Source of the DNA: Candidatus Krumholzibacteriota bacterium
GTDB lineage: Bacteria; Krumholzibacteriota; Krumholzibacteriia; JAJRXK01
Assembly (NCBI GenBank): GCA_029262065.1
Contig: JAJDAC010000058.1
Coordinates: 1-52,552, forward strand
Direction of reading: 5' to 3'
Length of the DNA: 52,552 nucleotides
Part shown: positions 1 through 52,552 of the stretch, piece after piece
Numbering within the stretch: the stretch's first letter is position 1
Layout of the letters: every line of letters begins with the position of its first letter
Position numbers and translations under genes: made by a program
Notes under the pieces: generated by a model
What the model was told of the DNA's origin: nothing
Seen by the model: only the letters and a program-made list of their open reading frames with translations
Database searches by the model: none

Positions 1-231
1 GTAGTGACGCGTCTCGCTTTCGTACTCCACGTGAGCGGTGGCAATGGTAATTCCACGTTCACGCTCTTCGGGAGCCTTGTCGATCATGTCGAAGTCGACC
101 TTGGAAGCCTGGCCCTTTGCGGCCAACGTCTTCGTGATCGCTGCCGTCAACGTCGTCTTGCCATGGTCTACGTGACCAATCGTTCCGACGTTCACATGCT
201 CTTTCGTACGCTGAAACTTCTCGCGCGCCAT
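1..231 (-). CDS. tuf: Elongation factor Tu, N-terminal part (truncated by window edge)
   Basis: The reverse strand encodes the first 77 residues of EF-Tu, the GTPase that brings aminoacyl-tRNA to the ribosome. It begins [20 protein letters not shown], followed by the P-loop GHVDHGKTT and the switch I segment [11 protein letters not shown]. The remaining roughly 320 residues lie off the left edge. The ATG at 229-231 is preceded by AGGAGG about 10 bases upstream. The gene follows four tRNA genes on the same strand, the order seen for tufB in E. coli, so co-transcription with them is likely. Identification is secure. Confidence 0.98.
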
Positions 232-343
232 GGGGAAGATTTCCTCCTGCTCAAACGTTGACGTGCAGCCTTCGGCACCGCTACAAGAACACTGCCGAAA
301 CAAACGCCCGCCTAGGCCAAACACCCAAGGCGGACACGACAAG

Positions 344-365
344 GACGCCCCACGCATGGGGCGTC
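344..365 (-). other. Hairpin in the tRNA-tuf intergenic leader
   Basis: A perfect 9-bp stem (GACGCCCCA/TGGGGCGTC) with a 4-base loop lies in the 270-base spacer between tRNA-Thr(GGT) and tuf. No clear T-run follows it on the minus strand. It could be an RNA-processing or attenuation structure rather than a terminator. No function is shown. Confidence 0.5.
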
Positions 366-501
366 GCGAAAGCTATAACGAAACCCCGTTCGAAACTCCG
401 GTCGCGGCCCGCAGGCCTTCCCTGAAGTTTCGCATGCGTGGTGGGCGTGAGGATCGCCCCGCCAGGCACGGGATTCTCTATTTTTCTCTACCTATCATCG
501 C

Positions 502-577
502 TGGAGCCCACGAGCAGATTCGAACTGCTGACCGCTTGCTTACCATGCAAGTGCTCTACCGACTGAGCTACGTGGGC
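502..577 (-). tRNA. tRNA-Thr (anticodon GGT)
   Basis: The reverse strand folds as a 76-base tRNA including an encoded CCA. The acceptor stem is GCCCACG/CGTGGGC with discriminator T. The D arm reads GTAGCTCAGTCGGTAGAGC. The anticodon stem is CTTGC/GCAAG around loop ATGGTAA (anticodon GGT), and the T arm contains GTTCGAATC. It is the last of four tRNAs before tuf. Confidence 0.95.
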
Positions 578-624
578 CCTTCGTTGGTCAGACCAAAACG
601 CCTCCTCATAAGCGTTCGGTCAGT

Positions 625-700
625 TGGAGCGGGAAACGGGGTTCGAACCCGCGACCCTCAGCTTGGAAGGCTGATGCTCTACCAACTGAGCTATTCCCGC
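625..700 (-). tRNA. tRNA-Gly (anticodon TCC)
   Basis: The gene is 76 bases with encoded CCA. The acceptor stem is GCGGGAA/TTCCCGC, the anticodon stem TCAGC/GCTGA encloses loop CTTCCAA (anticodon TCC), and the T loop is GTTCGAACC. It is third in the Thr-Tyr-Gly-Thr-tuf series. Confidence 0.95.
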
Positions 701-771
701 ATTGACCTCTTTAACTCTCAAAACTCTCTTCGACCGGCGCCCTTCACGTTCATGCGCCAGGCTGCGCCGAG

Positions 772-856
772 TGGTGGGGAGGGGAGGATTCGAACCTCCG
801 AAGCGTATCGCAACAGATTTACAGTCTGCCCCCTTTGGCCACTCGGGAACCTCCCC
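772..856 (-). tRNA. tRNA-Tyr (anticodon GTA)
   Basis: This is an 85-base class II tRNA with a long variable arm and encoded CCA. The acceptor stem is GGGGAGG/CCTCCCC, the anticodon loop is CTGTAAA (GTA), and the T loop is GTTCGAATC. The long variable arm and the anticodon identify it as tyrosine tRNA. Confidence 0.95.
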
Positions 857-969
857 CACACGACGACCCGAGCGGGGCCCGGGGAAACTCAAGTGGCGCA
901 GACGCCCGTCCCCTTCCACATCCCTTACATATTGAAAGGACGAGGAGGGGGGCTATCGACTTAGCTCAA

Positions 970-1045
970 TGGAGCTGGCGAGAGGACTTGAACCCCCAAC
1001 CGTCTCATTACAAGTGAGATGCTCTACCAGTTGAGCTACGCCAGC
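970..1045 (-). tRNA. tRNA-Thr (anticodon TGT)
   Basis: The gene is 76 bases with encoded CCA. The acceptor stem is GCTGGCG/CGCCAGC, the anticodon stem TCTCA/TGAGA encloses loop CTTGTAA (anticodon TGT), and the T loop is GTTCAAGTC. It is the first gene of the tRNA-tuf operon, about 75 bases downstream of the promoter. Confidence 0.95.
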
Positions 1046-1118
1046 CCTTTAAACCTTTGAAAAACAATGACTTTGGGGCCAAACCGGTGCTTCACGGCGC
1101 TCGCGCACAGAACCGGAA

Positions 1119-1147
1119 ATATAAGAGAGAGGGTGCCAACACGTCAA
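1119..1147 (-). promoter_or_regulatory. Sigma70-type promoter of the tRNA-tuf operon
   Basis: On the minus strand the -35 TTGACG (1142-1147) and the -10 TTATAT (1119-1124) are separated by exactly 17 bases. They lie upstream of tRNA-Thr(TGT). A 6-bp inverted repeat (GGAGCG/CGCTCC, 1169-1184) sits just upstream of the -35. The promoter is predicted from sequence only. Confidence 0.75.
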
Positions 1148-1473
1148 GAGAAAACACCGGAAGGACTTGGAGCGATTGCGCTCCGCCCGACAAGTGCCCA
1201 CAAATCTGTCGCTGGTCACCAATCCGCTTCCCCGAACCCGGCCTGGACCTCGGTCGTGGCGGGTAATTCCATTCGGGGACCGCACAGGGTACTGACACAG
1301 CCGAAAGCCGCCACCCCGACGCCGCCGATCCGGGACGGGAGTTCCAATCGATCTGTTTCCAGACAGTTACCCGGGTGAACATCCACCCCCGGCTGGAGTC
1401 GGCCAAGAACAGGGGGAGACCGGGGCTCGATCACAAACAGGTCAGTCAACCCCGCCCCGGAAAGGCCAGACCC
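1148..1473. other. Intergenic region between the tRNA promoter and the protease gene
   Basis: This is the divergent spacer between the tRNA-tuf promoter and the subtilisin-like gene. It holds a short inverted repeat (1169-1184) and a GGAAAGG ribosome-binding-like stretch (about 1458-1466). I see no convincing plus-strand -35/-10 pair and no gene. Confidence 0.5.
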
Positions 1474-4392
1474 ATGCGCTCGCTATACACAGTTCTCTTC
1501 ACCGGACTCATGCTATCCCTGGCCGCCTGTGGCAGCGACACCGTCGCCCCCGGAGACCCAACCCCCCCGGTCGACACCACGCTGCCCGCCGATCCAAACG
1601 GGATCCTCATGCCGGGTGAGCCAGCCGAGCTCGTTGGCGATGCGTTGGTCTCGATGCGGCCCTCACCCGTGCCGGCGTCTGGAATCGTGGACGACATCCT
1701 GACCACTCGACTCGACGCGTGGGTCGACCCCAGCGCCACCGTGGCCGAATTGAACGCGGCACTGGAAGCCAGCGACGCCCGCATCGTCAGCATGCGCCAA
1801 GGCATTCCGCTGATCACCCTTCGCATCGACGCCGTTGCCTCTCGCACCGAGGCGCAGGCCCGCGCCGATGCCATCCAGGCGCGACCCGAGTTCCTGCTGG
1901 TGAACGTGGCCGCGGTCGCGCGAGCCGAACCCGTCCAGCTGACGACGCCGGAGTCCCAAAGCCCGAATGCAGACCCGAAGGTCGAGCCATCCACGGGCAT
2001 GCCGGGCCACCTGGAACGCCTGGGCATGAGCGCCGCCTGGCACGCCCTACCGAGAGCGACGGCCCTGAACGACAAGGTGCCGGTGCTGGTCATGGACAGT
2101 TTCTCGAACCTGAGCCCGTTGGCCGAAATTCCCGGCATGAGCTTTCCGGCCACCGCCAACGGTGGCGTATCGGCTTCGAACCACGGATGGCACGTCCTGG
2201 GAACCATTGGAGCCGACTTCGAGGGAGACGTTCCGGTGGGCGTACACCCCGCCGCGGGATCCCTTCTGGATATTGCCGCCCTCCCCATCGACGGCCTCTC
2301 GTGGGCCGAGATGCTGGGCGACCTCATGAACCACTTTCCCGCCACGGGTAAGTTCGTGATCAGCACCAGCCTGGGCTGGGCAATCGACGAAGCCTTCGCG
2401 GCCGCGAACGGTGGCAACTGGCCCACCCAAAAGCTGGTGGAAGGCGCCTCGCTAGCGTTGGCGTGGCGCATTGGCACCGCTGACCACTGGAACCGATTCA
2501 TCCACGCGACGGCCGCCGGCAACGAACTGACCTACGGCGGCAACATGACCGATGCCCGCATTGAATCACCCTGGACCATCGCCCACTTCTACGCTGACCC
2601 TCGCGACATGTTCGCGGCGGGTGCACTGAGCGCGAACCAGCAGGCCGCCCTCGATGCCCTAATGAACCTGGTGCAAACCACCTACCCCGCGGCCGCGGCC
2701 GCGCAGCCCAACGTGCTCACGGTGGGAAGCTCCGACGCCAACGGTGCGCAGAGCTACTTCTCGAACAACTTCGCTGACCTCCGGGTCGAGGGCGAAGACG
2801 TTCGCTCGACCTGCGTGGTCGCCAACGCCGACTGCGATGGTACCAGCCAACTCATGAGCGGAACGTCCATGGCCACGCCTCAGGTGGCGGGTCTGGCTGC
2901 GTGGTTGTGGAACCTCAACAACGGCCTGTCGTCGGACCAGGTACGCGATCGTCTGATCCGCAGCTACACGGCCGCCCCGGGTACCGGTCAAGCCAGCGCG
3001 AACCTGCTGACCCTTTCGGCCGACGCATCGCTGAGCAACGCCCCCGTGCGCCGAACCATCCTCGACATCGCGGGAAACTCGCCACAACCGGGAACGAACG
3101 GTCTGTTCGATGAGAACGACGTAGAGCTGTACCTCACGTTCTTTGATAGCTTCGAAGTCCAGCCACTACAACCCGGGGTCAACACACCTGATTTCTCGCG
3201 CTACGACCTGAACGGCGACAACGTTACCAGTAGCACTTCCAAGTCGGTCATGGATCTGGACGTGAACGGACTACCCGAACTGGGTATCACGAACCTGACG
3301 GTGGGAAGCACGCAGCTACAGCTGGATGAATCGTCCGTCAGTGATCTGGATTGTCTGTGCTACTACGCGTATTCGCCGCTGTACGACGGCGACGAAGCCG
3401 CTCGTGACGTATTGCTTTCGGCGAAATGCGGCGGAGATCCCGGCTCGTACATCGTCGAAATAATCGGCATGCCGGACCGCTTTCCCATTGGCGAGGCCGT
3501 GGCCATCTCCGTGAGGGCAGGACTCAACACGGGTAGCGGAATCGAGTACGCGGCCGGAGTCGAGGTCGACCTGGACATCGACAACGGCGAAGCCAGTCCC
3601 GACTTTGGCGTTACCGACGATTCCGGGTTCTTCACCACCATGGTGACCATGGACTCCGGCTACAACGAAATCACGATCGAAGCCGGCGTGGAATCCGAGA
3701 CAGCAGCCGGCGTCGCGACGGTCAGCGCTGTACGCCCCGACCAGATCGAAATCCTCTCACGCACGGTGTATCTGTCGGCCGAAGTCTTCTCGGCCTACTG
3801 CCCGGACACCGGCGTGTTATGCCCACGCGTTATCGAGAACTGGCAACCCATTGAAGACAACGGGCTGGCACCATTCGATGACTCCATCATGCAGACCGGC
3901 AGCGCGACCATGGCCGGCATGCCCCATAGCGGTCAGGCGTCGGCAAGCGCACAAACCAGTCTCGATCTGTCGGGGACCGACTTCAGCGGCATGACCTGCA
4001 CCGCAAGCGTTGACGGTGAGATCACCCTCTCCAATCCCAACATGGATATCCTTAGTTACCAAGCCCAGGCCGACGGCTGGGTGGAAGTCGAAGTGGAGTT
4101 CGTGGTCTGGGGAGAGGCCGCTTCGTTTTCGGTCTCTGGTTCGGTGGAGGCCCAGTACTACGACATCGAACTCGACGGCGATGAGACCATGTTCGTGTGC
4201 GATAGCAGCGATGCACCCTGCGGTAGCCTGAGTGGTAGCGGAAGCCTTCCCGCGGGCGAGTACGACTTCGACGTGTTCATCGAAGGCGGCGGCTTCATTT
4301 GGTGGCACGAAGACTGCCAGGATTGCGACGTCGTCTCGGGGACCGACAGTGGCGACGGCAACATCGACGTGACACTGAGTGTGCAGCACTAG
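1474..4392 (+). CDS. Subtilisin-like (S8) serine protease lipoprotein with C-terminal Ig-like/EF-hand-like regions
   Basis: The product is 972 residues. The ATG at 1474 is chosen over an in-frame start 99 bases upstream because it opens directly into a lipoprotein signal ending LAAC. A linker and a propeptide-like region (about residues 60-150) precede the S8 catalytic domain. In the catalytic domain Asp208 lies in VLVMDSF, His237 in NHGWHVLG, the oxyanion Asn350 in TAAGNE, and Ser465 in GTSMATPQVAG. Residues about 530-600 contain acidic DENDVELYL and DLNGDN segments that resemble dockerin or EF-hand calcium sites. They are followed by a beta-rich, Ig-like tail. It is probably anchored in the outer membrane and faces outward. 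The substrate is unknown. The gene stands alone, 12 bases before the oppositely oriented Fic remnant. Confidence 0.9.
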   Translation: MRSLYTVLFTGLMLSLAACGSDTVAPGDPTPPVDTTLPADPNGILMPGEPAELVGDALVSMRPSPVPASGIVDDILTTRLDAWVDPSATVAELNAALEASDARIVSMRQGIPLITLRIDAVASRTEAQARADAIQARPEFLLVNVAAVARAEPVQLTTPESQSPNADPKVEPSTGMPGHLERLGMSAAWHALPRATALNDKVPVLVMDSFSNLSPLAEIPGMSFPATANGGVSASNHGWHVLGTIGADFEGDVPVGVHPAAGSLLDIAALPIDGLSWAEMLGDLMNHFPATGKFVISTSLGWAIDEAFAAANGGNWPTQKLVEGASLALAWRIGTADHWNRFIHATAAGNELTYGGNMTDARIESPWTIAHFYADPRDMFAAGALSANQQAALDALMNLVQTTYPAAAAAQPNVLTVGSSDANGAQSYFSNNFADLRVEGEDVRSTCVVANADCDGTSQLMSGTSMATPQVAGLAAWLWNLNNGLSSDQVRDRLIRSYTAAPGTGQASANLLTLSADASLSNAPVRRTILDIAGNSPQPGTNGLFDENDVELYLTFFDSFEVQPLQPGVNTPDFSRYDLNGDNVTSSTSKSVMDLDVNGLPELGITNLTVGSTQLQLDESSVSDLDCLCYYAYSPLYDGDEAARDVLLSAKCGGDPGSYIVEIIGMPDRFPIGEAVAISVRAGLNTGSGIEYAAGVEVDLDIDNGEASPDFGVTDDSGFFTTMVTMDSGYNEITIEAGVESETAAGVATVSAVRPDQIEILSRTVYLSAEVFSAYCPDTGVLCPRVIENWQPIEDNGLAPFDDSIMQTGSATMAGMPHSGQASASAQTSLDLSGTDFSGMTCTASVDGEITLSNPNMDILSYQAQADGWVEVEVEFVVWGEAASFSVSGSVEAQYYDIELDGDETMFVCDSSDAPCGSLSGSGSLPAGEYDFDVFIEGGGFIWWHEDCQDCDVVSGTDSGDGNIDVTLSVQH

Positions 4393-4403
4393 TCCACTAT
4401 CAA

Positions 4404-4862
4404 TCATTCCAGCAGATCGGTACCAACCCGCAGCTGGTCTACGTAGCTTCGGTAAATCCAGGACCGATCGCGTTTTCTACCGGTCATCTCCTCGAGCACT
4501 CCCGCGGCTTGCACCGTCTCGATGGCGCGGCCGGCCGTGGGCTTACTCACATCGAGAAGTCTCATGACTGAAGCCACGGTGACGATCGGATGATGTGGTA
4601 GTTGCTCGAACAATCGGATCGCGGCGACCGAAGCCCTCTCATGTGCGACAACGCGCACACGATCGGCAGACAACAATTCCTCCAACACGTGCGGCGGCGG
4701 CGGCACGTAAACCGCATTGCCCGGGCGAGTTCCACCGATCCAGTTCTGCGACCGACGCACCAGCCCCCGTTGCTTGTCGGCACCACGCACTCCGCGCATC
4801 AGACGCGCATGGGTCTCGTTCAGAAGCCGCACCGACATGGGCAAGCCCGGGCCTTGCGGCAC
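4404..4862 (-). pseudogene. Remnant of a Fic-family AMP-transferase gene, catalytic core deleted
   Basis: This 152-residue reading frame matches two separate parts of Fic proteins. The first is the segment before the active site (RRSQNWIGGTRPGN, then VPPPPH). The second is the C-terminal winged helix (TGRKRDRSWIYRSYVD). The block that normally lies between them, with the HPFx[DE]GNGRxxR catalytic motif and about 150 residues, is absent, and the usual N-terminal alpha-helical part is also missing. The frame stays open, so the core was lost by an in-frame deletion. The product cannot AMPylate. It could still bind DNA through the winged helix, but a decaying gene is the simpler reading. Its 5' end stops at the padR promoter, which suggests a recombination joint there. 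Confidence 0.75.
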
Positions 4863-4865
4863 TAT

Positions 4866-4899
4866 TACGTTTGACGTACTATTACGTAGAACGTACTAA
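4866..4899 (+). promoter_or_regulatory. padR promoter with two tandem palindromic operators
   Basis: The -35 TTGACG (4871-4876) and the -10 TACTAA (4894-4899) are 17 bases apart. Overlying them are two copies of the palindrome TACGT-N3-ACGTA, at 4866-4878 (spacer TTG, covering the -35) and at 4883-4895 (spacer AGA, reaching into the -10). They are spaced 17 bp apart inside a longer direct repeat. This is the arrangement expected of an autorepressor operator, probably for the PadR protein encoded 20 bases downstream. Which protein binds here is inference. Confidence 0.7.
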
Positions 4900-4919
4900 C
4901 CCATCCCCGCGAGGACCCC

Positions 4920-5246
4920 GTGAGCCCCAGATCCGAAGATCTCGACCAGTTCGGGCGATTCACCGAACCCGCCCTGCTCATCCTGATCAGCCTGGCTGAA
5001 CGCCCCCGACACGGGTACGCCATCACCCAGGACATCGAGCAGGTCACCGGACACCGACCCGGGCCCGGCACGCTGTACGGCGCGATCGCCCGACTCGAGT
5101 CGCGTGGGTTCATCAAGCCGGCGAAGTCGGAAGGCAACCGGTCCACGTACGAATTGACGGCGCCAGGGCTGAAGGCCCTGCGCGCGCGGCTGCGCGCCAT
5201 GGAAACCGTGACGCGCCTGGGGCAGCAGCGATTGGCCGGCGCATGA
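4920..5246 (+). CDS. PadR-family transcriptional regulator
   Basis: This 108-residue protein has the PadR winged-helix fold. It contains LLILISLAERPRHGYAI, the recognition region GTLYGAIARLESRGFI, and a wing followed by STYELTAPGLKALRARL. PadR proteins usually repress a neighbouring membrane-protein or efflux operon and themselves. The start is the GTG at 4920, with GAGGA six bases upstream. The stop overlaps the next ATG by 4 bp, so the two genes are translationally coupled. The tandem palindromes over its promoter are the likely autoregulatory site. The effector is unknown. Confidence 0.92.
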   Translation: MSPRSEDLDQFGRFTEPALLILISLAERPRHGYAITQDIEQVTGHRPGPGTLYGAIARLESRGFIKPAKSEGNRSTYELTAPGLKALRARLRAMETVTRLGQQRLAGA

Positions 5247-5761
5247 AGTGGATCCTGAGGCTCTATCCACCGAGCTGGCAGCGAAGGTACCGCGAAGAGG
5301 TTGCGGCCCATCTCGACCAGGAGGGCCCCGCCCGGCTGCGAACCACGATCGACCTGGCCGCCGGCGCCGCCGATGCGTGGCTGAACCCCGATTCCATCCC
5401 CCCGACCGAAGCAAGTCCCCCCACCGAACTCAACCGAAGGACGAACCCCATGCAACTGGCCTGCTCACGAAGCGATATCCTGGATATCTCGAAGTCCGAT
5501 GCGATACGAAGCGGCGGCCTGATGATTGGTACGTCGCTGGTCCTGACCGTGATCGGCGTGGCGCTGGCCAAGACGTACGGGGATCACATCCTGATCGAGG
5601 CGCTGCTCCACTCGGCGTTCTTCATTGCGCTATTGGTTTCGTCCCCGTACACCTACCTCCGGCCCTATTCCCGCACCGCCCGCATTGCGCTGGTAACCGC
5701 CGGTTCGGTGGCCTGGTACGGATTCTTCCTGGGAGTCGCGCTGGTTGGTGCCCGCGTCTGA
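5243..5761 (+). CDS. PadR-linked small membrane protein
   Basis: This 172-residue protein begins MKWILRLYPPSWQRRYREE, the N-terminal signature of short membrane proteins that commonly follow padR genes. An amphipathic start and a cytoplasmic linker (residues 1-88) precede three predicted transmembrane helices at about 90-109, 119-139 and 146-170. The ATG overlaps the padR stop by 4 bp, so it is in the same operon and presumably under PadR control. The biochemical function is not known for the family. Envelope stress or drug response is a guess from context. Confidence 0.8.
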   Translation: MKWILRLYPPSWQRRYREEVAAHLDQEGPARLRTTIDLAAGAADAWLNPDSIPPTEASPPTELNRRTNPMQLACSRSDILDISKSDAIRSGGLMIGTSLVLTVIGVALAKTYGDHILIEALLHSAFFIALLVSSPYTYLRPYSRTARIALVTAGSVAWYGFFLGVALVGARV

Positions 5762-5807
5762 TCGAACTGGGTTCTCAGGACTTCAAGCGGGAAGTAGACT
5801 GGGTTCC

Positions 5808-7013
5808 ATGTCCAGACTGTTGATCCTAGCTGCCCTTCTCACCGCCTGCGCCGAGACACCGGCGGAGTTCACCGAGATCGAATCCCCCGCTGGCCCCGGC
5901 AGCGGCGAGCCAAGCCTCTTCGTGGCCAACGACGGCACCACTTTCCTTTCGTGGGTCGAGAGTTCCGATGAAGGCCATGCCCTTCGTTTCTCGACGCTCG
6001 CCAAGGGCCGTTGGAACGATCCGCGCACCATTGCCAGTGGCCGCGACTGGTTCGTCAACTGGGCCGACGTGCCCTCGCTGATCGCACTGAACGATGGCAC
6101 CTTGGTCGCGCACTGGCTGGTAGAGAACGGCCCCGACACGTACGCCTACGAAATACGCATTTCGTTCTCCCACGACCTGGGAATCACGTGGTCGAAGCCC
6201 CAGGTTCTCCATCAGGATGGAACCCAAACCGAACACGGCTTCGTCACCCTGATGCCGTGGCAAGACGACGAACTGATGGCCGTGTGGCTTGACGGTCGCC
6301 AGTATGCTGCGCACCAGAATGAATCCGGCGCCACGATCCAACCAACCGAGGAAATGACTCTACGCGCCGCCCGGCTCACGCGGTCGGGCCAACGAATCGA
6401 AGAAAGTGTACTCGACACCCGCGTCTGCGATTGCTGCCCCACGACTGCAACCCTGACCGCCGACGGGATCGTGGCCGCGTACCGCGACCGCAGCCCCAAA
6501 GAGATTCGCGACATCGGCATCGCACGCTACACCGACGGTAGCTGGGGCGAGCCAACGGTGCCGGTTCCCGACCACTGGGAAGTCGGCGGTTGCCCGGTCA
6601 ACGGGCCCGCCCTACATGCGCGGAAGAACGTGGTCGCGTTGGCGTGGTTCACCGCGGCCAACAACGAAGCCCGCGTGAAACTCGCGATTTCCACCGACGG
6701 GGGCGCCACGTTTGGAGACGCCATCGTTGTCGACGACGGCGATCCCGAAGGACGCGTGGACGTGGTGGTGCTGGACGACCTGGTTCTGGTGAGCTGGCTC
6801 GAACTGGTACAGGACAGCGCCGAAGTCCGGCTACGCGCGGTGACGCTTGAAGGCGAACTACAACCATCGAGCCTTGTGACACAGTCGAGCAGTGAGCGAG
6901 CCAGCGGGTTTCCGCGAATGGTCTGGGATGGTCAACGCGTGATCTTCGCCTGGACCGTCGCCGGTGAACCGTCGGCCGTGCGCACCGCGATCATGCAACG
7001 ACCCACTCGCTGA
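5808..7013 (+). CDS. BNR/sialidase-type beta-propeller lipoprotein
   Basis: The product is 401 residues. The ATG at 5808 opens into a short lipoprotein signal ending LLTACAET, so I prefer it to the upstream in-frame start at 5745. The body has repeated beta-propeller blades of the sialidase/BNR type, with Asp-box-like segments such as ISFSHDLGITWSKP and AISTDGGATFGD. A cysteine cluster VCDCCPTTA is typical of one exo-sialidase-like family. A true sialidase arginine triad and catalytic Tyr/Glu pair cannot be confirmed by eye, so glycosidase activity is uncertain. It is probably exported and membrane anchored. It ends at a strong hairpin shared with the convergent gene. Confidence 0.75.
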   Translation: MSRLLILAALLTACAETPAEFTEIESPAGPGSGEPSLFVANDGTTFLSWVESSDEGHALRFSTLAKGRWNDPRTIASGRDWFVNWADVPSLIALNDGTLVAHWLVENGPDTYAYEIRISFSHDLGITWSKPQVLHQDGTQTEHGFVTLMPWQDDELMAVWLDGRQYAAHQNESGATIQPTEEMTLRAARLTRSGQRIEESVLDTRVCDCCPTTATLTADGIVAAYRDRSPKEIRDIGIARYTDGSWGEPTVPVPDHWEVGGCPVNGPALHARKNVVALAWFTAANNEARVKLAISTDGGATFGDAIVVDDGDPEGRVDVVVLDDLVLVSWLELVQDSAEVRLRAVTLEGELQPSSLVTQSSSERASGFPRMVWDGQRVIFAWTVAGEPSAVRTAIMQRPTR

Positions 7014-7022
7014 CAAGAAAAA

Positions 7023-7052
7023 CGGGGGCACGTCGAGTACGACGTGCCCCCG
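7023..7052 (-). terminator. Intrinsic terminator between convergent genes
   Basis: A perfect 13-bp stem (C GGGGGCACGTCG / CGACGTGCCCCC G) has an AGTA loop. On the minus strand it is followed by TTTTTCTTG, a proper U-run, so it ends the large surface-protein transcript. On the plus strand it may also stop the BNR gene, although without a T-run. Confidence 0.85.
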
Positions 7053-7080
7053 GCTTGGCCAGGGCCAAGTTACTGATCCA

Positions 7081-10000
7081 CTACAGAGGACAGAGTTCGC
7101 CGCCGTTGCGGCTCATTCCCTCGATCACCAGGAAGTCGCCACTGATCAGGCCGGGCCCGATCGGTTGCGAACAGCTGGTGTGGATCTTGGTGTTCAACAC
7201 GCCGTCCACGAAGATCTTGATCTCCGTACCCAGAGTGTTCTTCTTGTCCTCGCCCACGAAGCTGAACTGCTCGCCGGGCGCGACGACGGCGTCGAAAACC
7301 ACCACGTCGTCCTTCTTCTGCTCTACGCGAATCTGCGCCGACGAGCTACCCAGGTACTCGAGCGTGAGCTCGGTTACCTTGCCATCGCATTCGCAATCCG
7401 GATCGGGATCGGGATCCGGGTCAGGGCCGGGATCATCCAGCGGGCACAGTTCGCCACCGTTGCGGCTGCTGCCGGCGATCACCAGGAAGTCACCGCTCAC
7501 CAGGCCGGGCCCGATGGGCTGCGAACAACTGGTGTGGATGCTGGTGTTCAACACGCCGTCCACGAAGATCTTGATCTCCGTACTCAGCGTTCCCCTGTCG
7601 TCTTGACCCACGAAGCTGAACTGCTCGCCCGGCGCGACGTTGGCGTCGAAAACCACCACGTCGTCCTTCTTCTGCTCAACGCGGATCTGTGCCGCCGAAT
7701 CACCCAGATACTCCAGGGTGAGTTCAGTGACCTTTCCATCGCATTCGCAGTCCGGATCCGGGTCAGGACCAGGATTGTCCACCGGACACAGCAAGCCACC
7801 GTTGCGGCTCTGGCCGGTGATGACCTCAAAGTCACCACTCACCAGGCCCGGCCCGATGGGCTGCGAGCAACTGGTGTGGATCTTGGTGTTCAACACGCCG
7901 TCCACGTAGATCCTGATCTCCGTGCTCAGGGTATTGTGCTTGTCTTCACCGACGAAGCTGAACTGCTCGCCCGGTCCGACCATTCCGTCGAACACGACCT
8001 TGTCGTCCTTCTTCTGCTCCACGCGGATCTGTGCGGTCGAGTCGCCCAGGTATTCCAGCGTCAGCTCGGTGACCTTGCCGTCGCATTCCTCACACTCTTC
8101 AGGAGTGTAGAAACAGAAATCGGCATCGAGGTACTCGCCACCGGGATCCAAAGCGGGAACGTCTACCTGCGTGGGGCAGAAGTCGCCGGGAACCTTGTCG
8201 GCTACCGTCGTCTCGTCCACCGTCACGCGACAGGCTTCACCCGACGGAACGCCAGTGAAGAGGTACCCGCCATTGGCATCGGTAAGCTGCATGTCACTGA
8301 AGTCGTCGGCCGTACCGAATACACCGTCGATACCGGCGCAGACGATCGTGACCTTGGCTCCTTCGATACCAGGCTCGCCAGCGTCCTGGACGCCGTCGTT
8401 GTTTTCGTCACACCACACGAAGTCGCCAACGGACCCGGGCGGTGCGTAGAAACAGAAATCGGCATCGAGATAGCTTTCACCCGGCGCCAGCGTCGGCACG
8501 TCGATGCTCACCGGGCAGTTGTCCCCGGGAACCTTGCCATCGACCGCGGTCTCGGACACCGAGACCGAACACGGCTGGAAACCGGCCGGAAGATCGGTGA
8601 ACAGGTAACCACCGTCGGCATCAGTGCTCTGCGTGAGCACCTCGTCGTCGGCCGTGCCCAGCACGCCATCGGCGCCGGCGCAGGTCAGGGTGACTTCGAC
8701 GCCCGCAATGCCGGGCTCGGTGTCGTCCTGCACACCGTCGTTGTTCTCGTCACACCATACGTAATCACCGATGGATGTGGGCTGCTCGACGAAGCAGAAG
8801 TCTGCGTCGAGGAACTCGGCTCCCGGATCCAATGCGGGTACGTCCACGGTGATGGGGCAATTGTCGCCCGGCACCTTGCCATCAACCGCCGTCTCCGACA
8901 CCGAAACCTGACAGGCTTCGTTGCTGGGAACACCGGTGAACAGGTAGTTGCCGTCGGCATCGGTCGTGGTGGCATCGGTGAAGACATCGGCCGTGCCGAA
9001 ATCACCATCGGCGCCGGCGCAGGTCAGGGTGACTTCGACGCCCGCGATGCCGGGTTCGGTATCGTCCTGTACACCGTCGTTGTTCTCGTCGCACCACACG
9101 TAGTCACCAATGGAGACAGGCGGCGCGAAGAAACAGAAATCGGCGTCCAGGTAGCTTTCGCCGCCCACGAGTTCCGGCACGTCGATCGACGTGGGGCAGT
9201 TGTTGCCCGGAACCTTGCCGTCGACCGCGGTCTCCGACACCGACACGACACAGGGCTGTGCGTCGACGGGAACGTCGCTGAACAGGTAGCCACCGTTGGC
9301 GTCGGTCGTGGTCGTCCGCGTCAGATCGTCGGCGGTGCCCAGCGCGCCGTCGTCGCCAGCGCAATTCAGGGTGACTTCGACGCCGGCGATGCCGGGCTCG
9401 TTGCCATCCTGGACGCCGTCGTCGTTCTGGTCGCACCAAACGTAGTCACCGATCGTGATCACGCCCGGCTCATCGGGAGTGAATACGATGTTGTCGATGG
9501 CGCCAGACCCGTTCAGGACCACGTCCATGAAAGCGACGCCCGGTCCGGAATCGAGAGCGACCACGGCCACGCCATTGTCGCCAACGATCGGCAGGCTCAC
9601 GGAGCCCAGTGAAACCATGGCGGCGTCGAAGAACTCGACGATGGCCTCGGGTTCATCGGATTCCACATCGATCAACGTGATCGATGAGACCGAAACGGTA
9701 CCCACGCCAACCCCGGTGAAGCCGAAGTTGATCATTGAACCAACCGCGTCGACGTCGTCGGGATCATCGACCAGGTCGTCACCGTTGTTGTTCACGAGGT
9801 CTTCGGCCACGATCAGCAGGTTGCCGAGCGCCGTATTGTTGACGAATGGGCCGCCAACTCCGGCCGAACCCACACCGGGTCCTCCGAAGTTCTGGTTGGG
9901 CGTACCCAGATCGGGATCCTGGCCCGTGGGGTTGGCGGAATCGAAGATAACCGCGGCGTTCGTACCCGCGGCAAAGTTGGGATTGGTGGCCATGACGTCC

Positions 10001-10233
10001 ACGACGCTTCCGCCACTGGCGGTCACGTTCGAGACGATCGTGCCGGCGGGGAGTCCCTCGAAGTCGATGGTTTCCTCGACGGCCTTGGGCAACGAGGTGT
10101 TGTCAAAGGACTGTGGTTTCGCGTCGAGCGTGGCTTCTGGCAGAACGTCTACGGGATTCTCAGAATCGCCACAGCCGCCCACCGCAAACGCGATCGAACA
10201 ACAGAACAATGAGAGCGCAAGCAGCTTCCTCAT
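7081..10233 (-). CDS. Large secreted protein with four SdrD B-like domains and three C-terminal Cys-containing repeats
   Basis: The product is 1050 residues. The signal sequence MRKLLALSLFCCSIAFAVGG ends next to a cysteine (GGC), so a lipoprotein is possible. Residues about 50-255 form a beta-rich N-terminal domain. Four SdrD B-like repeats of about 113 residues follow, each opening with IGDYVWCDENNDGVQD and ending DADFCF. The calcium-binding-like DxNxDG motif is kept in each, and each has several Cys. Three repeats of about 105 residues then begin CDGKVTELTLEYLG and contain HTSCSQPIGPGL, joined by PDPDPDPDC linkers. The last type resembles DUF7467. The protein is probably a surface or matrix adhesin. 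A ribosome-binding sequence AGGAG is present but lies 11 bases away. The gene is monocistronic and ends in a strong terminator. Confidence 0.88.
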   Translation of the reverse strand: MRKLLALSLFCCSIAFAVGGCGDSENPVDVLPEATLDAKPQSFDNTSLPKAVEETIDFEGLPAGTIVSNVTASGGSVVDVMATNPNFAAGTNAAVIFDSANPTGQDPDLGTPNQNFGGPGVGSAGVGGPFVNNTALGNLLIVAEDLVNNNGDDLVDDPDDVDAVGSMINFGFTGVGVGTVSVSSITLIDVESDEPEAIVEFFDAAMVSLGSVSLPIVGDNGVAVVALDSGPGVAFMDVVLNGSGAIDNIVFTPDEPGVITIGDYVWCDQNDDGVQDGNEPGIAGVEVTLNCAGDDGALGTADDLTRTTTTDANGGYLFSDVPVDAQPCVVSVSETAVDGKVPGNNCPTSIDVPELVGGESYLDADFCFFAPPVSIGDYVWCDENNDGVQDDTEPGIAGVEVTLTCAGADGDFGTADVFTDATTTDADGNYLFTGVPSNEACQVSVSETAVDGKVPGDNCPITVDVPALDPGAEFLDADFCFVEQPTSIGDYVWCDENNDGVQDDTEPGIAGVEVTLTCAGADGVLGTADDEVLTQSTDADGGYLFTDLPAGFQPCSVSVSETAVDGKVPGDNCPVSIDVPTLAPGESYLDADFCFYAPPGSVGDFVWCDENNDGVQDAGEPGIEGAKVTIVCAGIDGVFGTADDFSDMQLTDANGGYLFTGVPSGEACRVTVDETTVADKVPGDFCPTQVDVPALDPGGEYLDADFCFYTPEECEECDGKVTELTLEYLGDSTAQIRVEQKKDDKVVFDGMVGPGEQFSFVGEDKHNTLSTEIRIYVDGVLNTKIHTSCSQPIGPGLVSGDFEVITGQSRNGGLLCPVDNPGPDPDPDCECDGKVTELTLEYLGDSAAQIRVEQKKDDVVVFDANVAPGEQFSFVGQDDRGTLSTEIKIFVDGVLNTSIHTSCSQPIGPGLVSGDFLVIAGSSRNGGELCPLDDPGPDPDPDPDPDCECDGKVTELTLEYLGSSSAQIRVEQKKDDVVVFDAVVAPGEQFSFVGEDKKNTLGTEIKIFVDGVLNTKIHTSCSQPIGPGLISGDFLVIEGMSRNGGELCPL
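7084..8103 (-). repeat. Three tandem coding repeats of about 350 bp (CDGKVTELTLEYLG type)
   Basis: This is the C-terminal repeat block of the surface protein. The repeats start near 8100, 7752 and 7396, with a period of about 350-356 bp. Long DNA stretches are nearly identical between copies, for example those encoding VEQKKDD and SCSQPIGPGL. Such blocks are prone to copy-number change by recombination. Confidence 0.85.
8104..9465 (-). repeat. Four tandem coding repeats of about 340 bp (SdrD B-like)
   Basis: The recurring segment (DADFCF codons near 9128, 8791, 8446 and 8107) gives a period of 338-345 bp. The four copies are very similar at DNA level, so domain number may vary between strains and short-read assembly may have collapsed copies. 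Confidence 0.85.
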
Positions 10234-10524
10234 GGTGGGTGATGCTCCTAGGAAATGAATGGAGAGACAATTTGAAGAAATCGGTACCGGTCACAAGCGC
10301 GAGCGCCGTGGGAGGACCAAACCTCTTGTACGGAGTGACGGGCTGGGACGACCCTGGGAGACTCGACCGAGGCGGGCTCGGCGGACAGGAATGGGAGCCA
10401 GGCTGCCGAATTCCGTGGGGTGTGTTCACCAGACCAGTACCGCTAAATATTGTCGCACAAGTTGACTGGTTTGGGGCCGGAAATCAGCCGAAATAGGGCA
10501 AGCGTTTCGTAGGGCCCGGCTCCG
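10234..10524. other. Intergenic region upstream of the repeat-protein gene
   Basis: This 291-base spacer lies between the cysS stop and the start of the repeat-protein gene. It contains AGGAG for that gene and an AT-rich patch near 10444-10460, but no promoter pair I can defend and no gene. A terminator for the cysS operon is not obvious. Confidence 0.4.
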
Positions 10525-11958
10525 CTAGGCCGGTCGCACCTTCGTTCCCTCCGAGCTGTCCTCCACCGAGAATCCCCGAGCGACCATCTCGTCGCGCAAG
10601 GCATCCGCCTGCGCCCAGTTCTTCTCGGTGCGAGCCTCATCGCGCCGGCGCGCCATTTCCAGGATCTCCGGCGGAACCGAAACCTGGCCCACGCCCTCGA
10701 ACACGGCCAAGGCTCCCAGTCCCTCGCGCAGTACGGCTAACGTGGCGCGCACCGGCTCGGCATCGAGATCACCCGCCGACGGGGAGGCCACCAGGTAAGG
10801 GTTCGCCACCCTCACCAGTTCGAACAGCGCGGCTATCGCCGCCTCGGAATTGAAGTCGTCCTCCAGCGCTTCGCGAAAACCGGCCCGCGCCTTGGCGACC
10901 GATTCTTCCAGCGCTACCCCCGCCTCGCTGGTGACGCCATCGGGAACGTCCGCCCCCAGCGATCCGTCGGCCACCAACTCTTCCAGCTTCACCAGTGCGC
11001 GACGCATGCGATCGTAGGCCGCCGCGGCCTCGTCCAGCCGCTCCCAGCTGTATTCCATGTTGTTACGGAAGTGCCCGCGCATGAGATAGAAGCGCACCAC
11101 GTCGGCCGGATACTTCGCCAGCACATCTTCCACCAGGAAGAAGTGATCCATGGACTTGGCCATCTTCTGACCGTCCAGGTTCAACAGGCCGTTGTGCATC
11201 CAGTACCGAACGAACTCGCCCTCGGTCGCCTTCGACTGGGCCAGTTCGTTCTCGTGGTGGGGAAAGAGCAGGTCGCGTCCACCACCGTGGAGATCGAACG
11301 TGGGTCCCAGATACTTGGTGGACATGACCGAGCACTCGATGTGCCAACCCGGTCGGCCCGGACCCCAGGGACTGTCCCAAGCAGGTTCGCCGGGTTTGGC
11401 TGACTTCCACAACGCGAAGTCCAGCGGATCCCGCTTGCTCTCTTCCAGCTCCACGCGCACCGCGGTTTGCAGATCGTCGATCTTGCGACCGCTCAACTCG
11501 CCGTAAGGTCCATAGCTACGCACGTCGAACCAGACGTTGCCTTCGGCCGCGTAGGCGTGCTCCTTGGCAATCAGGCCCTCGATGTATTCGACGATCTCGG
11601 GAATGTGCTCGGTCACCTTGGGGTACATGTGCGCCCGTTGGATTCCCAAAGCGTCGGCCGCACTGAAGAACGCTTCGATGTTCTTCTCGGCCATTTCGGT
11701 CGCCGTGCATCCGGCCTCGTTGGCCTTGACGATGATCTTGTCGTCGATGTCGGTGAAGTTCTGGATGTGGAACACGTTGTAGCCCAGATACTCCAGCGAT
11801 CGACGTACCATGTCGGCCGACACGAACGCCAACATGTGGCCCATGTGCGGCGGTCCCTGCACCGTCATGCCACACACGTACATGGTCACGCGTTTGGGAT
11901 CCAGGGGCTGGAACTCTTCCTTGGTTCCCTTGAAATGGTTGTGGATTCTCAGTGTCAA
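10525..11958 (-). CDS. cysS: Cysteinyl-tRNA synthetase
   Basis: This 477-residue class I synthetase charges tRNA-Cys. The HIGH-type motif is in GPPHMGHML, the zinc ligands include Cys in MYVCGMT and WHIECSV and His in FPHHENE, and the KMSKS motif reads QKMAKSM. The start is a TTG at 11956-11958, overlapping the ddl TGA as TTGA. GGGAGA lies six bases upstream, and the protein then begins MTLRIHNHF like other CysS proteins. A longer frame upstream exists but lies inside ddl. It is the last gene of the mlaE-to-cysS operon. Confidence 0.95.
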   Translation of the reverse strand: MTLRIHNHFKGTKEEFQPLDPKRVTMYVCGMTVQGPPHMGHMLAFVSADMVRRSLEYLGYNVFHIQNFTDIDDKIIVKANEAGCTATEMAEKNIEAFFSAADALGIQRAHMYPKVTEHIPEIVEYIEGLIAKEHAYAAEGNVWFDVRSYGPYGELSGRKIDDLQTAVRVELEESKRDPLDFALWKSAKPGEPAWDSPWGPGRPGWHIECSVMSTKYLGPTFDLHGGGRDLLFPHHENELAQSKATEGEFVRYWMHNGLLNLDGQKMAKSMDHFFLVEDVLAKYPADVVRFYLMRGHFRNNMEYSWERLDEAAAAYDRMRRALVKLEELVADGSLGADVPDGVTSEAGVALEESVAKARAGFREALEDDFNSEAAIAALFELVRVANPYLVASPSAGDLDAEPVRATLAVLREGLGALAVFEGVGQVSVPPEILEMARRRDEARTEKNWAQADALRDEMVARGFSVEDSSEGTKVRPA

Positions 11959-12893
11959 GGCGTGTCTCCCGATCCTGCATGAAAGCTCGAGTATGCGTTG
12001 CGACACAGTCGGTCGCACATTTCCACGAAGTCGATTCCCCGCTCGGCGGCACCCATGGGCAACAGACTGACTTCGGTCATGCCGGGAATGGTATTGGCCT
12101 CCAGAAAGAAGGCGTTGCCGTCGGAGTCCAACCTGAAGTCGATACGGGCCATTTCGGTGGCCCGGGCCGCCCGCGCGAAACGAAGCGCGTAGTCCGTCAC
12201 CTGCTGCGCCACGTTGGCGGCCAACGGCGCCGGACAATGATACTCCGAACGCCCCTTGGTGTACTTGTGTTCGTAGTCGTAGAAACCCGATTCGGGGCGA
12301 ATTTCCACAATGGCCATGGCCTCGTTCCACAGCACGGGCACAGTCAACTCGCTGCCCGCCACGTAGCGCTCGAGCATCCACAATCCCCGCCACGGAGCCT
12401 GGACTTCGAAAACCGACGCGTCAGATTCTTCCTTTAGTATGTGCACACCGATGGCCGAGCCTTCGTCCACGGGCTTGAGCACCAACGGCCAACCCAACAA
12501 GGCCGCGGCTGCGGCGATATCCTTGGCTGATGGGTCGGCGGGAAGTTCGGTCCAGTCCGACGTGGGTACACCGAGGGACCGGCACAACAACTTGGACCAG
12601 ACCTTGTCCATGCACAACGCGCTGGCGGCCGGCCCGCAACCCACGTAGGGCAAACTCGCCTGGTCCAGCACGGCCTGCACGCGACCGTCTTCGCCGGCGC
12701 CCCCGTGCAACGCGATGAATACCACGTCGGCCGACATCAGCGGCTCGCGCACAACCTCGGCCATGAGTCTGCCCAGGACCACGCCGTGTACATCGTGCCC
12801 CGCCGATTGCAGCGCCTTGACCACCGCGGCGCCGGAGTCCAGCGATACCTCGCGCTCGGCCGTATCGCCACCCATTAGCACCGCGATCTTCAC
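11955..12893 (-). CDS. ddl: D-alanine--D-alanine ligase
   Basis: This 312-residue ATP-grasp enzyme joins two D-alanines for the peptidoglycan stem peptide. The N-terminal GGDTAEREVSLDSG binds the first D-Ala. ALHGGAGEDGRVQ follows, LVLKPVDEGSAIGV forms the ATP-binding part, and FFLEANTIPGMTEVS carries the metal-binding Glu/Asn. Length is normal for Ddl. The gene overlaps ispF by 4 bp upstream and cysS by 4 bp downstream. Confidence 0.96.
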   Translation of the reverse strand: MKIAVLMGGDTAEREVSLDSGAAVVKALQSAGHDVHGVVLGRLMAEVVREPLMSADVVFIALHGGAGEDGRVQAVLDQASLPYVGCGPAASALCMDKVWSKLLCRSLGVPTSDWTELPADPSAKDIAAAAALLGWPLVLKPVDEGSAIGVHILKEESDASVFEVQAPWRGLWMLERYVAGSELTVPVLWNEAMAIVEIRPESGFYDYEHKYTKGRSEYHCPAPLAANVAQQVTDYALRFARAARATEMARIDFRLDSDGNAFFLEANTIPGMTEVSLLPMGAAERGIDFVEMCDRLCRNAYSSFHAGSGDTP

Positions 12894-13384
12894 GCTTTGT
12901 CTCCCGCTTCGCTATGCACCAACGCCACCGCGCGCACGGTGATGGCCTTTCCCTTGCCCTCGGGCCCTACTTTTTCACCACGCGTGGCCTTTACCGATAC
13001 GAGCCCCACGTCGACTTCCAATGCACGCGCCAGGTTCTCGCGCATGGTGTTGGCATGGGGCGCAATGCGCGGCGCTTCGGCCATGATGGTCGCGTCGACG
13101 TTGCCTATTTCAAACCCAGCCGCGCGCACCCGAGCCGCGACCTGCTTCACGAACTGGGCGCTGTCGCGATTTTCGTTGGTGGGGTCGGTATCGGAAAACA
13201 TCTGACCCAGATCGCCCAGGGCCAACGCACCCAGCAACGCGTCGCATACAGCGTGGAACAACGCGTCCCCGTCGCTGTGTCCAGACAGGCCCTTCGGGTG
13301 TTCCAGCTCCACCCCCCCGAGGATCAAGGGAATGCCTTCGATCAATCGATGCCGATCGATGCCCTCGCCTACGCGAATTCTCAT
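12890..13384 (-). CDS. ispF: 2-C-methyl-D-erythritol 2,4-cyclodiphosphate synthase
   Basis: This 164-residue enzyme catalyses the fifth step of the non-mevalonate isoprenoid pathway. The metal site GEGIDRH and the following SGHSDGDALFHAVCDALLGA motif are present, as are FSDTDP and the C-terminal KATRGEKVGPEGKGKAI, where standard proteins have TTxExLGFxGRxEGI. The first His motif reads GIDRH instead of the usual GxDxH. The gene overlaps ispD and ddl by 4 bp each. Confidence 0.95.
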   Translation of the reverse strand: MRIRVGEGIDRHRLIEGIPLILGGVELEHPKGLSGHSDGDALFHAVCDALLGALALGDLGQMFSDTDPTNENRDSAQFVKQVAARVRAAGFEIGNVDATIMAEAPRIAPHANTMRENLARALEVDVGLVSVKATRGEKVGPEGKGKAITVRAVALVHSEAGDKA

Positions 13385-14061
13385 TTGTCCCTCTTTGCCA
13401 ATTCGTTGAGGGCCGCGGCCAGTTCGTGCGACGAGGTTATTTTGCGGTTTCCCGTTTCACCTTCGACCACGGCGACCGGCTCGCCCATTTCCCGCACACA
13501 CCACGCGTCGTCGGTATAGCCGTTGCTCTGCGCGGCCGCGAACGCCGCCTCTATGACCGGTCGTCGAAATCCCTGCGGCGTTTGCACCGATCGCACCCGC
13601 GCCCGATCCAGGTATTCTTCCACGTCGCTTCCATCGGAGTCGACGGACAGCAGCGAATCGGTTACCGGAATGGCGGGCACCGCGGCCCCGCGCTCCACCG
13701 CCGCCTTGCCCACGCGCTCGATCATCATGGTGGTGACGAAGGGGCGCGCAGCGTCGTGGATCAGCACTACGTCGAAATGCGATGGCACCGCTTGCAACCC
13801 CGCGCGTGAAGACAGGTGCCGCGTATCGCCGCCGGCGACCACGGCTTTGAGCTTCGTGATGCCCGCGGCCGCCAGCTCCAACCGCATGGCTTCGTGCGCA
13901 TCGAGCGGACATACCACCACGATGCCCGACACCCGCGGGCTTCGCTGGAAGGGAAAGCACGCGTGCGTCAGCAGGGTCCACTGGCCCGCGCGCTCGAATT
14001 GCTTCGCGCGGCCGGCACGTGAGCCTCGACCCCCGGCCAAGATGACCGCCGCCCAACTCAC
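13381..14061 (-). CDS. ispD: 2-C-methyl-D-erythritol 4-phosphate cytidylyltransferase
   Basis: This 226-residue enzyme makes CDP-methylerythritol in the MEP pathway, the substrate route leading to IspF two steps later. The nucleotide-binding loop LAGGRGSRAGRAKQF is slightly unusual (the family often has AAGxGxRMG). VLIHDAARPFV and the C-terminal region are typical. The gene overlaps radA and ispF by 4 bp each, so the pair is translated together. Confidence 0.93.
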   Translation of the reverse strand: MSWAAVILAGGRGSRAGRAKQFERAGQWTLLTHACFPFQRSPRVSGIVVVCPLDAHEAMRLELAAAGITKLKAVVAGGDTRHLSSRAGLQAVPSHFDVVLIHDAARPFVTTMMIERVGKAAVERGAAVPAIPVTDSLLSVDSDGSDVEEYLDRARVRSVQTPQGFRRPVIEAAFAAAQSNGYTDDAWCVREMGEPVAVVEGETGNRKITSSHELAAALNELAKRDK

Positions 14062-15458
14062 GCCTGGGCCTCAGCCACGTTGAACGCCGCCGCCAGCGCT
14101 TCGCGCAGGTTCTTCACGCGATGGACCTTCATGGACTTGGGAGCATCGTCCTTGGCGCGGCCGTGCATCACGGCCGGCAGTACGGCGCGCTCAAAGCCGT
14201 GGCCCTCGGCCTCACGTAGCCTAGCGCCCGCGTTGGCCACGGGCCGCAACTCGCCGGTAAGCCCCACCTCTCCCAGCACGATCACATCAGCGGGTACCGG
14301 GCGCGATTTCAGACTGCTCGCCATGGCCGCCACCAAGGCCAGGTCGGCCGCGGGGTCCGATACGCGCACGCCTCCCGCCACCTTCACGTAGATGTCCTGA
14401 TCCATGAGTTTCACATTGGCGCGCCGCTCCAGGATGGCCGCCAACAATGCCACCCGCTTGCTGTCGACCCCGGACACGACCCGCGCGGGCGTTGCATATC
14501 GCGTCGTAGCCAACAGCGCCTGCACCTCCACCAACAACGGTCGAGTGCCCGAGAGAATGGCCGTAACCGCGCTCCCGTGCTCGGTTCGCTGCCGTCCCCG
14601 CAGGAACAGGGCACTGGCATCGCGCACGGGAACCAGACCGCTGTCGTCCATTTCAAACACCGCCAACTCGCCGGTAGCGCCGAATCGGTTCTTGAACGCG
14701 CGTACCATGCGCACCGCACCGCCCGCGTCGGGCTCGAAATACAACACGGTGTCCACCAGGTGCTCCAACAGTCGCGGTCCGGCCAGGTCGCCGTCTTTCG
14801 TGAGGTGCCCGATCATGAGCACGGCACAACCGGTCGCGCGCGCGAAGTCGGCCAGGAGGCCGCCACACATGCGAATCTGACTGACGCTACCGGGCGTGCC
14901 GTCGATCTGCTGGCTGAATACGGTTTGAATGGAATCGATCACCAGCAGTCGTGGCGGCGATTCGTACAATGGCGGCAACACGCGCTCGAGGGCTGGTTCC
15001 TGCAAGAGAAGCAGATGATCGTGGACCGCTCCCAATCGCTCGGCCCGGCGTCGCACCTGAGCCGCCGATTCTTCAGCCGACAGGTAGACGACCGGGGCCT
15101 CGGGCGAAGCTACCGCCGCGGCGAGAGTGGTAAGCAAGGTGGATTTGCCCACGCCCGGAGCACCACCGAGCAACAACAGGCTGCCCGGCACCAAACCCCC
15201 GCCCAGCACGCGCGCCAGCTCCTGCGGCTGCACCGAAATGCGTTCGAGGTCGTTGCCCGTGACCTGCGTCATGGGCACCGGACGCACGAGCTCGTCGCCC
15301 TTGGGCACGGTGAACCGCCGCCCTCGCTCGCCCGAGGTTACTTCTCCCGCCATTTGTTCAAACGAGTTCCAGCTACTGCACTCGGGGCACCGCCCCAGCC
15401 ATCGCAATTCGCGATGCTGACACTCCTTGCACTGAAACTCGATGCGCTCTTTGGCCAA
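14058..15458 (-). CDS. radA: DNA repair protein RadA (Sms)
   Basis: This 466-residue protein is a branch-migration ATPase of recombination. An N-terminal zinc finger CKEC...CPEC is followed by Walker A GGAPGVGKST, the RadA-specific KNRFG motif in FKNRFGATGE, and a C-terminal Lon-like domain (GEVGLTGELR). I chose the TTG at 15456-15458, which gives MAKERIEFQCKEC and has GGAGG seven bases upstream. The longer frame has no such site. Confidence 0.95.
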   Translation of the reverse strand: MAKERIEFQCKECQHRELRWLGRCPECSSWNSFEQMAGEVTSGERGRRFTVPKGDELVRPVPMTQVTGNDLERISVQPQELARVLGGGLVPGSLLLLGGAPGVGKSTLLTTLAAAVASPEAPVVYLSAEESAAQVRRRAERLGAVHDHLLLLQEPALERVLPPLYESPPRLLVIDSIQTVFSQQIDGTPGSVSQIRMCGGLLADFARATGCAVLMIGHLTKDGDLAGPRLLEHLVDTVLYFEPDAGGAVRMVRAFKNRFGATGELAVFEMDDSGLVPVRDASALFLRGRQRTEHGSAVTAILSGTRPLLVEVQALLATTRYATPARVVSGVDSKRVALLAAILERRANVKLMDQDIYVKVAGGVRVSDPAADLALVAAMASSLKSRPVPADVIVLGEVGLTGELRPVANAGARLREAEGHGFERAVLPAVMHGRAKDDAPKSMKVHRVKNLREALAAAFNVAEAQA

Positions 15459-15513
15459 TGCACTACCTCCGCCGCACCGCGGCACGGGAGGACGGGCCAA
15501 CGGGAGGGGTTTC

Positions 15514-16407
15514 CTAGAAGATCTTTACTGTGAGGTACCGCTGCGGGTTCCGCAACAGATCGTCGAGCAGGAATTTCATGGTTTCGATACTCGAGGCCAC
15601 GTTCTCGGCCATGGCCTCATCATAGATCATCTTGCCCGCCGTGCCCCGCTGTTCCCGCAGGGCGGTCACGATATCGTTGGCCCCCTCGGTCAGGGTGTTC
15701 AGGCGGGTAATGAGGCTATCGGCCCGCCCGGTCATGCTGGCCATGCCGTCGATGCCCTTACCCATGCTTTCGCCGTGTTTTTCGAAGAACTCGTCGACGT
15801 TCTCGCTGAGGTTCGCCATGGACTTGCTGGCCCGCGCGAAGTTGACGCTGTTCTCCTGCAGCACTTCGGCCGCCAGTCGGGCCGCTTTGGCCGATTGCTC
15901 CACCGTGGGGCCCAATCCACCGGCCGCCTGCACGTCGGCCAGCAGCTGGGTCATGCCGGTGATCAGCTCGCCAGCCTGGTCACCCAGGGATTTCATCTGG
16001 GCCATGGCATCGCCGATGGTGGGGGCCAGTTCGCCCTCGAACATGTGCCCATCCGGCACGGGGGCGCCTTTGCCAGGTTCGGTGGCCACGAAGAACTCGC
16101 CCACGAAGCCCAGCGCCTCGATGGCGAAGGTGGCGTCCATGGTCAGCTTGACCTGCTCGTCGATCTTCAGATCGACCACGGTACCGCCGTCGGCCAGCGA
16201 CACCTGGGTGACCTTGCCCATGGGGATGCCCCGCACGTGCACGGGATCGCCGCCGGCCAGTCCGCCCACGGCGGGAAACTTCACCCGGATTTCGGTATGC
16301 GACTGGTTGAACTGAACGCGCTGGAACCAAAGCAGGCCGACAATGAGGACCACCAGGGCCACGATGACCGCCAGCCCTACCTGGATTTCCTGCGATCGCT
16401 GACTCAT
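15514..16407 (-). CDS. mlaD: MCE-domain lipid transport protein (MlaD-like)
   Basis: This 297-residue protein has one N-terminal transmembrane helix (VGLAVIVALVVLIVGLLWF). An MCE domain follows at about residues 40-120, with the conserved GLAGGDPVHVRGIPMGKV. A long helical tail may form a tunnel or coiled coil. It would hold phospholipid in the periplasm and pass it between membranes with the ATPase and permease encoded upstream. GGGAGAG lies before the ATG, which I prefer to upstream starts. Direction of transport is not determined by sequence. Confidence 0.9.
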   Translation of the reverse strand: MSQRSQEIQVGLAVIVALVVLIVGLLWFQRVQFNQSHTEIRVKFPAVGGLAGGDPVHVRGIPMGKVTQVSLADGGTVVDLKIDEQVKLTMDATFAIEALGFVGEFFVATEPGKGAPVPDGHMFEGELAPTIGDAMAQMKSLGDQAGELITGMTQLLADVQAAGGLGPTVEQSAKAARLAAEVLQENSVNFARASKSMANLSENVDEFFEKHGESMGKGIDGMASMTGRADSLITRLNTLTEGANDIVTALREQRGTAGKMIYDEAMAENVASSIETMKFLLDDLLRNPQRYLTVKIF

Positions 16408-16429
16408 GGAGTCTCTCCCGAAAAGAGCA

Positions 16430-17185
16430 TCACAGGGAATCCAACGGTCCCTGCGAATCACCTTGGATGAACTGGGCCATGGGCCCCTCGGTGGCGGCAC
16501 GTGCCTCGTCGGACGACCCATCGAACACGATGGTGCCCTTGTTGAGAAGCGCGAACCGATCGCCCACCATGAACGCGCTGGTCATGTCGTGGGTGACCAC
16601 CAACGACGTGACCCCCAACTCCTCGTCCAGATGCTGGATGAGGCGGTTGATCGAGTCGGCCGTGATGGGGTCAAGTCCCGTCGTGGGCTCGTCGTACAGA
16701 ATGTAGTCGGGCTCGGACACAATGGCCCGGGCCAGGCTGGCGCGCTTCTTCATGCCGCCCGATAGTTCAGCTGGCATCTTCTTGAACACATCGGGCAGAC
16801 CCACCATTTCCAGAGACTTCTGCGAACGCTTACGGATTTCTTCCGGCGACTGATCGGTATGCTCCGCCAGCCCCAACCCCACGTTGTCGCCTACCGTCAT
16901 GGAATCGAACAACGCTCCGCCCTGGAACACCATGCTGAAGCGGCGTCGCAGGTCGTACAACTCGCGACGGGACATGCCGACCACGCGCTTTCCGTCGACC
17001 ACAATGGAACCCTTGTCGGGCGTCAGCAGGCCCACGATGAGCTTCAGCATGACACTCTTGCCCTGGCCACTACGGCCCAGGATCACACGGTTCTCACCGC
17101 GCTGGATCTTGAGATCCACGCCGTCGAGCACCACGAGGTGCCCGAAGCGCTTGGCCAGTCCGCTGATCTGGATTCCTGGTTCCAT
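16430..17185 (-). CDS. mlaF: ABC transporter ATPase of MCE system (MlaF-like)
   Basis: This 251-residue ATPase has Walker A GRSGQGKSVMLK, the Q-loop FQGGALFDSMTV, the signature LSGGMKKRASLARAI, Walker B YILYDEPTTGLDP and the H-loop VVTHDM. The FDSMTV Q-loop is typical of the MlaF/Mkl family. It energises lipid movement with the MlaE permease, whose gene starts the operon, and the MCE protein downstream. Confidence 0.95.
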   Translation of the reverse strand: MEPGIQISGLAKRFGHLVVLDGVDLKIQRGENRVILGRSGQGKSVMLKLIVGLLTPDKGSIVVDGKRVVGMSRRELYDLRRRFSMVFQGGALFDSMTVGDNVGLGLAEHTDQSPEEIRKRSQKSLEMVGLPDVFKKMPAELSGGMKKRASLARAIVSEPDYILYDEPTTGLDPITADSINRLIQHLDEELGVTSLVVTHDMTSAFMVGDRFALLNKGTIVFDGSSDEARAATEGPMAQFIQGDSQGPLDSL

Positions 17186-17196
17186 GCTTGTGGCGA

Positions 17197-17982
17197 TCAG
17201 GCCCCGAAGATTACCTGGAAGATCACGGCCCCCAGCAGGAAGTTGGAGACCAGAATGAGCAACGAAGCGGTCACTACGGCGCGCATCGCCGCCTCACCCA
17301 CGCCCGCCGCGCCGCCGCGGGCATGGAAACCGTTGACGCAACCGCTCACGGCGATAAGAGCTCCGAACACGAAAGCCTTGATGAGCCCGCCGTACACGTC
17401 ATGCGAATCGAACAGGAATCGCAGACCATCGGTGAAGGTCTTCGAAGGCACATCGAGGCCGAGGGTGGCCACCGCGTAGCCGCCGAGAATGGCGATACTG
17501 TCTGAGAAAATGGTCAGCATGGGCAACATCATGCAGGCGGCCAGGAACCGCGGCATGGCCAGATAACGCACCGGATCGATGGCCATCATTTCCAGCGCGT
17601 CGATCTGCTCGGTCACCTTCATGGTGCCCAACTCGGCCGCAATGCTCGAGCCCACGCGGGCACCCACCACCAGGGCGGTCAAAACCGGTCCCAGTTCGAT
17701 GACCACGCTTTTGGCCACTACCGTGCCCAGGAAGCGAATGGGGACGTAATCCTGGAATTGATACTTGGCCTGGACGGTGGCCACCGCACCCGTGAATACC
17801 GACGTAATGATCACCAACGGAATCGACCCATTGCCGATGACGAACATCTGGTGGAGGATCAATCGCAGGCTCTTGGGAATTGCGGGCAGGGTTCGGAGTA
17901 TATTCAGGAAGAGCAACCCGCCCCGACCCGTATCCGTGACGGTACCCAAGACCGCCGAACCCATGCGTGCTACCACGTACAT
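17197..17982 (-). CDS. mlaE: ABC transporter permease (MlaE family)
   Basis: This 261-residue permease has about five to six membrane segments. It contains the family signature ELGPVLTALVVGARVGSS followed by ELGTMKVTEQIDALEM. The start is the ATG at 17980-17982. An ATG 18 bases downstream is an alternative, and neither has a strong ribosome-binding site. It is the first gene of the eight-gene operon and starts 42 bases from a divergent gene, so promoters must lie inside or across the neighbouring gene's 5' end. Confidence 0.9.
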   Translation of the reverse strand: MYVVARMGSAVLGTVTDTGRGGLLFLNILRTLPAIPKSLRLILHQMFVIGNGSIPLVIITSVFTGAVATVQAKYQFQDYVPIRFLGTVVAKSVVIELGPVLTALVVGARVGSSIAAELGTMKVTEQIDALEMMAIDPVRYLAMPRFLAACMMLPMLTIFSDSIAILGGYAVATLGLDVPSKTFTDGLRFLFDSHDVYGGLIKAFVFGALIAVSGCVNGFHARGGAAGVGEAAMRAVVTASLLILVSNFLLGAVIFQVIFGA

Positions 17983-18024
17983 GGCCGGCAGTATGGGGCC
18001 TGCGCGCGAAGGGAGCAACGACGG

Positions 18025-20757
18025 GTGTCCTACCGAATCACACCACTGGTCCTTTTCTTTACGTTCGCCACGGTCATGGCTGGCGCCGCGACCGCTTCTG
18101 ACTGGCCCGATCGGCTCGACCTTCCTTTCTATCGCGGCATTTCCCTGCAGCACGTGGCCGGCGGCGACGAGGACCTGGGCTACGGTAGCATCGCCTGCGG
18201 CTTGTCCCTGGACCGTGCTGCCAGCCTGGGAGCTGATGCGGTGCTCCTGGCACCCAGCGGATTGCAGGGCCGCGTGGATGCTCCCTTCATAGAGAGTCGA
18301 TTCGAAACGCGGTGGGCCGCCAACGACGCACGCCTGGCCGAAACGGCGCAGCAGGCCCACGCCCGCGGCATGCGGGTGGTGTTGGCTCCCCGGCTCGACG
18401 TGGAGAACGCATGGAGCGGTGAGATTGCGATGAACGGCGCGGTTGGCTGGGACAAGTGGTTCCGAAGCTACCGCGACTGGATCGCGCACTACGCGCGTCT
18501 GGCCGAAGAGCTCGACGTGGATCTGTTCTGCGTGGGCACCGAGCTTGGCCTCGCCAGTCAACGCGAATCACAGTGGCGCGAAGTCATCGGTGAAGTCCGG
18601 GCGCACTACACGGGACCCTTGACCTACGCCGCCAATTGGAGCGGCGAGCTGGAGAATATCCAGTTCTGGGATGCGCTGGACGTAATTGGTGTACAGGCAT
18701 TTGGACCGCTCGCGGCTTCGATCGATGCCAGCGCCGAGGTGTTGGCACAGGGAGCCGCGGCCCAGGCGACCGAGCTGGCCACCCTGAGCGAACAATGGCA
18801 CCGACCCGTAGTGGTTACGGGAGTCGGATTCCGAAGCGTGCCTTGGGCCCACGTGCGCCCGTGGCAACATCACGTCCGCGACGATGACGACAGTCCCAGC
18901 GCCCAATCGAACGCCTATCGGGCCTGGATGGGAGCCATGGGCGACAACGCCTCCTGGCTGCGTGGCGCGTTCTGGTCGGGTTGGACCAGCGCCGAACCCA
19001 CGCCGTCGGTGGCCGGCAGCTTCGACCCGCGCGGTAGACCGGCCGAGGCCCATCTTTCCAAGTGGTTCGGCGATGCGCCACCGCGGCTGACCGCCCGGCG
19101 CGTGCAGGGTTTCGGCGGCGTGGTGGTATCCGACGATACCTTGGCCACGCGAATCGGCGTCGAGGTACTGCGTCGCGGCGGCAACGCGGTGGACGCCGCC
19201 GTCGCCTGCGCGTTCGCCCTGGCCGTAACCCGACCGCACGCCGGAAACCTCGGGGGCGGCGGCTTCCTCATGGCGTACGACGACGCCCGCGCCAAGGGCT
19301 GGGCCCTGGACTTCACCGCCCAGGCGCCGGCCGCGGCGCACGCGGCCATGTTTACCCAGGCCGACGTCAACGGCCGCACTGACCCCAGCCGGGTAGGACC
19401 TCTGGCTGCGGGCATTCCCGGCACTGTGGCCGGTCTGCACGCCGCGTGGGAACGCGGTGGCCGGCTCAATTGGGGCGAATTGGTGGAACCAGCGCGCCAA
19501 TTGGCCGCGAACGGGTTTGCCGCCGGACCAGCGTTGGTATCAACCGTACACGAGTATCGGAACGACCTGGCCCGTTTCCCCTCGTCCCGCGCGATCTTCC
19601 TGGAACCAGAGTCGCCTACGATCAAGAAGGTGTTTCGCCAACCCGAACTGGCGCGTGTGTTGAAACTCATTGAAGAACGTGGACCGCGCGGTTTCTACCA
19701 GGGTGACATCGCGGAAGAACTTGTAGAGGGCGTGCGCGACTTCGGTGGCAACTGGCGCTTGGAAGATCTGCGCGGGTATCAGCCCCGTTGGGTCGAGCCG
19801 GTCGAGCTCACGTTGAGCAATGGATCCGCCCGATCCAGCGAACGCCGCGGCGGTTCGACCGCGACACGCCGCATGCTCACCATGCCACCCCCCAGCGCCG
19901 GAGGCGTGGTTACGTCGCAGGTGATCGAGCTCATGCGTTGCCAACAGGCTGACCGTTTCGAACCCCACTCGTTCGAACGCGCCCGCGCCTGGACCGAATC
20001 GCTTCGCCTCGCATTCGCCGATCGCGCATCGCACCTGGCCGATCCGTCGTCCATGTCGATCCATTGGAGGCGGCTGATCGAACCGCGCTACGTACGTCGA
20101 CGCTGCAATCTGATTCCGCCCGGACGCGCGGGGTCATCGGATCACGTGGGCCCCGGTCGCCTCGCTACTCGCCGCGGTGAATCTCCCGAAACCACCCACC
20201 TGTCGGTGATCGACGCCGCCGGCAACGCCGTGAGTCTTACCACCACTCTCAACGGAGCGTTCGGGTGTGGCTTCGTAGCGCCCTCGACGGGCGTCGTTCT
20301 GAACAACCTCATGGACGATTTCGTCACGCGACCCAACGACACCCTCGAGTCGGCCAACACCGTGCAACCAGGGGCTCGCATGCTCAGCAGTATGAGCCCG
20401 GCCATCGTGCTCGACGGTCAGCGCGTATGGTTTGCGTTGGGCGGCCGCGGCGGCAAACACATCTTGAGTGCCGTGGCCCAGACCGCCGTCCACCGGGTAT
20501 GGGACGACATGCCGCTCGATCGCGCCATCGCGGCGCCGCGCGTGCACCACCAGTGGTGGCCCGACCTGGTGGAGCTGGAAGAGATGCGAACCTGGCCGGG
20601 GTTGGACGACGAGTTCGAAAAACAGGGATACAAGGTTCGGAAAATTCTTCAAGCCGGCGTGATCCACGGCGTGGAGCTGGAACCCGACGGCAGCTTGGTG
20701 GGCGTTACCGACCCACGCGGTGGTGGACTGGCGTTGTGCGTGGACCGGCGCCGGTAG
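18025..20757 (+). CDS. Secreted fusion: GH113-like TIM barrel plus gamma-glutamyltransferase
   Basis: The product is 910 residues. A signal peptide (about residues 1-25) follows the GTG start, which has GGGAG ten bases upstream. Residues about 30-345 resemble glycoside hydrolase family 113: a barrel with CVGTELGLA, where Glu173 matches the acid/base residue, and GPLTYAANW. At the position where GH113 has the nucleophile in TEVG, this protein has Gly266 (VVTGVGFRSV). Residues about 355-910 form a complete gamma-glutamyltransferase. This part contains RRGGNAVDAAVA, GNLGGGGFLM and PPPSAGGV, and the autoprocessing Thr723 in SPETTHLSVIDAAGNA. The GGT part should self-cleave into two subunits in the periplasm and use glutathione or other gamma-glutamyl compounds. 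The barrel may be an inactive glycan binder. A fused barrel is unusual for GGTs. Confidence 0.85.
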   Translation: MSYRITPLVLFFTFATVMAGAATASDWPDRLDLPFYRGISLQHVAGGDEDLGYGSIACGLSLDRAASLGADAVLLAPSGLQGRVDAPFIESRFETRWAANDARLAETAQQAHARGMRVVLAPRLDVENAWSGEIAMNGAVGWDKWFRSYRDWIAHYARLAEELDVDLFCVGTELGLASQRESQWREVIGEVRAHYTGPLTYAANWSGELENIQFWDALDVIGVQAFGPLAASIDASAEVLAQGAAAQATELATLSEQWHRPVVVTGVGFRSVPWAHVRPWQHHVRDDDDSPSAQSNAYRAWMGAMGDNASWLRGAFWSGWTSAEPTPSVAGSFDPRGRPAEAHLSKWFGDAPPRLTARRVQGFGGVVVSDDTLATRIGVEVLRRGGNAVDAAVACAFALAVTRPHAGNLGGGGFLMAYDDARAKGWALDFTAQAPAAAHAAMFTQADVNGRTDPSRVGPLAAGIPGTVAGLHAAWERGGRLNWGELVEPARQLAANGFAAGPALVSTVHEYRNDLARFPSSRAIFLEPESPTIKKVFRQPELARVLKLIEERGPRGFYQGDIAEELVEGVRDFGGNWRLEDLRGYQPRWVEPVELTLSNGSARSSERRGGSTATRRMLTMPPPSAGGVVTSQVIELMRCQQADRFEPHSFERARAWTESLRLAFADRASHLADPSSMSIHWRRLIEPRYVRRRCNLIPPGRAGSSDHVGPGRLATRRGESPETTHLSVIDAAGNAVSLTTTLNGAFGCGFVAPSTGVVLNNLMDDFVTRPNDTLESANTVQPGARMLSSMSPAIVLDGQRVWFALGGRGGKHILSAVAQTAVHRVWDDMPLDRAIAAPRVHHQWWPDLVELEEMRTWPGLDDEFEKQGYKVRKILQAGVIHGVELEPDGSLVGVTDPRGGGLALCVDRRR

Positions 20758-20822
20758 TCGCTTGGATCAGATGGTCGTTTGGATCAGAGTCGCTTGGATC
20801 AGATAGTCACTTGGATCAGGTA
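20757..20822. repeat. Four short direct repeats containing TTGGATCAG
   Basis: Units of 17, 15, 17 and 17 bp (starting 20757, 20774, 20789 and 20806) share GTCRYTTGGATCAG. They fill the space between the stop of the GGT fusion and the stop of the VOC gene, whose TGA lies inside the fourth copy. This is a mini tandem repeat, probably from slippage. No function is evident. Confidence 0.8.
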
Positions 20823-21262
20823 GTGTCGCGCGTGGGCTCGGGCAACGGCTCGCCGAACGACATGTGATTCCCCCATGGATCTTCCAAAGAAAAATCACGC
20901 AGGCCATAGCCGGTTTCGGCCGGCGCGTTGGGCGGTTTCAGTGAGCGAGGCGATGGACAATCATCGCGGTTCGCCAGCGCACCAGCGTGGGACGAGAGCT
21001 CCCATGGCTTCGTACTCATGATGTGTGCATGACAAGCGGCAACGTCGGTCACGATGAAGTAGACATCAGCCTTCACCGCCGGATCACACTTCGCCAACAT
21101 GATCGAACACTCGCCCATCATGAGACCGGCGTGTGTCGGATCCGTAGTGGGCCACCGCCAGTCGACGAAGAAACCGAGACGTTCGTAAAACGCGATGCCA
21201 GCGTCGAGGTCGGGAACCGCGAAGTTGGGAATGGGCTTCTCGATCGTCCAGCTCAAGCTCAC
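20816..21262 (-). CDS. VOC-superfamily (glyoxalase/bleomycin-resistance type) protein
   Basis: This 148-residue protein has paired beta-alpha-beta-beta-beta modules: FAVPDLDAGIAFYERLGFFV at the start, and LRDFSLEDPWGNHMSFGEP at the end, where DPWGN is the usual final strand turn. VOC proteins bind a metal and range from glyoxalases to fosfomycin or bleomycin resistance. The substrate cannot be told here. The start is the GTG at 21260-21262 with GAGGA nine bases upstream. It follows the aminotransferase gene by 17 bases and is probably in the same transcript. Its C-terminus ends in the repeat array. Confidence 0.8.
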   Translation of the reverse strand: MSLSWTIEKPIPNFAVPDLDAGIAFYERLGFFVDWRWPTTDPTHAGLMMGECSIMLAKCDPAVKADVYFIVTDVAACHAHIMSTKPWELSSHAGALANRDDCPSPRSLKPPNAPAETGYGLRDFSLEDPWGNHMSFGEPLPEPTRDTT

Positions 21263-21279
21263 GATGCGCTTCCTCGATA

Positions 21280-23022
21280 TTACGCGTGCGGCCGGCCACA
21301 CACCGTGGGCAACACGAAATATTGTAGCTCGCCCGCCTCGCCCTCCAGGCGATGCAGCTCGGGGACTTGGCTGTCCTGCAACTTGCGCAGGATTTCGTTG
21401 GCGTCGTTCAGATAGTGTCCATACACACCGCGACGTTCAGCCTCGTCGATCGCCGTGCAACCGGGGGCCGAAGCATCCAACGCAGCCTGCAACGAAAAAT
21501 GGCTACACGAATCCACGTCTTTCTTGTGCGACCAGATCCCCGTAGCCAGATCGAAATCGTAGAGCGGCATGAACGCATGGGCATGGTTGGCAAGGAAGTC
21601 GACGGCCTCGATGATGTACTCCACGTCGGCATCGTCCATGACGTAGTGGAAACCCACGCGGCACCAACCGGGCTTGAGCCCACGGAATCCCTTCACGATC
21701 CACGCACGGTAGCGTTCTGATGTCTTGTGATCGATGTCGAGCAGGCGGTGGCCGTACGGGCCCGCACAGGAACACCCCGCCCGCGACTGGATACCGAACA
21801 GGTCGTTGGCCAGGCGTGTGATGTACTTGGGGTGCAGGTACTGACCCTGGGGGTCTTTCAGATTGAAACTCACGATGGCCACGCGTCGCTTGGGATCAGC
21901 GTTGCCCAGGATTTCGATGTGCGGGTTCTGCTTCCAACGCACGAAGGCGCGCACGACCATGTCGTGCTCGACTGCCTCGATGCGTTCTTCACCCACCGAT
22001 GACTTCACCTGCATCGCCAAAGCGGCTTTCAGGATCTGCAACACACCCGGCGTGCCGGCTTTCTCGCGTTCTTCCACATCGGTGAGGAACTCGTGACTGT
22101 CATAACCTACGTAGTCCACGGTGCCGCCACCGCCGACCGTGGGCGACAGCTCGTGCGGATACACGCGGTCGTTGAAAACCAGCACCCCTGATGATCCGGG
22201 TCCACCCAGAAACTTGTGCGGCGACAGAAACACCGCGTCGAGCGTGGGGTCGCCTCCGTCGGCATCGAGCGCGGGACTCATGTCGATCTTCACGTAGGGA
22301 CCACTCGCCGCGAAGTCGAAGCATGCGATCGCATCGTAGCGATGAAGCAAGCGGGCTATGTCGTGCACCGGCGAGATCATCCCGGTCACGTTCGACGCCG
22401 CGCTGAAGGAACCAATGCGCGGACGATCCTGGTACCGCGCGTCCTGCAGAAGTGCCTCGAGATGTTCAAGGTCAACACAGCCCTCTGCATCCAGGTTCAC
22501 TTCGACCACCGTGGCCATCCCTTCGCGCCAGGTCACCTCGTTGGAATGGTGCTCATAGGGGCCAACGAAGACCACGGGACGGTGATCCTGCAGATGCTTC
22601 GAAAGGGCAGTGAAAGCCTCTTCGCCCAGGCATGCCCGGGTCATCGCGGCCAGCCGTGCATTCGTGGCGGGTGGCAACATGACTCCCAGAATCTGCTGCA
22701 ATTTGTCGATGGCGGCCGTGGCGCCCGTCCCACAGGCGATGATTCGACCCTGCGGCCCGGCGTTTACCGCGTCCTTGATGCTGGCCTCGGCCTCGTGCAG
22801 CAACTGGGTCATGCTGCGACCGGTCACGTCGTCCTCGGTGTGGGTGTTGGCGTAATGTCGTTGCAGGCTCATGAGATACGACTCCACGAACCGCAGGCTT
22901 CGGCCACTGGCCGTGTAGTCGCAGTACACCAGGGGGCGTTGTCCGAACGGCGTGGTGAACACGCTGTCCACGCCCACCACCTGGGTTCGAAGGGTCTGGA
23001 GATCGAGGTCTTTGAGCTTCAT
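21280..23022 (-). CDS. Class V aminotransferase / cysteine desulfurase-like PLP enzyme
   Basis: This 580-residue fold-type I PLP enzyme has Lys270 in SPHKFLGGPGSSG as the likely Schiff-base lysine. A cysteine loop GCSCAGPYGH recalls the catalytic or cluster-bound Cys of NifS/SufS relatives. CACGTGATAAIDKLQ-type Gly/Thr contacts lie near residue 100. The protein is longer than SufS (about 410 residues) because of an extra C-terminal part. Typical SufS partners are absent nearby, so it may act in another sulfur or amino-acid reaction. A selB gene in the window makes selenocysteine lyase a possibility, but there is no direct support. Confidence 0.8.
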   Translation of the reverse strand: MKLKDLDLQTLRTQVVGVDSVFTTPFGQRPLVYCDYTASGRSLRFVESYLMSLQRHYANTHTEDDVTGRSMTQLLHEAEASIKDAVNAGPQGRIIACGTGATAAIDKLQQILGVMLPPATNARLAAMTRACLGEEAFTALSKHLQDHRPVVFVGPYEHHSNEVTWREGMATVVEVNLDAEGCVDLEHLEALLQDARYQDRPRIGSFSAASNVTGMISPVHDIARLLHRYDAIACFDFAASGPYVKIDMSPALDADGGDPTLDAVFLSPHKFLGGPGSSGVLVFNDRVYPHELSPTVGGGGTVDYVGYDSHEFLTDVEEREKAGTPGVLQILKAALAMQVKSSVGEERIEAVEHDMVVRAFVRWKQNPHIEILGNADPKRRVAIVSFNLKDPQGQYLHPKYITRLANDLFGIQSRAGCSCAGPYGHRLLDIDHKTSERYRAWIVKGFRGLKPGWCRVGFHYVMDDADVEYIIEAVDFLANHAHAFMPLYDFDLATGIWSHKKDVDSCSHFSLQAALDASAPGCTAIDEAERRGVYGHYLNDANEILRKLQDSQVPELHRLEGEAGELQYFVLPTVCGRPHA

Positions 23023-23159
23023 TGAATCATGGTAGCAAAGAAGGGTCCCGGGGGCCGCCGGGGTTTTTCGGGCACTCGTAGCCCATTCCTAGAGACCTAT
23101 GGTAAAGTTGGACTACGCTCCCTACCATTGGTTCCTCGTTCCTGGTAAAGGATGGCGCT

Positions 23160-23750
23160 ATGAAGACCTCGTGCCTGACACTTTTCATCCTTTGTGCCGT
23201 GTTGCTCACGCTAGCAGCCCCCGCCTCGGCTCAATTGAATCCCACCAACTGCTCAATCAACATGTACGCCGACGTGAACGGTCAGCTCAGCGGGCTGGTG
23301 ATCCCCACCGAACTGGTACCGTTCGACGTGGTGGTCATTCTTCGCGTGGACAATGTGGTGAACGCGGTGGCCTACAACCTCGTGGTCGAGCCCGCGGGTG
23401 AACTGGGCACCAACCTGTTCATTCTGAACCAAGCGTACGGACCCAACGGTACCGGCATCAATATCATCACGCCCGGCGGCAACAACATTGGCTTGGGCGG
23501 GTGTGCGGTGGGTTTCAACAACCAGGACATTTTGGTAACCCGCTACACCATGCTGGCCACCGCCAACTTTCCCGGCGGCAGCACCATCTACGCATCGAAC
23601 AATCCCGACGTGGATGGCCTGACTACTTTTCCGCAGTATGCAACCTGCAACGGTCAAGTCATCGCCTGCGGATTCGGCGACAAGGTCCTGGTGAACCCGC
23701 CCATCTCCACGACCAACGAGAGTTGGGGCGCGGTGAAGAGCCTTTACTAA
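23160..23750 (+). CDS. Small secreted protein, paralog of the next gene, C-terminal SWGAVKSLY
   Basis: This 196-residue protein has a signal peptide ending near PASAQ and no domain I recognise. It shares most of its length with the protein encoded downstream: CSINMYADVNG, NNIGLGGCAVGFNN and NPDVDG against CSIDIYADLDG, NNIGLGSCAIGFNN and NPDVDG. It ends TTNESWGAVKSLY. AAGGA lies about eight bases before the ATG. It is probably secreted or surface attached. Four cysteines in the mature part suggest disulfides. Confidence 0.8.
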   Translation: MKTSCLTLFILCAVLLTLAAPASAQLNPTNCSINMYADVNGQLSGLVIPTELVPFDVVVILRVDNVVNAVAYNLVVEPAGELGTNLFILNQAYGPNGTGINIITPGGNNIGLGGCAVGFNNQDILVTRYTMLATANFPGGSTIYASNNPDVDGLTTFPQYATCNGQVIACGFGDKVLVNPPISTTNESWGAVKSLY

Positions 23751-23765
23751 CTAGGGCTCGAATAG

Positions 23766-23788
23766 GCCGGCCCGGGATCCGGGCCGGC
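23766..23788 (+). terminator. Strong GC hairpin after the first paralog
   Basis: A 10-bp perfect stem (GCCGGCCCGG/CCGGGCCGGC) has a GAT loop and is followed by TTGCTACTTCTT, a weak T-run. It may be an intrinsic terminator or a processing/stability hairpin between the two paralogous genes. Confidence 0.6.
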
Positions 23789-23849
23789 TTGCTACTTCTT
23801 GGGATCTCCCTCCCCGGCGACACATCTCTTGCCCGTTCAAGGAGTCTTC

Positions 23850-24413
23850 ATGAGATTCATGGCTACGCTTGTCGCACTCGTTCTTATTGCCCTGCCCGCT
23901 CAAGCCACCATCGACCCCCCACCGCCGTGTTCGATCGACATCTACGCCGACCTCGACGGATATCTGGCGTCGTTTTGGCTACCGCGGCATCTGATATCGA
24001 CCGATCTCGTCGTGGTCATGCGAGTTGAGAACCTGGTCAACGCGGTTGCGTACGCGCTGGAGATTCCTGGCCTGGGCAGCACCATCTTCTTGAATGGTTT
24101 CTCCTACGGTCCCGACGGAACCGGAATCAACGTTCAAACCCCCGGCGGAAACAACATCGGCCTGGGGAGCTGCGCTATTGGATTCAATAACCGCGATATC
24201 CTGGTCGCCCGCTACACGGTCATTCCCACGTTCCTGTTCAATGGCATCATTCGGGTTCTGCCCAACCCCGACGTTGACGGCGATGGTACGCGACCGCAGT
24301 ACAGCACGTGCCAGGGTGTTCTCGAACCCTGCAATGCGGGTCGGGGCCTCGATGTCGCCGTGGTTCCTACCACGCAAGAAAGCTGGGGCGCGATCAAGGG
24401 GCTGTACCGGTAG
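23850..24413 (+). CDS. Small secreted protein, paralog of the previous gene, C-terminal SWGAIKGLYR
   Basis: This 187-residue protein has a signal peptide (MRFMATLVALVLIALPAQA) and ends TTQESWGAIKGLYR. AGGAG lies five to six bases before the ATG at 23850, so the longer in-frame start at 23799 is less likely. The central fold matches the preceding gene, which indicates tandem duplication with divergence. The function is unknown. The shared C-terminal block suggests a common sorting or anchoring fate. Confidence 0.8.
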   Translation: MRFMATLVALVLIALPAQATIDPPPPCSIDIYADLDGYLASFWLPRHLISTDLVVVMRVENLVNAVAYALEIPGLGSTIFLNGFSYGPDGTGINVQTPGGNNIGLGSCAIGFNNRDILVARYTVIPTFLFNGIIRVLPNPDVDGDGTRPQYSTCQGVLEPCNAGRGLDVAVVPTTQESWGAIKGLYR

Positions 24414-24422
24414 ACTGGGTTC

Positions 24423-24453
24423 GGGATGGGACCCGGGTCCCATCCCTTTTCTT
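24423..24453 (+). terminator. Intrinsic terminator
   Basis: A perfect 10-bp stem GGGATGGGAC/GTCCCATCCC has a CCGG loop and is followed by TTTTCTT. It ends the small secreted-protein transcript and sits between convergent genes. Confidence 0.85.
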
Positions 24454-24467
24454 CACCACAAACAAAC

Positions 24468-25130
24468 TCAGAACCGGGCCTTAACCGCCCCGAAACTCTC
24501 CGAAGTCACCGGAATGCTGCCGCACGTCCACGGCTGCGCAAAAGTAATGCTACGAAACACGAAGATATCCAACTCGAACTCGTAGTCTCCAAAGATGCGC
24601 AGCGGAATCCCGGTGTCGATGAGCGGGAAAATCAGGTCGAATGCAGCGGGATCGAGTTCAGCCGGACTAAACGGAAAAACGTAAGGGAAGCAGACGTTGT
24701 CGCAGGGCGTGAACTGGATGGCCCCCAATGCCGCGCTCTCAAACGTCCCCACCGCCAACGGTTCGGATAGATAGTGCGCCCAGCTGTGGCCAATGATGGT
24801 TCCGGGAAACCCGTTCAATTCGATCGAGTACACGTAGTGACCGAGGCCAGGGTTGGTGTCGGCGTATTGAAACTGGTGGCTGCCCGCCGCCAGGTTCTGA
24901 TCGGAGAAATCCTCGATGAGAATGGAAGGCTCATCGCATTGGCTGGTGGCGTCGTCGCGCCGGATGACGAAACCGGTGATGGGCTCGTCGAGCTGAAGCG
25001 TGATGCTAAGCTGCACGCGATCGCTCAAGGTTTCGGTGCCAATCGAGGCCGAGAACGGAAAGCCAGAGCGAGCTGCGCTTGGCGTTACGAGAAAAAGGGC
25101 GAAAGCAAGCAAGACTAACCGTGGGTTCAT
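24468..25130 (-). CDS. Small secreted protein with C-terminal SFGAVKARF
   Basis: This 220-residue protein has a signal peptide ending near SAARS and no recognised domain. The sequence is beta-rich (SIGTETLSDRVQLSITLQL) and has Cys in CDEPS, CDNVC and TCGS. It does not match the two neighbouring secreted proteins in the body, yet it ends VTSESFGAVKARF, the same C-terminal pattern. GAGGAG stands before the ATG at 25130, so the longer frame to 25184 is not used. A -10-like TATATT lies upstream, without a clear -35. Confidence 0.75.
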   Translation of the reverse strand: MNPRLVLLAFALFLVTPSAARSGFPFSASIGTETLSDRVQLSITLQLDEPITGFVIRRDDATSQCDEPSILIEDFSDQNLAAGSHQFQYADTNPGLGHYVYSIELNGFPGTIIGHSWAHYLSEPLAVGTFESAALGAIQFTPCDNVCFPYVFPFSPAELDPAAFDLIFPLIDTGIPLRIFGDYEFELDIFVFRSITFAQPWTCGSIPVTSESFGAVKARF

Positions 25131-25236
25131 GCGAACTCCTCGGGCAGGGTGGGACACTTTGAATATACGGAATCCGGCGCCCACGCGCGCGCTCGATCCG
25201 TTGCCTGTTTTACTGCAATGGGTTACCCGGGTGAAT

Positions 25237-25752
25237 CTAGCCCGTCGCCCGCAACATCTCGGTAATCCGCACCATGTGGTGATCGTCGTGTTCGGCCACG
25301 AAGAAGAAAAGATCCACGATGGTCATGGGCTTCTTCAATCGAGGGTGCAACGCGGTGTTGTTCAACGCCGCGGGGTCGAGCGCGTCCAACCGGCGCACGA
25401 TTCCCTCCCGCGCCCGCCGGAAGTCCGACAACACGCGCGGCATCTCACGTTCGTTGTGCCGTGCCTCGTGGGTCTTGCGGTTTTGCAGGTCAGCCGGTCG
25501 CAGGTCGGTGGTACCAGCCAACAAGTCGTCCAACCGACCTTCCCACAGGGGCTCCAGGTCGGTCAGGTGCGCAACGTTCTCCTGGATGGACCAGGTGTCG
25601 CCGACGCGTTGAACCAATCGATCGGACGCCACGTCGCGCACGCGCTCTTCGACGCGGGCGGGCACGCCGCGAATGCGTTCGACGATGTCGGGAAACGCTT
25701 CGGGGGGAAGTCCTAACTCGAACTCCCGATCAAACCAGCGACGAAGGGGCAT
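25237..25752 (-). CDS. DinB-family metal-binding four-helix protein
   Basis: This 171-residue protein has the DinB/YfiT helix-bundle pattern, with a His in QENVAHLTDLEPLWEGRL and a His pair in VAEHDDHHMVRI as the expected metal triad. The start is the ATG at 25752, with GGAG seven bases upstream. Members include thiol-S-transferases using bacillithiol or mycothiol, and many are uncharacterised. It may lie in the transcript running down from dnaB (50 bases). Confidence 0.8.
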   Translation of the reverse strand: MPLRRWFDREFELGLPPEAFPDIVERIRGVPARVEERVRDVASDRLVQRVGDTWSIQENVAHLTDLEPLWEGRLDDLLAGTTDLRPADLQNRKTHEARHNEREMPRVLSDFRRAREGIVRRLDALDPAALNNTALHPRLKKPMTIVDLFFFVAEHDDHHMVRITEMLRATG

Positions 25753-25802
25753 TGGTAACTCCTGGGTGGCTGGACGCGCAAACATGATATCACGAAACCG
25801 GG

Positions 25803-27188
25803 CTACATCTCTCCTGCCGACTGCTTCGCCAGGTTCGTGAACCGCGTGAACGCCCCGTCGAAGTGCAACTTGACCGTGCCAATAGGGCCGTTGCGCTGCT
25901 TGCCGATGATGATCTCGGCCAGGCCGGTCACCTCGGGATTGTCGGGCTCATAGACCGCTTGGCGGTATACAAACATGACCACGTCGGCATCCTGTTCGAT
26001 CGCGCCGGACTCACGTAGGTCGCTCAGCATGGGACGATGATCGCCGCCGCGCGACTCCACCGCACGTGACAGCTGCGACAACGCAATGACCGGCAAATTC
26101 AGATCCTTGGCCAACCCCTTCAGCGATCGACTGATGAGACTGATTTCCTGCTGGCGGTTTTCGGCGTTGCTACCGGTGGTCACCAGCTGCATGTAGTCGA
26201 TGATGATCATCTTCACGCCGTGCAACTGCGCCATTCGACGCGCCTTGCTGCGAAGCTCCATGAGGTTGATGCCCGAGGTGTCGTCGATGTAGATGGGCGT
26301 GTTGGTCAACTCGCTCAGCGCCTGGGTCAGGCGTGGCCAGTCGGTGTGCTTCAGGCGCCCGGTCCTTACCGCGTGGTTATCGAGCCGCCCCTGCGACGAG
26401 ATGAGTCGCATGACCAACTGTTCGCTGCTCATTTCCAGACTGAACACGCCCACCGGGAAGCGCCCGCCGTAGGCCTTGGCCGAATTGTAGGCCAGGTTCA
26501 GCGCGAAGGCGGTCTTGCCCATACTGGGTCGGCCGGCCACGATGACCAGATCGCTGGGCTGCATGCCACCGGTTTTCTTGTCCAGATCGGCGAAACCGGT
26601 AGGCACGCCCGTGAGCTCATCGCCCCGGTCGAACGCCTCCTGGATTCGCTTGAAGGTGACGGTGGCCAGGTCCTTCAGCGGTTGGAATCCCCGGCGCTCC
26701 GAGCGCTGGGCCAGCTGGAAAAGCTCGGTCTGGGCCTGGTCCAACAGGTCATCAGAGGCGCTGCCGGCCTCGTAGGCCTGGCGCGACACATGATGGCTGA
26801 CCCGGATGATACTTCGTAGACGCGACCGCTCGGCCACGATGCGCGCGTGGTACTGCAGGTTGGCGGGACTGGCGGGCACGTCCAGCAACTCGTCGAGCAC
26901 AGCGGGGCCACCGATTTCCTCCAACGCTCCGACGTTCTCGATTTCCACGGCCACGGTGACCACATCGGGCGGTTCGCCCCGTTGGGTCAAGCGTTCGAGC
27001 GCGGCGAACACAGCTTGGTGGCGCGGCGAGTAGAAGTCGTCGCTCTGGAGAACCTCGGTGGCCTCGCCGAGAGCTTCGGCACTACGCAGACATGCACTCA
27101 GCACCGCGCGCTCGGCATCGAGCGCCTGGGGCGGAGTACGATCTACTGGTAGATCACCGGCGGGTGACCGGTACTGCTCTCGTTTCAT
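25803..27188 (-). CDS. dnaB: Replicative DNA helicase DnaB
   Basis: This 461-residue hexameric helicase unwinds DNA at the replication fork. The N-terminal primase-interacting domain (PPQALDAERAVLSACL) is followed by a linker and a RecA-like domain. That domain has Walker A GRPSMGKTAFALN, Walker B MIIIDYMQL, and the C-terminal GAIEQDADVVMFVYR and LHFDGAFTRF. Length is normal and no intein is present. The promoter and a DnaA box lie upstream. Confidence 0.97.
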   Translation of the reverse strand: MKREQYRSPAGDLPVDRTPPQALDAERAVLSACLRSAEALGEATEVLQSDDFYSPRHQAVFAALERLTQRGEPPDVVTVAVEIENVGALEEIGGPAVLDELLDVPASPANLQYHARIVAERSRLRSIIRVSHHVSRQAYEAGSASDDLLDQAQTELFQLAQRSERRGFQPLKDLATVTFKRIQEAFDRGDELTGVPTGFADLDKKTGGMQPSDLVIVAGRPSMGKTAFALNLAYNSAKAYGGRFPVGVFSLEMSSEQLVMRLISSQGRLDNHAVRTGRLKHTDWPRLTQALSELTNTPIYIDDTSGINLMELRSKARRMAQLHGVKMIIIDYMQLVTTGSNAENRQQEISLISRSLKGLAKDLNLPVIALSQLSRAVESRGGDHRPMLSDLRESGAIEQDADVVMFVYRQAVYEPDNPEVTGLAEIIIGKQRNGPIGTVKLHFDGAFTRFTNLAKQSAGEM

Positions 27189-27212
27189 GCTTCCTCAGTT
27201 CGGCTGGTACCC

Positions 27213-27241
27213 ACTATACCGCTGCGAGGCGCAGCGGCCAA
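27213..27241 (-). promoter_or_regulatory. Predicted dnaB promoter
   Basis: On the minus strand TTGGCC (27236-27241) and TATAGT (27213-27218) are 17 bases apart. The spacer contains a GCTGCG/CGCAGC inverted repeat. The start codon is about 25 bases downstream of the -10. Confidence 0.6.
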
Positions 27242-27281
27242 TCGGGGGGCCGAAGAAGCTGGGGAGCAGTTGTGGAGAGAG

Positions 27282-27290
27282 TGTGGATAA
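27282..27290 (-). promoter_or_regulatory. Consensus DnaA box upstream of dnaB
   Basis: The minus strand reads TTATCCACA, the perfect 9-mer DnaA-binding sequence, about 40 bases upstream of the predicted -35 of dnaB. A weaker related 9-mer lies at 27270-27278. Control of dnaB by DnaA is plausible. A single box is not evidence of an origin. Confidence 0.6.
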
Positions 27291-27431
27291 CTCGACCGAA
27301 CCGCTCGCTGGGCGCTACGTTTGCGGCGCCTCGGAATTGAAGCGAACCTCCCGCATCCGATACCGCCCAACGTTGCGGTTGTCGAGTTGAAGGACGCCAG
27401 ACAAGGGGGGTGCGCCCAGCGCCCTTCGCAA

Positions 27432-28994
27432 TCAGGGTCGTGCGGAGGCCGGGGCTGTGACGACATTTTCGGCGGAGATTCCCTCGCGGTAGATCGGCAG
27501 CCGCATTTTCCACAGGAAGCCGTCGTAGTAGAAATGGATCATCGACTGGAAGATCCCCCAGTAGAAGATCCACCGGCGCGCGCTGACGCCCGCCAGTTTG
27601 ACGCCCGAAGCCTCGGTAAAGTAGTAACGGCCGTAGTAGGCGCCGAAGAAATACACAGCGAACAGCAGGAGCAGAAAGCCGCCGTACGCCAGAGCGGGCT
27701 GACTGAGCACCCTCTGCAACAACGGCCGGTGCCCCAGGTTCTGGCCGTACCGCTTTCGGTTGAACGCCCAGACGAACACCATGTATTCCACCGCGTGGGT
27801 GAATACGTAGGCCATGGCCACCTTGGCCGGATGGAATACGAAAAAGCTCATGGGCAACAAGGTGAGCCCAGCCGCGATGGACAGGCGTGGCACGTTGCGC
27901 AGACGGTGGTTCTTCCATTCGTGCCACAGGAACAGCCCCGCGCTACCCACGATGAGCGCAATCGCCGGAGGCAGAATGTAGGGCTGAACCGCCTGCATGC
28001 CGTCGATCAGCGGCATGGTATTGGAGGCAATCGTGGGGCCGTGCTCGAGCAGGAGGTCACGGTTGGCCGGTCCCAGCCACACCAGGTAGAACGGCAACCA
28101 GGCAAAGACGAACAACCGGTCGACCCACCAGGGCACGTCGGTCGCTCCGCTGGCCATGCATTTGGCGTTGTAAAGGCGCATGATGCCGAACTTCTGCATG
28201 TGGATGTGCCATAGGTTCCACAACACGGCCAGGAAAGCGGCGTTCCGAATGAGGACCTTCAATTCGAACGGCTTGGCCGTGGGCCAGACACCGAGGGTCG
28301 CGTCAGCAACCGCCAACATCGCCAGCGTGGTTGCCAGCGCAAGAACCAGCGGCGTCCAACGCCATGCCGGCGTGGGTGCAACCAGCTGACCATCGCGACT
28401 GGACCGCGCCCCCGCTCCCATGGCAAACGCCAGAACCGAGGCAGCCACCAGCCAGAGCCAACGGCCATGCGCGCCAACCCCGGCCACTCCGCCGGACATC
28501 TGCCACTCGGCAATGGCCAACGTGGCCAGCGGAGCCAGCCCCAACATCAGCCACTCAGCGCCTACTTTGTATCCCCTGCGTCCCAGTACGACAGCCTGCG
28601 TGGCCAGCACGAAAGCCAGGCCAAGAATCGCCATGTCAACGGGAGTGACGGTTCGCAACGCAACCGCGGTGCCCCAGAGCCAGGGACTGGCGAAGAACGC
28701 CGCGAACATGAGTACCGGTGCCACGATGAATCGTCCGGGATACTGCGCAAACACCTCGCGGTCCATGTACACGTAGGGCAGCGTGAAATGCCGATGCGCG
28801 AAGTTGGCCGTCATGATGAACAGGTACATGCCGACGTAGTCCACGGGGTGGCGCACGCCAAAAAACGCCAACGGAATGAGCACCCACAGCCAACTGAAAT
28901 GGTAGGCAGAAAAATCAATGAACGGGGAAATGTGCCAGGGCGTCGGGCCTTCGGCGGGGCGAAACCAGCGCGAAACGCCGGTCAACGCTGTCAT
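27432..28994 (-). CDS. Polytopic membrane protein with conserved histidine motifs
   Basis: This 520-residue protein has about ten or more hydrophobic helices. Histidine-rich motifs stand at helix ends: NFAHRHFTLPYVYMDRE, WHIHMQKFG, THAVEYMVF and HFYYDGFLWKMR. Their spacing recalls membrane di-iron or carotenoid-cleaving (Brp/Blh-type) enzymes, but I cannot name a family with confidence. Its ATG overlaps the stop of the upstream uracil-DNA glycosylase gene by 4 bp, and it ends the rpoZ-coaBC-udg operon. A metal-dependent lipid or isoprenoid oxidoreductase is one possibility. Confidence 0.75.
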   Translation of the reverse strand: MTALTGVSRWFRPAEGPTPWHISPFIDFSAYHFSWLWVLIPLAFFGVRHPVDYVGMYLFIMTANFAHRHFTLPYVYMDREVFAQYPGRFIVAPVLMFAAFFASPWLWGTAVALRTVTPVDMAILGLAFVLATQAVVLGRRGYKVGAEWLMLGLAPLATLAIAEWQMSGGVAGVGAHGRWLWLVAASVLAFAMGAGARSSRDGQLVAPTPAWRWTPLVLALATTLAMLAVADATLGVWPTAKPFELKVLIRNAAFLAVLWNLWHIHMQKFGIMRLYNAKCMASGATDVPWWVDRLFVFAWLPFYLVWLGPANRDLLLEHGPTIASNTMPLIDGMQAVQPYILPPAIALIVGSAGLFLWHEWKNHRLRNVPRLSIAAGLTLLPMSFFVFHPAKVAMAYVFTHAVEYMVFVWAFNRKRYGQNLGHRPLLQRVLSQPALAYGGFLLLLFAVYFFGAYYGRYYFTEASGVKLAGVSARRWIFYWGIFQSMIHFYYDGFLWKMRLPIYREGISAENVVTAPASARP

Positions 28995-29830
28995 GACTCT
29001 TTCTCCATGAGCTCATCGTAGAGCGACCGAAGCTGCTGGACGTCTTCCCACGTGGGCCGTTTCCAGTTGGGATTCCGTAGCAGGGCTGCTGGGTGGTAGG
29101 TGACCATGGTGGGGATACCGTGGTAGTCGTGGACCCGTCCGCGCATCTTGCCCAGCGACTCCTTGGACTTCAGGAGCGTATGCGCGGCGTGCCTACCGAG
29201 CGCACAGATGATCTTGGGCTGGATGATATCCAGCTGCTGCAAGAGGTACGGCTCGCATTCCACTACCTCTTCCGGGCGCGGATCGCGATTCTCCGGCGGG
29301 CGACACTTCAACACGTTGCAGATGTAGACGTCGTCGCGACCGAAGCCAATGGCCCCCAGAATCTTGGTCAGCAGTTGTCCGGCCATGCCCACGAACGGCT
29401 CGCCCTTCATGTCCTCGTCGCGCCCCGGTGCTTCGCCTACCACTACCAGGCCCGCATTGGGGCTGCCCACACCAAACACGGTGTTGTTGCGGGTTTCATG
29501 CAGGCTGCATTTGGTGCACACCGAGACCTTCTTGGCGTCCAACTCGGCCAGGGCACGCGCTTTTTCGTCGGCGCTCCGAGTACCCGCCGCCACCCTGACC
29601 CGAGGTTGTGCCAGAACAGATTCGGGTTCGGGGTCAATCGAGGCACCGCGGCCTTTGGGCGCGGACTCCGGCGTCGCACTGGTGGCCGGCGTGGTTGGCG
29701 CGGCCGGCGCGGTGTCGCGCGAGGCGGCAATGCGCTGTGCATCGACGTACATGGAATGCACACCGCTTTCCTGAGCCTGCTCCAGGTACTTGCGCAAGTC
29801 AGCTACAATATTGTCCGCACGGCGATTCAT
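28991..29830 (-). CDS. Family 4-type uracil-DNA glycosylase (iron-sulfur)
   Basis: This 279-residue protein removes uracil from DNA. The active-site motif GEAPGRDEDMKGEPFVG is typical of family 4, and TYHPAALLRNP is the leucine-loop motif. Four Cys suit a 4Fe-4S cluster: CTKC, then LKCRPPENRDP and a Cys 16 residues later in ECEPYLL. An N-terminal Pro/Ala-rich extension (about residues 25-80) is unusually long. Start at ATG 29830; it overlaps coaBC by 4 bp. Confidence 0.9.
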   Translation of the reverse strand: MNRRADNIVADLRKYLEQAQESGVHSMYVDAQRIAASRDTAPAAPTTPATSATPESAPKGRGASIDPEPESVLAQPRVRVAAGTRSADEKARALAELDAKKVSVCTKCSLHETRNNTVFGVGSPNAGLVVVGEAPGRDEDMKGEPFVGMAGQLLTKILGAIGFGRDDVYICNVLKCRPPENRDPRPEEVVECEPYLLQQLDIIQPKIICALGRHAAHTLLKSKESLGKMRGRVHDYHGIPTMVTYHPAALLRNPNWKRPTWEDVQQLRSLYDELMEKES

Positions 29831-31104
29831 GCGCGATTCGCTTTCGTGGGAGCGGGGCTTTCGGTAAACAAGGCGATAGCCCGCTCGAAAATGTGCCGCG
29901 AAAGCTGGCGCTTGGAAGCCGGCGCCAACCATTCGCCGTGACCGGATCGGTCGACCAGGTAGATACGATTGCGGTCTCCCTCGAACCCTTCACCGGGGCG
30001 ATCGGCGCGATTGCCGCACACCAGATCGCAGTGTTTGCGCGCGAGCTTCGCGCTGGCCTGGGTCTCGACTTCGGCGTCACTGCCGGTCTGCAGGGCGAAC
30101 CCAATGAGACACTGTCCTGTGTCGCGGGCAGCACCCAGACCGGCCAGGATGTCCGGCGATGCTTCCAGCTGAATGTCGGGTACACCGTCGTCCTTCTTCA
30201 GTTTCTGTTTGGCTGGATCGACCACCCGATAGTCACTTACCGCCGCCGCCATGGCGATCATGTGGGCCGAAGGGGCGTGGTGTTTCACCAGTTCGCCCAG
30301 CGACGCCGCGGTTTCGAAACGATGGACGTCGACCCCCATGGGGTCGCTCAGATCGCCGGGGCCCAGGAGCAGGGTAACCTTCGCACCCAGGTCACGCGCC
30401 GCTTCGGCCAAGGCAATACCCATGCGGCCGCTACTGCGATTACCAATGAACCGCACGGTGTCGATGGGTTCGCGCGTGCCGCCGCCGGTAATCAACACGT
30501 GGCTGCCGCGCAAAGGACCCGGCGCCAGCTGGTCGATCACGGCGCGCGTGATTTCCTCGGGTTCGGCCATGCGGCCCTCGGCCACGGTACCGCAGGCCAA
30601 GAAGCCGGTACCCGGCTCCACCACGTGCACGCCGCGCGAACGCAGAACCTGAAGATGTTCCTGGTTGGGAGGGTTCGACCACATGCGATCGTTCATGGCC
30701 GGCGCCACCAGAAGCGGTACATCGGTAGCGGTAACCAGGGTGCTCGGTAGGTCGTCGGCCAGCCCCAGCGCCATCTTGGCCAGGAAATTCGCGGTGGCCG
30801 GAGCCACCACTACCGCATGCGCTTCACGCGCCCACTGGATGTGGTCGAGCGGATCCTCACCGCCGGTACCCCAAAGGGAGGTTCCCACGGCCTGACCGCT
30901 CAACGCCTCGAATGTCATGGGGGCCACGAACCGTGTAGCCGAGTCGGTCATGGCCACACGCACCGAGCAACCGGCGTCCATGAGACGCCGAACCAGGGTG
31001 CAACTCTTGTAGGAAGCAATGCCGCCACTGACCAGCAGTAGCACCCGTTTGCCACGAATGGAATCGGCGGGAGCTGGCGTTTGATCTGGCTTGAAGGCGG
31101 GCAT
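29827..31104 (-). CDS. coaBC: Bifunctional phosphopantothenoylcysteine decarboxylase/synthetase
   Basis: This 425-residue protein carries out two steps of coenzyme A synthesis. The N-terminal flavoprotein decarboxylase half has VSGGIASYK, HIQWAREA and PAMNDRMW, plus the Cys-bearing flap GFLACG. The C-terminal synthetase half has ITGGGTREPIDTVRFIGNRSSG. It is preceded by rpoZ at 8 bp and overlaps the downstream glycosylase gene. An omega-coaBC pair is common in bacteria. Confidence 0.96.
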   Translation of the reverse strand: MPAFKPDQTPAPADSIRGKRVLLLVSGGIASYKSCTLVRRLMDAGCSVRVAMTDSATRFVAPMTFEALSGQAVGTSLWGTGGEDPLDHIQWAREAHAVVVAPATANFLAKMALGLADDLPSTLVTATDVPLLVAPAMNDRMWSNPPNQEHLQVLRSRGVHVVEPGTGFLACGTVAEGRMAEPEEITRAVIDQLAPGPLRGSHVLITGGGTREPIDTVRFIGNRSSGRMGIALAEAARDLGAKVTLLLGPGDLSDPMGVDVHRFETAASLGELVKHHAPSAHMIAMAAAVSDYRVVDPAKQKLKKDDGVPDIQLEASPDILAGLGAARDTGQCLIGFALQTGSDAEVETQASAKLARKHCDLVCGNRADRPGEGFEGDRNRIYLVDRSGHGEWLAPASKRQLSRHIFERAIALFTESPAPTKANRA

Positions 31105-31112
31105 CAGCCGCG

Positions 31113-31415
31113 TCAGCCGGGCGCTCCGGGCACCTCGGCTCCGGGCATTTCAGCGTCGAGCATTCCCTCGGCGGCCTCGAGCATGGCCTCCTGGCGATCT
31201 TCCTCGCGGCGCTCGCGGGCGTCGAAATACTCAACCTTGTTGTCTATCAGACGCTCTACCGCACGCGACGTGATCTTGGGCTCGGGCGCGTCGGGGTCGT
31301 CGTCGCTGGGCCGAAGCGACTCGTTCAGCCGGCGACACTCCAGGGCGATCACCCGGATGGCCTCGAACTTGTTGGGAATGTGGTCCAGGATCTTGTGAAC
31401 GGGAATGTAGGTCAT
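31113..31415 (-). CDS. rpoZ: RNA polymerase omega subunit
   Basis: This 100-residue protein has the omega core NKFEAIRVIALECRRLNE and ITSRAVERLIDNKVEYFD. Omega helps assemble RNA polymerase by binding beta-prime. GGAG lies six bases before the ATG, and a predicted promoter is about 85 bases upstream. The acidic, Glu/Met-rich tail is longer than the minimum. Confidence 0.92.
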   Translation of the reverse strand: MTYIPVHKILDHIPNKFEAIRVIALECRRLNESLRPSDDDPDAPEPKITSRAVERLIDNKVEYFDARERREEDRQEAMLEAAEGMLDAEMPGAEVPGAPG

Positions 31416-31500
31416 CGATTCTCCTGAACCAAGTTCTTGTGGGGGAACGACTTAAGTGCGTTCGCGCGTCGACCGGGCGTGTTGAGGCGGCTGACCAGTC

Positions 31501-31529
31501 AATATAGAGGTCCGTGTGCCCCGGGGCAA
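31501..31529 (-). promoter_or_regulatory. Predicted promoter for rpoZ-coaBC-udg operon
   Basis: On the minus strand TTGCCC (31524-31529) and TATATT (31501-31506) are 17 bases apart. The site lies in the gap between gmk and rpoZ. Confidence 0.65.
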
Positions 31530-31578
31530 GGGCTTCGAGCGGGGTTGGCGCACCCACTTTCAACGATCCCCGGGCTCC

Positions 31579-32184
31579 CTAGAGCGGGGGGTCTATCCAC
31601 CGGTCGCGCCGCAGACCCTCGGCTACCAGGATCGCCCCAAGCTGGGCCCGAGCCAGCTCGGAATCGTCGTTCACGATGTAGTACCCGTAGTGATGCACCT
31701 GGGTCAGCTCGTCGTGGGCATTCTCGAGCCTGAGCGCTATCGATTCGTCGCTCTCGGTACCTCGTTTGCGAAGACGACGTTCCAGCTCTTCCCAACTGGG
31801 CGGAAAGACGAACACCGACACGACCCGATCTCCGTAGTAGTCGAGCACCTGTACGCCACCCTGCACGTCGATATCAAGCACGGGAATCCGGCCCGAGGCC
31901 AGGAACGCTTCGACGTCGGCGTGGCGGGTACCGTACCGACGACCGTGCACGTGGGCCCACTCCACGAATGCACCCTGGTCTACCTGCTGGGTGAACTCGG
32001 CGTCGGAAATAAAATGATATTCGCGACCGTCGACTTCGCCTTCACGCGGATCACGGGTGGTACAAGACACGGAAAAGCCCAGCTGGGGGCAATCAAGCAC
32101 GGTGGGCTGCACGAGCGTGCCCTTTCCAACCCCCGAGGGACCCGAAATCAACAGTACATAGGGATGCGCGATGTTCAGTTCCAC
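31579..32184 (-). CDS. gmk: Guanylate kinase
   Basis: This 201-residue enzyme phosphorylates GMP to GDP. The P-loop LLISGPSGVGKGTLV, the GMP-binding CTTRDPREGEVDGREYHF and LDIDVQGG are all present. The start is a GTG at 32184, with GGAG about nine bases upstream inside the end of yicC; the genes are 6 bases apart. The yicC-gmk pairing is widely conserved. Confidence 0.95.
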   Translation of the reverse strand: MELNIAHPYVLLISGPSGVGKGTLVQPTVLDCPQLGFSVSCTTRDPREGEVDGREYHFISDAEFTQQVDQGAFVEWAHVHGRRYGTRHADVEAFLASGRIPVLDIDVQGGVQVLDYYGDRVVSVFVFPPSWEELERRLRKRGTESDESIALRLENAHDELTQVHHYGYYIVNDDSELARAQLGAILVAEGLRRDRWIDPPL

Positions 32185-32190
32185 GCCAGA

Positions 32191-33063
32191 TCACTCCAGG
32201 TTCTGGATCTGCTCACGAAGGCTCTCGATTTCTTCCTTGAGCTGCAACACCGCCCGGGTGATTTCGAGGTGGGTGGTCTTGCTACCGATGGTATTCACTT
32301 CGCGATGCATTTCCTGCAACAAGAAGCCCAGACGCTTTGCCACCGGCTTGTCCGATCCCATGGCCTCCCCGTACTGCGTCAGGTGACTGTCGAGCCGCTC
32401 GATCTCCTCGGTAATGTTCGCCTTGTCGGCCAGCAACGCAATCTCGCCAGCCAGACGCGTTGGGTCGACAGCATCGGCCGCGCCCAGCTTGGCCAATCGG
32501 TCGTTCAGACGCTGTTGGATTTCTTGGGGCACCTGCTCCGCGTGCTCGCCAACTGTTTTCAGCGACACCCGCATGGTCTCCAGGCGACCATTCATCTCTC
32601 GCGCCAGAGCGGCTCCTTCGTTGGAACGCATGGTGTCGTAGCCCTTCATGGCTTGATCCACGGCCGAATTCAACAGCTCGTCGAGGGTAGTGGCGGGAAC
32701 CTCAGCTTCGCAGAGAATCATCGCGTCGGGCATGGAAAGAAGCTGATGCACGGTCATTTCATCGGACAGGCCGTACTTCTTGGCGACGGCTCGACTGCGC
32801 TTCATGTAGCTATCCAGGAATTCGTCGTTCACACGAATTTCGAGTTCGGATTTGGCCAGTTCCAGATCCACCGAAACCGAGACGCGGCCGCGATCCAGGC
32901 TGTCGGACAGCTTCTTGCGCAGCGCCACCTCGCTGTCGGACAACGAGCTGGGCAACTTCAACGCAATGTCGAGGAAACGGTGGTTCACCGACCTCACGTC
33001 CACGCGTATTGTCACGTCGCCCTCACGGGCGATGCCCGTGCCGATTCCCGTCATGCTGCGCAT
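32191..33063 (-). CDS. yicC: YicC-family endoribonuclease
   Basis: This 290-residue protein starts MRSMTGIGTG, with GGGAGG five bases upstream, so the 18-residue longer frame is rejected. The YicC N-terminal SVNHRFLDIALKLPSSLS and the C-terminal KRLGFLLQEMHREVNTIGSK with VLQLKEEIESLREQIQNLE (coiled coil) match the family. E. coli YicC is an RNase acting on small RNA. It is the first gene of the yicC-gmk pair and divergent from the rqcH homolog. Confidence 0.92.
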   Translation of the reverse strand: MRSMTGIGTGIAREGDVTIRVDVRSVNHRFLDIALKLPSSLSDSEVALRKKLSDSLDRGRVSVSVDLELAKSELEIRVNDEFLDSYMKRSRAVAKKYGLSDEMTVHQLLSMPDAMILCEAEVPATTLDELLNSAVDQAMKGYDTMRSNEGAALAREMNGRLETMRVSLKTVGEHAEQVPQEIQQRLNDRLAKLGAADAVDPTRLAGEIALLADKANITEEIERLDSHLTQYGEAMGSDKPVAKRLGFLLQEMHREVNTIGSKTTHLEITRAVLQLKEEIESLREQIQNLE

Positions 33064-33161
33064 GTGTGCCTCCCTGCCCCAATGTCCAGTACAATGCAAC
33101 GTACGAGAGGTTGGCACGCGATCGGCCCGGGTGCAACTTTACTTCCACGAAAGCCCAAGGT

Positions 33162-34514
33162 ATGACCGCCCCTTCCCCATCGCCCGTCGACGGATTCGTA
33201 TCCGAGCTACGAGAGCTGGCTGGCGACGACGCAACCGTGGAGAGTATTGCCGGTGGTCCGCAATGGCTGTCTCTACGAGTACGGGGACGATATATATGGA
33301 TCGTCACCGTGCAACCGTTGCGACGGGCATGGATTTCCGACGAACCGATTCCACGCGACGCACTGCGGGTGCTGGGATGGCACGAGAAGAGTCCGTTTGC
33401 CGAGCACCTGCGCGGTGCCAGCTTGGTAGGTTCCTCGGTGTTGCAGACCGAAGATGGGCGGACGGACGGCCTGCGGATCGAACTGACGCGACAGGGCCAG
33501 CCCATGTCGCTGACCGCCCGGTTCTGGCCCCGCCCCGGCGCGCTGTGGCTGGACATGGAAAACGGCGAGCGACTGGCGCAAATCGGCCGCATGGAGGGCG
33601 CATCCCTGCTCGCGCGTGAACCGCAGGGCGTTGCCCCGGCCCACGACGGCCGGGCCGAGTTGTTGGCATGGGCCTTCGACCTGGCGCGGCAACGGCTGCT
33701 GCAACAGTCGCGCAACGCAGTCAAGCGCAAGCGGCGGCTGTTGGAACACCTGAAGGCCGACCTGGCCCAGGCCACGGACACGCAGGATCGCCGGACCGAC
33801 GCCGACATCCTGGCGGCTCGACTGTCCGATGTACCGAGCGGCGTAGCCGAGATAACCCTCGAGGACTTCGAGGGAAACCCTCGAAGCATTCAACTGAATC
33901 CGGCGCTGAACCCCGCGGCCAATCTGAGCGCACTGTACAAGCGGGTCGCCAAAGCCGAGCGCAAGGTCGAGGACCTGACCAATCGTACGATCCAGGTGGA
34001 GAATCAGTTTGAAGCGCTGGAGGGAAACCCGGCCCGGGTCGAAGAGGCGAGCACGCTGGAGGAAATGCTGACCCTCGCCGATCAATGGGAACTATCGATT
34101 CAGCCTCGCGACAAGGGTCAGGCGGCCGCGCAGCGGCGTGGCGAAAGCGACCGACGTCCGTACAAACAGTTCGAGACCCAGGGCTTCGAAATCCGCGTCG
34201 GCCGCTCGGCCAAAGACAACGATGAACTGCTCCGTAGGTTCACCAAGCCACGGGACCTATGGCTTCACGCCTCAGGGGTGGAAGGAAGTCACGTGATCAT
34301 CGTTTCACAGGGACGCGACGTGCCGGCACCGGTCATCGAACACGCCGCGGGCCTGGCGGCGTGGTTCAGCAAGGCGAAGCACTCGGCAACGGTGGGCGTA
34401 GTCGTAACCGAGCGTCGGTACGTACGCAAACCGCGCAAGGCGAAGACAGGCTCGGTTGTCGCCGAGCGAGCCAGGACGTTGTTTGTTTCGCCCATGGAAC
34501 CCCTTCGGAGCTAG
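33162..34514 (+). CDS. rqcH: NFACT-family ribosome quality control protein (RqcH-like), short form
   Basis: This 450-residue protein has an NFACT-N domain (residues about 1-170), a coiled-coil middle region (RQRLLQQSRNAVKRKRRLLE and RVAKAERKVEDL) and an NFACT-R domain with GRSAKDNDELLRRFTKP and DLWLHASGVEGSHVII. RqcH binds the obstructed 50S subunit with peptidyl-tRNA and adds alanine tails. It is shorter than the Bacillus protein (about 570 residues): the C-terminal NFACT-C part and much of the helix-hairpin-helix region are missing. Start at ATG 33162, with AAGG just upstream. Confidence 0.85.
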   Translation: MTAPSPSPVDGFVSELRELAGDDATVESIAGGPQWLSLRVRGRYIWIVTVQPLRRAWISDEPIPRDALRVLGWHEKSPFAEHLRGASLVGSSVLQTEDGRTDGLRIELTRQGQPMSLTARFWPRPGALWLDMENGERLAQIGRMEGASLLAREPQGVAPAHDGRAELLAWAFDLARQRLLQQSRNAVKRKRRLLEHLKADLAQATDTQDRRTDADILAARLSDVPSGVAEITLEDFEGNPRSIQLNPALNPAANLSALYKRVAKAERKVEDLTNRTIQVENQFEALEGNPARVEEASTLEEMLTLADQWELSIQPRDKGQAAAQRRGESDRRPYKQFETQGFEIRVGRSAKDNDELLRRFTKPRDLWLHASGVEGSHVIIVSQGRDVPAPVIEHAAGLAAWFSKAKHSATVGVVVTERRYVRKPRKAKTGSVVAERARTLFVSPMEPLRS

Positions 34515-34716
34515 GCCCCGCGTTACCTGACGCGCCCCAGGAGACGCCGCGGGGACCGGTTACAAAGACGCCAAACTTGATTTCTGAGACCCCGTCACAG
34601 GTTTGTGGTAGCGACTTGCATCCAACTCCATACTTTTGCCGTACATAAGAACGTGGGTGGGAATTGCCCAACCCTGGCCCCGGGCCCAATACGATCAGAA
34701 GAAAGCGGATAACATC

Positions 34717-35463
34717 ATGTGGCATAATAGCTTAAGAATATTCTTCTTCGTAGTATTGGCCGGAACGGTGGCCTGCGGCCAGGACGACCCGGTGGCCACG
34801 GGCGACCCGGGGCCCATCGGTCCCGATCTGCCCGACCAGCTCCAGGCCGGCCTGTTCAGCTGGCCCGAGCAGCCTTTTTCGCCCACCAATATGGCTCCCG
34901 TGGAGAACTACCTGGGCGTGGGCGACACCGCCGTGGACTTCACTCTGCTGGACCTGGACGGCACCGGCTCCACCCTCTCCGAGCTCCTGGCCACGCGCCC
35001 GGTTCTGTTGATCACGGGATCGTTCTCCTGCGGGGTCTACGTGCAGATGCTCGACGAACTGAACGCCTTTGCCGCGGAGCTTCATGAAAGCGGCATGCGC
35101 TACGACGAAGCCCTGCACATCGTCCATGTGTACGTGGTGGAAGCCCATCCCTCAGACCCCGATCCGTCACCCTACTACGGCGTGGTGACCGATCATCCCG
35201 AGAGCATTCCACAGGCTCGCACATACCCGGCCCGAGTGGAGAACGCCCGGCGCATGCCCGCGCTGCTCGAGGGAAGTCAACTTCTGCTGGTCGACGACGT
35301 TACGCCCAAGCCGAACAACCCGGTTTGGTGCACCTACGGCACGGGAGCCAACAGCGCATTCGTGATCGACATGGAAGGGAAGATCGTCGCCTCGCAGGAT
35401 TGGGCCAACTTGCCGGACCTGCGACGCGCAGCGAATCGACTGCTCAGCAGCGCCACGCCCTGA
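34717..35463 (+). CDS. Deiodinase-like thioredoxin-fold lipoprotein with Cys at the Sec position
   Basis: This 248-residue protein has a lipoprotein signal ending AGTVACGQDD. A peroxiredoxin/deiodinase-like thioredoxin fold follows, with GSFSCGVYVQMLDELN, where animal deiodinases have selenocysteine, and the deiodinase-like VYVVEAHPSDPDPS. The ATG at 34717 is preceded by AAGCGGAT. The stop directly abuts the selB stop on the other strand with no spacer. The substrate is unknown, and the cysteine makes a thiol-based redox role likely. Confidence 0.72.
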   Translation: MWHNSLRIFFFVVLAGTVACGQDDPVATGDPGPIGPDLPDQLQAGLFSWPEQPFSPTNMAPVENYLGVGDTAVDFTLLDLDGTGSTLSELLATRPVLLITGSFSCGVYVQMLDELNAFAAELHESGMRYDEALHIVHVYVVEAHPSDPDPSPYYGVVTDHPESIPQARTYPARVENARRMPALLEGSQLLLVDDVTPKPNNPVWCTYGTGANSAFVIDMEGKIVASQDWANLPDLRRAANRLLSSATP

Positions 35464-37365
35464 CTAGGGACACCGCGGGCCCCTTCGGCGCTTGCCGCCG
35501 TCGAAACGCGTCACTTCCTGGTGGTCCAGCCACTCGAGCATCGGCACCACGAATTTCCGCGATCCGCCCGTCCATTCTTTGACGTCGGAAACTTCCAACG
35601 CGTCGTTCTTGGCGAAGTGTTCACCGGTACGAGCAATGAGTCCGTCCATGCGTGAACGCGTGGTGAGTAGACGCCCACCTAGTTTTTCCACGCGACCCGC
35701 CCCCACCAACAACCGAAGTTCGGGGCTGCGCATTTCTTCCTCGGTGGCCTGATAGGCGGGCTGGGCCTGCGACACCCGCTCTTCGAACGCGGCCAGTTTT
35801 TCCTCTTGGCTCACGTTCAGCTCGGGGGCCGCGGTATCGGCCCGCACGCGATCATCCAACACGAACAACGGATGGTGCGAAGCGAGGCGCTGCAGGAATT
35901 GCGAGAACACCTGGCCGGCTCCGGTGAAACCCAAAGCAGAGCGCAATTCTTCCTTCGACAAGCCGGGCGTCATGGGCTCCTTGGCCTGATGCGCGCGTAC
36001 CCGGGTCAAAATTTCCTCGGCCGCGGCCGCCACCACCGGAGCGGCCACCAATGAATCACCCAGGGTAATTACCGTTCCATCGTTCTGCGCCGACTGGATG
36101 GCACTGTCGACCTGCTTGCGCGAGTATCCCAACATGGAGAAATCCGCACGTACCTCGGCTTTCAGCCGTCCGCGCAGGCCATTCCGCTCCACCCTCAGCC
36201 ATGGCCACTCATCTGATCCGCGTTCGTGACACCGGCGCAACCAGTCGGCCGCCTGCGCCCGGCGCTGGCGTTCGGGCATGGACGGGTCGAGAACAATCCC
36301 GCCGGCCACGGTCACCGTCGGCGAGTAGCTCCGCAAGACAAGCGAGTCGCCCGGGCGCGCTACCAACGGTTCTTCCAGAAGCAACCGCGCGTAGGCGCTC
36401 TCTCCAAACGGAAGCTCGTCTCGCTCCACGATGTCGAGGCGGGCCAACACTTCACGCGCCGCGTGGTTCACGTGCAGGCGCACACGCTGTTTCATCATGG
36501 GAGCTCGCGCGGCGGGTTTGACCACGGCCGTTACGTGCACCCCCACTACCGTCGAAGCCACCCACGCGTCGCCACTGACAAGCGCGTCGCCGCGCGATAC
36601 TTCGTCTTTCTTGGCGCCGTTCAACGCCAACGCCACGCGCGCGCCCGCGAAGGCTTCGGGGACGTTGTCGCCGTGGCTCTGCACCTCGCGCACTCGCACC
36701 GCACGATCCGTGGGCAACAGACGCAGCGAGTCGCCCACCTTCACGCTGCCCGCCCACGCCGTGCCGGTAATCACCACGCCCGCGCCAGGCATGGCAAACA
36801 CACGGTCCACGGGCACGCGAAAGTCACCCGAGCGACCCTTTTCCGGCGCGGTCCGGGCCAGTTCGAGCACCTGAGCCCGCAGTTCGTCGAGACCCTCCCC
36901 CGTCTGCGCGCTGACCTCGACGATCGGCGCGTCTTCCAAAAAGCTGCCCGCCACCAGATCGATCACTTCCTCGCGCACCACTTCACGCAGTTCGGGGTCG
37001 GCCAGGTCGGTCTTGGTGAGCACGATCAGTCCGCTGCTTACATTCAGGAGTCGGAGAACATCGAAGTGTTCGCGCGTTTGCGGCATCACTCCCTCGTCGG
37101 CCGCAATCAGCAACATGACCAGATCCATACCGCCCGCCCCGGCTACCATCTGACGGACGAACCGCTCGTGACCAGGCACATCGACCACGCCCACGCGAAC
37201 GTCGTCGGCCAGCTTCAGGTGTGCGAAGCCCAACTCAATGGAGATGCCGCGACGATGCTCTTCTTCGAGACGGTCGGTATCGGTACCGGTAAGCGCGCGC
37301 ACCAGGGTTGTCTTGCCGTGGTCGACGTGACCGGCGGTGCCAAGAATGAGGGTGCGGCGATTCAC
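35464..37365 (-). CDS. selB: Selenocysteine-specific elongation factor SelB
   Basis: This 633-residue factor delivers Sec-tRNA to UGA codons with a SECIS hairpin. It has GTPase motifs [19 protein letters not shown] and TKTDL, EF-Tu-like domains 2-3, and winged-helix repeats at the C-terminus (about residues 400-630). I use the GTG at 37363-37365, although it lacks a good Shine-Dalgarno sequence; a longer frame starts at 37422. It follows murA by 13 bases. The organism must therefore use selenocysteine, but selA, selD and tRNA-Sec are not in this window. Confidence 0.92.
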
Positions 37366-37378
37366 TTCGGTGGAATCA

Positions 37379-38644
37379 TCAGGGGGTGGGCGGGCCGGCC
37401 ACGCGCTCGATGCTCGCGCCAACCGCCTGCAGTTTCTTCTCGATGCCCTCGTACCCGCGATCTATGTGGTACACGCGGTCGATCAACGTGCTGCCGTGCG
37501 CCACCATGCCCGCCAGGATAAGCGCGGCCGAAGCCCGCAGGTCGGTGGCCATGACGGGCGCGCCCTTCAGCGAATCCACTCCGTGGATCACGGCCGAGTT
37601 TCCGTCGAGCCGGATGTCAGCGCCCAGACGGCGCAGCTCGGCTACGTGCGTGAAGCGATCGGGATAGATGGTGTCGGTGATTACGCTGATGCCGTCCATA
37701 CAGCAAGCCACCACCATGGTCTGCGCTTGCATGTCGGTAGCGAAACCAGGGAAGGGCCGAGTGACTGCATTGATGGGATCGTGGGCGCGAGTGCCATCGA
37801 CCACTACCGAACGGTCGCCCCACTGGAACGAACAGCCGGTGCTCTCCAGGCAATCGATGGTGGCCCCCATGTCTTCCTGAAGAACATTCTCGACGGTAAG
37901 CTTCGAACGCGTGGCCGCGGCCGCCGCGAGAAACGTTCCCGCTTCGATGCGATCGGGAATGACCGTCACGTCCAGCGGGCCCAACTCGTCCACACCGTCG
38001 ATCTCGAGTCGTGTGGTACCGATTCCAGAAATCTTTGCGCCCGCGTCCTTCAACGCCACGGCCAGCTGAGTGCACTCGGGCTCGCGCGCCGCGTTCTCCA
38101 GCACGGTGTGGCCCTTGGCCAACACCGCGGCCATGAGCACGTTGGCCGTGGCTCCCACGCTGGAAATCTCAAAATGGATGTGGGCGCCAGTGAGGCCGGA
38201 GGTCTTGGCCAGGATGTAGCCGCCTTCCAGATCGATCTGCCCACCCAAGGCTTCCATTCCCTTCAGGTGCAGATCGACGGGTCTGGGTCCCCAGGCGCAA
38301 CCGCCGGGCAGGCTTACCTTGGCCTCGTGGTGATGAGCCAACAAGGGACCCAACACGTAGATGCTGGCTCGCATGGTCTTCACCAGATCGTAGGGTGCCT
38401 CGATGCCCTTGGCGTCGGTGGTATCGACGACCATGGTGTCGGCATCCATCTGCACTTTGGCGCCAAGGGTCTCGAGCACTCGCGCCATGGTGCGCGTGTC
38501 GCGAAGACTGGGCACGCGATGGATCTTGCTCACGCCGCGGCTCAGCAGAGTTGCGGCCATGAGAGGCAACACCGCGTTCTTGGCGCCGCTGACCTGCAGG
38601 GTTCCTTCCAGCGGACAGGGGCCTTCTATGACAAAGCGATCCAT
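37379..38644 (-). CDS. murA: UDP-N-acetylglucosamine 1-carboxyvinyltransferase
   Basis: This 421-residue enzyme catalyses the first committed step of peptidoglycan synthesis. It starts [20 protein letters not shown] and has [13 protein letters not shown]. The catalytic Cys116 lies in [13 protein letters not shown], in the phosphoenolpyruvate-binding loop that fosfomycin targets. Length is standard. The ORF continues 18 codons upstream but the Met at 38644 matches the family. Confidence 0.96.
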
Positions 38645-38855
38645 GAAATCTCCACGAGTTGCGGCGGATAGTGACTCAGGAGCACGGTAAGGGAACACCG
38701 CGCAGGATGCCAGTCCTGGCCCACCACCACGGCCTTGTTTCCCACGGCGAGAGGGCGCTTGCGGCGTGGCCCGATACAGGAAACTTTACGAATTCGGCTC
38801 GCAAATCGCCGAGGGCCGCGAGACAATGGAGGCTCTCTGTCCAGGAGATGGTTCC

Positions 38856-39743
38856 ATGAAGTGGCAAACGCCCCGCGCATGCGCGGTCTTCATTTGCCTG
38901 ATCTTCGCGCTCCCCTTGTCGGTCTTCGCCCAGGCTGTTTCGTCTGATCGCCCGCCGGTTCTCGCCTCCATCGAGCTCGTCGACGGTACGACCCTGCGCG
39001 GGCGCGTCGTCGAAGAAAGCAGCGAACGGGTGGTGTTGGAACACGCCACCCTGGGCCGTCTGGAGATAGCACGAGACCGGATCGCTCGCGTGGTCTACGA
39101 AACCGGCGAGACGCCCAACCCTCGGGACAGCTGGAAGATCGATCCGTCCTACAACTCGATCGTGCTCACCCCCACGCCGGCCACCCTGCCCAAGGGAACC
39201 GGGTACTTCCGCGATTTCGAATTGCTCTTCTTGAACCTGGGCTACGCGCCCAGCGACCAGGTAAACCTGGCCATCGGCACGGTATTCCCCGTTACATCCA
39301 GCTTGGTGGGGTTCATCGCCGGTGCCAAGGTACGGCTTCTCGATCGTGAACAGTACGGCGTGGGAGTTGCGCTGAACGGTAGCTTCACGTTTTTCGAAGA
39401 TCTCGAGAATGATTCGCTGTCGTCGCTGGGGGTTGTGCTGGGCGTGGGAGATCGGCGCCAGAGCCTGAACGTTTCGTTCAGCGGCGCGTTCGTCGGGGAC
39501 GAAGGCGAGGGAATCCTACTGATAGGCGGAGACATGCAGGTCCGCTCGGGCCTCAAGTTGATAGCCGAGTACGGCAACGTCACCTCGTCGCTGTTCGAAG
39601 ACGAAGACTTCAATGGGCTCATCAACTTCGGCGTGCGGTTCTTCGGCGACAACATCGCCTTCACGCTCACGGGGTTTCGTCCGCTCGAAGAGACCGGGAG
39701 TCTGTTGCTGTTTCCGCTGGGAGTTTTTTCGGTCAACTGGTGA
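38856..39743 (+). CDS. Secreted beta-barrel-like protein
   Basis: This 295-residue protein has a signal peptide (residues about 1-28, ending near SVFAQ). A short domain LVDGTTLRGRVVEESSERV resembles the SH3-like/DUF-type N-terminal of outer-membrane proteins. Amphipathic beta strands follow, with alternating pattern as in outer-membrane barrels, ending FPLGVFSVNW. The ATG at 38856 has GGAGATGG upstream; the in-frame start at 38766 is too long. It interrupts an otherwise minus-strand run between murA and prmC. Confidence 0.72.
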   Translation: MKWQTPRACAVFICLIFALPLSVFAQAVSSDRPPVLASIELVDGTTLRGRVVEESSERVVLEHATLGRLEIARDRIARVVYETGETPNPRDSWKIDPSYNSIVLTPTPATLPKGTGYFRDFELLFLNLGYAPSDQVNLAIGTVFPVTSSLVGFIAGAKVRLLDREQYGVGVALNGSFTFFEDLENDSLSSLGVVLGVGDRRQSLNVSFSGAFVGDEGEGILLIGGDMQVRSGLKLIAEYGNVTSSLFEDEDFNGLINFGVRFFGDNIAFTLTGFRPLEETGSLLLFPLGVFSVNW

Positions 39744-39768
39744 TCCGCGGATCAAACCGGTGCAGTGG

Positions 39769-40644
39769 TCAGTCGCGTCGCCCCAGCGTCACGCGATCCC
39801 GATCGGCCAGATCTCGCCGGGTGACCACTTCGACGTAGCCCGTCTGCATGAGACACTCGCGAGCCAGCGCGCCCTGCTCAGCGCCATGCTCGAACACGAG
39901 CCAGCCCCCCGGCGAAAGCATGTCCTGTCCCAGACGTGTGAGTTGCTCGATCGCGTCCATTCCGGCGCCGCCCGAGAACAGGGCCTCAGCCGGATCATGA
40001 TCGCGGACTTCCGGCGACAGACCCGCGCGCGCACCCTCGGGTATGTACGGAGGGTTGGAAACCAGGAGCTCGACCCGCGAAGAATCGCGGGGCCAACCCT
40101 TCACCAGCACATCCTGCGTGTGCAATTCCAAACGCTCGTGTACCTCGTGCCGTAACGCGTTCTCCTGCGTCAGGGCGATCGCGGCGGGCGATACATCAAA
40201 ACCCACGGCCCGCGCTTGCGGCCAACGATGCAACAGGCTCACGGCCACGATGCCGGTACCCACTCCCACCTCCACGAAGGTCGCGGGGGGGCTACCGTTG
40301 AACCGCTCGGCGCACACCTGAATGAGAGTTTCGGTTTCCGGACGCGGAATGAACACGCCAGGCTTCACGGCGAACGACAGATCGTACACCTGGCTCTCGC
40401 CGACCAACAACTGCAGCGGCACTCGCTGCGCGCGTTGACGCACGAGCTCGCGGGCCCGCTCACGCTCGGCCGGGACCAACGGTCGATCGAACTGTACGTA
40501 CAGTTGGAGTCTATCCACACCCAGGACATGAGCCAGCAGGTGTTCCGCGTCCAGACGCGGCGATTCGACACCGTGCTTGGCCAGAAAGTCGGCCGAAACC
40601 TTCACCACTTCCAGGGGCGTCCAGGCTTTCAGTTCTTCGGCCAC
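39769..40644 (-). CDS. prmC: Peptide chain release factor N5-glutamine methyltransferase
   Basis: This 291-residue SAM enzyme methylates the Gln of the GGQ motif of release factors. Motif I EVGVGTGIVAVSLL and the catalytic NPPYIPEG are present. It starts with a GTG two bases after the prfA stop, so its substrate's gene is immediately upstream and coupled. Confidence 0.94.
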   Translation of the reverse strand: MAEELKAWTPLEVVKVSADFLAKHGVESPRLDAEHLLAHVLGVDRLQLYVQFDRPLVPAERERARELVRQRAQRVPLQLLVGESQVYDLSFAVKPGVFIPRPETETLIQVCAERFNGSPPATFVEVGVGTGIVAVSLLHRWPQARAVGFDVSPAAIALTQENALRHEVHERLELHTQDVLVKGWPRDSSRVELLVSNPPYIPEGARAGLSPEVRDHDPAEALFSGGAGMDAIEQLTRLGQDMLSPGGWLVFEHGAEQGALARECLMQTGYVEVVTRRDLADRDRVTLGRRD

Positions 40645-40646
40645 GA

Positions 40647-41732
40647 TCAGGTCTTGGAGTGGGCCTGAGTGTGTTCCTGAAACATCTGTTCGCGATAGAA
40701 CTGGATGACCGTATCAAGCAGAACATCGAGATCGCCGTCGAGCACTTCGTGCAGGTTGTGCGCGGTGTAGTTGATGCGGTGGTCGGTAATGCGCGTCTGT
40801 GGGAAGTTGTAGGTGCGGATCTTGGCGCTGCGATCGCCACCGGCGACCTGCGCCTTGCGGGCGGCCGCTTCCTTCTCGGCCTGTTCGCGTCGCATCTGCT
40901 CGTAGAGACGCGACTTCAACACCTTCATGGCCTTGGCCTTGTTCTTGTGCTGACTCTTCTCGTCCTGACAGGTAACCACGAGACCGGTGGGGACGTGGGT
41001 AATGCGCACCGCACTGTCGGTGGTATTCACACTCTGACCACCCGGACCGCTGCTTCGGAATACATCGATTCGCAGGTCATTGGCGTTGATGTCCAGTTCC
41101 ACGTCTTCCGCTTCGGGCAAAACCACTACCGATGCGGCCGAAGTGTGGATACGTCCCTGGCTTTCGGTCACCGGCACGCGCTGCACCCGGTGCACGCCGC
41201 TTTCGTAGCGAAGGCGCCCGTAGGCCCCGTCGCCCTTGAGGCTGAAGATGACTTCCTTCATGCCCCCTTGCGCCGACTCCGACGCGTCGATCATTTCCAT
41301 GCGCCACTTCATGCGCTCGGCGTAGCGTTGGTACATGCGCGCGATTTCGTGGGCAAACAGCGCGGCCTCGTCGCCACCCGTGCCGGCGCGCACTTCAAGA
41401 ATGGCATCGCGCGAGTCGTCGGGATCGCGCGGTAGCAGCAAGAGGGAAAGCTTCGATTCCAGGTCGGGAACCTGAGCCTCCAAATCGGCCAGCTCTTCCT
41501 TGGCCAACTCCACCATCTCGGCGTCGCCGCCGTCTTCTATCATGCCTCGGGCGTCATCCACGCCGTCGAGTGCCGCCAGATACGGACGACCGACGTCGGC
41601 GATTTCGCGCAGGTGGGCGTACTCCTGGTTGATCTCGCGGAAGCGAGCCATGTCGTTCATGAGGTTGGGGTCGGCCATGAACTGTTCGAGTTCGGCCAGA
41701 CGCGCCAGGCGCGATTCGACTATATCTCGCAT
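40647..41732 (-). CDS. prfA: Peptide chain release factor 1
   Basis: This 361-residue factor ends translation at UAA and UAG. It has the catalytic GPGGQSVN and the stop-codon reading PVT motif in RVPVTESQGR. It also has a normal N-terminal helical domain. It sits between the DUF1385 gene and prmC. Confidence 0.96.
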   Translation of the reverse strand: MRDIVESRLARLAELEQFMADPNLMNDMARFREINQEYAHLREIADVGRPYLAALDGVDDARGMIEDGGDAEMVELAKEELADLEAQVPDLESKLSLLLLPRDPDDSRDAILEVRAGTGGDEAALFAHEIARMYQRYAERMKWRMEMIDASESAQGGMKEVIFSLKGDGAYGRLRYESGVHRVQRVPVTESQGRIHTSAASVVVLPEAEDVELDINANDLRIDVFRSSGPGGQSVNTTDSAVRITHVPTGLVVTCQDEKSQHKNKAKAMKVLKSRLYEQMRREQAEKEAAARKAQVAGGDRSAKIRTYNFPQTRITDHRINYTAHNLHEVLDGDLDVLLDTVIQFYREQMFQEHTQAHSKT

Positions 41733-41773
41733 GGAAACCCGCCGGTTTCAGGCTCCGTGTCAGGCAACGACAT

Positions 41774-42736
41774 TCAGGCGGGTGCCGCGCCGCGCGTTAC
41801 CTCTTGGTAGGCGCGTTCGTCCGCTTCCGCGGTCTCGGCTTCCAGCACCGCCTTGAGCGCGGCCATGGCTACCTCCAACTGTTCGGTCGTGGGCTCTTTG
41901 GTGGTGATCTTCTGCAGCATCAACCCGGGCCAGATGAAAGGATACATCCAGCGCTCGGTGGCCTTCTTGCCACTGAGCTTGATGAATTCGTAGGCGATGC
42001 CACCGATCACGGGCATGAACGCCAAGCGGGTGAGCCGGTCGCCTATGGTCTCCGGACGGCCCAGCGTCATGAACACCAGCACGCTGATGAGCATCACGAA
42101 CATCAGGAACGAAGTACCGCACCGCGGGTGCAACGTAGTGAATCTGTTGGCACTCTCGGGTACCAACGGTAGGCCATTTTCGAACACATGAATGGTTTTG
42201 TGCTCGGCCCCGTGGTACTGGAACAGTCGGCGCATGTCTTCCATGCGCCCAATGATGAGCAGGTAGGCCAGGAACATGGCCAGACGGAAGAAACCGTCCA
42301 CGATGTTGAAGGCTACTCCACTGCGGGCGCCCGTCCAGTCGGTGAAGACCAGAGGCAGCCAGAAGAAGAGCACCAGGCTAAGCCCGAACGCGAACACCAT
42401 GGTGCCCGCGAGCATGAGCTTGTCCTTCAACGACTGTTCTTTCTCATCGACGGTCTCATCTTCGAGTGCCTGCTCGGCACTGAACATAAGACTGGTCATG
42501 CCCACCGCGAGCGACTCCACGAGATGGAACCCACCACGCAGGAAAGGAACCTTATGGATTCCCAAACGCGCGATGACGCTCTTGAATGGCTTGCTCTTCA
42601 CGATAATGCGCCCGCCGGGCGTGCGTACCGCAGTAGCCACGGCCGACGGACATCGCATCATGACACCCTCGATCACAGCCTGGCCGCCGACGGCCAGGTC
42701 GAGCGACCGCGGATCGTAAGGTGTTTCGCTGCTCAT
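41774..42736 (-). CDS. DUF1385 membrane protein
   Basis: This 320-residue protein begins with VGGQAVIEGVMMRCPSAVATAVR, the signature of the DUF1385/YqhQ-like family. It has four to five hydrophobic segments around residues 100-230 and LHPRCGTSFLMFVML. The family is often encoded beside rpmE and prfA, as here. It has no established activity. Start at ATG 42736, 14 bases after rpmE. Confidence 0.88.
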   Translation of the reverse strand: MSSETPYDPRSLDLAVGGQAVIEGVMMRCPSAVATAVRTPGGRIIVKSKPFKSVIARLGIHKVPFLRGGFHLVESLAVGMTSLMFSAEQALEDETVDEKEQSLKDKLMLAGTMVFAFGLSLVLFFWLPLVFTDWTGARSGVAFNIVDGFFRLAMFLAYLLIIGRMEDMRRLFQYHGAEHKTIHVFENGLPLVPESANRFTTLHPRCGTSFLMFVMLISVLVFMTLGRPETIGDRLTRLAFMPVIGGIAYEFIKLSGKKATERWMYPFIWPGLMLQKITTKEPTTEQLEVAMAALKAVLEAETAEADERAYQEVTRGAAPA

Positions 42737-42750
42737 GGTTGCCCCGACAA

Positions 42751-42981
42751 TCAGGTCTTCTTCTTGGCACCGACGTAGGTCGCGTCTTTGTAGCGGTTCT
42801 TGAAGCGCTCAACGCGACCGGCGGTATCCACAATCTTCTGGGTGCCGGTATAGAAAGGATGGCACGCCGAACAGATTTCCACGTGGATATCCGGGCCCGC
42901 GGTGCTCATGGTTTCGATCGTACTGCCGCAAAGACAAGTGATGGTGGTCTTGGCGTAGTCAGGATGGATTTTGGCTTTCAT
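42751..42981 (-). CDS. rpmE: Ribosomal protein L31 (Cys4, zinc-binding)
   Basis: This 76-residue protein starts [19 protein letters not shown] and has CLC and CSACH, giving four cysteines that suit a zinc-bound C+ L31. The frame extends upstream but the first Met at 42981 matches L31. It leads the rpmE-DUF1385-prfA-prmC operon. Confidence 0.95.
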
Positions 42982-43093
42982 AGCCTTGCCTTTGAAAGAG
43001 TTACGAGGTCCAGGGGTCACCCGTTTCCGGCGTTCGCCCACTTCACGTAACGACTCGATAGTCCCCTGCAAGAGGATCGAGTGGTGACTTGAG

Positions 43094-43122
43094 AAGGTAG
43101 CACAGCGCGGATGACTGCGCAA
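43094..43122 (-). promoter_or_regulatory. Predicted rpmE promoter
   Basis: On the minus strand TTGCGC (43117-43122) and TACCTT (43094-43099) are 17 bases apart. About 110 bases of leader precede rpmE, room for a regulatory element such as L31 autoregulation. No structure was resolved. Confidence 0.55.
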
Positions 43123-43176
43123 GGTTGTTGGGAGTCAACGAGTTACATGGTTTCGGGGCGCTTTGGGCCGGACGAG

Positions 43177-44067
43177 CTAGTCCTGCGTCCAGACCTGTCC
43201 GGTCATCAACTTGTAGTAGTCGGCGAAAGTACCCAGACCAACTTCGGCCCGACGATCTTCCACGTTGGTAGGATCTTCCATGGGGCGCGGTTGGAGCTCG
43301 CCGTCTTGCGTCCAGAACTGGGTGCCGTAGATCTGGAGCTTGCCCTCGTTCACAAGGACACGGTCGGTAAGGTAGGCCACGTCGGTCGCATCTACTTCGC
43401 CGGGCTCGGCTGCGGTCATGAGGTCGAGACATTCGCGCTGAAAACCCGGCTGCAAATCGGCGTGTTGCACCAGCAACCACGCAGAACGGGCGCCATCTTC
43501 GCCCACCAGGCTCTGCGTGGGCCAACCGAACTGGGCCACGATTTCCTTCATTCTCGCCGTGTGTTGAGCATCGACCTCGTTCATGTCGCGGCCTTCGAGC
43601 TCGGGTATCGCTTCTCCCCGGCGAGCCGCCTGGTCGACGCGAGCCATCTCGAGCAACTCACTTCGAAGTTCGACGTCTCCTATTGAAGCGAGGAACTTTT
43701 CCTGCGCTAGGTTGGCCTGGACGAGAAGCCGAGCCCACCGCGCGTCTTCGCGCAGAGCGGTCAGATCGGTATCCTGATTCAACAACTCGAGGTCGTGGAA
43801 ACCCCGCTCCAACGCGCCATCCAGGTGCGTGAACGCAGTATCGATTCGGCCCGCCAGAGCGGCGGAGCAGGCAGCGTTGAAGAACGTAGTGGGGTTCTTG
43901 GCGCCCGCCGCGATGGCTGCGTCGTAGGCGTACGAACTAGGCCCGTAGTCGCCCGCTGCGTAGTGCTGGTCGGCCTCGCGCACGAAGGCCGCGGCGGATT
44001 GCGCCCACGCCAACTCACCATGGCCCAGCAGAACAGCCAGCACCGCCGCGAACAGAATAGGCTTCAT
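43177..44067 (-). CDS. Exported TPR-like protein with DUF6624 domain
   Basis: This 296-residue protein has a signal peptide ending near ELAWAQ. TPR-like helices (residues about 25-125: [38 protein letters not shown]) follow. A DUF6624 domain (about 150-270) has the family block [20 protein letters not shown] and [14 protein letters not shown]. It ends with GTQFWTQD-type repeats. The function is unknown. It lies 21 bases after rho, with AGGA before the ATG, so it may be co-transcribed with rho. Confidence 0.8.
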
Positions 44068-44088
44068 GCTGGTCGTCCTAGGTCGACG

Positions 44089-45654
44089 CTACGCGTTCAT
44101 GGAGTCCAGGAACTGTTTGTTGCTATCCGTCTTGGTCATCTTGTCCAGGAGAAAGTCCATGGCTTCCTGCGGTGACCGATCGTTCAGGAACTTGCGCAGA
44201 ATCCAGATCTTGTTGAGTTCACGGTCCTCGACCAGCAACTCTTCCTTACGCGTGCCGCTCTTGAAGATGTCGATCGCCGGGAAGATGCGCTTGTCGGCCA
44301 GCTTGCGGTCGAGTACGAGCTCCATGTTACCGGTGCCCTTGAACTCCTCGAAGATGACCTCGTCCATGCGGCTACCGGTCTCGATGAGCGCGGTGGCGAT
44401 GATCGTCAGACTGCCGCCCTCTTCAACGTTACGAGCCGCACCGAAGAAACGCTTGGGACGCTGCAACGCGTTCGAGTCGACACCACCCGACAGGATCTTG
44501 CCACTGTGGGGCACCACGGTGTTGTGCGCACGAGCCAGGCGCGTAATGGAATCGAGCAGGATGACCACGTCGTGGCCGTGTTCGACCAGGCGCTTGGCCT
44601 TCTTTATGACCATGGCCGCCACCTGCACGTGGCGTTCGGCCGGTTCATCGAACGTCGATGACACCACCTCACCGCGTACGGTGCGCTGCATGTCGGTCAC
44701 TTCCTCCGGACGCTCGTCGATGAGCAGCACGATGAGGGTGACTTCGGGATGATTGTGGGCAATGGAGTTGGCCAGCTTCTGCAACAGGACGGTCTTACCG
44801 GTACGGGGCGGAGCCACGATCAGCCCGCGCTGCCCCTTGCCGATAGGCGTCAGCAGATCGATGACCCGCGCACTCAGATCGCTGGTGTGACTGCCTTCTT
44901 CGCCTTCGTCGTCGGGACGCTCGGCCAACCACAGACGGTCGTCCGGGTACAGCGGAGTGAGATTGTCGAACAGCGGCATGGCCTTCGAAACATCCGGGTT
45001 CTCGAAGTTCACCGCCTCGACCTTCAGCAGGGCGAAGTAGCGTTCGCTGTCCTTCGGAGGACGCACCTGGCCGCTGATGGTGTCGCCGGTGCGCAGATCG
45101 AATTTCTTGATCTGACTGGGCGACAGATAGATGTCGTCGGGTCCGGGCAGGTAGTTGTAGTCGGGCGAGCGAAGGAATCCGTACCCTTCGGCCAGTACCT
45201 GCAGTACGCCGTCGGCAAAGATGAGACCGCTACGTTCGGCCTGCGACTCGAGCAACTTGAAGATGAGCTCCTGCTTGCGCAGGTGGGACGCGCCTTCCAA
45301 CCCGAAGCTTTGGGCCAGCTCGAGCAATTCGGTAATCGTCTTCTGTTTCAGCTCACCAATGTCGAGCTGGGGACCGGCCTTGCGTGCGACGGCTTCGGCT
45401 TCGGCGTCGATCTCGACGTCGTTTGCCTCGAACTCTGGTTCGGTCGCGGATCGGCCATTCTTGGGCGACGATTTGACTCGTCTCGTACGAGACGATCGCT
45501 TCTTGCGTGTTGTCTTTTCGATGGTAGGGCGCGGGCTTGTCCGGAATTGAGAGACCCCGGGAGACCCGCAATGTTGGGGTTGTAGGATTCGTCGATGGGT
45601 ACGACGAATACCTGCAAAGGTGGGTCCAACCCGCCTTTGCAATCCACTTGCCAA
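44089..45654 (-). CDS. rho: Transcription termination factor Rho (start uncertain)
   Basis: This hexameric RNA helicase ends transcription. The catalytic half has Walker [31 protein letters not shown] and the loops [20 protein letters not shown]. The N-terminal RNA-binding cold-shock domain is around [20 protein letters not shown]. The listed start is a TTG at 45654, but the first 40 codons from it overlap two strong hairpins and look noncoding. After the hairpins there is no in-frame ATG, GTG or TTG before the [11 protein letters not shown] domain. An AUC at 45520-45522 would begin [13 protein letters not shown] rare AUC start, as seen in infC-type genes, or an error at that base, is possible. 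Confidence 0.93.
45587..45641 (-). promoter_or_regulatory. Two tandem hairpins in the rho leader
   Basis: On the minus strand the first stem is TGCAAAGG/CCTTTGCA (45613-45641), enclosing an inner GGGT/ACCC. The second is ATTCGTCG/CGACGAAT (45587-45609) with a 7-base loop. Both are perfect 8-bp stems. No U-run follows either of them. They suit rho autoregulation or an RNA element, and they argue against this stretch being coding. Confidence 0.6.
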
Positions 45655-45713
45655 TTGGCACTCGTCAATCCCCGCAGCCGATAGCCGAAGGGAAGGTGAT
45701 TAAACAGAGGGCC

Positions 45714-46871
45714 TTAGCGGCTCCCCTTCAGTTCATTGAATCGTTCGCGGGCGGCCATCGCTTCGTCGGTCCGGCCAGCTTTGTTCAGCGACAGGTAGTA
45801 GACCTGCCACCCTTCTTCGTTGTCAGCGGCCACGGAAATGAGCTGCTCCGCCGAAATGATGGCCTGTTCCCAATTTTCTGCTTCGTAGTAGCTTCGAGCC
45901 TTGTAGAGGTAGACGCGGGCCCGCTCGTCGTCGGTACTGGCGTACTGCTCGATGCGATTCACAGTTCTGAGCAATTCGGGGTACTTGTCGGCGCGACGGT
46001 AGGTGATGGCCGCGTCGAGCCCGTACTTGAAGCGATCTTCGTCGGTGTACTCGCTGTTGTTGATGACCTTGTTCAGGATGCCGTCGAACAGTTCCTGGGC
46101 GCCATCCAGATCCATTCGTTCCACGCGCGCCAACGCCACGCGACGCATCAGAGCTACGTCGTCGGGATTGTCCGCCAGTAGTTCTTCGAACAGCGCCGCC
46201 GCCTCAGCCTCGCGTCCCAGATTGGTGAGCGCGATGGCCCGCGTGTTCACCACGTCGGCCTTGAACTCGTTGCTGGGAATTTCGATGGTCTCGAGGACCG
46301 CGAGCACCTCTTCCATGCGCTCGGTGTCGTCTTCCTCGTTGGCCTGATTCAGAGCCAATTTCACGAAGTTGATGCGGGCGTTGAAGCCCTTCTCACCGCG
46401 CGGGTCCGATACGTAGGCCAGATCGAAGTAGGTGATGGCGTCTTCGGTTCGACCAACTTCGTTGAAGTTGACAGCCTGGTTGAAGTAGTGGCTGTAGTTG
46501 GAAAGGATGTTCTCTTCGACCGGGCTGCTATCCTGCTCGGGCGTCACACCGTATTTCTCGGGATCGAGCTCCAGGGCACGCATGTAGTGCGTGAACGCGC
46601 TATCCAACTTGTAGCGAGCCGAGTCTATGGCCGCGTCATAGGCATCGTCCTTGGCCAGGATGCTGTAGCTGAAGGCCAGCTGATAGTGCGCGGCTGCCTC
46701 TTCTTCGTTGTACCAGAGAGCTTCCTTGAACAGACGTACCGCCTTCTCGTGATTCTGTTGCTCCTGGTAGAGAATGCCCGAGCTGACCTGGGTTGAGTTG
46801 CACCCGGTTCCGAACGAGGCCACATAGATCGCGAGAAGAAAAACGGCTAGCAAAGAAAGGCTGTTACGCAT
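45714..46871 (-). CDS. TPR-repeat lipoprotein
   Basis: This 385-residue protein has a lipoprotein signal ending SFGTGCNS. Tetratricopeptide-like helices (for example QNHEKAVRLFKEALWYNEEEA and LFEELLADNPDDVALMRRVA) run to the C-terminus, about seven to eight repeats. TPR lipoproteins act as scaffolds for outer-membrane or cell-envelope complexes; the partner is unknown. It is encoded 59 bases upstream of the rho frame and driven by a consensus promoter with a leader of about 250 bases. Confidence 0.85.
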   Translation of the reverse strand: MRNSLSLLAVFLLAIYVASFGTGCNSTQVSSGILYQEQQNHEKAVRLFKEALWYNEEEAAAHYQLAFSYSILAKDDAYDAAIDSARYKLDSAFTHYMRALELDPEKYGVTPEQDSSPVEENILSNYSHYFNQAVNFNEVGRTEDAITYFDLAYVSDPRGEKGFNARINFVKLALNQANEEDDTERMEEVLAVLETIEIPSNEFKADVVNTRAIALTNLGREAEAAALFEELLADNPDDVALMRRVALARVERMDLDGAQELFDGILNKVINNSEYTDEDRFKYGLDAAITYRRADKYPELLRTVNRIEQYASTDDERARVYLYKARSYYEAENWEQAIISAEQLISVAADNEEGWQVYYLSLNKAGRTDEAMAARERFNELKGSR

Positions 46872-47126
46872 TCAGCGTACCCCCAGGAAACGTCTCTATA
46901 CAGAAGTCTTGGAACATGGCACCCAAACGGGTGGAGATGCACTCGCGCAAAGTCCTGTGAGAGCCCAGGCGAATCGAGCCAGTCGGTTCGTCGCGGGGTA
47001 GGGTCGTTGCAGAAAAATTGCTGATGAGCACTGCGGCGTCTGGAACAACGCGACCAGGAGTCTTACCTACGTACGGTGCGCTGCCTGCCCTGCAAACGCC
47101 GAATGAGCGCTGCAAGTCATAGATTA
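46872..47126 (-). other. Long untranslated leader of the TPR gene
   Basis: This is about 250 bases between the promoter and the TPR gene start. It contains a CACCC/GGGTG hairpin near 46920-46933. An 83-codon reading frame (46864-47115) crosses it but lacks a ribosome-binding site and overlaps the TPR start, so I do not call it a gene. It may carry an RNA element. I could not match it to a known RNA. Confidence 0.4.
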
Positions 47127-47155
47127 TTAGTACGATGTGGAGCCAAGCATGTCAA
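47127..47155 (-). promoter_or_regulatory. Consensus promoter for the TPR gene
   Basis: On the minus strand TTGACA (47150-47155) and TACTAA (47127-47132) are 17 bases apart. It is the best sigma70-type match in the window. It sits in the region just past the priA stop. Confidence 0.8.
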
Positions 47156-47191
47156 CAGCCATCGGGAATCTGCCCACTCAACCGGCCGGAT

Positions 47192-49231
47192 CTACAGAAG
47201 ATGCAGGGGATCCACGTCCAGGTGAAGCTCCAGACGATGGCCGAATTCCTTGCGGGACTGGATCTCCTGACACGCTGTCATGACGGCCTGCTTGCCGCCG
47301 GTGCTGAGCGACCCCTTCAGCAGTAACTGCCCACGGAATCGTCGGTTAAGCCGACCGAGTACGGCCCGCGCCGGGCCCAGGACGTCGATCCCGCTGCCGG
47401 CCATGAGTCGGCGTACGGCGCGATCAAGGTGGGTCAGGGCCGCCTCCAGCAACGGCTCCGTGGTGGCCGAGGCGGTAAGGACGGTGAGTCTTCGCGCCGG
47501 CGGATAGCCAAGGGCCTGGCGCTGCCCCAGCTCTTCTTCCAGGAATCCCGTCACGTCGTGCTCCACGGCCCGCGTGAGCACCCGATGTTCGGGATCGAAC
47601 GTTTGCAGGAGGACCCGCCCCGGCGCGCCTCGACCGCTTCGCCCGGCGACCTGGGTCAGGAGCTGAAACGCCCGCTCGTGGGCACGAAAGTCGGGGAAGT
47701 GCAGGCCCGAGTCAGCATCGATGACGCCCACGAGGGTTACACTGGGAAAGTGCAGGCCCTTCGCGACCATCTGCGTGCCCAGCAGAATGTCGGCATCGCC
47801 CCGCCCAAACTGACTGAGAATTTCAGCATGCGACTGCTTGCCTCCCGTGGTGTCCTGGTCCAGCCGTAGCAGGCGGGCACGCGGGAAGCGTGCTTCGAGC
47901 GACACTTCGACCCTTTGCGTCCCCGTGCCCCTCGGATGTAGCACCACGGCCGCGCAGGCGCCGCATACCTTGGGCACCGCGGCGCGATGGTTGCAGTAGT
48001 GACAATGGAGCCTATCGTCGGGCAGGTGATAGGTAAGGCTGATATCGCAGTTGGGGCAGTTCACGACGTCGCCACAGGATCGACACTGCATATAGCGCGC
48101 GAAACCCCGGCGATTGTGGAAGATGATCGACTGCTCGCCGCGCTCGAGGGTTTCCGCCAAAGCCTGCTCGAGGGCAGGACCCAACGCCTGGTAGGGATCA
48201 TCGTCGCCCCGACGGTCCAACACTTCAACGTGAGGTAGAACCTGGTCGCCGACACGGTCGGGCAGCGACAGCGCCACGTGTTTGCTGGCCAAAGCAGTCC
48301 CCGGTCGCGCATTGAACCAGGTCTCCAGACTGGGCGTGGCCGACCCCAATACGATGGGGATCTTCTCTCTCGCCGCCCGTACCAGGGCCACGTCGCGTGC
48401 GTGGTAGCGCGGACGATTGTCGGCCTTGTAGCTGGGTTCGTGCTCTTCATCCACCACGATGATTCCCAGGTCGGGGATGGGAATGAACACGGCGCTCCGC
48501 GCCCCCACCACCACCCGTATCCTGCCGCTCGCGGCCGCCTCCCACACCGCGCAACGTTCGCCCTGGCTCAGCTTGCTGTGATACGGGGCCACCGTGGCAC
48601 CAAATCGTTCGCGCAGGCGACGCAGCGTCTGCGGCGTCAGGGCGATTTCGGGCAGGAGCACCAAAGCCCCGCGATTGGCGTCGAGCGCGCGCTGGATGAG
48701 CTGTAGATAGACCTCGGTCTTACCACTGCCGGTCACGCCGTGCAGCAGGAAGCTACCCGGCGAGGAGGCGTCCACACTCGGACCAACGGCGTCCACCGCG
48801 CGTTTCTGATCGGGCGTGAGCACGCGCGGTTGACTGACGGTCAATTCTTCGTTGGGGGTCAGCAGGCGGCTGCGCGTAGCCGTGCCCGGCTTCGGTGGCA
48901 GCATGAGCGCGAAGCACTCTCCCACCGGGCACGCGTAGTATTCGGCAACCCAACGGGCCAACGCGCGCAATTGCGGCGGCACCACGTAGGGGTCGGGAAG
49001 AACCTCGATGGCGTCCTTCACCTTCAAGCCCTGAGGCTCCTGGACGAATCGATCGACCACGCCGATCAGTTTGCGACGCCCGAATGAGACCCGAACCACC
49101 GATCCCTCAACCGCGTCGTGAGGAACACGGTAGGTGAAGGCCTGGGTCAGCGGAACCGGAACCCATACCTCGGCGAAGCGGGATGGACCCTGATCGGTTG
49201 CGACGTGGGGAGCTGGAGCAGGTTTGGCCAT
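47192..49231 (-). CDS. priA: Primosomal helicase PriA
   Basis: This 679-residue helicase restarts stalled forks. It has Walker A HGVTGSGKTEVY, the DEEH box VVDEEHEPSYK, and eight Cys in CRSCGDVVNCPNC and LHCHYCNHR...CGAC that bind two zincs. It also has the helicase motifs GTQMVAKGLHFP and QVAGRSGRG. Length and domain order are normal. It lies about 30 bases after the receiver gene. Confidence 0.95.
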   Translation of the reverse strand: MAKPAPAPHVATDQGPSRFAEVWVPVPLTQAFTYRVPHDAVEGSVVRVSFGRRKLIGVVDRFVQEPQGLKVKDAIEVLPDPYVVPPQLRALARWVAEYYACPVGECFALMLPPKPGTATRSRLLTPNEELTVSQPRVLTPDQKRAVDAVGPSVDASSPGSFLLHGVTGSGKTEVYLQLIQRALDANRGALVLLPEIALTPQTLRRLRERFGATVAPYHSKLSQGERCAVWEAAASGRIRVVVGARSAVFIPIPDLGIIVVDEEHEPSYKADNRPRYHARDVALVRAAREKIPIVLGSATPSLETWFNARPGTALASKHVALSLPDRVGDQVLPHVEVLDRRGDDDPYQALGPALEQALAETLERGEQSIIFHNRRGFARYMQCRSCGDVVNCPNCDISLTYHLPDDRLHCHYCNHRAAVPKVCGACAAVVLHPRGTGTQRVEVSLEARFPRARLLRLDQDTTGGKQSHAEILSQFGRGDADILLGTQMVAKGLHFPSVTLVGVIDADSGLHFPDFRAHERAFQLLTQVAGRSGRGAPGRVLLQTFDPEHRVLTRAVEHDVTGFLEEELGQRQALGYPPARRLTVLTASATTEPLLEAALTHLDRAVRRLMAGSGIDVLGPARAVLGRLNRRFRGQLLLKGSLSTGGKQAVMTACQEIQSRKEFGHRLELHLDVDPLHLL

Positions 49232-49261
49232 AGCGCGCGCAGTATACCAGGGCCACGCCGG

Positions 49262-49639
49262 CTACTCGACCCGAAGCCCCACCAACTCCTGCACGGTCTC
49301 GATCAATCGGTGCGGGCTGAACGGCTTGGTCATGTAGGCATCGGCACCAGCCTCGGTGCCTTTCTTGCGGTCGGCGTCGCGATCCTTGGCCGTGAGCAGA
49401 ATCACTGGGATGCTCTTGGTCTCTTTCTTCGCCTTCAACGCGCGACAAACCTCGAACCCGTCGATCTTCGGCATCATGACGTCCAAAATCACCAGATCGG
49501 GACGAATGTTGATGGCTTTGGTAAGAGCCTCTTCGCCGTTGGCTGCGGTGATCACCCGAAACCCTTCGCTTCCCAATGAGAAGTCCAGGATGTTGAGGAT
49601 GTAAGCCTCATCGTCGACGATGAGAATCTGCTTGCTCAT
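49262..49639 (-). CDS. CheY-like response regulator (single receiver domain)
   Basis: This 125-residue receiver has the acidic pair DDE near residue 9, phospho-acceptor Asp in LVILDVMMPKIDG, Thr in LLTAKD and Lys in KPFSP. It has no output domain. Its ATG overlaps the stop of the hybrid kinase gene, so it is the probable partner. Confidence 0.95.
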   Translation of the reverse strand: MSKQILIVDDEAYILNILDFSLGSEGFRVITAANGEEALTKAINIRPDLVILDVMMPKIDGFEVCRALKAKKETKSIPVILLTAKDRDADRKKGTEAGADAYMTKPFSPHRLIETVQELVGLRVE

Positions 49640-52083
49640 GAACTCTCCCTTACGCCTGCACCTACAGGCACCGGTGACTCGCCCAGGTCATCGCCCACCA
49701 CCAGCGAGGCGGGATGAACCCGCTCGCCGCTTTCGGGCAACGACATCAGGTGTTGTTGCTTCTCTTCGATGATTTCCAGAAAGACAGGCGCCACGCGGGC
49801 GCAGAACCGGGTTCCGATTTCTCCGCGCACAAAATCCATCGCCGCGGGCAGTGACAACGCCGACCGGAAGGGTCGGGGCTCCAACAGAGCCCCCAGCGCA
49901 TCCACCAGACGCACGATTCTCGCGCCCATGGGAATTGCCTCGCCGCGAATGCCCTCGGGGTAGCCGCTACCATCGGTGTTTTCGTGGTGGTGTAGCAGCG
50001 TGCGCAGGAGTTGCGGGCATTCATTTACTTCACCCATCAGCTCCACGCCTTCCTGGGCGTGGAGCTGAACCCGGTGAAGTTCTTCCGCGTTCAGCGGCGT
50101 CGCCTTGCGACGGATGGTTTCGGACACTTCGGCCATACCCAGATCGTAGGTTCGAAGGGCCAGCGAAAGCGATTGAAGCTCTGACGTGGACATTCCCATG
50201 CGGCGACCGGTTTCCAGCCCCGCGTCCGCGAGTGCTTCGCGACGTAGCGACCGCCGATCGCGGGCGACATCGGTCATGGCTCGCACGGCCCGATGAGCCG
50301 CAGCAAGTTTCGCGTGCGCAGTCTGAAACGATTCAAGCCGAGCGAGGGCAACGGCCACGACTGGAGCAAGACCTTCCAGAAGCGACTGGTCGTCGGTGTC
50401 AAAAGCCCCGCCGTCTACCTTGTTGTTCACGTTGAGCACGCCAATGGTTCGCCCCTCGTGGCGAAGCGGGCAACTCAACAAACTGCGGTCAGGATACCGT
50501 AGGTCGTTCTTGCGACCGCGAAAACGCGCGTCGGCCGCCAGGTCAGCCACCATGAGTGTTTCGCCCGTAGCGTAGACAAGGCCCGATACACCTTCACCGC
50601 TGCGAACGCGAACGTCTCGCACGGTCTCCTCATCGATGCCCAGGGCCGCCTCGATCGACAAGGTGCCCTCCTCGTCGGCCAACAAGATCGATACCGCTCT
50701 GGTGGCGGTCAGCTCGGCTACCAGGTTCGCGATTCGTTGCAGCATCTGTTCGCGATGGCGCCGTTCCGAGGGAGCAAAGTTACCTGAAGCCACCACCAGA
50801 CCTTCGAACGGGAGCTTCACCACCAAGCGGGTGCCCTCAACCTCTCCCGACTCGGCCCAAATGCGACCGCCATGCCATTCCACCAGGTCCCGACAGATAC
50901 TGAGCCCAAGTCCCTGGCCACCGAACGCCCGCGTGCTGGAGTTGTCTACCTGATAGAATCGATCGAATACGTGCGACATTTCCGGTGCGGGAATACCAAT
51001 GCCTGTGTCGGTTAGTTCAAAACGAACATCGCGGGTCTCGGGCCTTACGACCAACGACACGTCACCGCCCGACGGTGTAAACTTCAGCGAATTGGCCAAC
51101 ATATTCTGAAGCACCTGCCGCAACGCGGATCGATCGGCGCGAACGGTCACCGGCGTATCAGGAACATCTACGCGCAGCGCCACACCCTTCTCCACGAACT
51201 CCTGACCCACCTCCTGCGCGATCTCGCGGGTCGTGGCCACCACGTCGAACGAAGAGAGCACGAGCCGCTGCCGGCGATTCTCCAGATGCGACATGTCCAG
51301 AATGTCGTCGAGTGCATCGTTCAGCCGTTGGCTCTCGTTGAGGATGACCTCGACGAACTCGCCCGCGGTGGGTATGGGCATGGATCCCAGACCCCGCTGG
51401 AGCATTTCCGCGTAGGCCTTGACCGAGGTAAGCGGAGTCCGAAGCTCGTGACCCACCGATGAAATGATGTTGTCTTTCAGGCGCTTCAGGTCTTCGAGTT
51501 TCTCCGAGGCCATGTGTACTTCCGCTTCGCGATGACCCAAGCGCGCTCGAAGGCGCGACCGATCGATGGCCATGGAGGCCTGCGAAGCAAGCACCTGAAA
51601 GAACGCGTCGGCGTCTTCGAGCGGCGCTTCGGGAGCCGGGAATACGAGGTAGCCGCCAGGCACGCCCGCGCTCAGGTCCTCCAACGGACAGATCCAAAGT
51701 TCGTCAGCACCGTGACCCAGTGCCGTGTCGGCGAAGTCGAGGTCGGGCACGGGGGCCGCCGGTATGGCACTCCACCGCAAACCGCCATGGGCCTCGCAAG
51801 CCAGTGCGAAACAGTGACCACGCGGCTGCGCACCCGCGACTGCGCGGTCGAACTCTGAACGGGTGACATCGGAGTTGCTCATCTGCGCCAGCTCCGCGGC
51901 GTCCAAACCGCCAAAGGCGCGAGCCTCGAATAAGCGTGTGCGGGGGTTGAACAATCGAAGTACCACCCGTGGCGTGGCGATCGCCGAATGCGCGACACCG
52001 ACCACGGCGTCCAGAACATCCTGGAGCTCGACCGCACCGACCAAGCGCTGCGATAAAGAGGCGAGATGACGAGACGAAACCAC
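49636..52083 (-). CDS. Sensor histidine kinase with GAF, GAF and degenerate HD-GYP-like domains
   Basis: This 815-residue protein has no obvious transmembrane helix. A GAF domain (about 20-190) precedes HisKA with His212 in SSVGHELRTPLTSVK and HATPase (NMLANSLKF, LTDTGIGIPAPE, FGGQGLGLSICR). A second GAF (about 430-590) and a C-terminal HD-GYP-like domain (about 620-780) follow. In the last domain the HD pair reads YD (Tyr646-Asp647 in TYDLGM) while HHENTDGSGYPEGIRG is kept, so cyclic-di-GMP hydrolysis is doubtful. Starts with GTG. It is encoded between two receivers. Confidence 0.9.
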   Translation of the reverse strand: MVSSRHLASLSQRLVGAVELQDVLDAVVGVAHSAIATPRVVLRLFNPRTRLFEARAFGGLDAAELAQMSNSDVTRSEFDRAVAGAQPRGHCFALACEAHGGLRWSAIPAAPVPDLDFADTALGHGADELWICPLEDLSAGVPGGYLVFPAPEAPLEDADAFFQVLASQASMAIDRSRLRARLGHREAEVHMASEKLEDLKRLKDNIISSVGHELRTPLTSVKAYAEMLQRGLGSMPIPTAGEFVEVILNESQRLNDALDDILDMSHLENRRQRLVLSSFDVVATTREIAQEVGQEFVEKGVALRVDVPDTPVTVRADRSALRQVLQNMLANSLKFTPSGGDVSLVVRPETRDVRFELTDTGIGIPAPEMSHVFDRFYQVDNSSTRAFGGQGLGLSICRDLVEWHGGRIWAESGEVEGTRLVVKLPFEGLVVASGNFAPSERRHREQMLQRIANLVAELTATRAVSILLADEEGTLSIEAALGIDEETVRDVRVRSGEGVSGLVYATGETLMVADLAADARFRGRKNDLRYPDRSLLSCPLRHEGRTIGVLNVNNKVDGGAFDTDDQSLLEGLAPVVAVALARLESFQTAHAKLAAAHRAVRAMTDVARDRRSLRREALADAGLETGRRMGMSTSELQSLSLALRTYDLGMAEVSETIRRKATPLNAEELHRVQLHAQEGVELMGEVNECPQLLRTLLHHHENTDGSGYPEGIRGEAIPMGARIVRLVDALGALLEPRPFRSALSLPAAMDFVRGEIGTRFCARVAPVFLEIIEEKQQHLMSLPESGERVHPASLVVGDDLGESPVPVGAGVRESS

Positions 52084-52092
52084 GGGCGAGGC

Positions 52093-52476
52093 CTATCTGA
52101 TGCCTTTGGCGGCCAGCAGCGACTCGACCTCGCGTACCACGCCGGCCACCTGAAACGGCTTCTTCAGAAAACAGTCAGCGCCTGCCTCGGTCGCTTCGCG
52201 TTGGACACTCGCGGTAGACTTCGCACTTATGGCCAAGATGGCCATGCCTCGGTGGAGCTGATTCTGACGCAGCAACCGGATGGCCTCGAGCCCATCGAGT
52301 TTGGGCATCATGATATCCATGATGACCACGTCGGGGGCGAACGTGGACACCTTGTTCATGCAATCGATTCCGTCGTTGGCCACACTCACCCGATAGCCTT
52401 CGTTTTCCAACGCAAACGACAGGATACGGGCGAGAGGTTGTTCGTCGTCTACGATAAGGACGCGGGGCGAAGCCAT
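52093..52476 (-). CDS. CheY-like response regulator (single receiver domain)
   Basis: This 127-residue receiver has VLIVDDEQP, phospho-acceptor Asp in VVIMDIMMPKLDG, AISAKST and KKPFQV. It is not the same as the other receiver; about half the residues differ. It starts 9 bases before the kinase gene and overlaps the end of an upstream frame. Confidence 0.94.
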   Translation of the reverse strand: MASPRVLIVDDEQPLARILSFALENEGYRVSVANDGIDCMNKVSTFAPDVVIMDIMMPKLDGLEAIRLLRQNQLHRGMAILAISAKSTASVQREATEAGADCFLKKPFQVAGVVREVESLLAAKGIR

Positions 52477-52550
52477 TGATCGCTTTCCTTGAATGTGGTC
52501 CAGTGCTCGCGTGTGAGCTCACCGCTCTCAGCCAGCACGTCGATGAATTG
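52449..52550 (-). CDS. C-terminal end of an upstream protein (partial)
   Basis: This minus-strand frame from the right edge ends in TAG at 52449-52451 and encodes 33 residues (QFIDVLAESGELTREHWTTF, then KESDQWLRPASLS). It overlaps the first 28 bases of the receiver gene. The composition is protein-like, but it is too short to identify. Confidence 0.45.
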   Translation of the reverse strand, partial: QFIDVLAESGELTREHWTTFKESDQWLRPASLS

Positions 52551-52552
52551 GC

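Follow-up and report, generated by a model that had tools for sequence, protein, structure and literature searches.

C-terminal sorting signals are already known as a kind. Two signal classes of the type IX secretion system (T9SS) come closest to the case described here. The type A C-terminal domain (CTD; TIGR04183, Por_Secre_tail) is a folded Ig-like domain of 72 model positions that is recognised by PorV (PMC12618676). The type B CTD (TIGR04131), which is associated with PorP/SprF, forms a distinct signal class with the shuttle gene located directly downstream, i.e. type B substrates are often encoded directly upstream of their own shuttle gene (PMC12618676). Within the extended translocon of this system, PorD binds SprE (PMC10994853). 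In the PEP-CTERM/exosortase, GlyGly-CTERM/rhombosortase and MYXO-CTERM/myxosortase systems, exported proteins that are otherwise unrelated carry a short C-terminal sorting signal present in many copies (PMC1569441, PMC3237569, PMC11980579), which combines a signature and a transmembrane helix with a basic end; LPXTG/sortase signals are defined by the LPXTG motif, a transmembrane helix and a basic tail. Cargo-loading and encapsulation peptides act in the cytoplasm as short amphipathic helices at the protein terminus, by which unrelated cargo is addressed.

Results and Discussion

The window, meaning the whole stretch of 52,552 nucleotides of DNA that was analysed, encodes three neighbouring proteins with a common C-terminal tail (protein A ends TTNESWGAVKSLY, protein B TTQESWGAIKGLYR and protein C VTSESFGAVKARF). 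According to its ORF translation, protein A (23160..23750, + strand) comprises 196 aa with a signal peptide at about residues 1-24, a cohesin-like beta-sandwich body and the tail (23697..23747, + strand; ...STTNESWGAVKSLY), which matches the tail profile with E=4.5e-5 and is also retained by homologs of protein A in relatives. Protein B (23850..24413, + strand) measures 187 aa from its likely ATG, upstream of which the ORF opens at 23799, and is likewise composed of a signal peptide, a cohesin-like body and the tail (24357..24410, + strand; VPTTQESWGAIKGLYR; profile match E=3.4e-7). Protein C is encoded on the other strand (24468..25130, - strand); its 220 aa, counted from the likely ATG, contain a signal peptide, a body type of its own and the tail (24471..24524, - strand; SIPVTSESFGAVKARF; profile match E=5.3e-4). 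It should be mentioned that protein C is itself one of the 64 rows of the profile that matched its tail.

A and B are paralogs with 52% identity. Alignment of C to either of them is confined to the last 15 residues, and a profile built from 28 A/B homologs aligned over the last 16 columns of C only. The tail is common to all three proteins and the body of C is unrelated to that of A and B, whereby common paralogy of the trio is ruled out. As the form SFGAVKARF found in protein C is a common tail variant in the source genome, we regard C as a true member. The first-pass annotation, which had proposed a common C-terminal signature in three neighbouring secreted proteins, two of them paralogs and the third with an otherwise different body, was therefore confirmed; it would have been refuted by full-length homology of the third protein or by a lack of enrichment at the C-termini of exported proteins, and neither applies, as the tail is strongly enriched there.

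Elsewhere in the window, a single open frame at 17758-20757 (+ strand) encodes an unusual fusion of a GH113-like glycoside hydrolase domain (residues 149-413) with a complete gamma-glutamyltranspeptidase (469-989). At 7081-10233 (- strand) lies a 1050-aa lipoprotein-like protein with SdrD B-like repeats, which bears neither tail nor CTD and has one domain in common with the tail protein L189:9871-10578.

The tail spans roughly 16 residues with the consensus [P][VT][E]xx[ST]-[WF]-G-x-[IV]-K-[AGS]-[LR]-[YF]-(R)-stop, the common form in the source genome being P-V-[AP]-T-E-x-x-S-[WF]-G-x-V-K-[AGS]-[RL]-[FY]. In a set of 123 non-redundant tails, the core residues W, G, [IV], K, [LF] and Y and the final R are partly fixed by the search pattern, but positions outside the pattern are conserved too: S or T precedes the W in 112 tails, P occupies position -6 in 63 of them, V position -5 in 67 and E position -4 in 66, and 99 tails have A, S or G at +5. 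No more than three residues follow the core in 121 of the 123.

A DNA pattern for WGx[IVM]Kx[LF]Y gave four matches in the source genome, all of them ends of signal-peptide proteins, and none in the reversed control. Across 80 genomes of the same phylum, 73 matched with hundreds of matches in total, compared to five for the control. When anchored to the stop codon, the pattern retrieved most of the phylum plus nine genomes outside of it, without a single control match in 289 genomes. These reversed-pattern controls and the lack of internal copies rule out a chance origin of the tail. One copy (WGRVKTLY in L008:969-1574, - strand) follows directly after a signal peptide and is thus N-terminal instead of C-terminal; this single case remains within the number of chance matches expected from the control and may be chance.

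The tail closes about 70-80 proteins in the source genome, where the 64-row profile hits 82 places at E<=10, and 41 of these also pass E<=0.01. Position was analysed in 1.12 Mb taken around the profile matches, a sampling that biases tail counts toward tail genes but leaves the position within proteins unbiased. Scoring of the called genes in this sample gave 71 C-terminal and 4 internal tails at a low threshold, and 63 and 0 at a higher one. The pattern [ST][WF]G.[VI]K matched 47 times within the last 25 residues, and not once in the first 25 residues or in 286,195 internal residues. The tail is almost strictly C-terminal. Signal peptides, called by a simple hydropathy rule rather than SignalP, were found in 60 of the 70 tail proteins as compared to 231 of 639 other proteins, and several of the ten tail proteins lacking a called signal peptide have misplaced gene starts. 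Some tail proteins (L065, L069 and L179:9001-11309) have the look of lipoproteins, with a Cys ending the signal peptide (e.g. ...LLWTGCGDDP), so that the tail is not limited to free exported proteins. Tail genes often stand in tandem, with five consecutive copies in L156:8857-13266 and three in L184:9449-11680. Their 102 neighbours revealed no enriched family and no conserved sorting gene; CTD proteins appeared among them just four times and PorV-family genes twice. Most tail genes have no T9SS gene next to them.

The bodies preceding the tail are highly diverse. Clustering of 149 tail proteins resulted in 70 body clusters, and the 70 proteins from the source genome alone fall into 47, among them beta-helix, NHL, LTD, malectin and cohesin domains. 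A set of 108 tail proteins matched 24 NCBIfam families, including choice-of-anchor J, X, F and R, the PEP-CTERM families ScyF and PepA, and one rhombosortase-dependent family, i.e. bodies that elsewhere bear other C-terminal anchors. No body homologs with other anchors were found on plasmids. Conservation is concentrated in the tail, with a mean identity of 0.67 as compared to 0.21 for the body in the cohesin-like A/B family, and of 0.96 for the core as compared to 0.26 for the body in the first eight genomes of an Fn3-like family described below.

An AlphaFold2 model of protein B, calculated from a 28-sequence alignment with a mean pLDDT of 91.4, shows a beta-sandwich that matched cohesins in a fold search against the PDB (best hit 2vo8). 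The body is followed by a linker and a short helix at residues 179-185 (WGAIKGL, pLDDT ~73-74), with Ser178 at the helix-cap position. The tail thus consists of a linker ([P][VT][E]xx) and a stretch of 9-10 residues, [ST]-W-G-x-[IV]-K-x-[LR]-[YF], which is modelled as a short helix immediately preceded by the Ser/Thr. Averaged over 120 tail cores, the helical hydrophobic moment was 0.54 as compared to 0.38 after shuffling, a modest excess.

The tail found no matching model in Pfam or NCBIfam and only chance matches among PDB sequences. In the literature searched, Eisenbacteria were not named in any paper dealing with C-terminal sorting or type IX secretion, and the string WGxIK returned none. 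We consider the tail undescribed because it is absent from these sources. TIGR04183 matched none of the 108 tail proteins at E<=0.01, a local CTD profile matched 0 of the 70 in the source genome, and TIGR04131 is absent from the 24 NCBIfam families mentioned above. The tail sequences contain no hydrophobic stretch or transmembrane helix; the K lies inside the core, beyond which 0-8 residues follow, and the criteria for LPXTG/sortase signals are not met. Of the features expected of a T9SS substrate, the two that can be read from sequence, a Sec signal peptide and an SprA-encoding genome, are present in the tail proteins.

A link to the T9SS is suggested by homologous bodies that carry different ends. 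Among nine complete homologs of tail proteins that lack the tail, seven end in a type A CTD, another has a weakened tail (SFGGVKSEFVDQ) and the last has neither tail nor CTD; four further homologs were cut by the edge of the fetched stretch and are not counted among the nine. The clearest swap is seen in the tandem trio of tail proteins in L184: over the entire body they match L145:7797-8714, a protein with a CTD at its end. In the sample from the source genome, 70 proteins carry the tail and 59 the CTD as judged by the local CTD profile, and none carries both; the median lengths are 248 and 702, respectively. Tail and type A CTD are exchangeable on homologous bodies and never occur together.

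All 78 searched genomes of the phylum were positive for the tail profile, with 3-63 copies each. A stricter pattern matched 47 stretches in a search of 84,980 species, and their record names read Candidatus Eisenbacteria, Effluviviaceae, 'Gemmatimonadota' DHS20C21, or simply 'bacterium' for metagenome-assembled genomes. Since a common root has been reported for Effluviviacota, Eisenbacteria, Latescibacterota, JABDJQ01 and JAGLYR01 (PMC11323493) and one tail locus (L098) stems from a JAGLYR01 record, the tail probably marks this group as a whole. Two Fn3-like proteins from elsewhere, L260 (G149) and L255 (G227), end TSTWGEIKASNE and SSWGEIKAEFK, and a wider WGEIK variant outside the main group is suggested by these ends. 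In SprA-negative phyla, the WGEIK pattern gave only scattered single or double matches, and as such a wider tail in those phyla is not supported.

SprA is encoded in the source genome by a gene of 2342 aa (E=6.7e-14) adjoining a glutaminyl-cyclase-like gene, and all tail-positive genomes tested contain type A CTDs, from 33 to at least 107. Outside the phylum, 59 of 208 genomes encode SprA, including all eight tail-rich ones (G144, G147, G177, G199, G213, G272, G285 and G288; 17 to 74 tail copies), and no tail match was detected in 20 SprA-negative control genomes. With the stop-anchored pattern, tails were found in 8 of the 59 SprA-positive and 1 of the 149 SprA-negative genomes (Fisher P=2e-4). 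This value is optimistic, as the genomes are related and the correlation between SprA and tail is confounded by phylogeny. About 50 SprA-positive genomes have few or no tails, which shows that a T9SS is not sufficient for tails. SprA went undetected in 12-13 tail-bearing genomes of the phylum, many of them incomplete, and in G181, which has two tail matches; nor was it seen in G149, yet one protein of this genome ends TWGEIKASNE.

Ten further SprA-positive genomes of other phyla encode a single-copy, small exported Fn3-like protein ending TWGSIKA[MLI][FL][RK], with TWGSIKAMFR being almost invariant (L231, L232, L222-L224, L226, L228, L230, L247 and L248). Its gene follows PorD at a distance of ~50 bases in G080 and of ~200 bases in G129, where PorQ is also close by; in G271 it is close to both PorQ and PorD. 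As G129 and G271 belong to one family, the linkage in three of ten genomes represents two lineages. In a third lineage (G108 and G255), the gene of a lamin-tail-domain (LTD) protein whose tail reads STWGRIKAMFSTERR immediately precedes a PorV2-like gene or overlaps slightly with it (L225 and L229). The Fn3-like protein is a candidate for a new T9SS-associated protein.

Taken together, the tail is very likely a C-terminal sorting or anchoring module, even though no experimental data on secretion, cleavage or surface display exist. The first-pass annotation had guessed at a sorting, anchoring or assembly tag; this is supported, and it gains strength from the swaps with the T9SS CTD between homologous bodies as well as from the 'choice-of-anchor' bodies. 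Its mention of similar tails in Eisenbacteria was right, as the named matches are Eisenbacteria and neighbouring lineages. Its suggested search for a co-occurring processing or sorting gene leads to the T9SS as the most plausible candidate, which remains unproven. Tail proteins would be exported by Sec via their N-terminal signal peptide, the exposed tail helix would dock with its W/F-I/V-Y/F face into an outer-membrane receptor, and the protein would then be delivered to the cell surface or displayed there. As receptor, a T9SS component would be the likeliest, by analogy a shuttle of the PorV/PorQ family, and the tail may represent a third, minimal T9SS signal class in addition to the type A and type B CTDs, which are folded. 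In the absence of secretion data, the balance tips only slightly towards the tail working through the T9SS, and the lipoprotein-like bearers, an unusual class for T9SS substrates, speak against it. That a PorV-family shuttle is the receptor rests on analogy without binding data, and we are inclined to doubt it more than to believe it. A bolder reading appears likely, namely that a linear helix of 16 residues serves as the address label of an undescribed sorting route by which each cell of Eisenbacteria and related phyla handles dozens of surface proteins, this route being either a T9SS opened to cargo without a folded CTD or a separate outer-membrane pathway.

Such a T9SS-independent pathway with its own receptor or processing enzyme, the overlap with the T9SS merely reflecting shared ancestry in FCB-like lineages, remains possible. 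The T9SS signals described to date are folded domains of ~70-100 residues and the tail is a short linear peptide; moreover, it is limited to a subset of SprA-positive lineages, and the majority of its genes do not adjoin T9SS genes. On the other hand, the swaps with type A CTDs on the same bodies speak against a separate pathway, as does the proximity of tail genes to PorD, PorQ and PorV2 genes in three lineages, and no candidate gene was found, albeit without a full gene-content comparison. Less plausible, and in our view unlikely, is a non-covalent docking or assembly tag that acts after export by binding a common scaffold, located either at the cell surface or on the inner side of the outer membrane, and would serve retention rather than export. 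A short helix with a hydrophobic face and a basic end would suit this role, as would the binding-type modules among the bodies (cohesin-like, beta-helix, NHL, LTD, malectin) and the lipoprotein-like bearers L065, L069 and L179, which are already membrane-anchored; however, no scaffold candidate was found, and replacement by type A CTDs points to an export-and-anchoring step.

The remaining alternatives carry little weight. That a sortase-like or exosortase-like enzyme processes the tail, in the manner of PEP-CTERM, GlyGly-CTERM or LPXTG proteins, could be argued because tail bodies match families with PEP-CTERM or rhombosortase-dependent ends elsewhere, but we judge it very unlikely, as the tail lacks a transmembrane helix, is not long enough to accommodate the three parts of these signals and gave no convincing match to an NCBIfam CTERM model (the exosortase gene itself was outside the search). 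The paralogy of A and B might suggest that the tail merely belongs to a conserved fold or is left over from common ancestry, and is no signal at all; this is all but excluded by its presence on 70 body clusters, by the tail-only alignment of the A/B profile with protein C and by the protein B model, in which it lies beyond the folded body.

Irrespective of the route, the tail provides a readable label of the surface proteome in uncultured phyla, in which most exported proteins are unannotated. If it is indeed a T9SS signal, the translocon accepts a short linear peptide instead of a folded domain, what translocon and shuttles recognise becomes directly testable, and a very small secretion tag may be within reach. 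The single-copy Fn3-like protein encoded beside PorD offers a concrete lead to a new T9SS-associated protein.

Conclusion

With cargo-loading and encapsulation peptides, the tail has in common that a short terminal amphipathic helix would address unrelated proteins, but tail proteins have signal peptides and those peptides act in the cytoplasm. It resembles PEP-CTERM, GlyGly-CTERM and MYXO-CTERM as a short, many-copy C-terminal signal on unrelated exported proteins, and differs from them by lacking the transmembrane helix. The tail genes directly upstream of a PorV2-like gene in L225 and L229 are reminiscent of the type B arrangement, whereas the shuttle-like neighbour belongs to the PorV/PorQ family and no type B model is matched. 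Closest is the type A CTD, which is likewise C-terminal and modular, occurs many times per genome on signal-peptide proteins in SprA-positive genomes and occupies the same slot on homologous bodies; in contrast to this folded domain, the tail is only ~16 residues long and linear or helical. New with respect to the sources searched is a short linear signal without a transmembrane helix that is carried by dozens of proteins and can be exchanged with the type A CTD.
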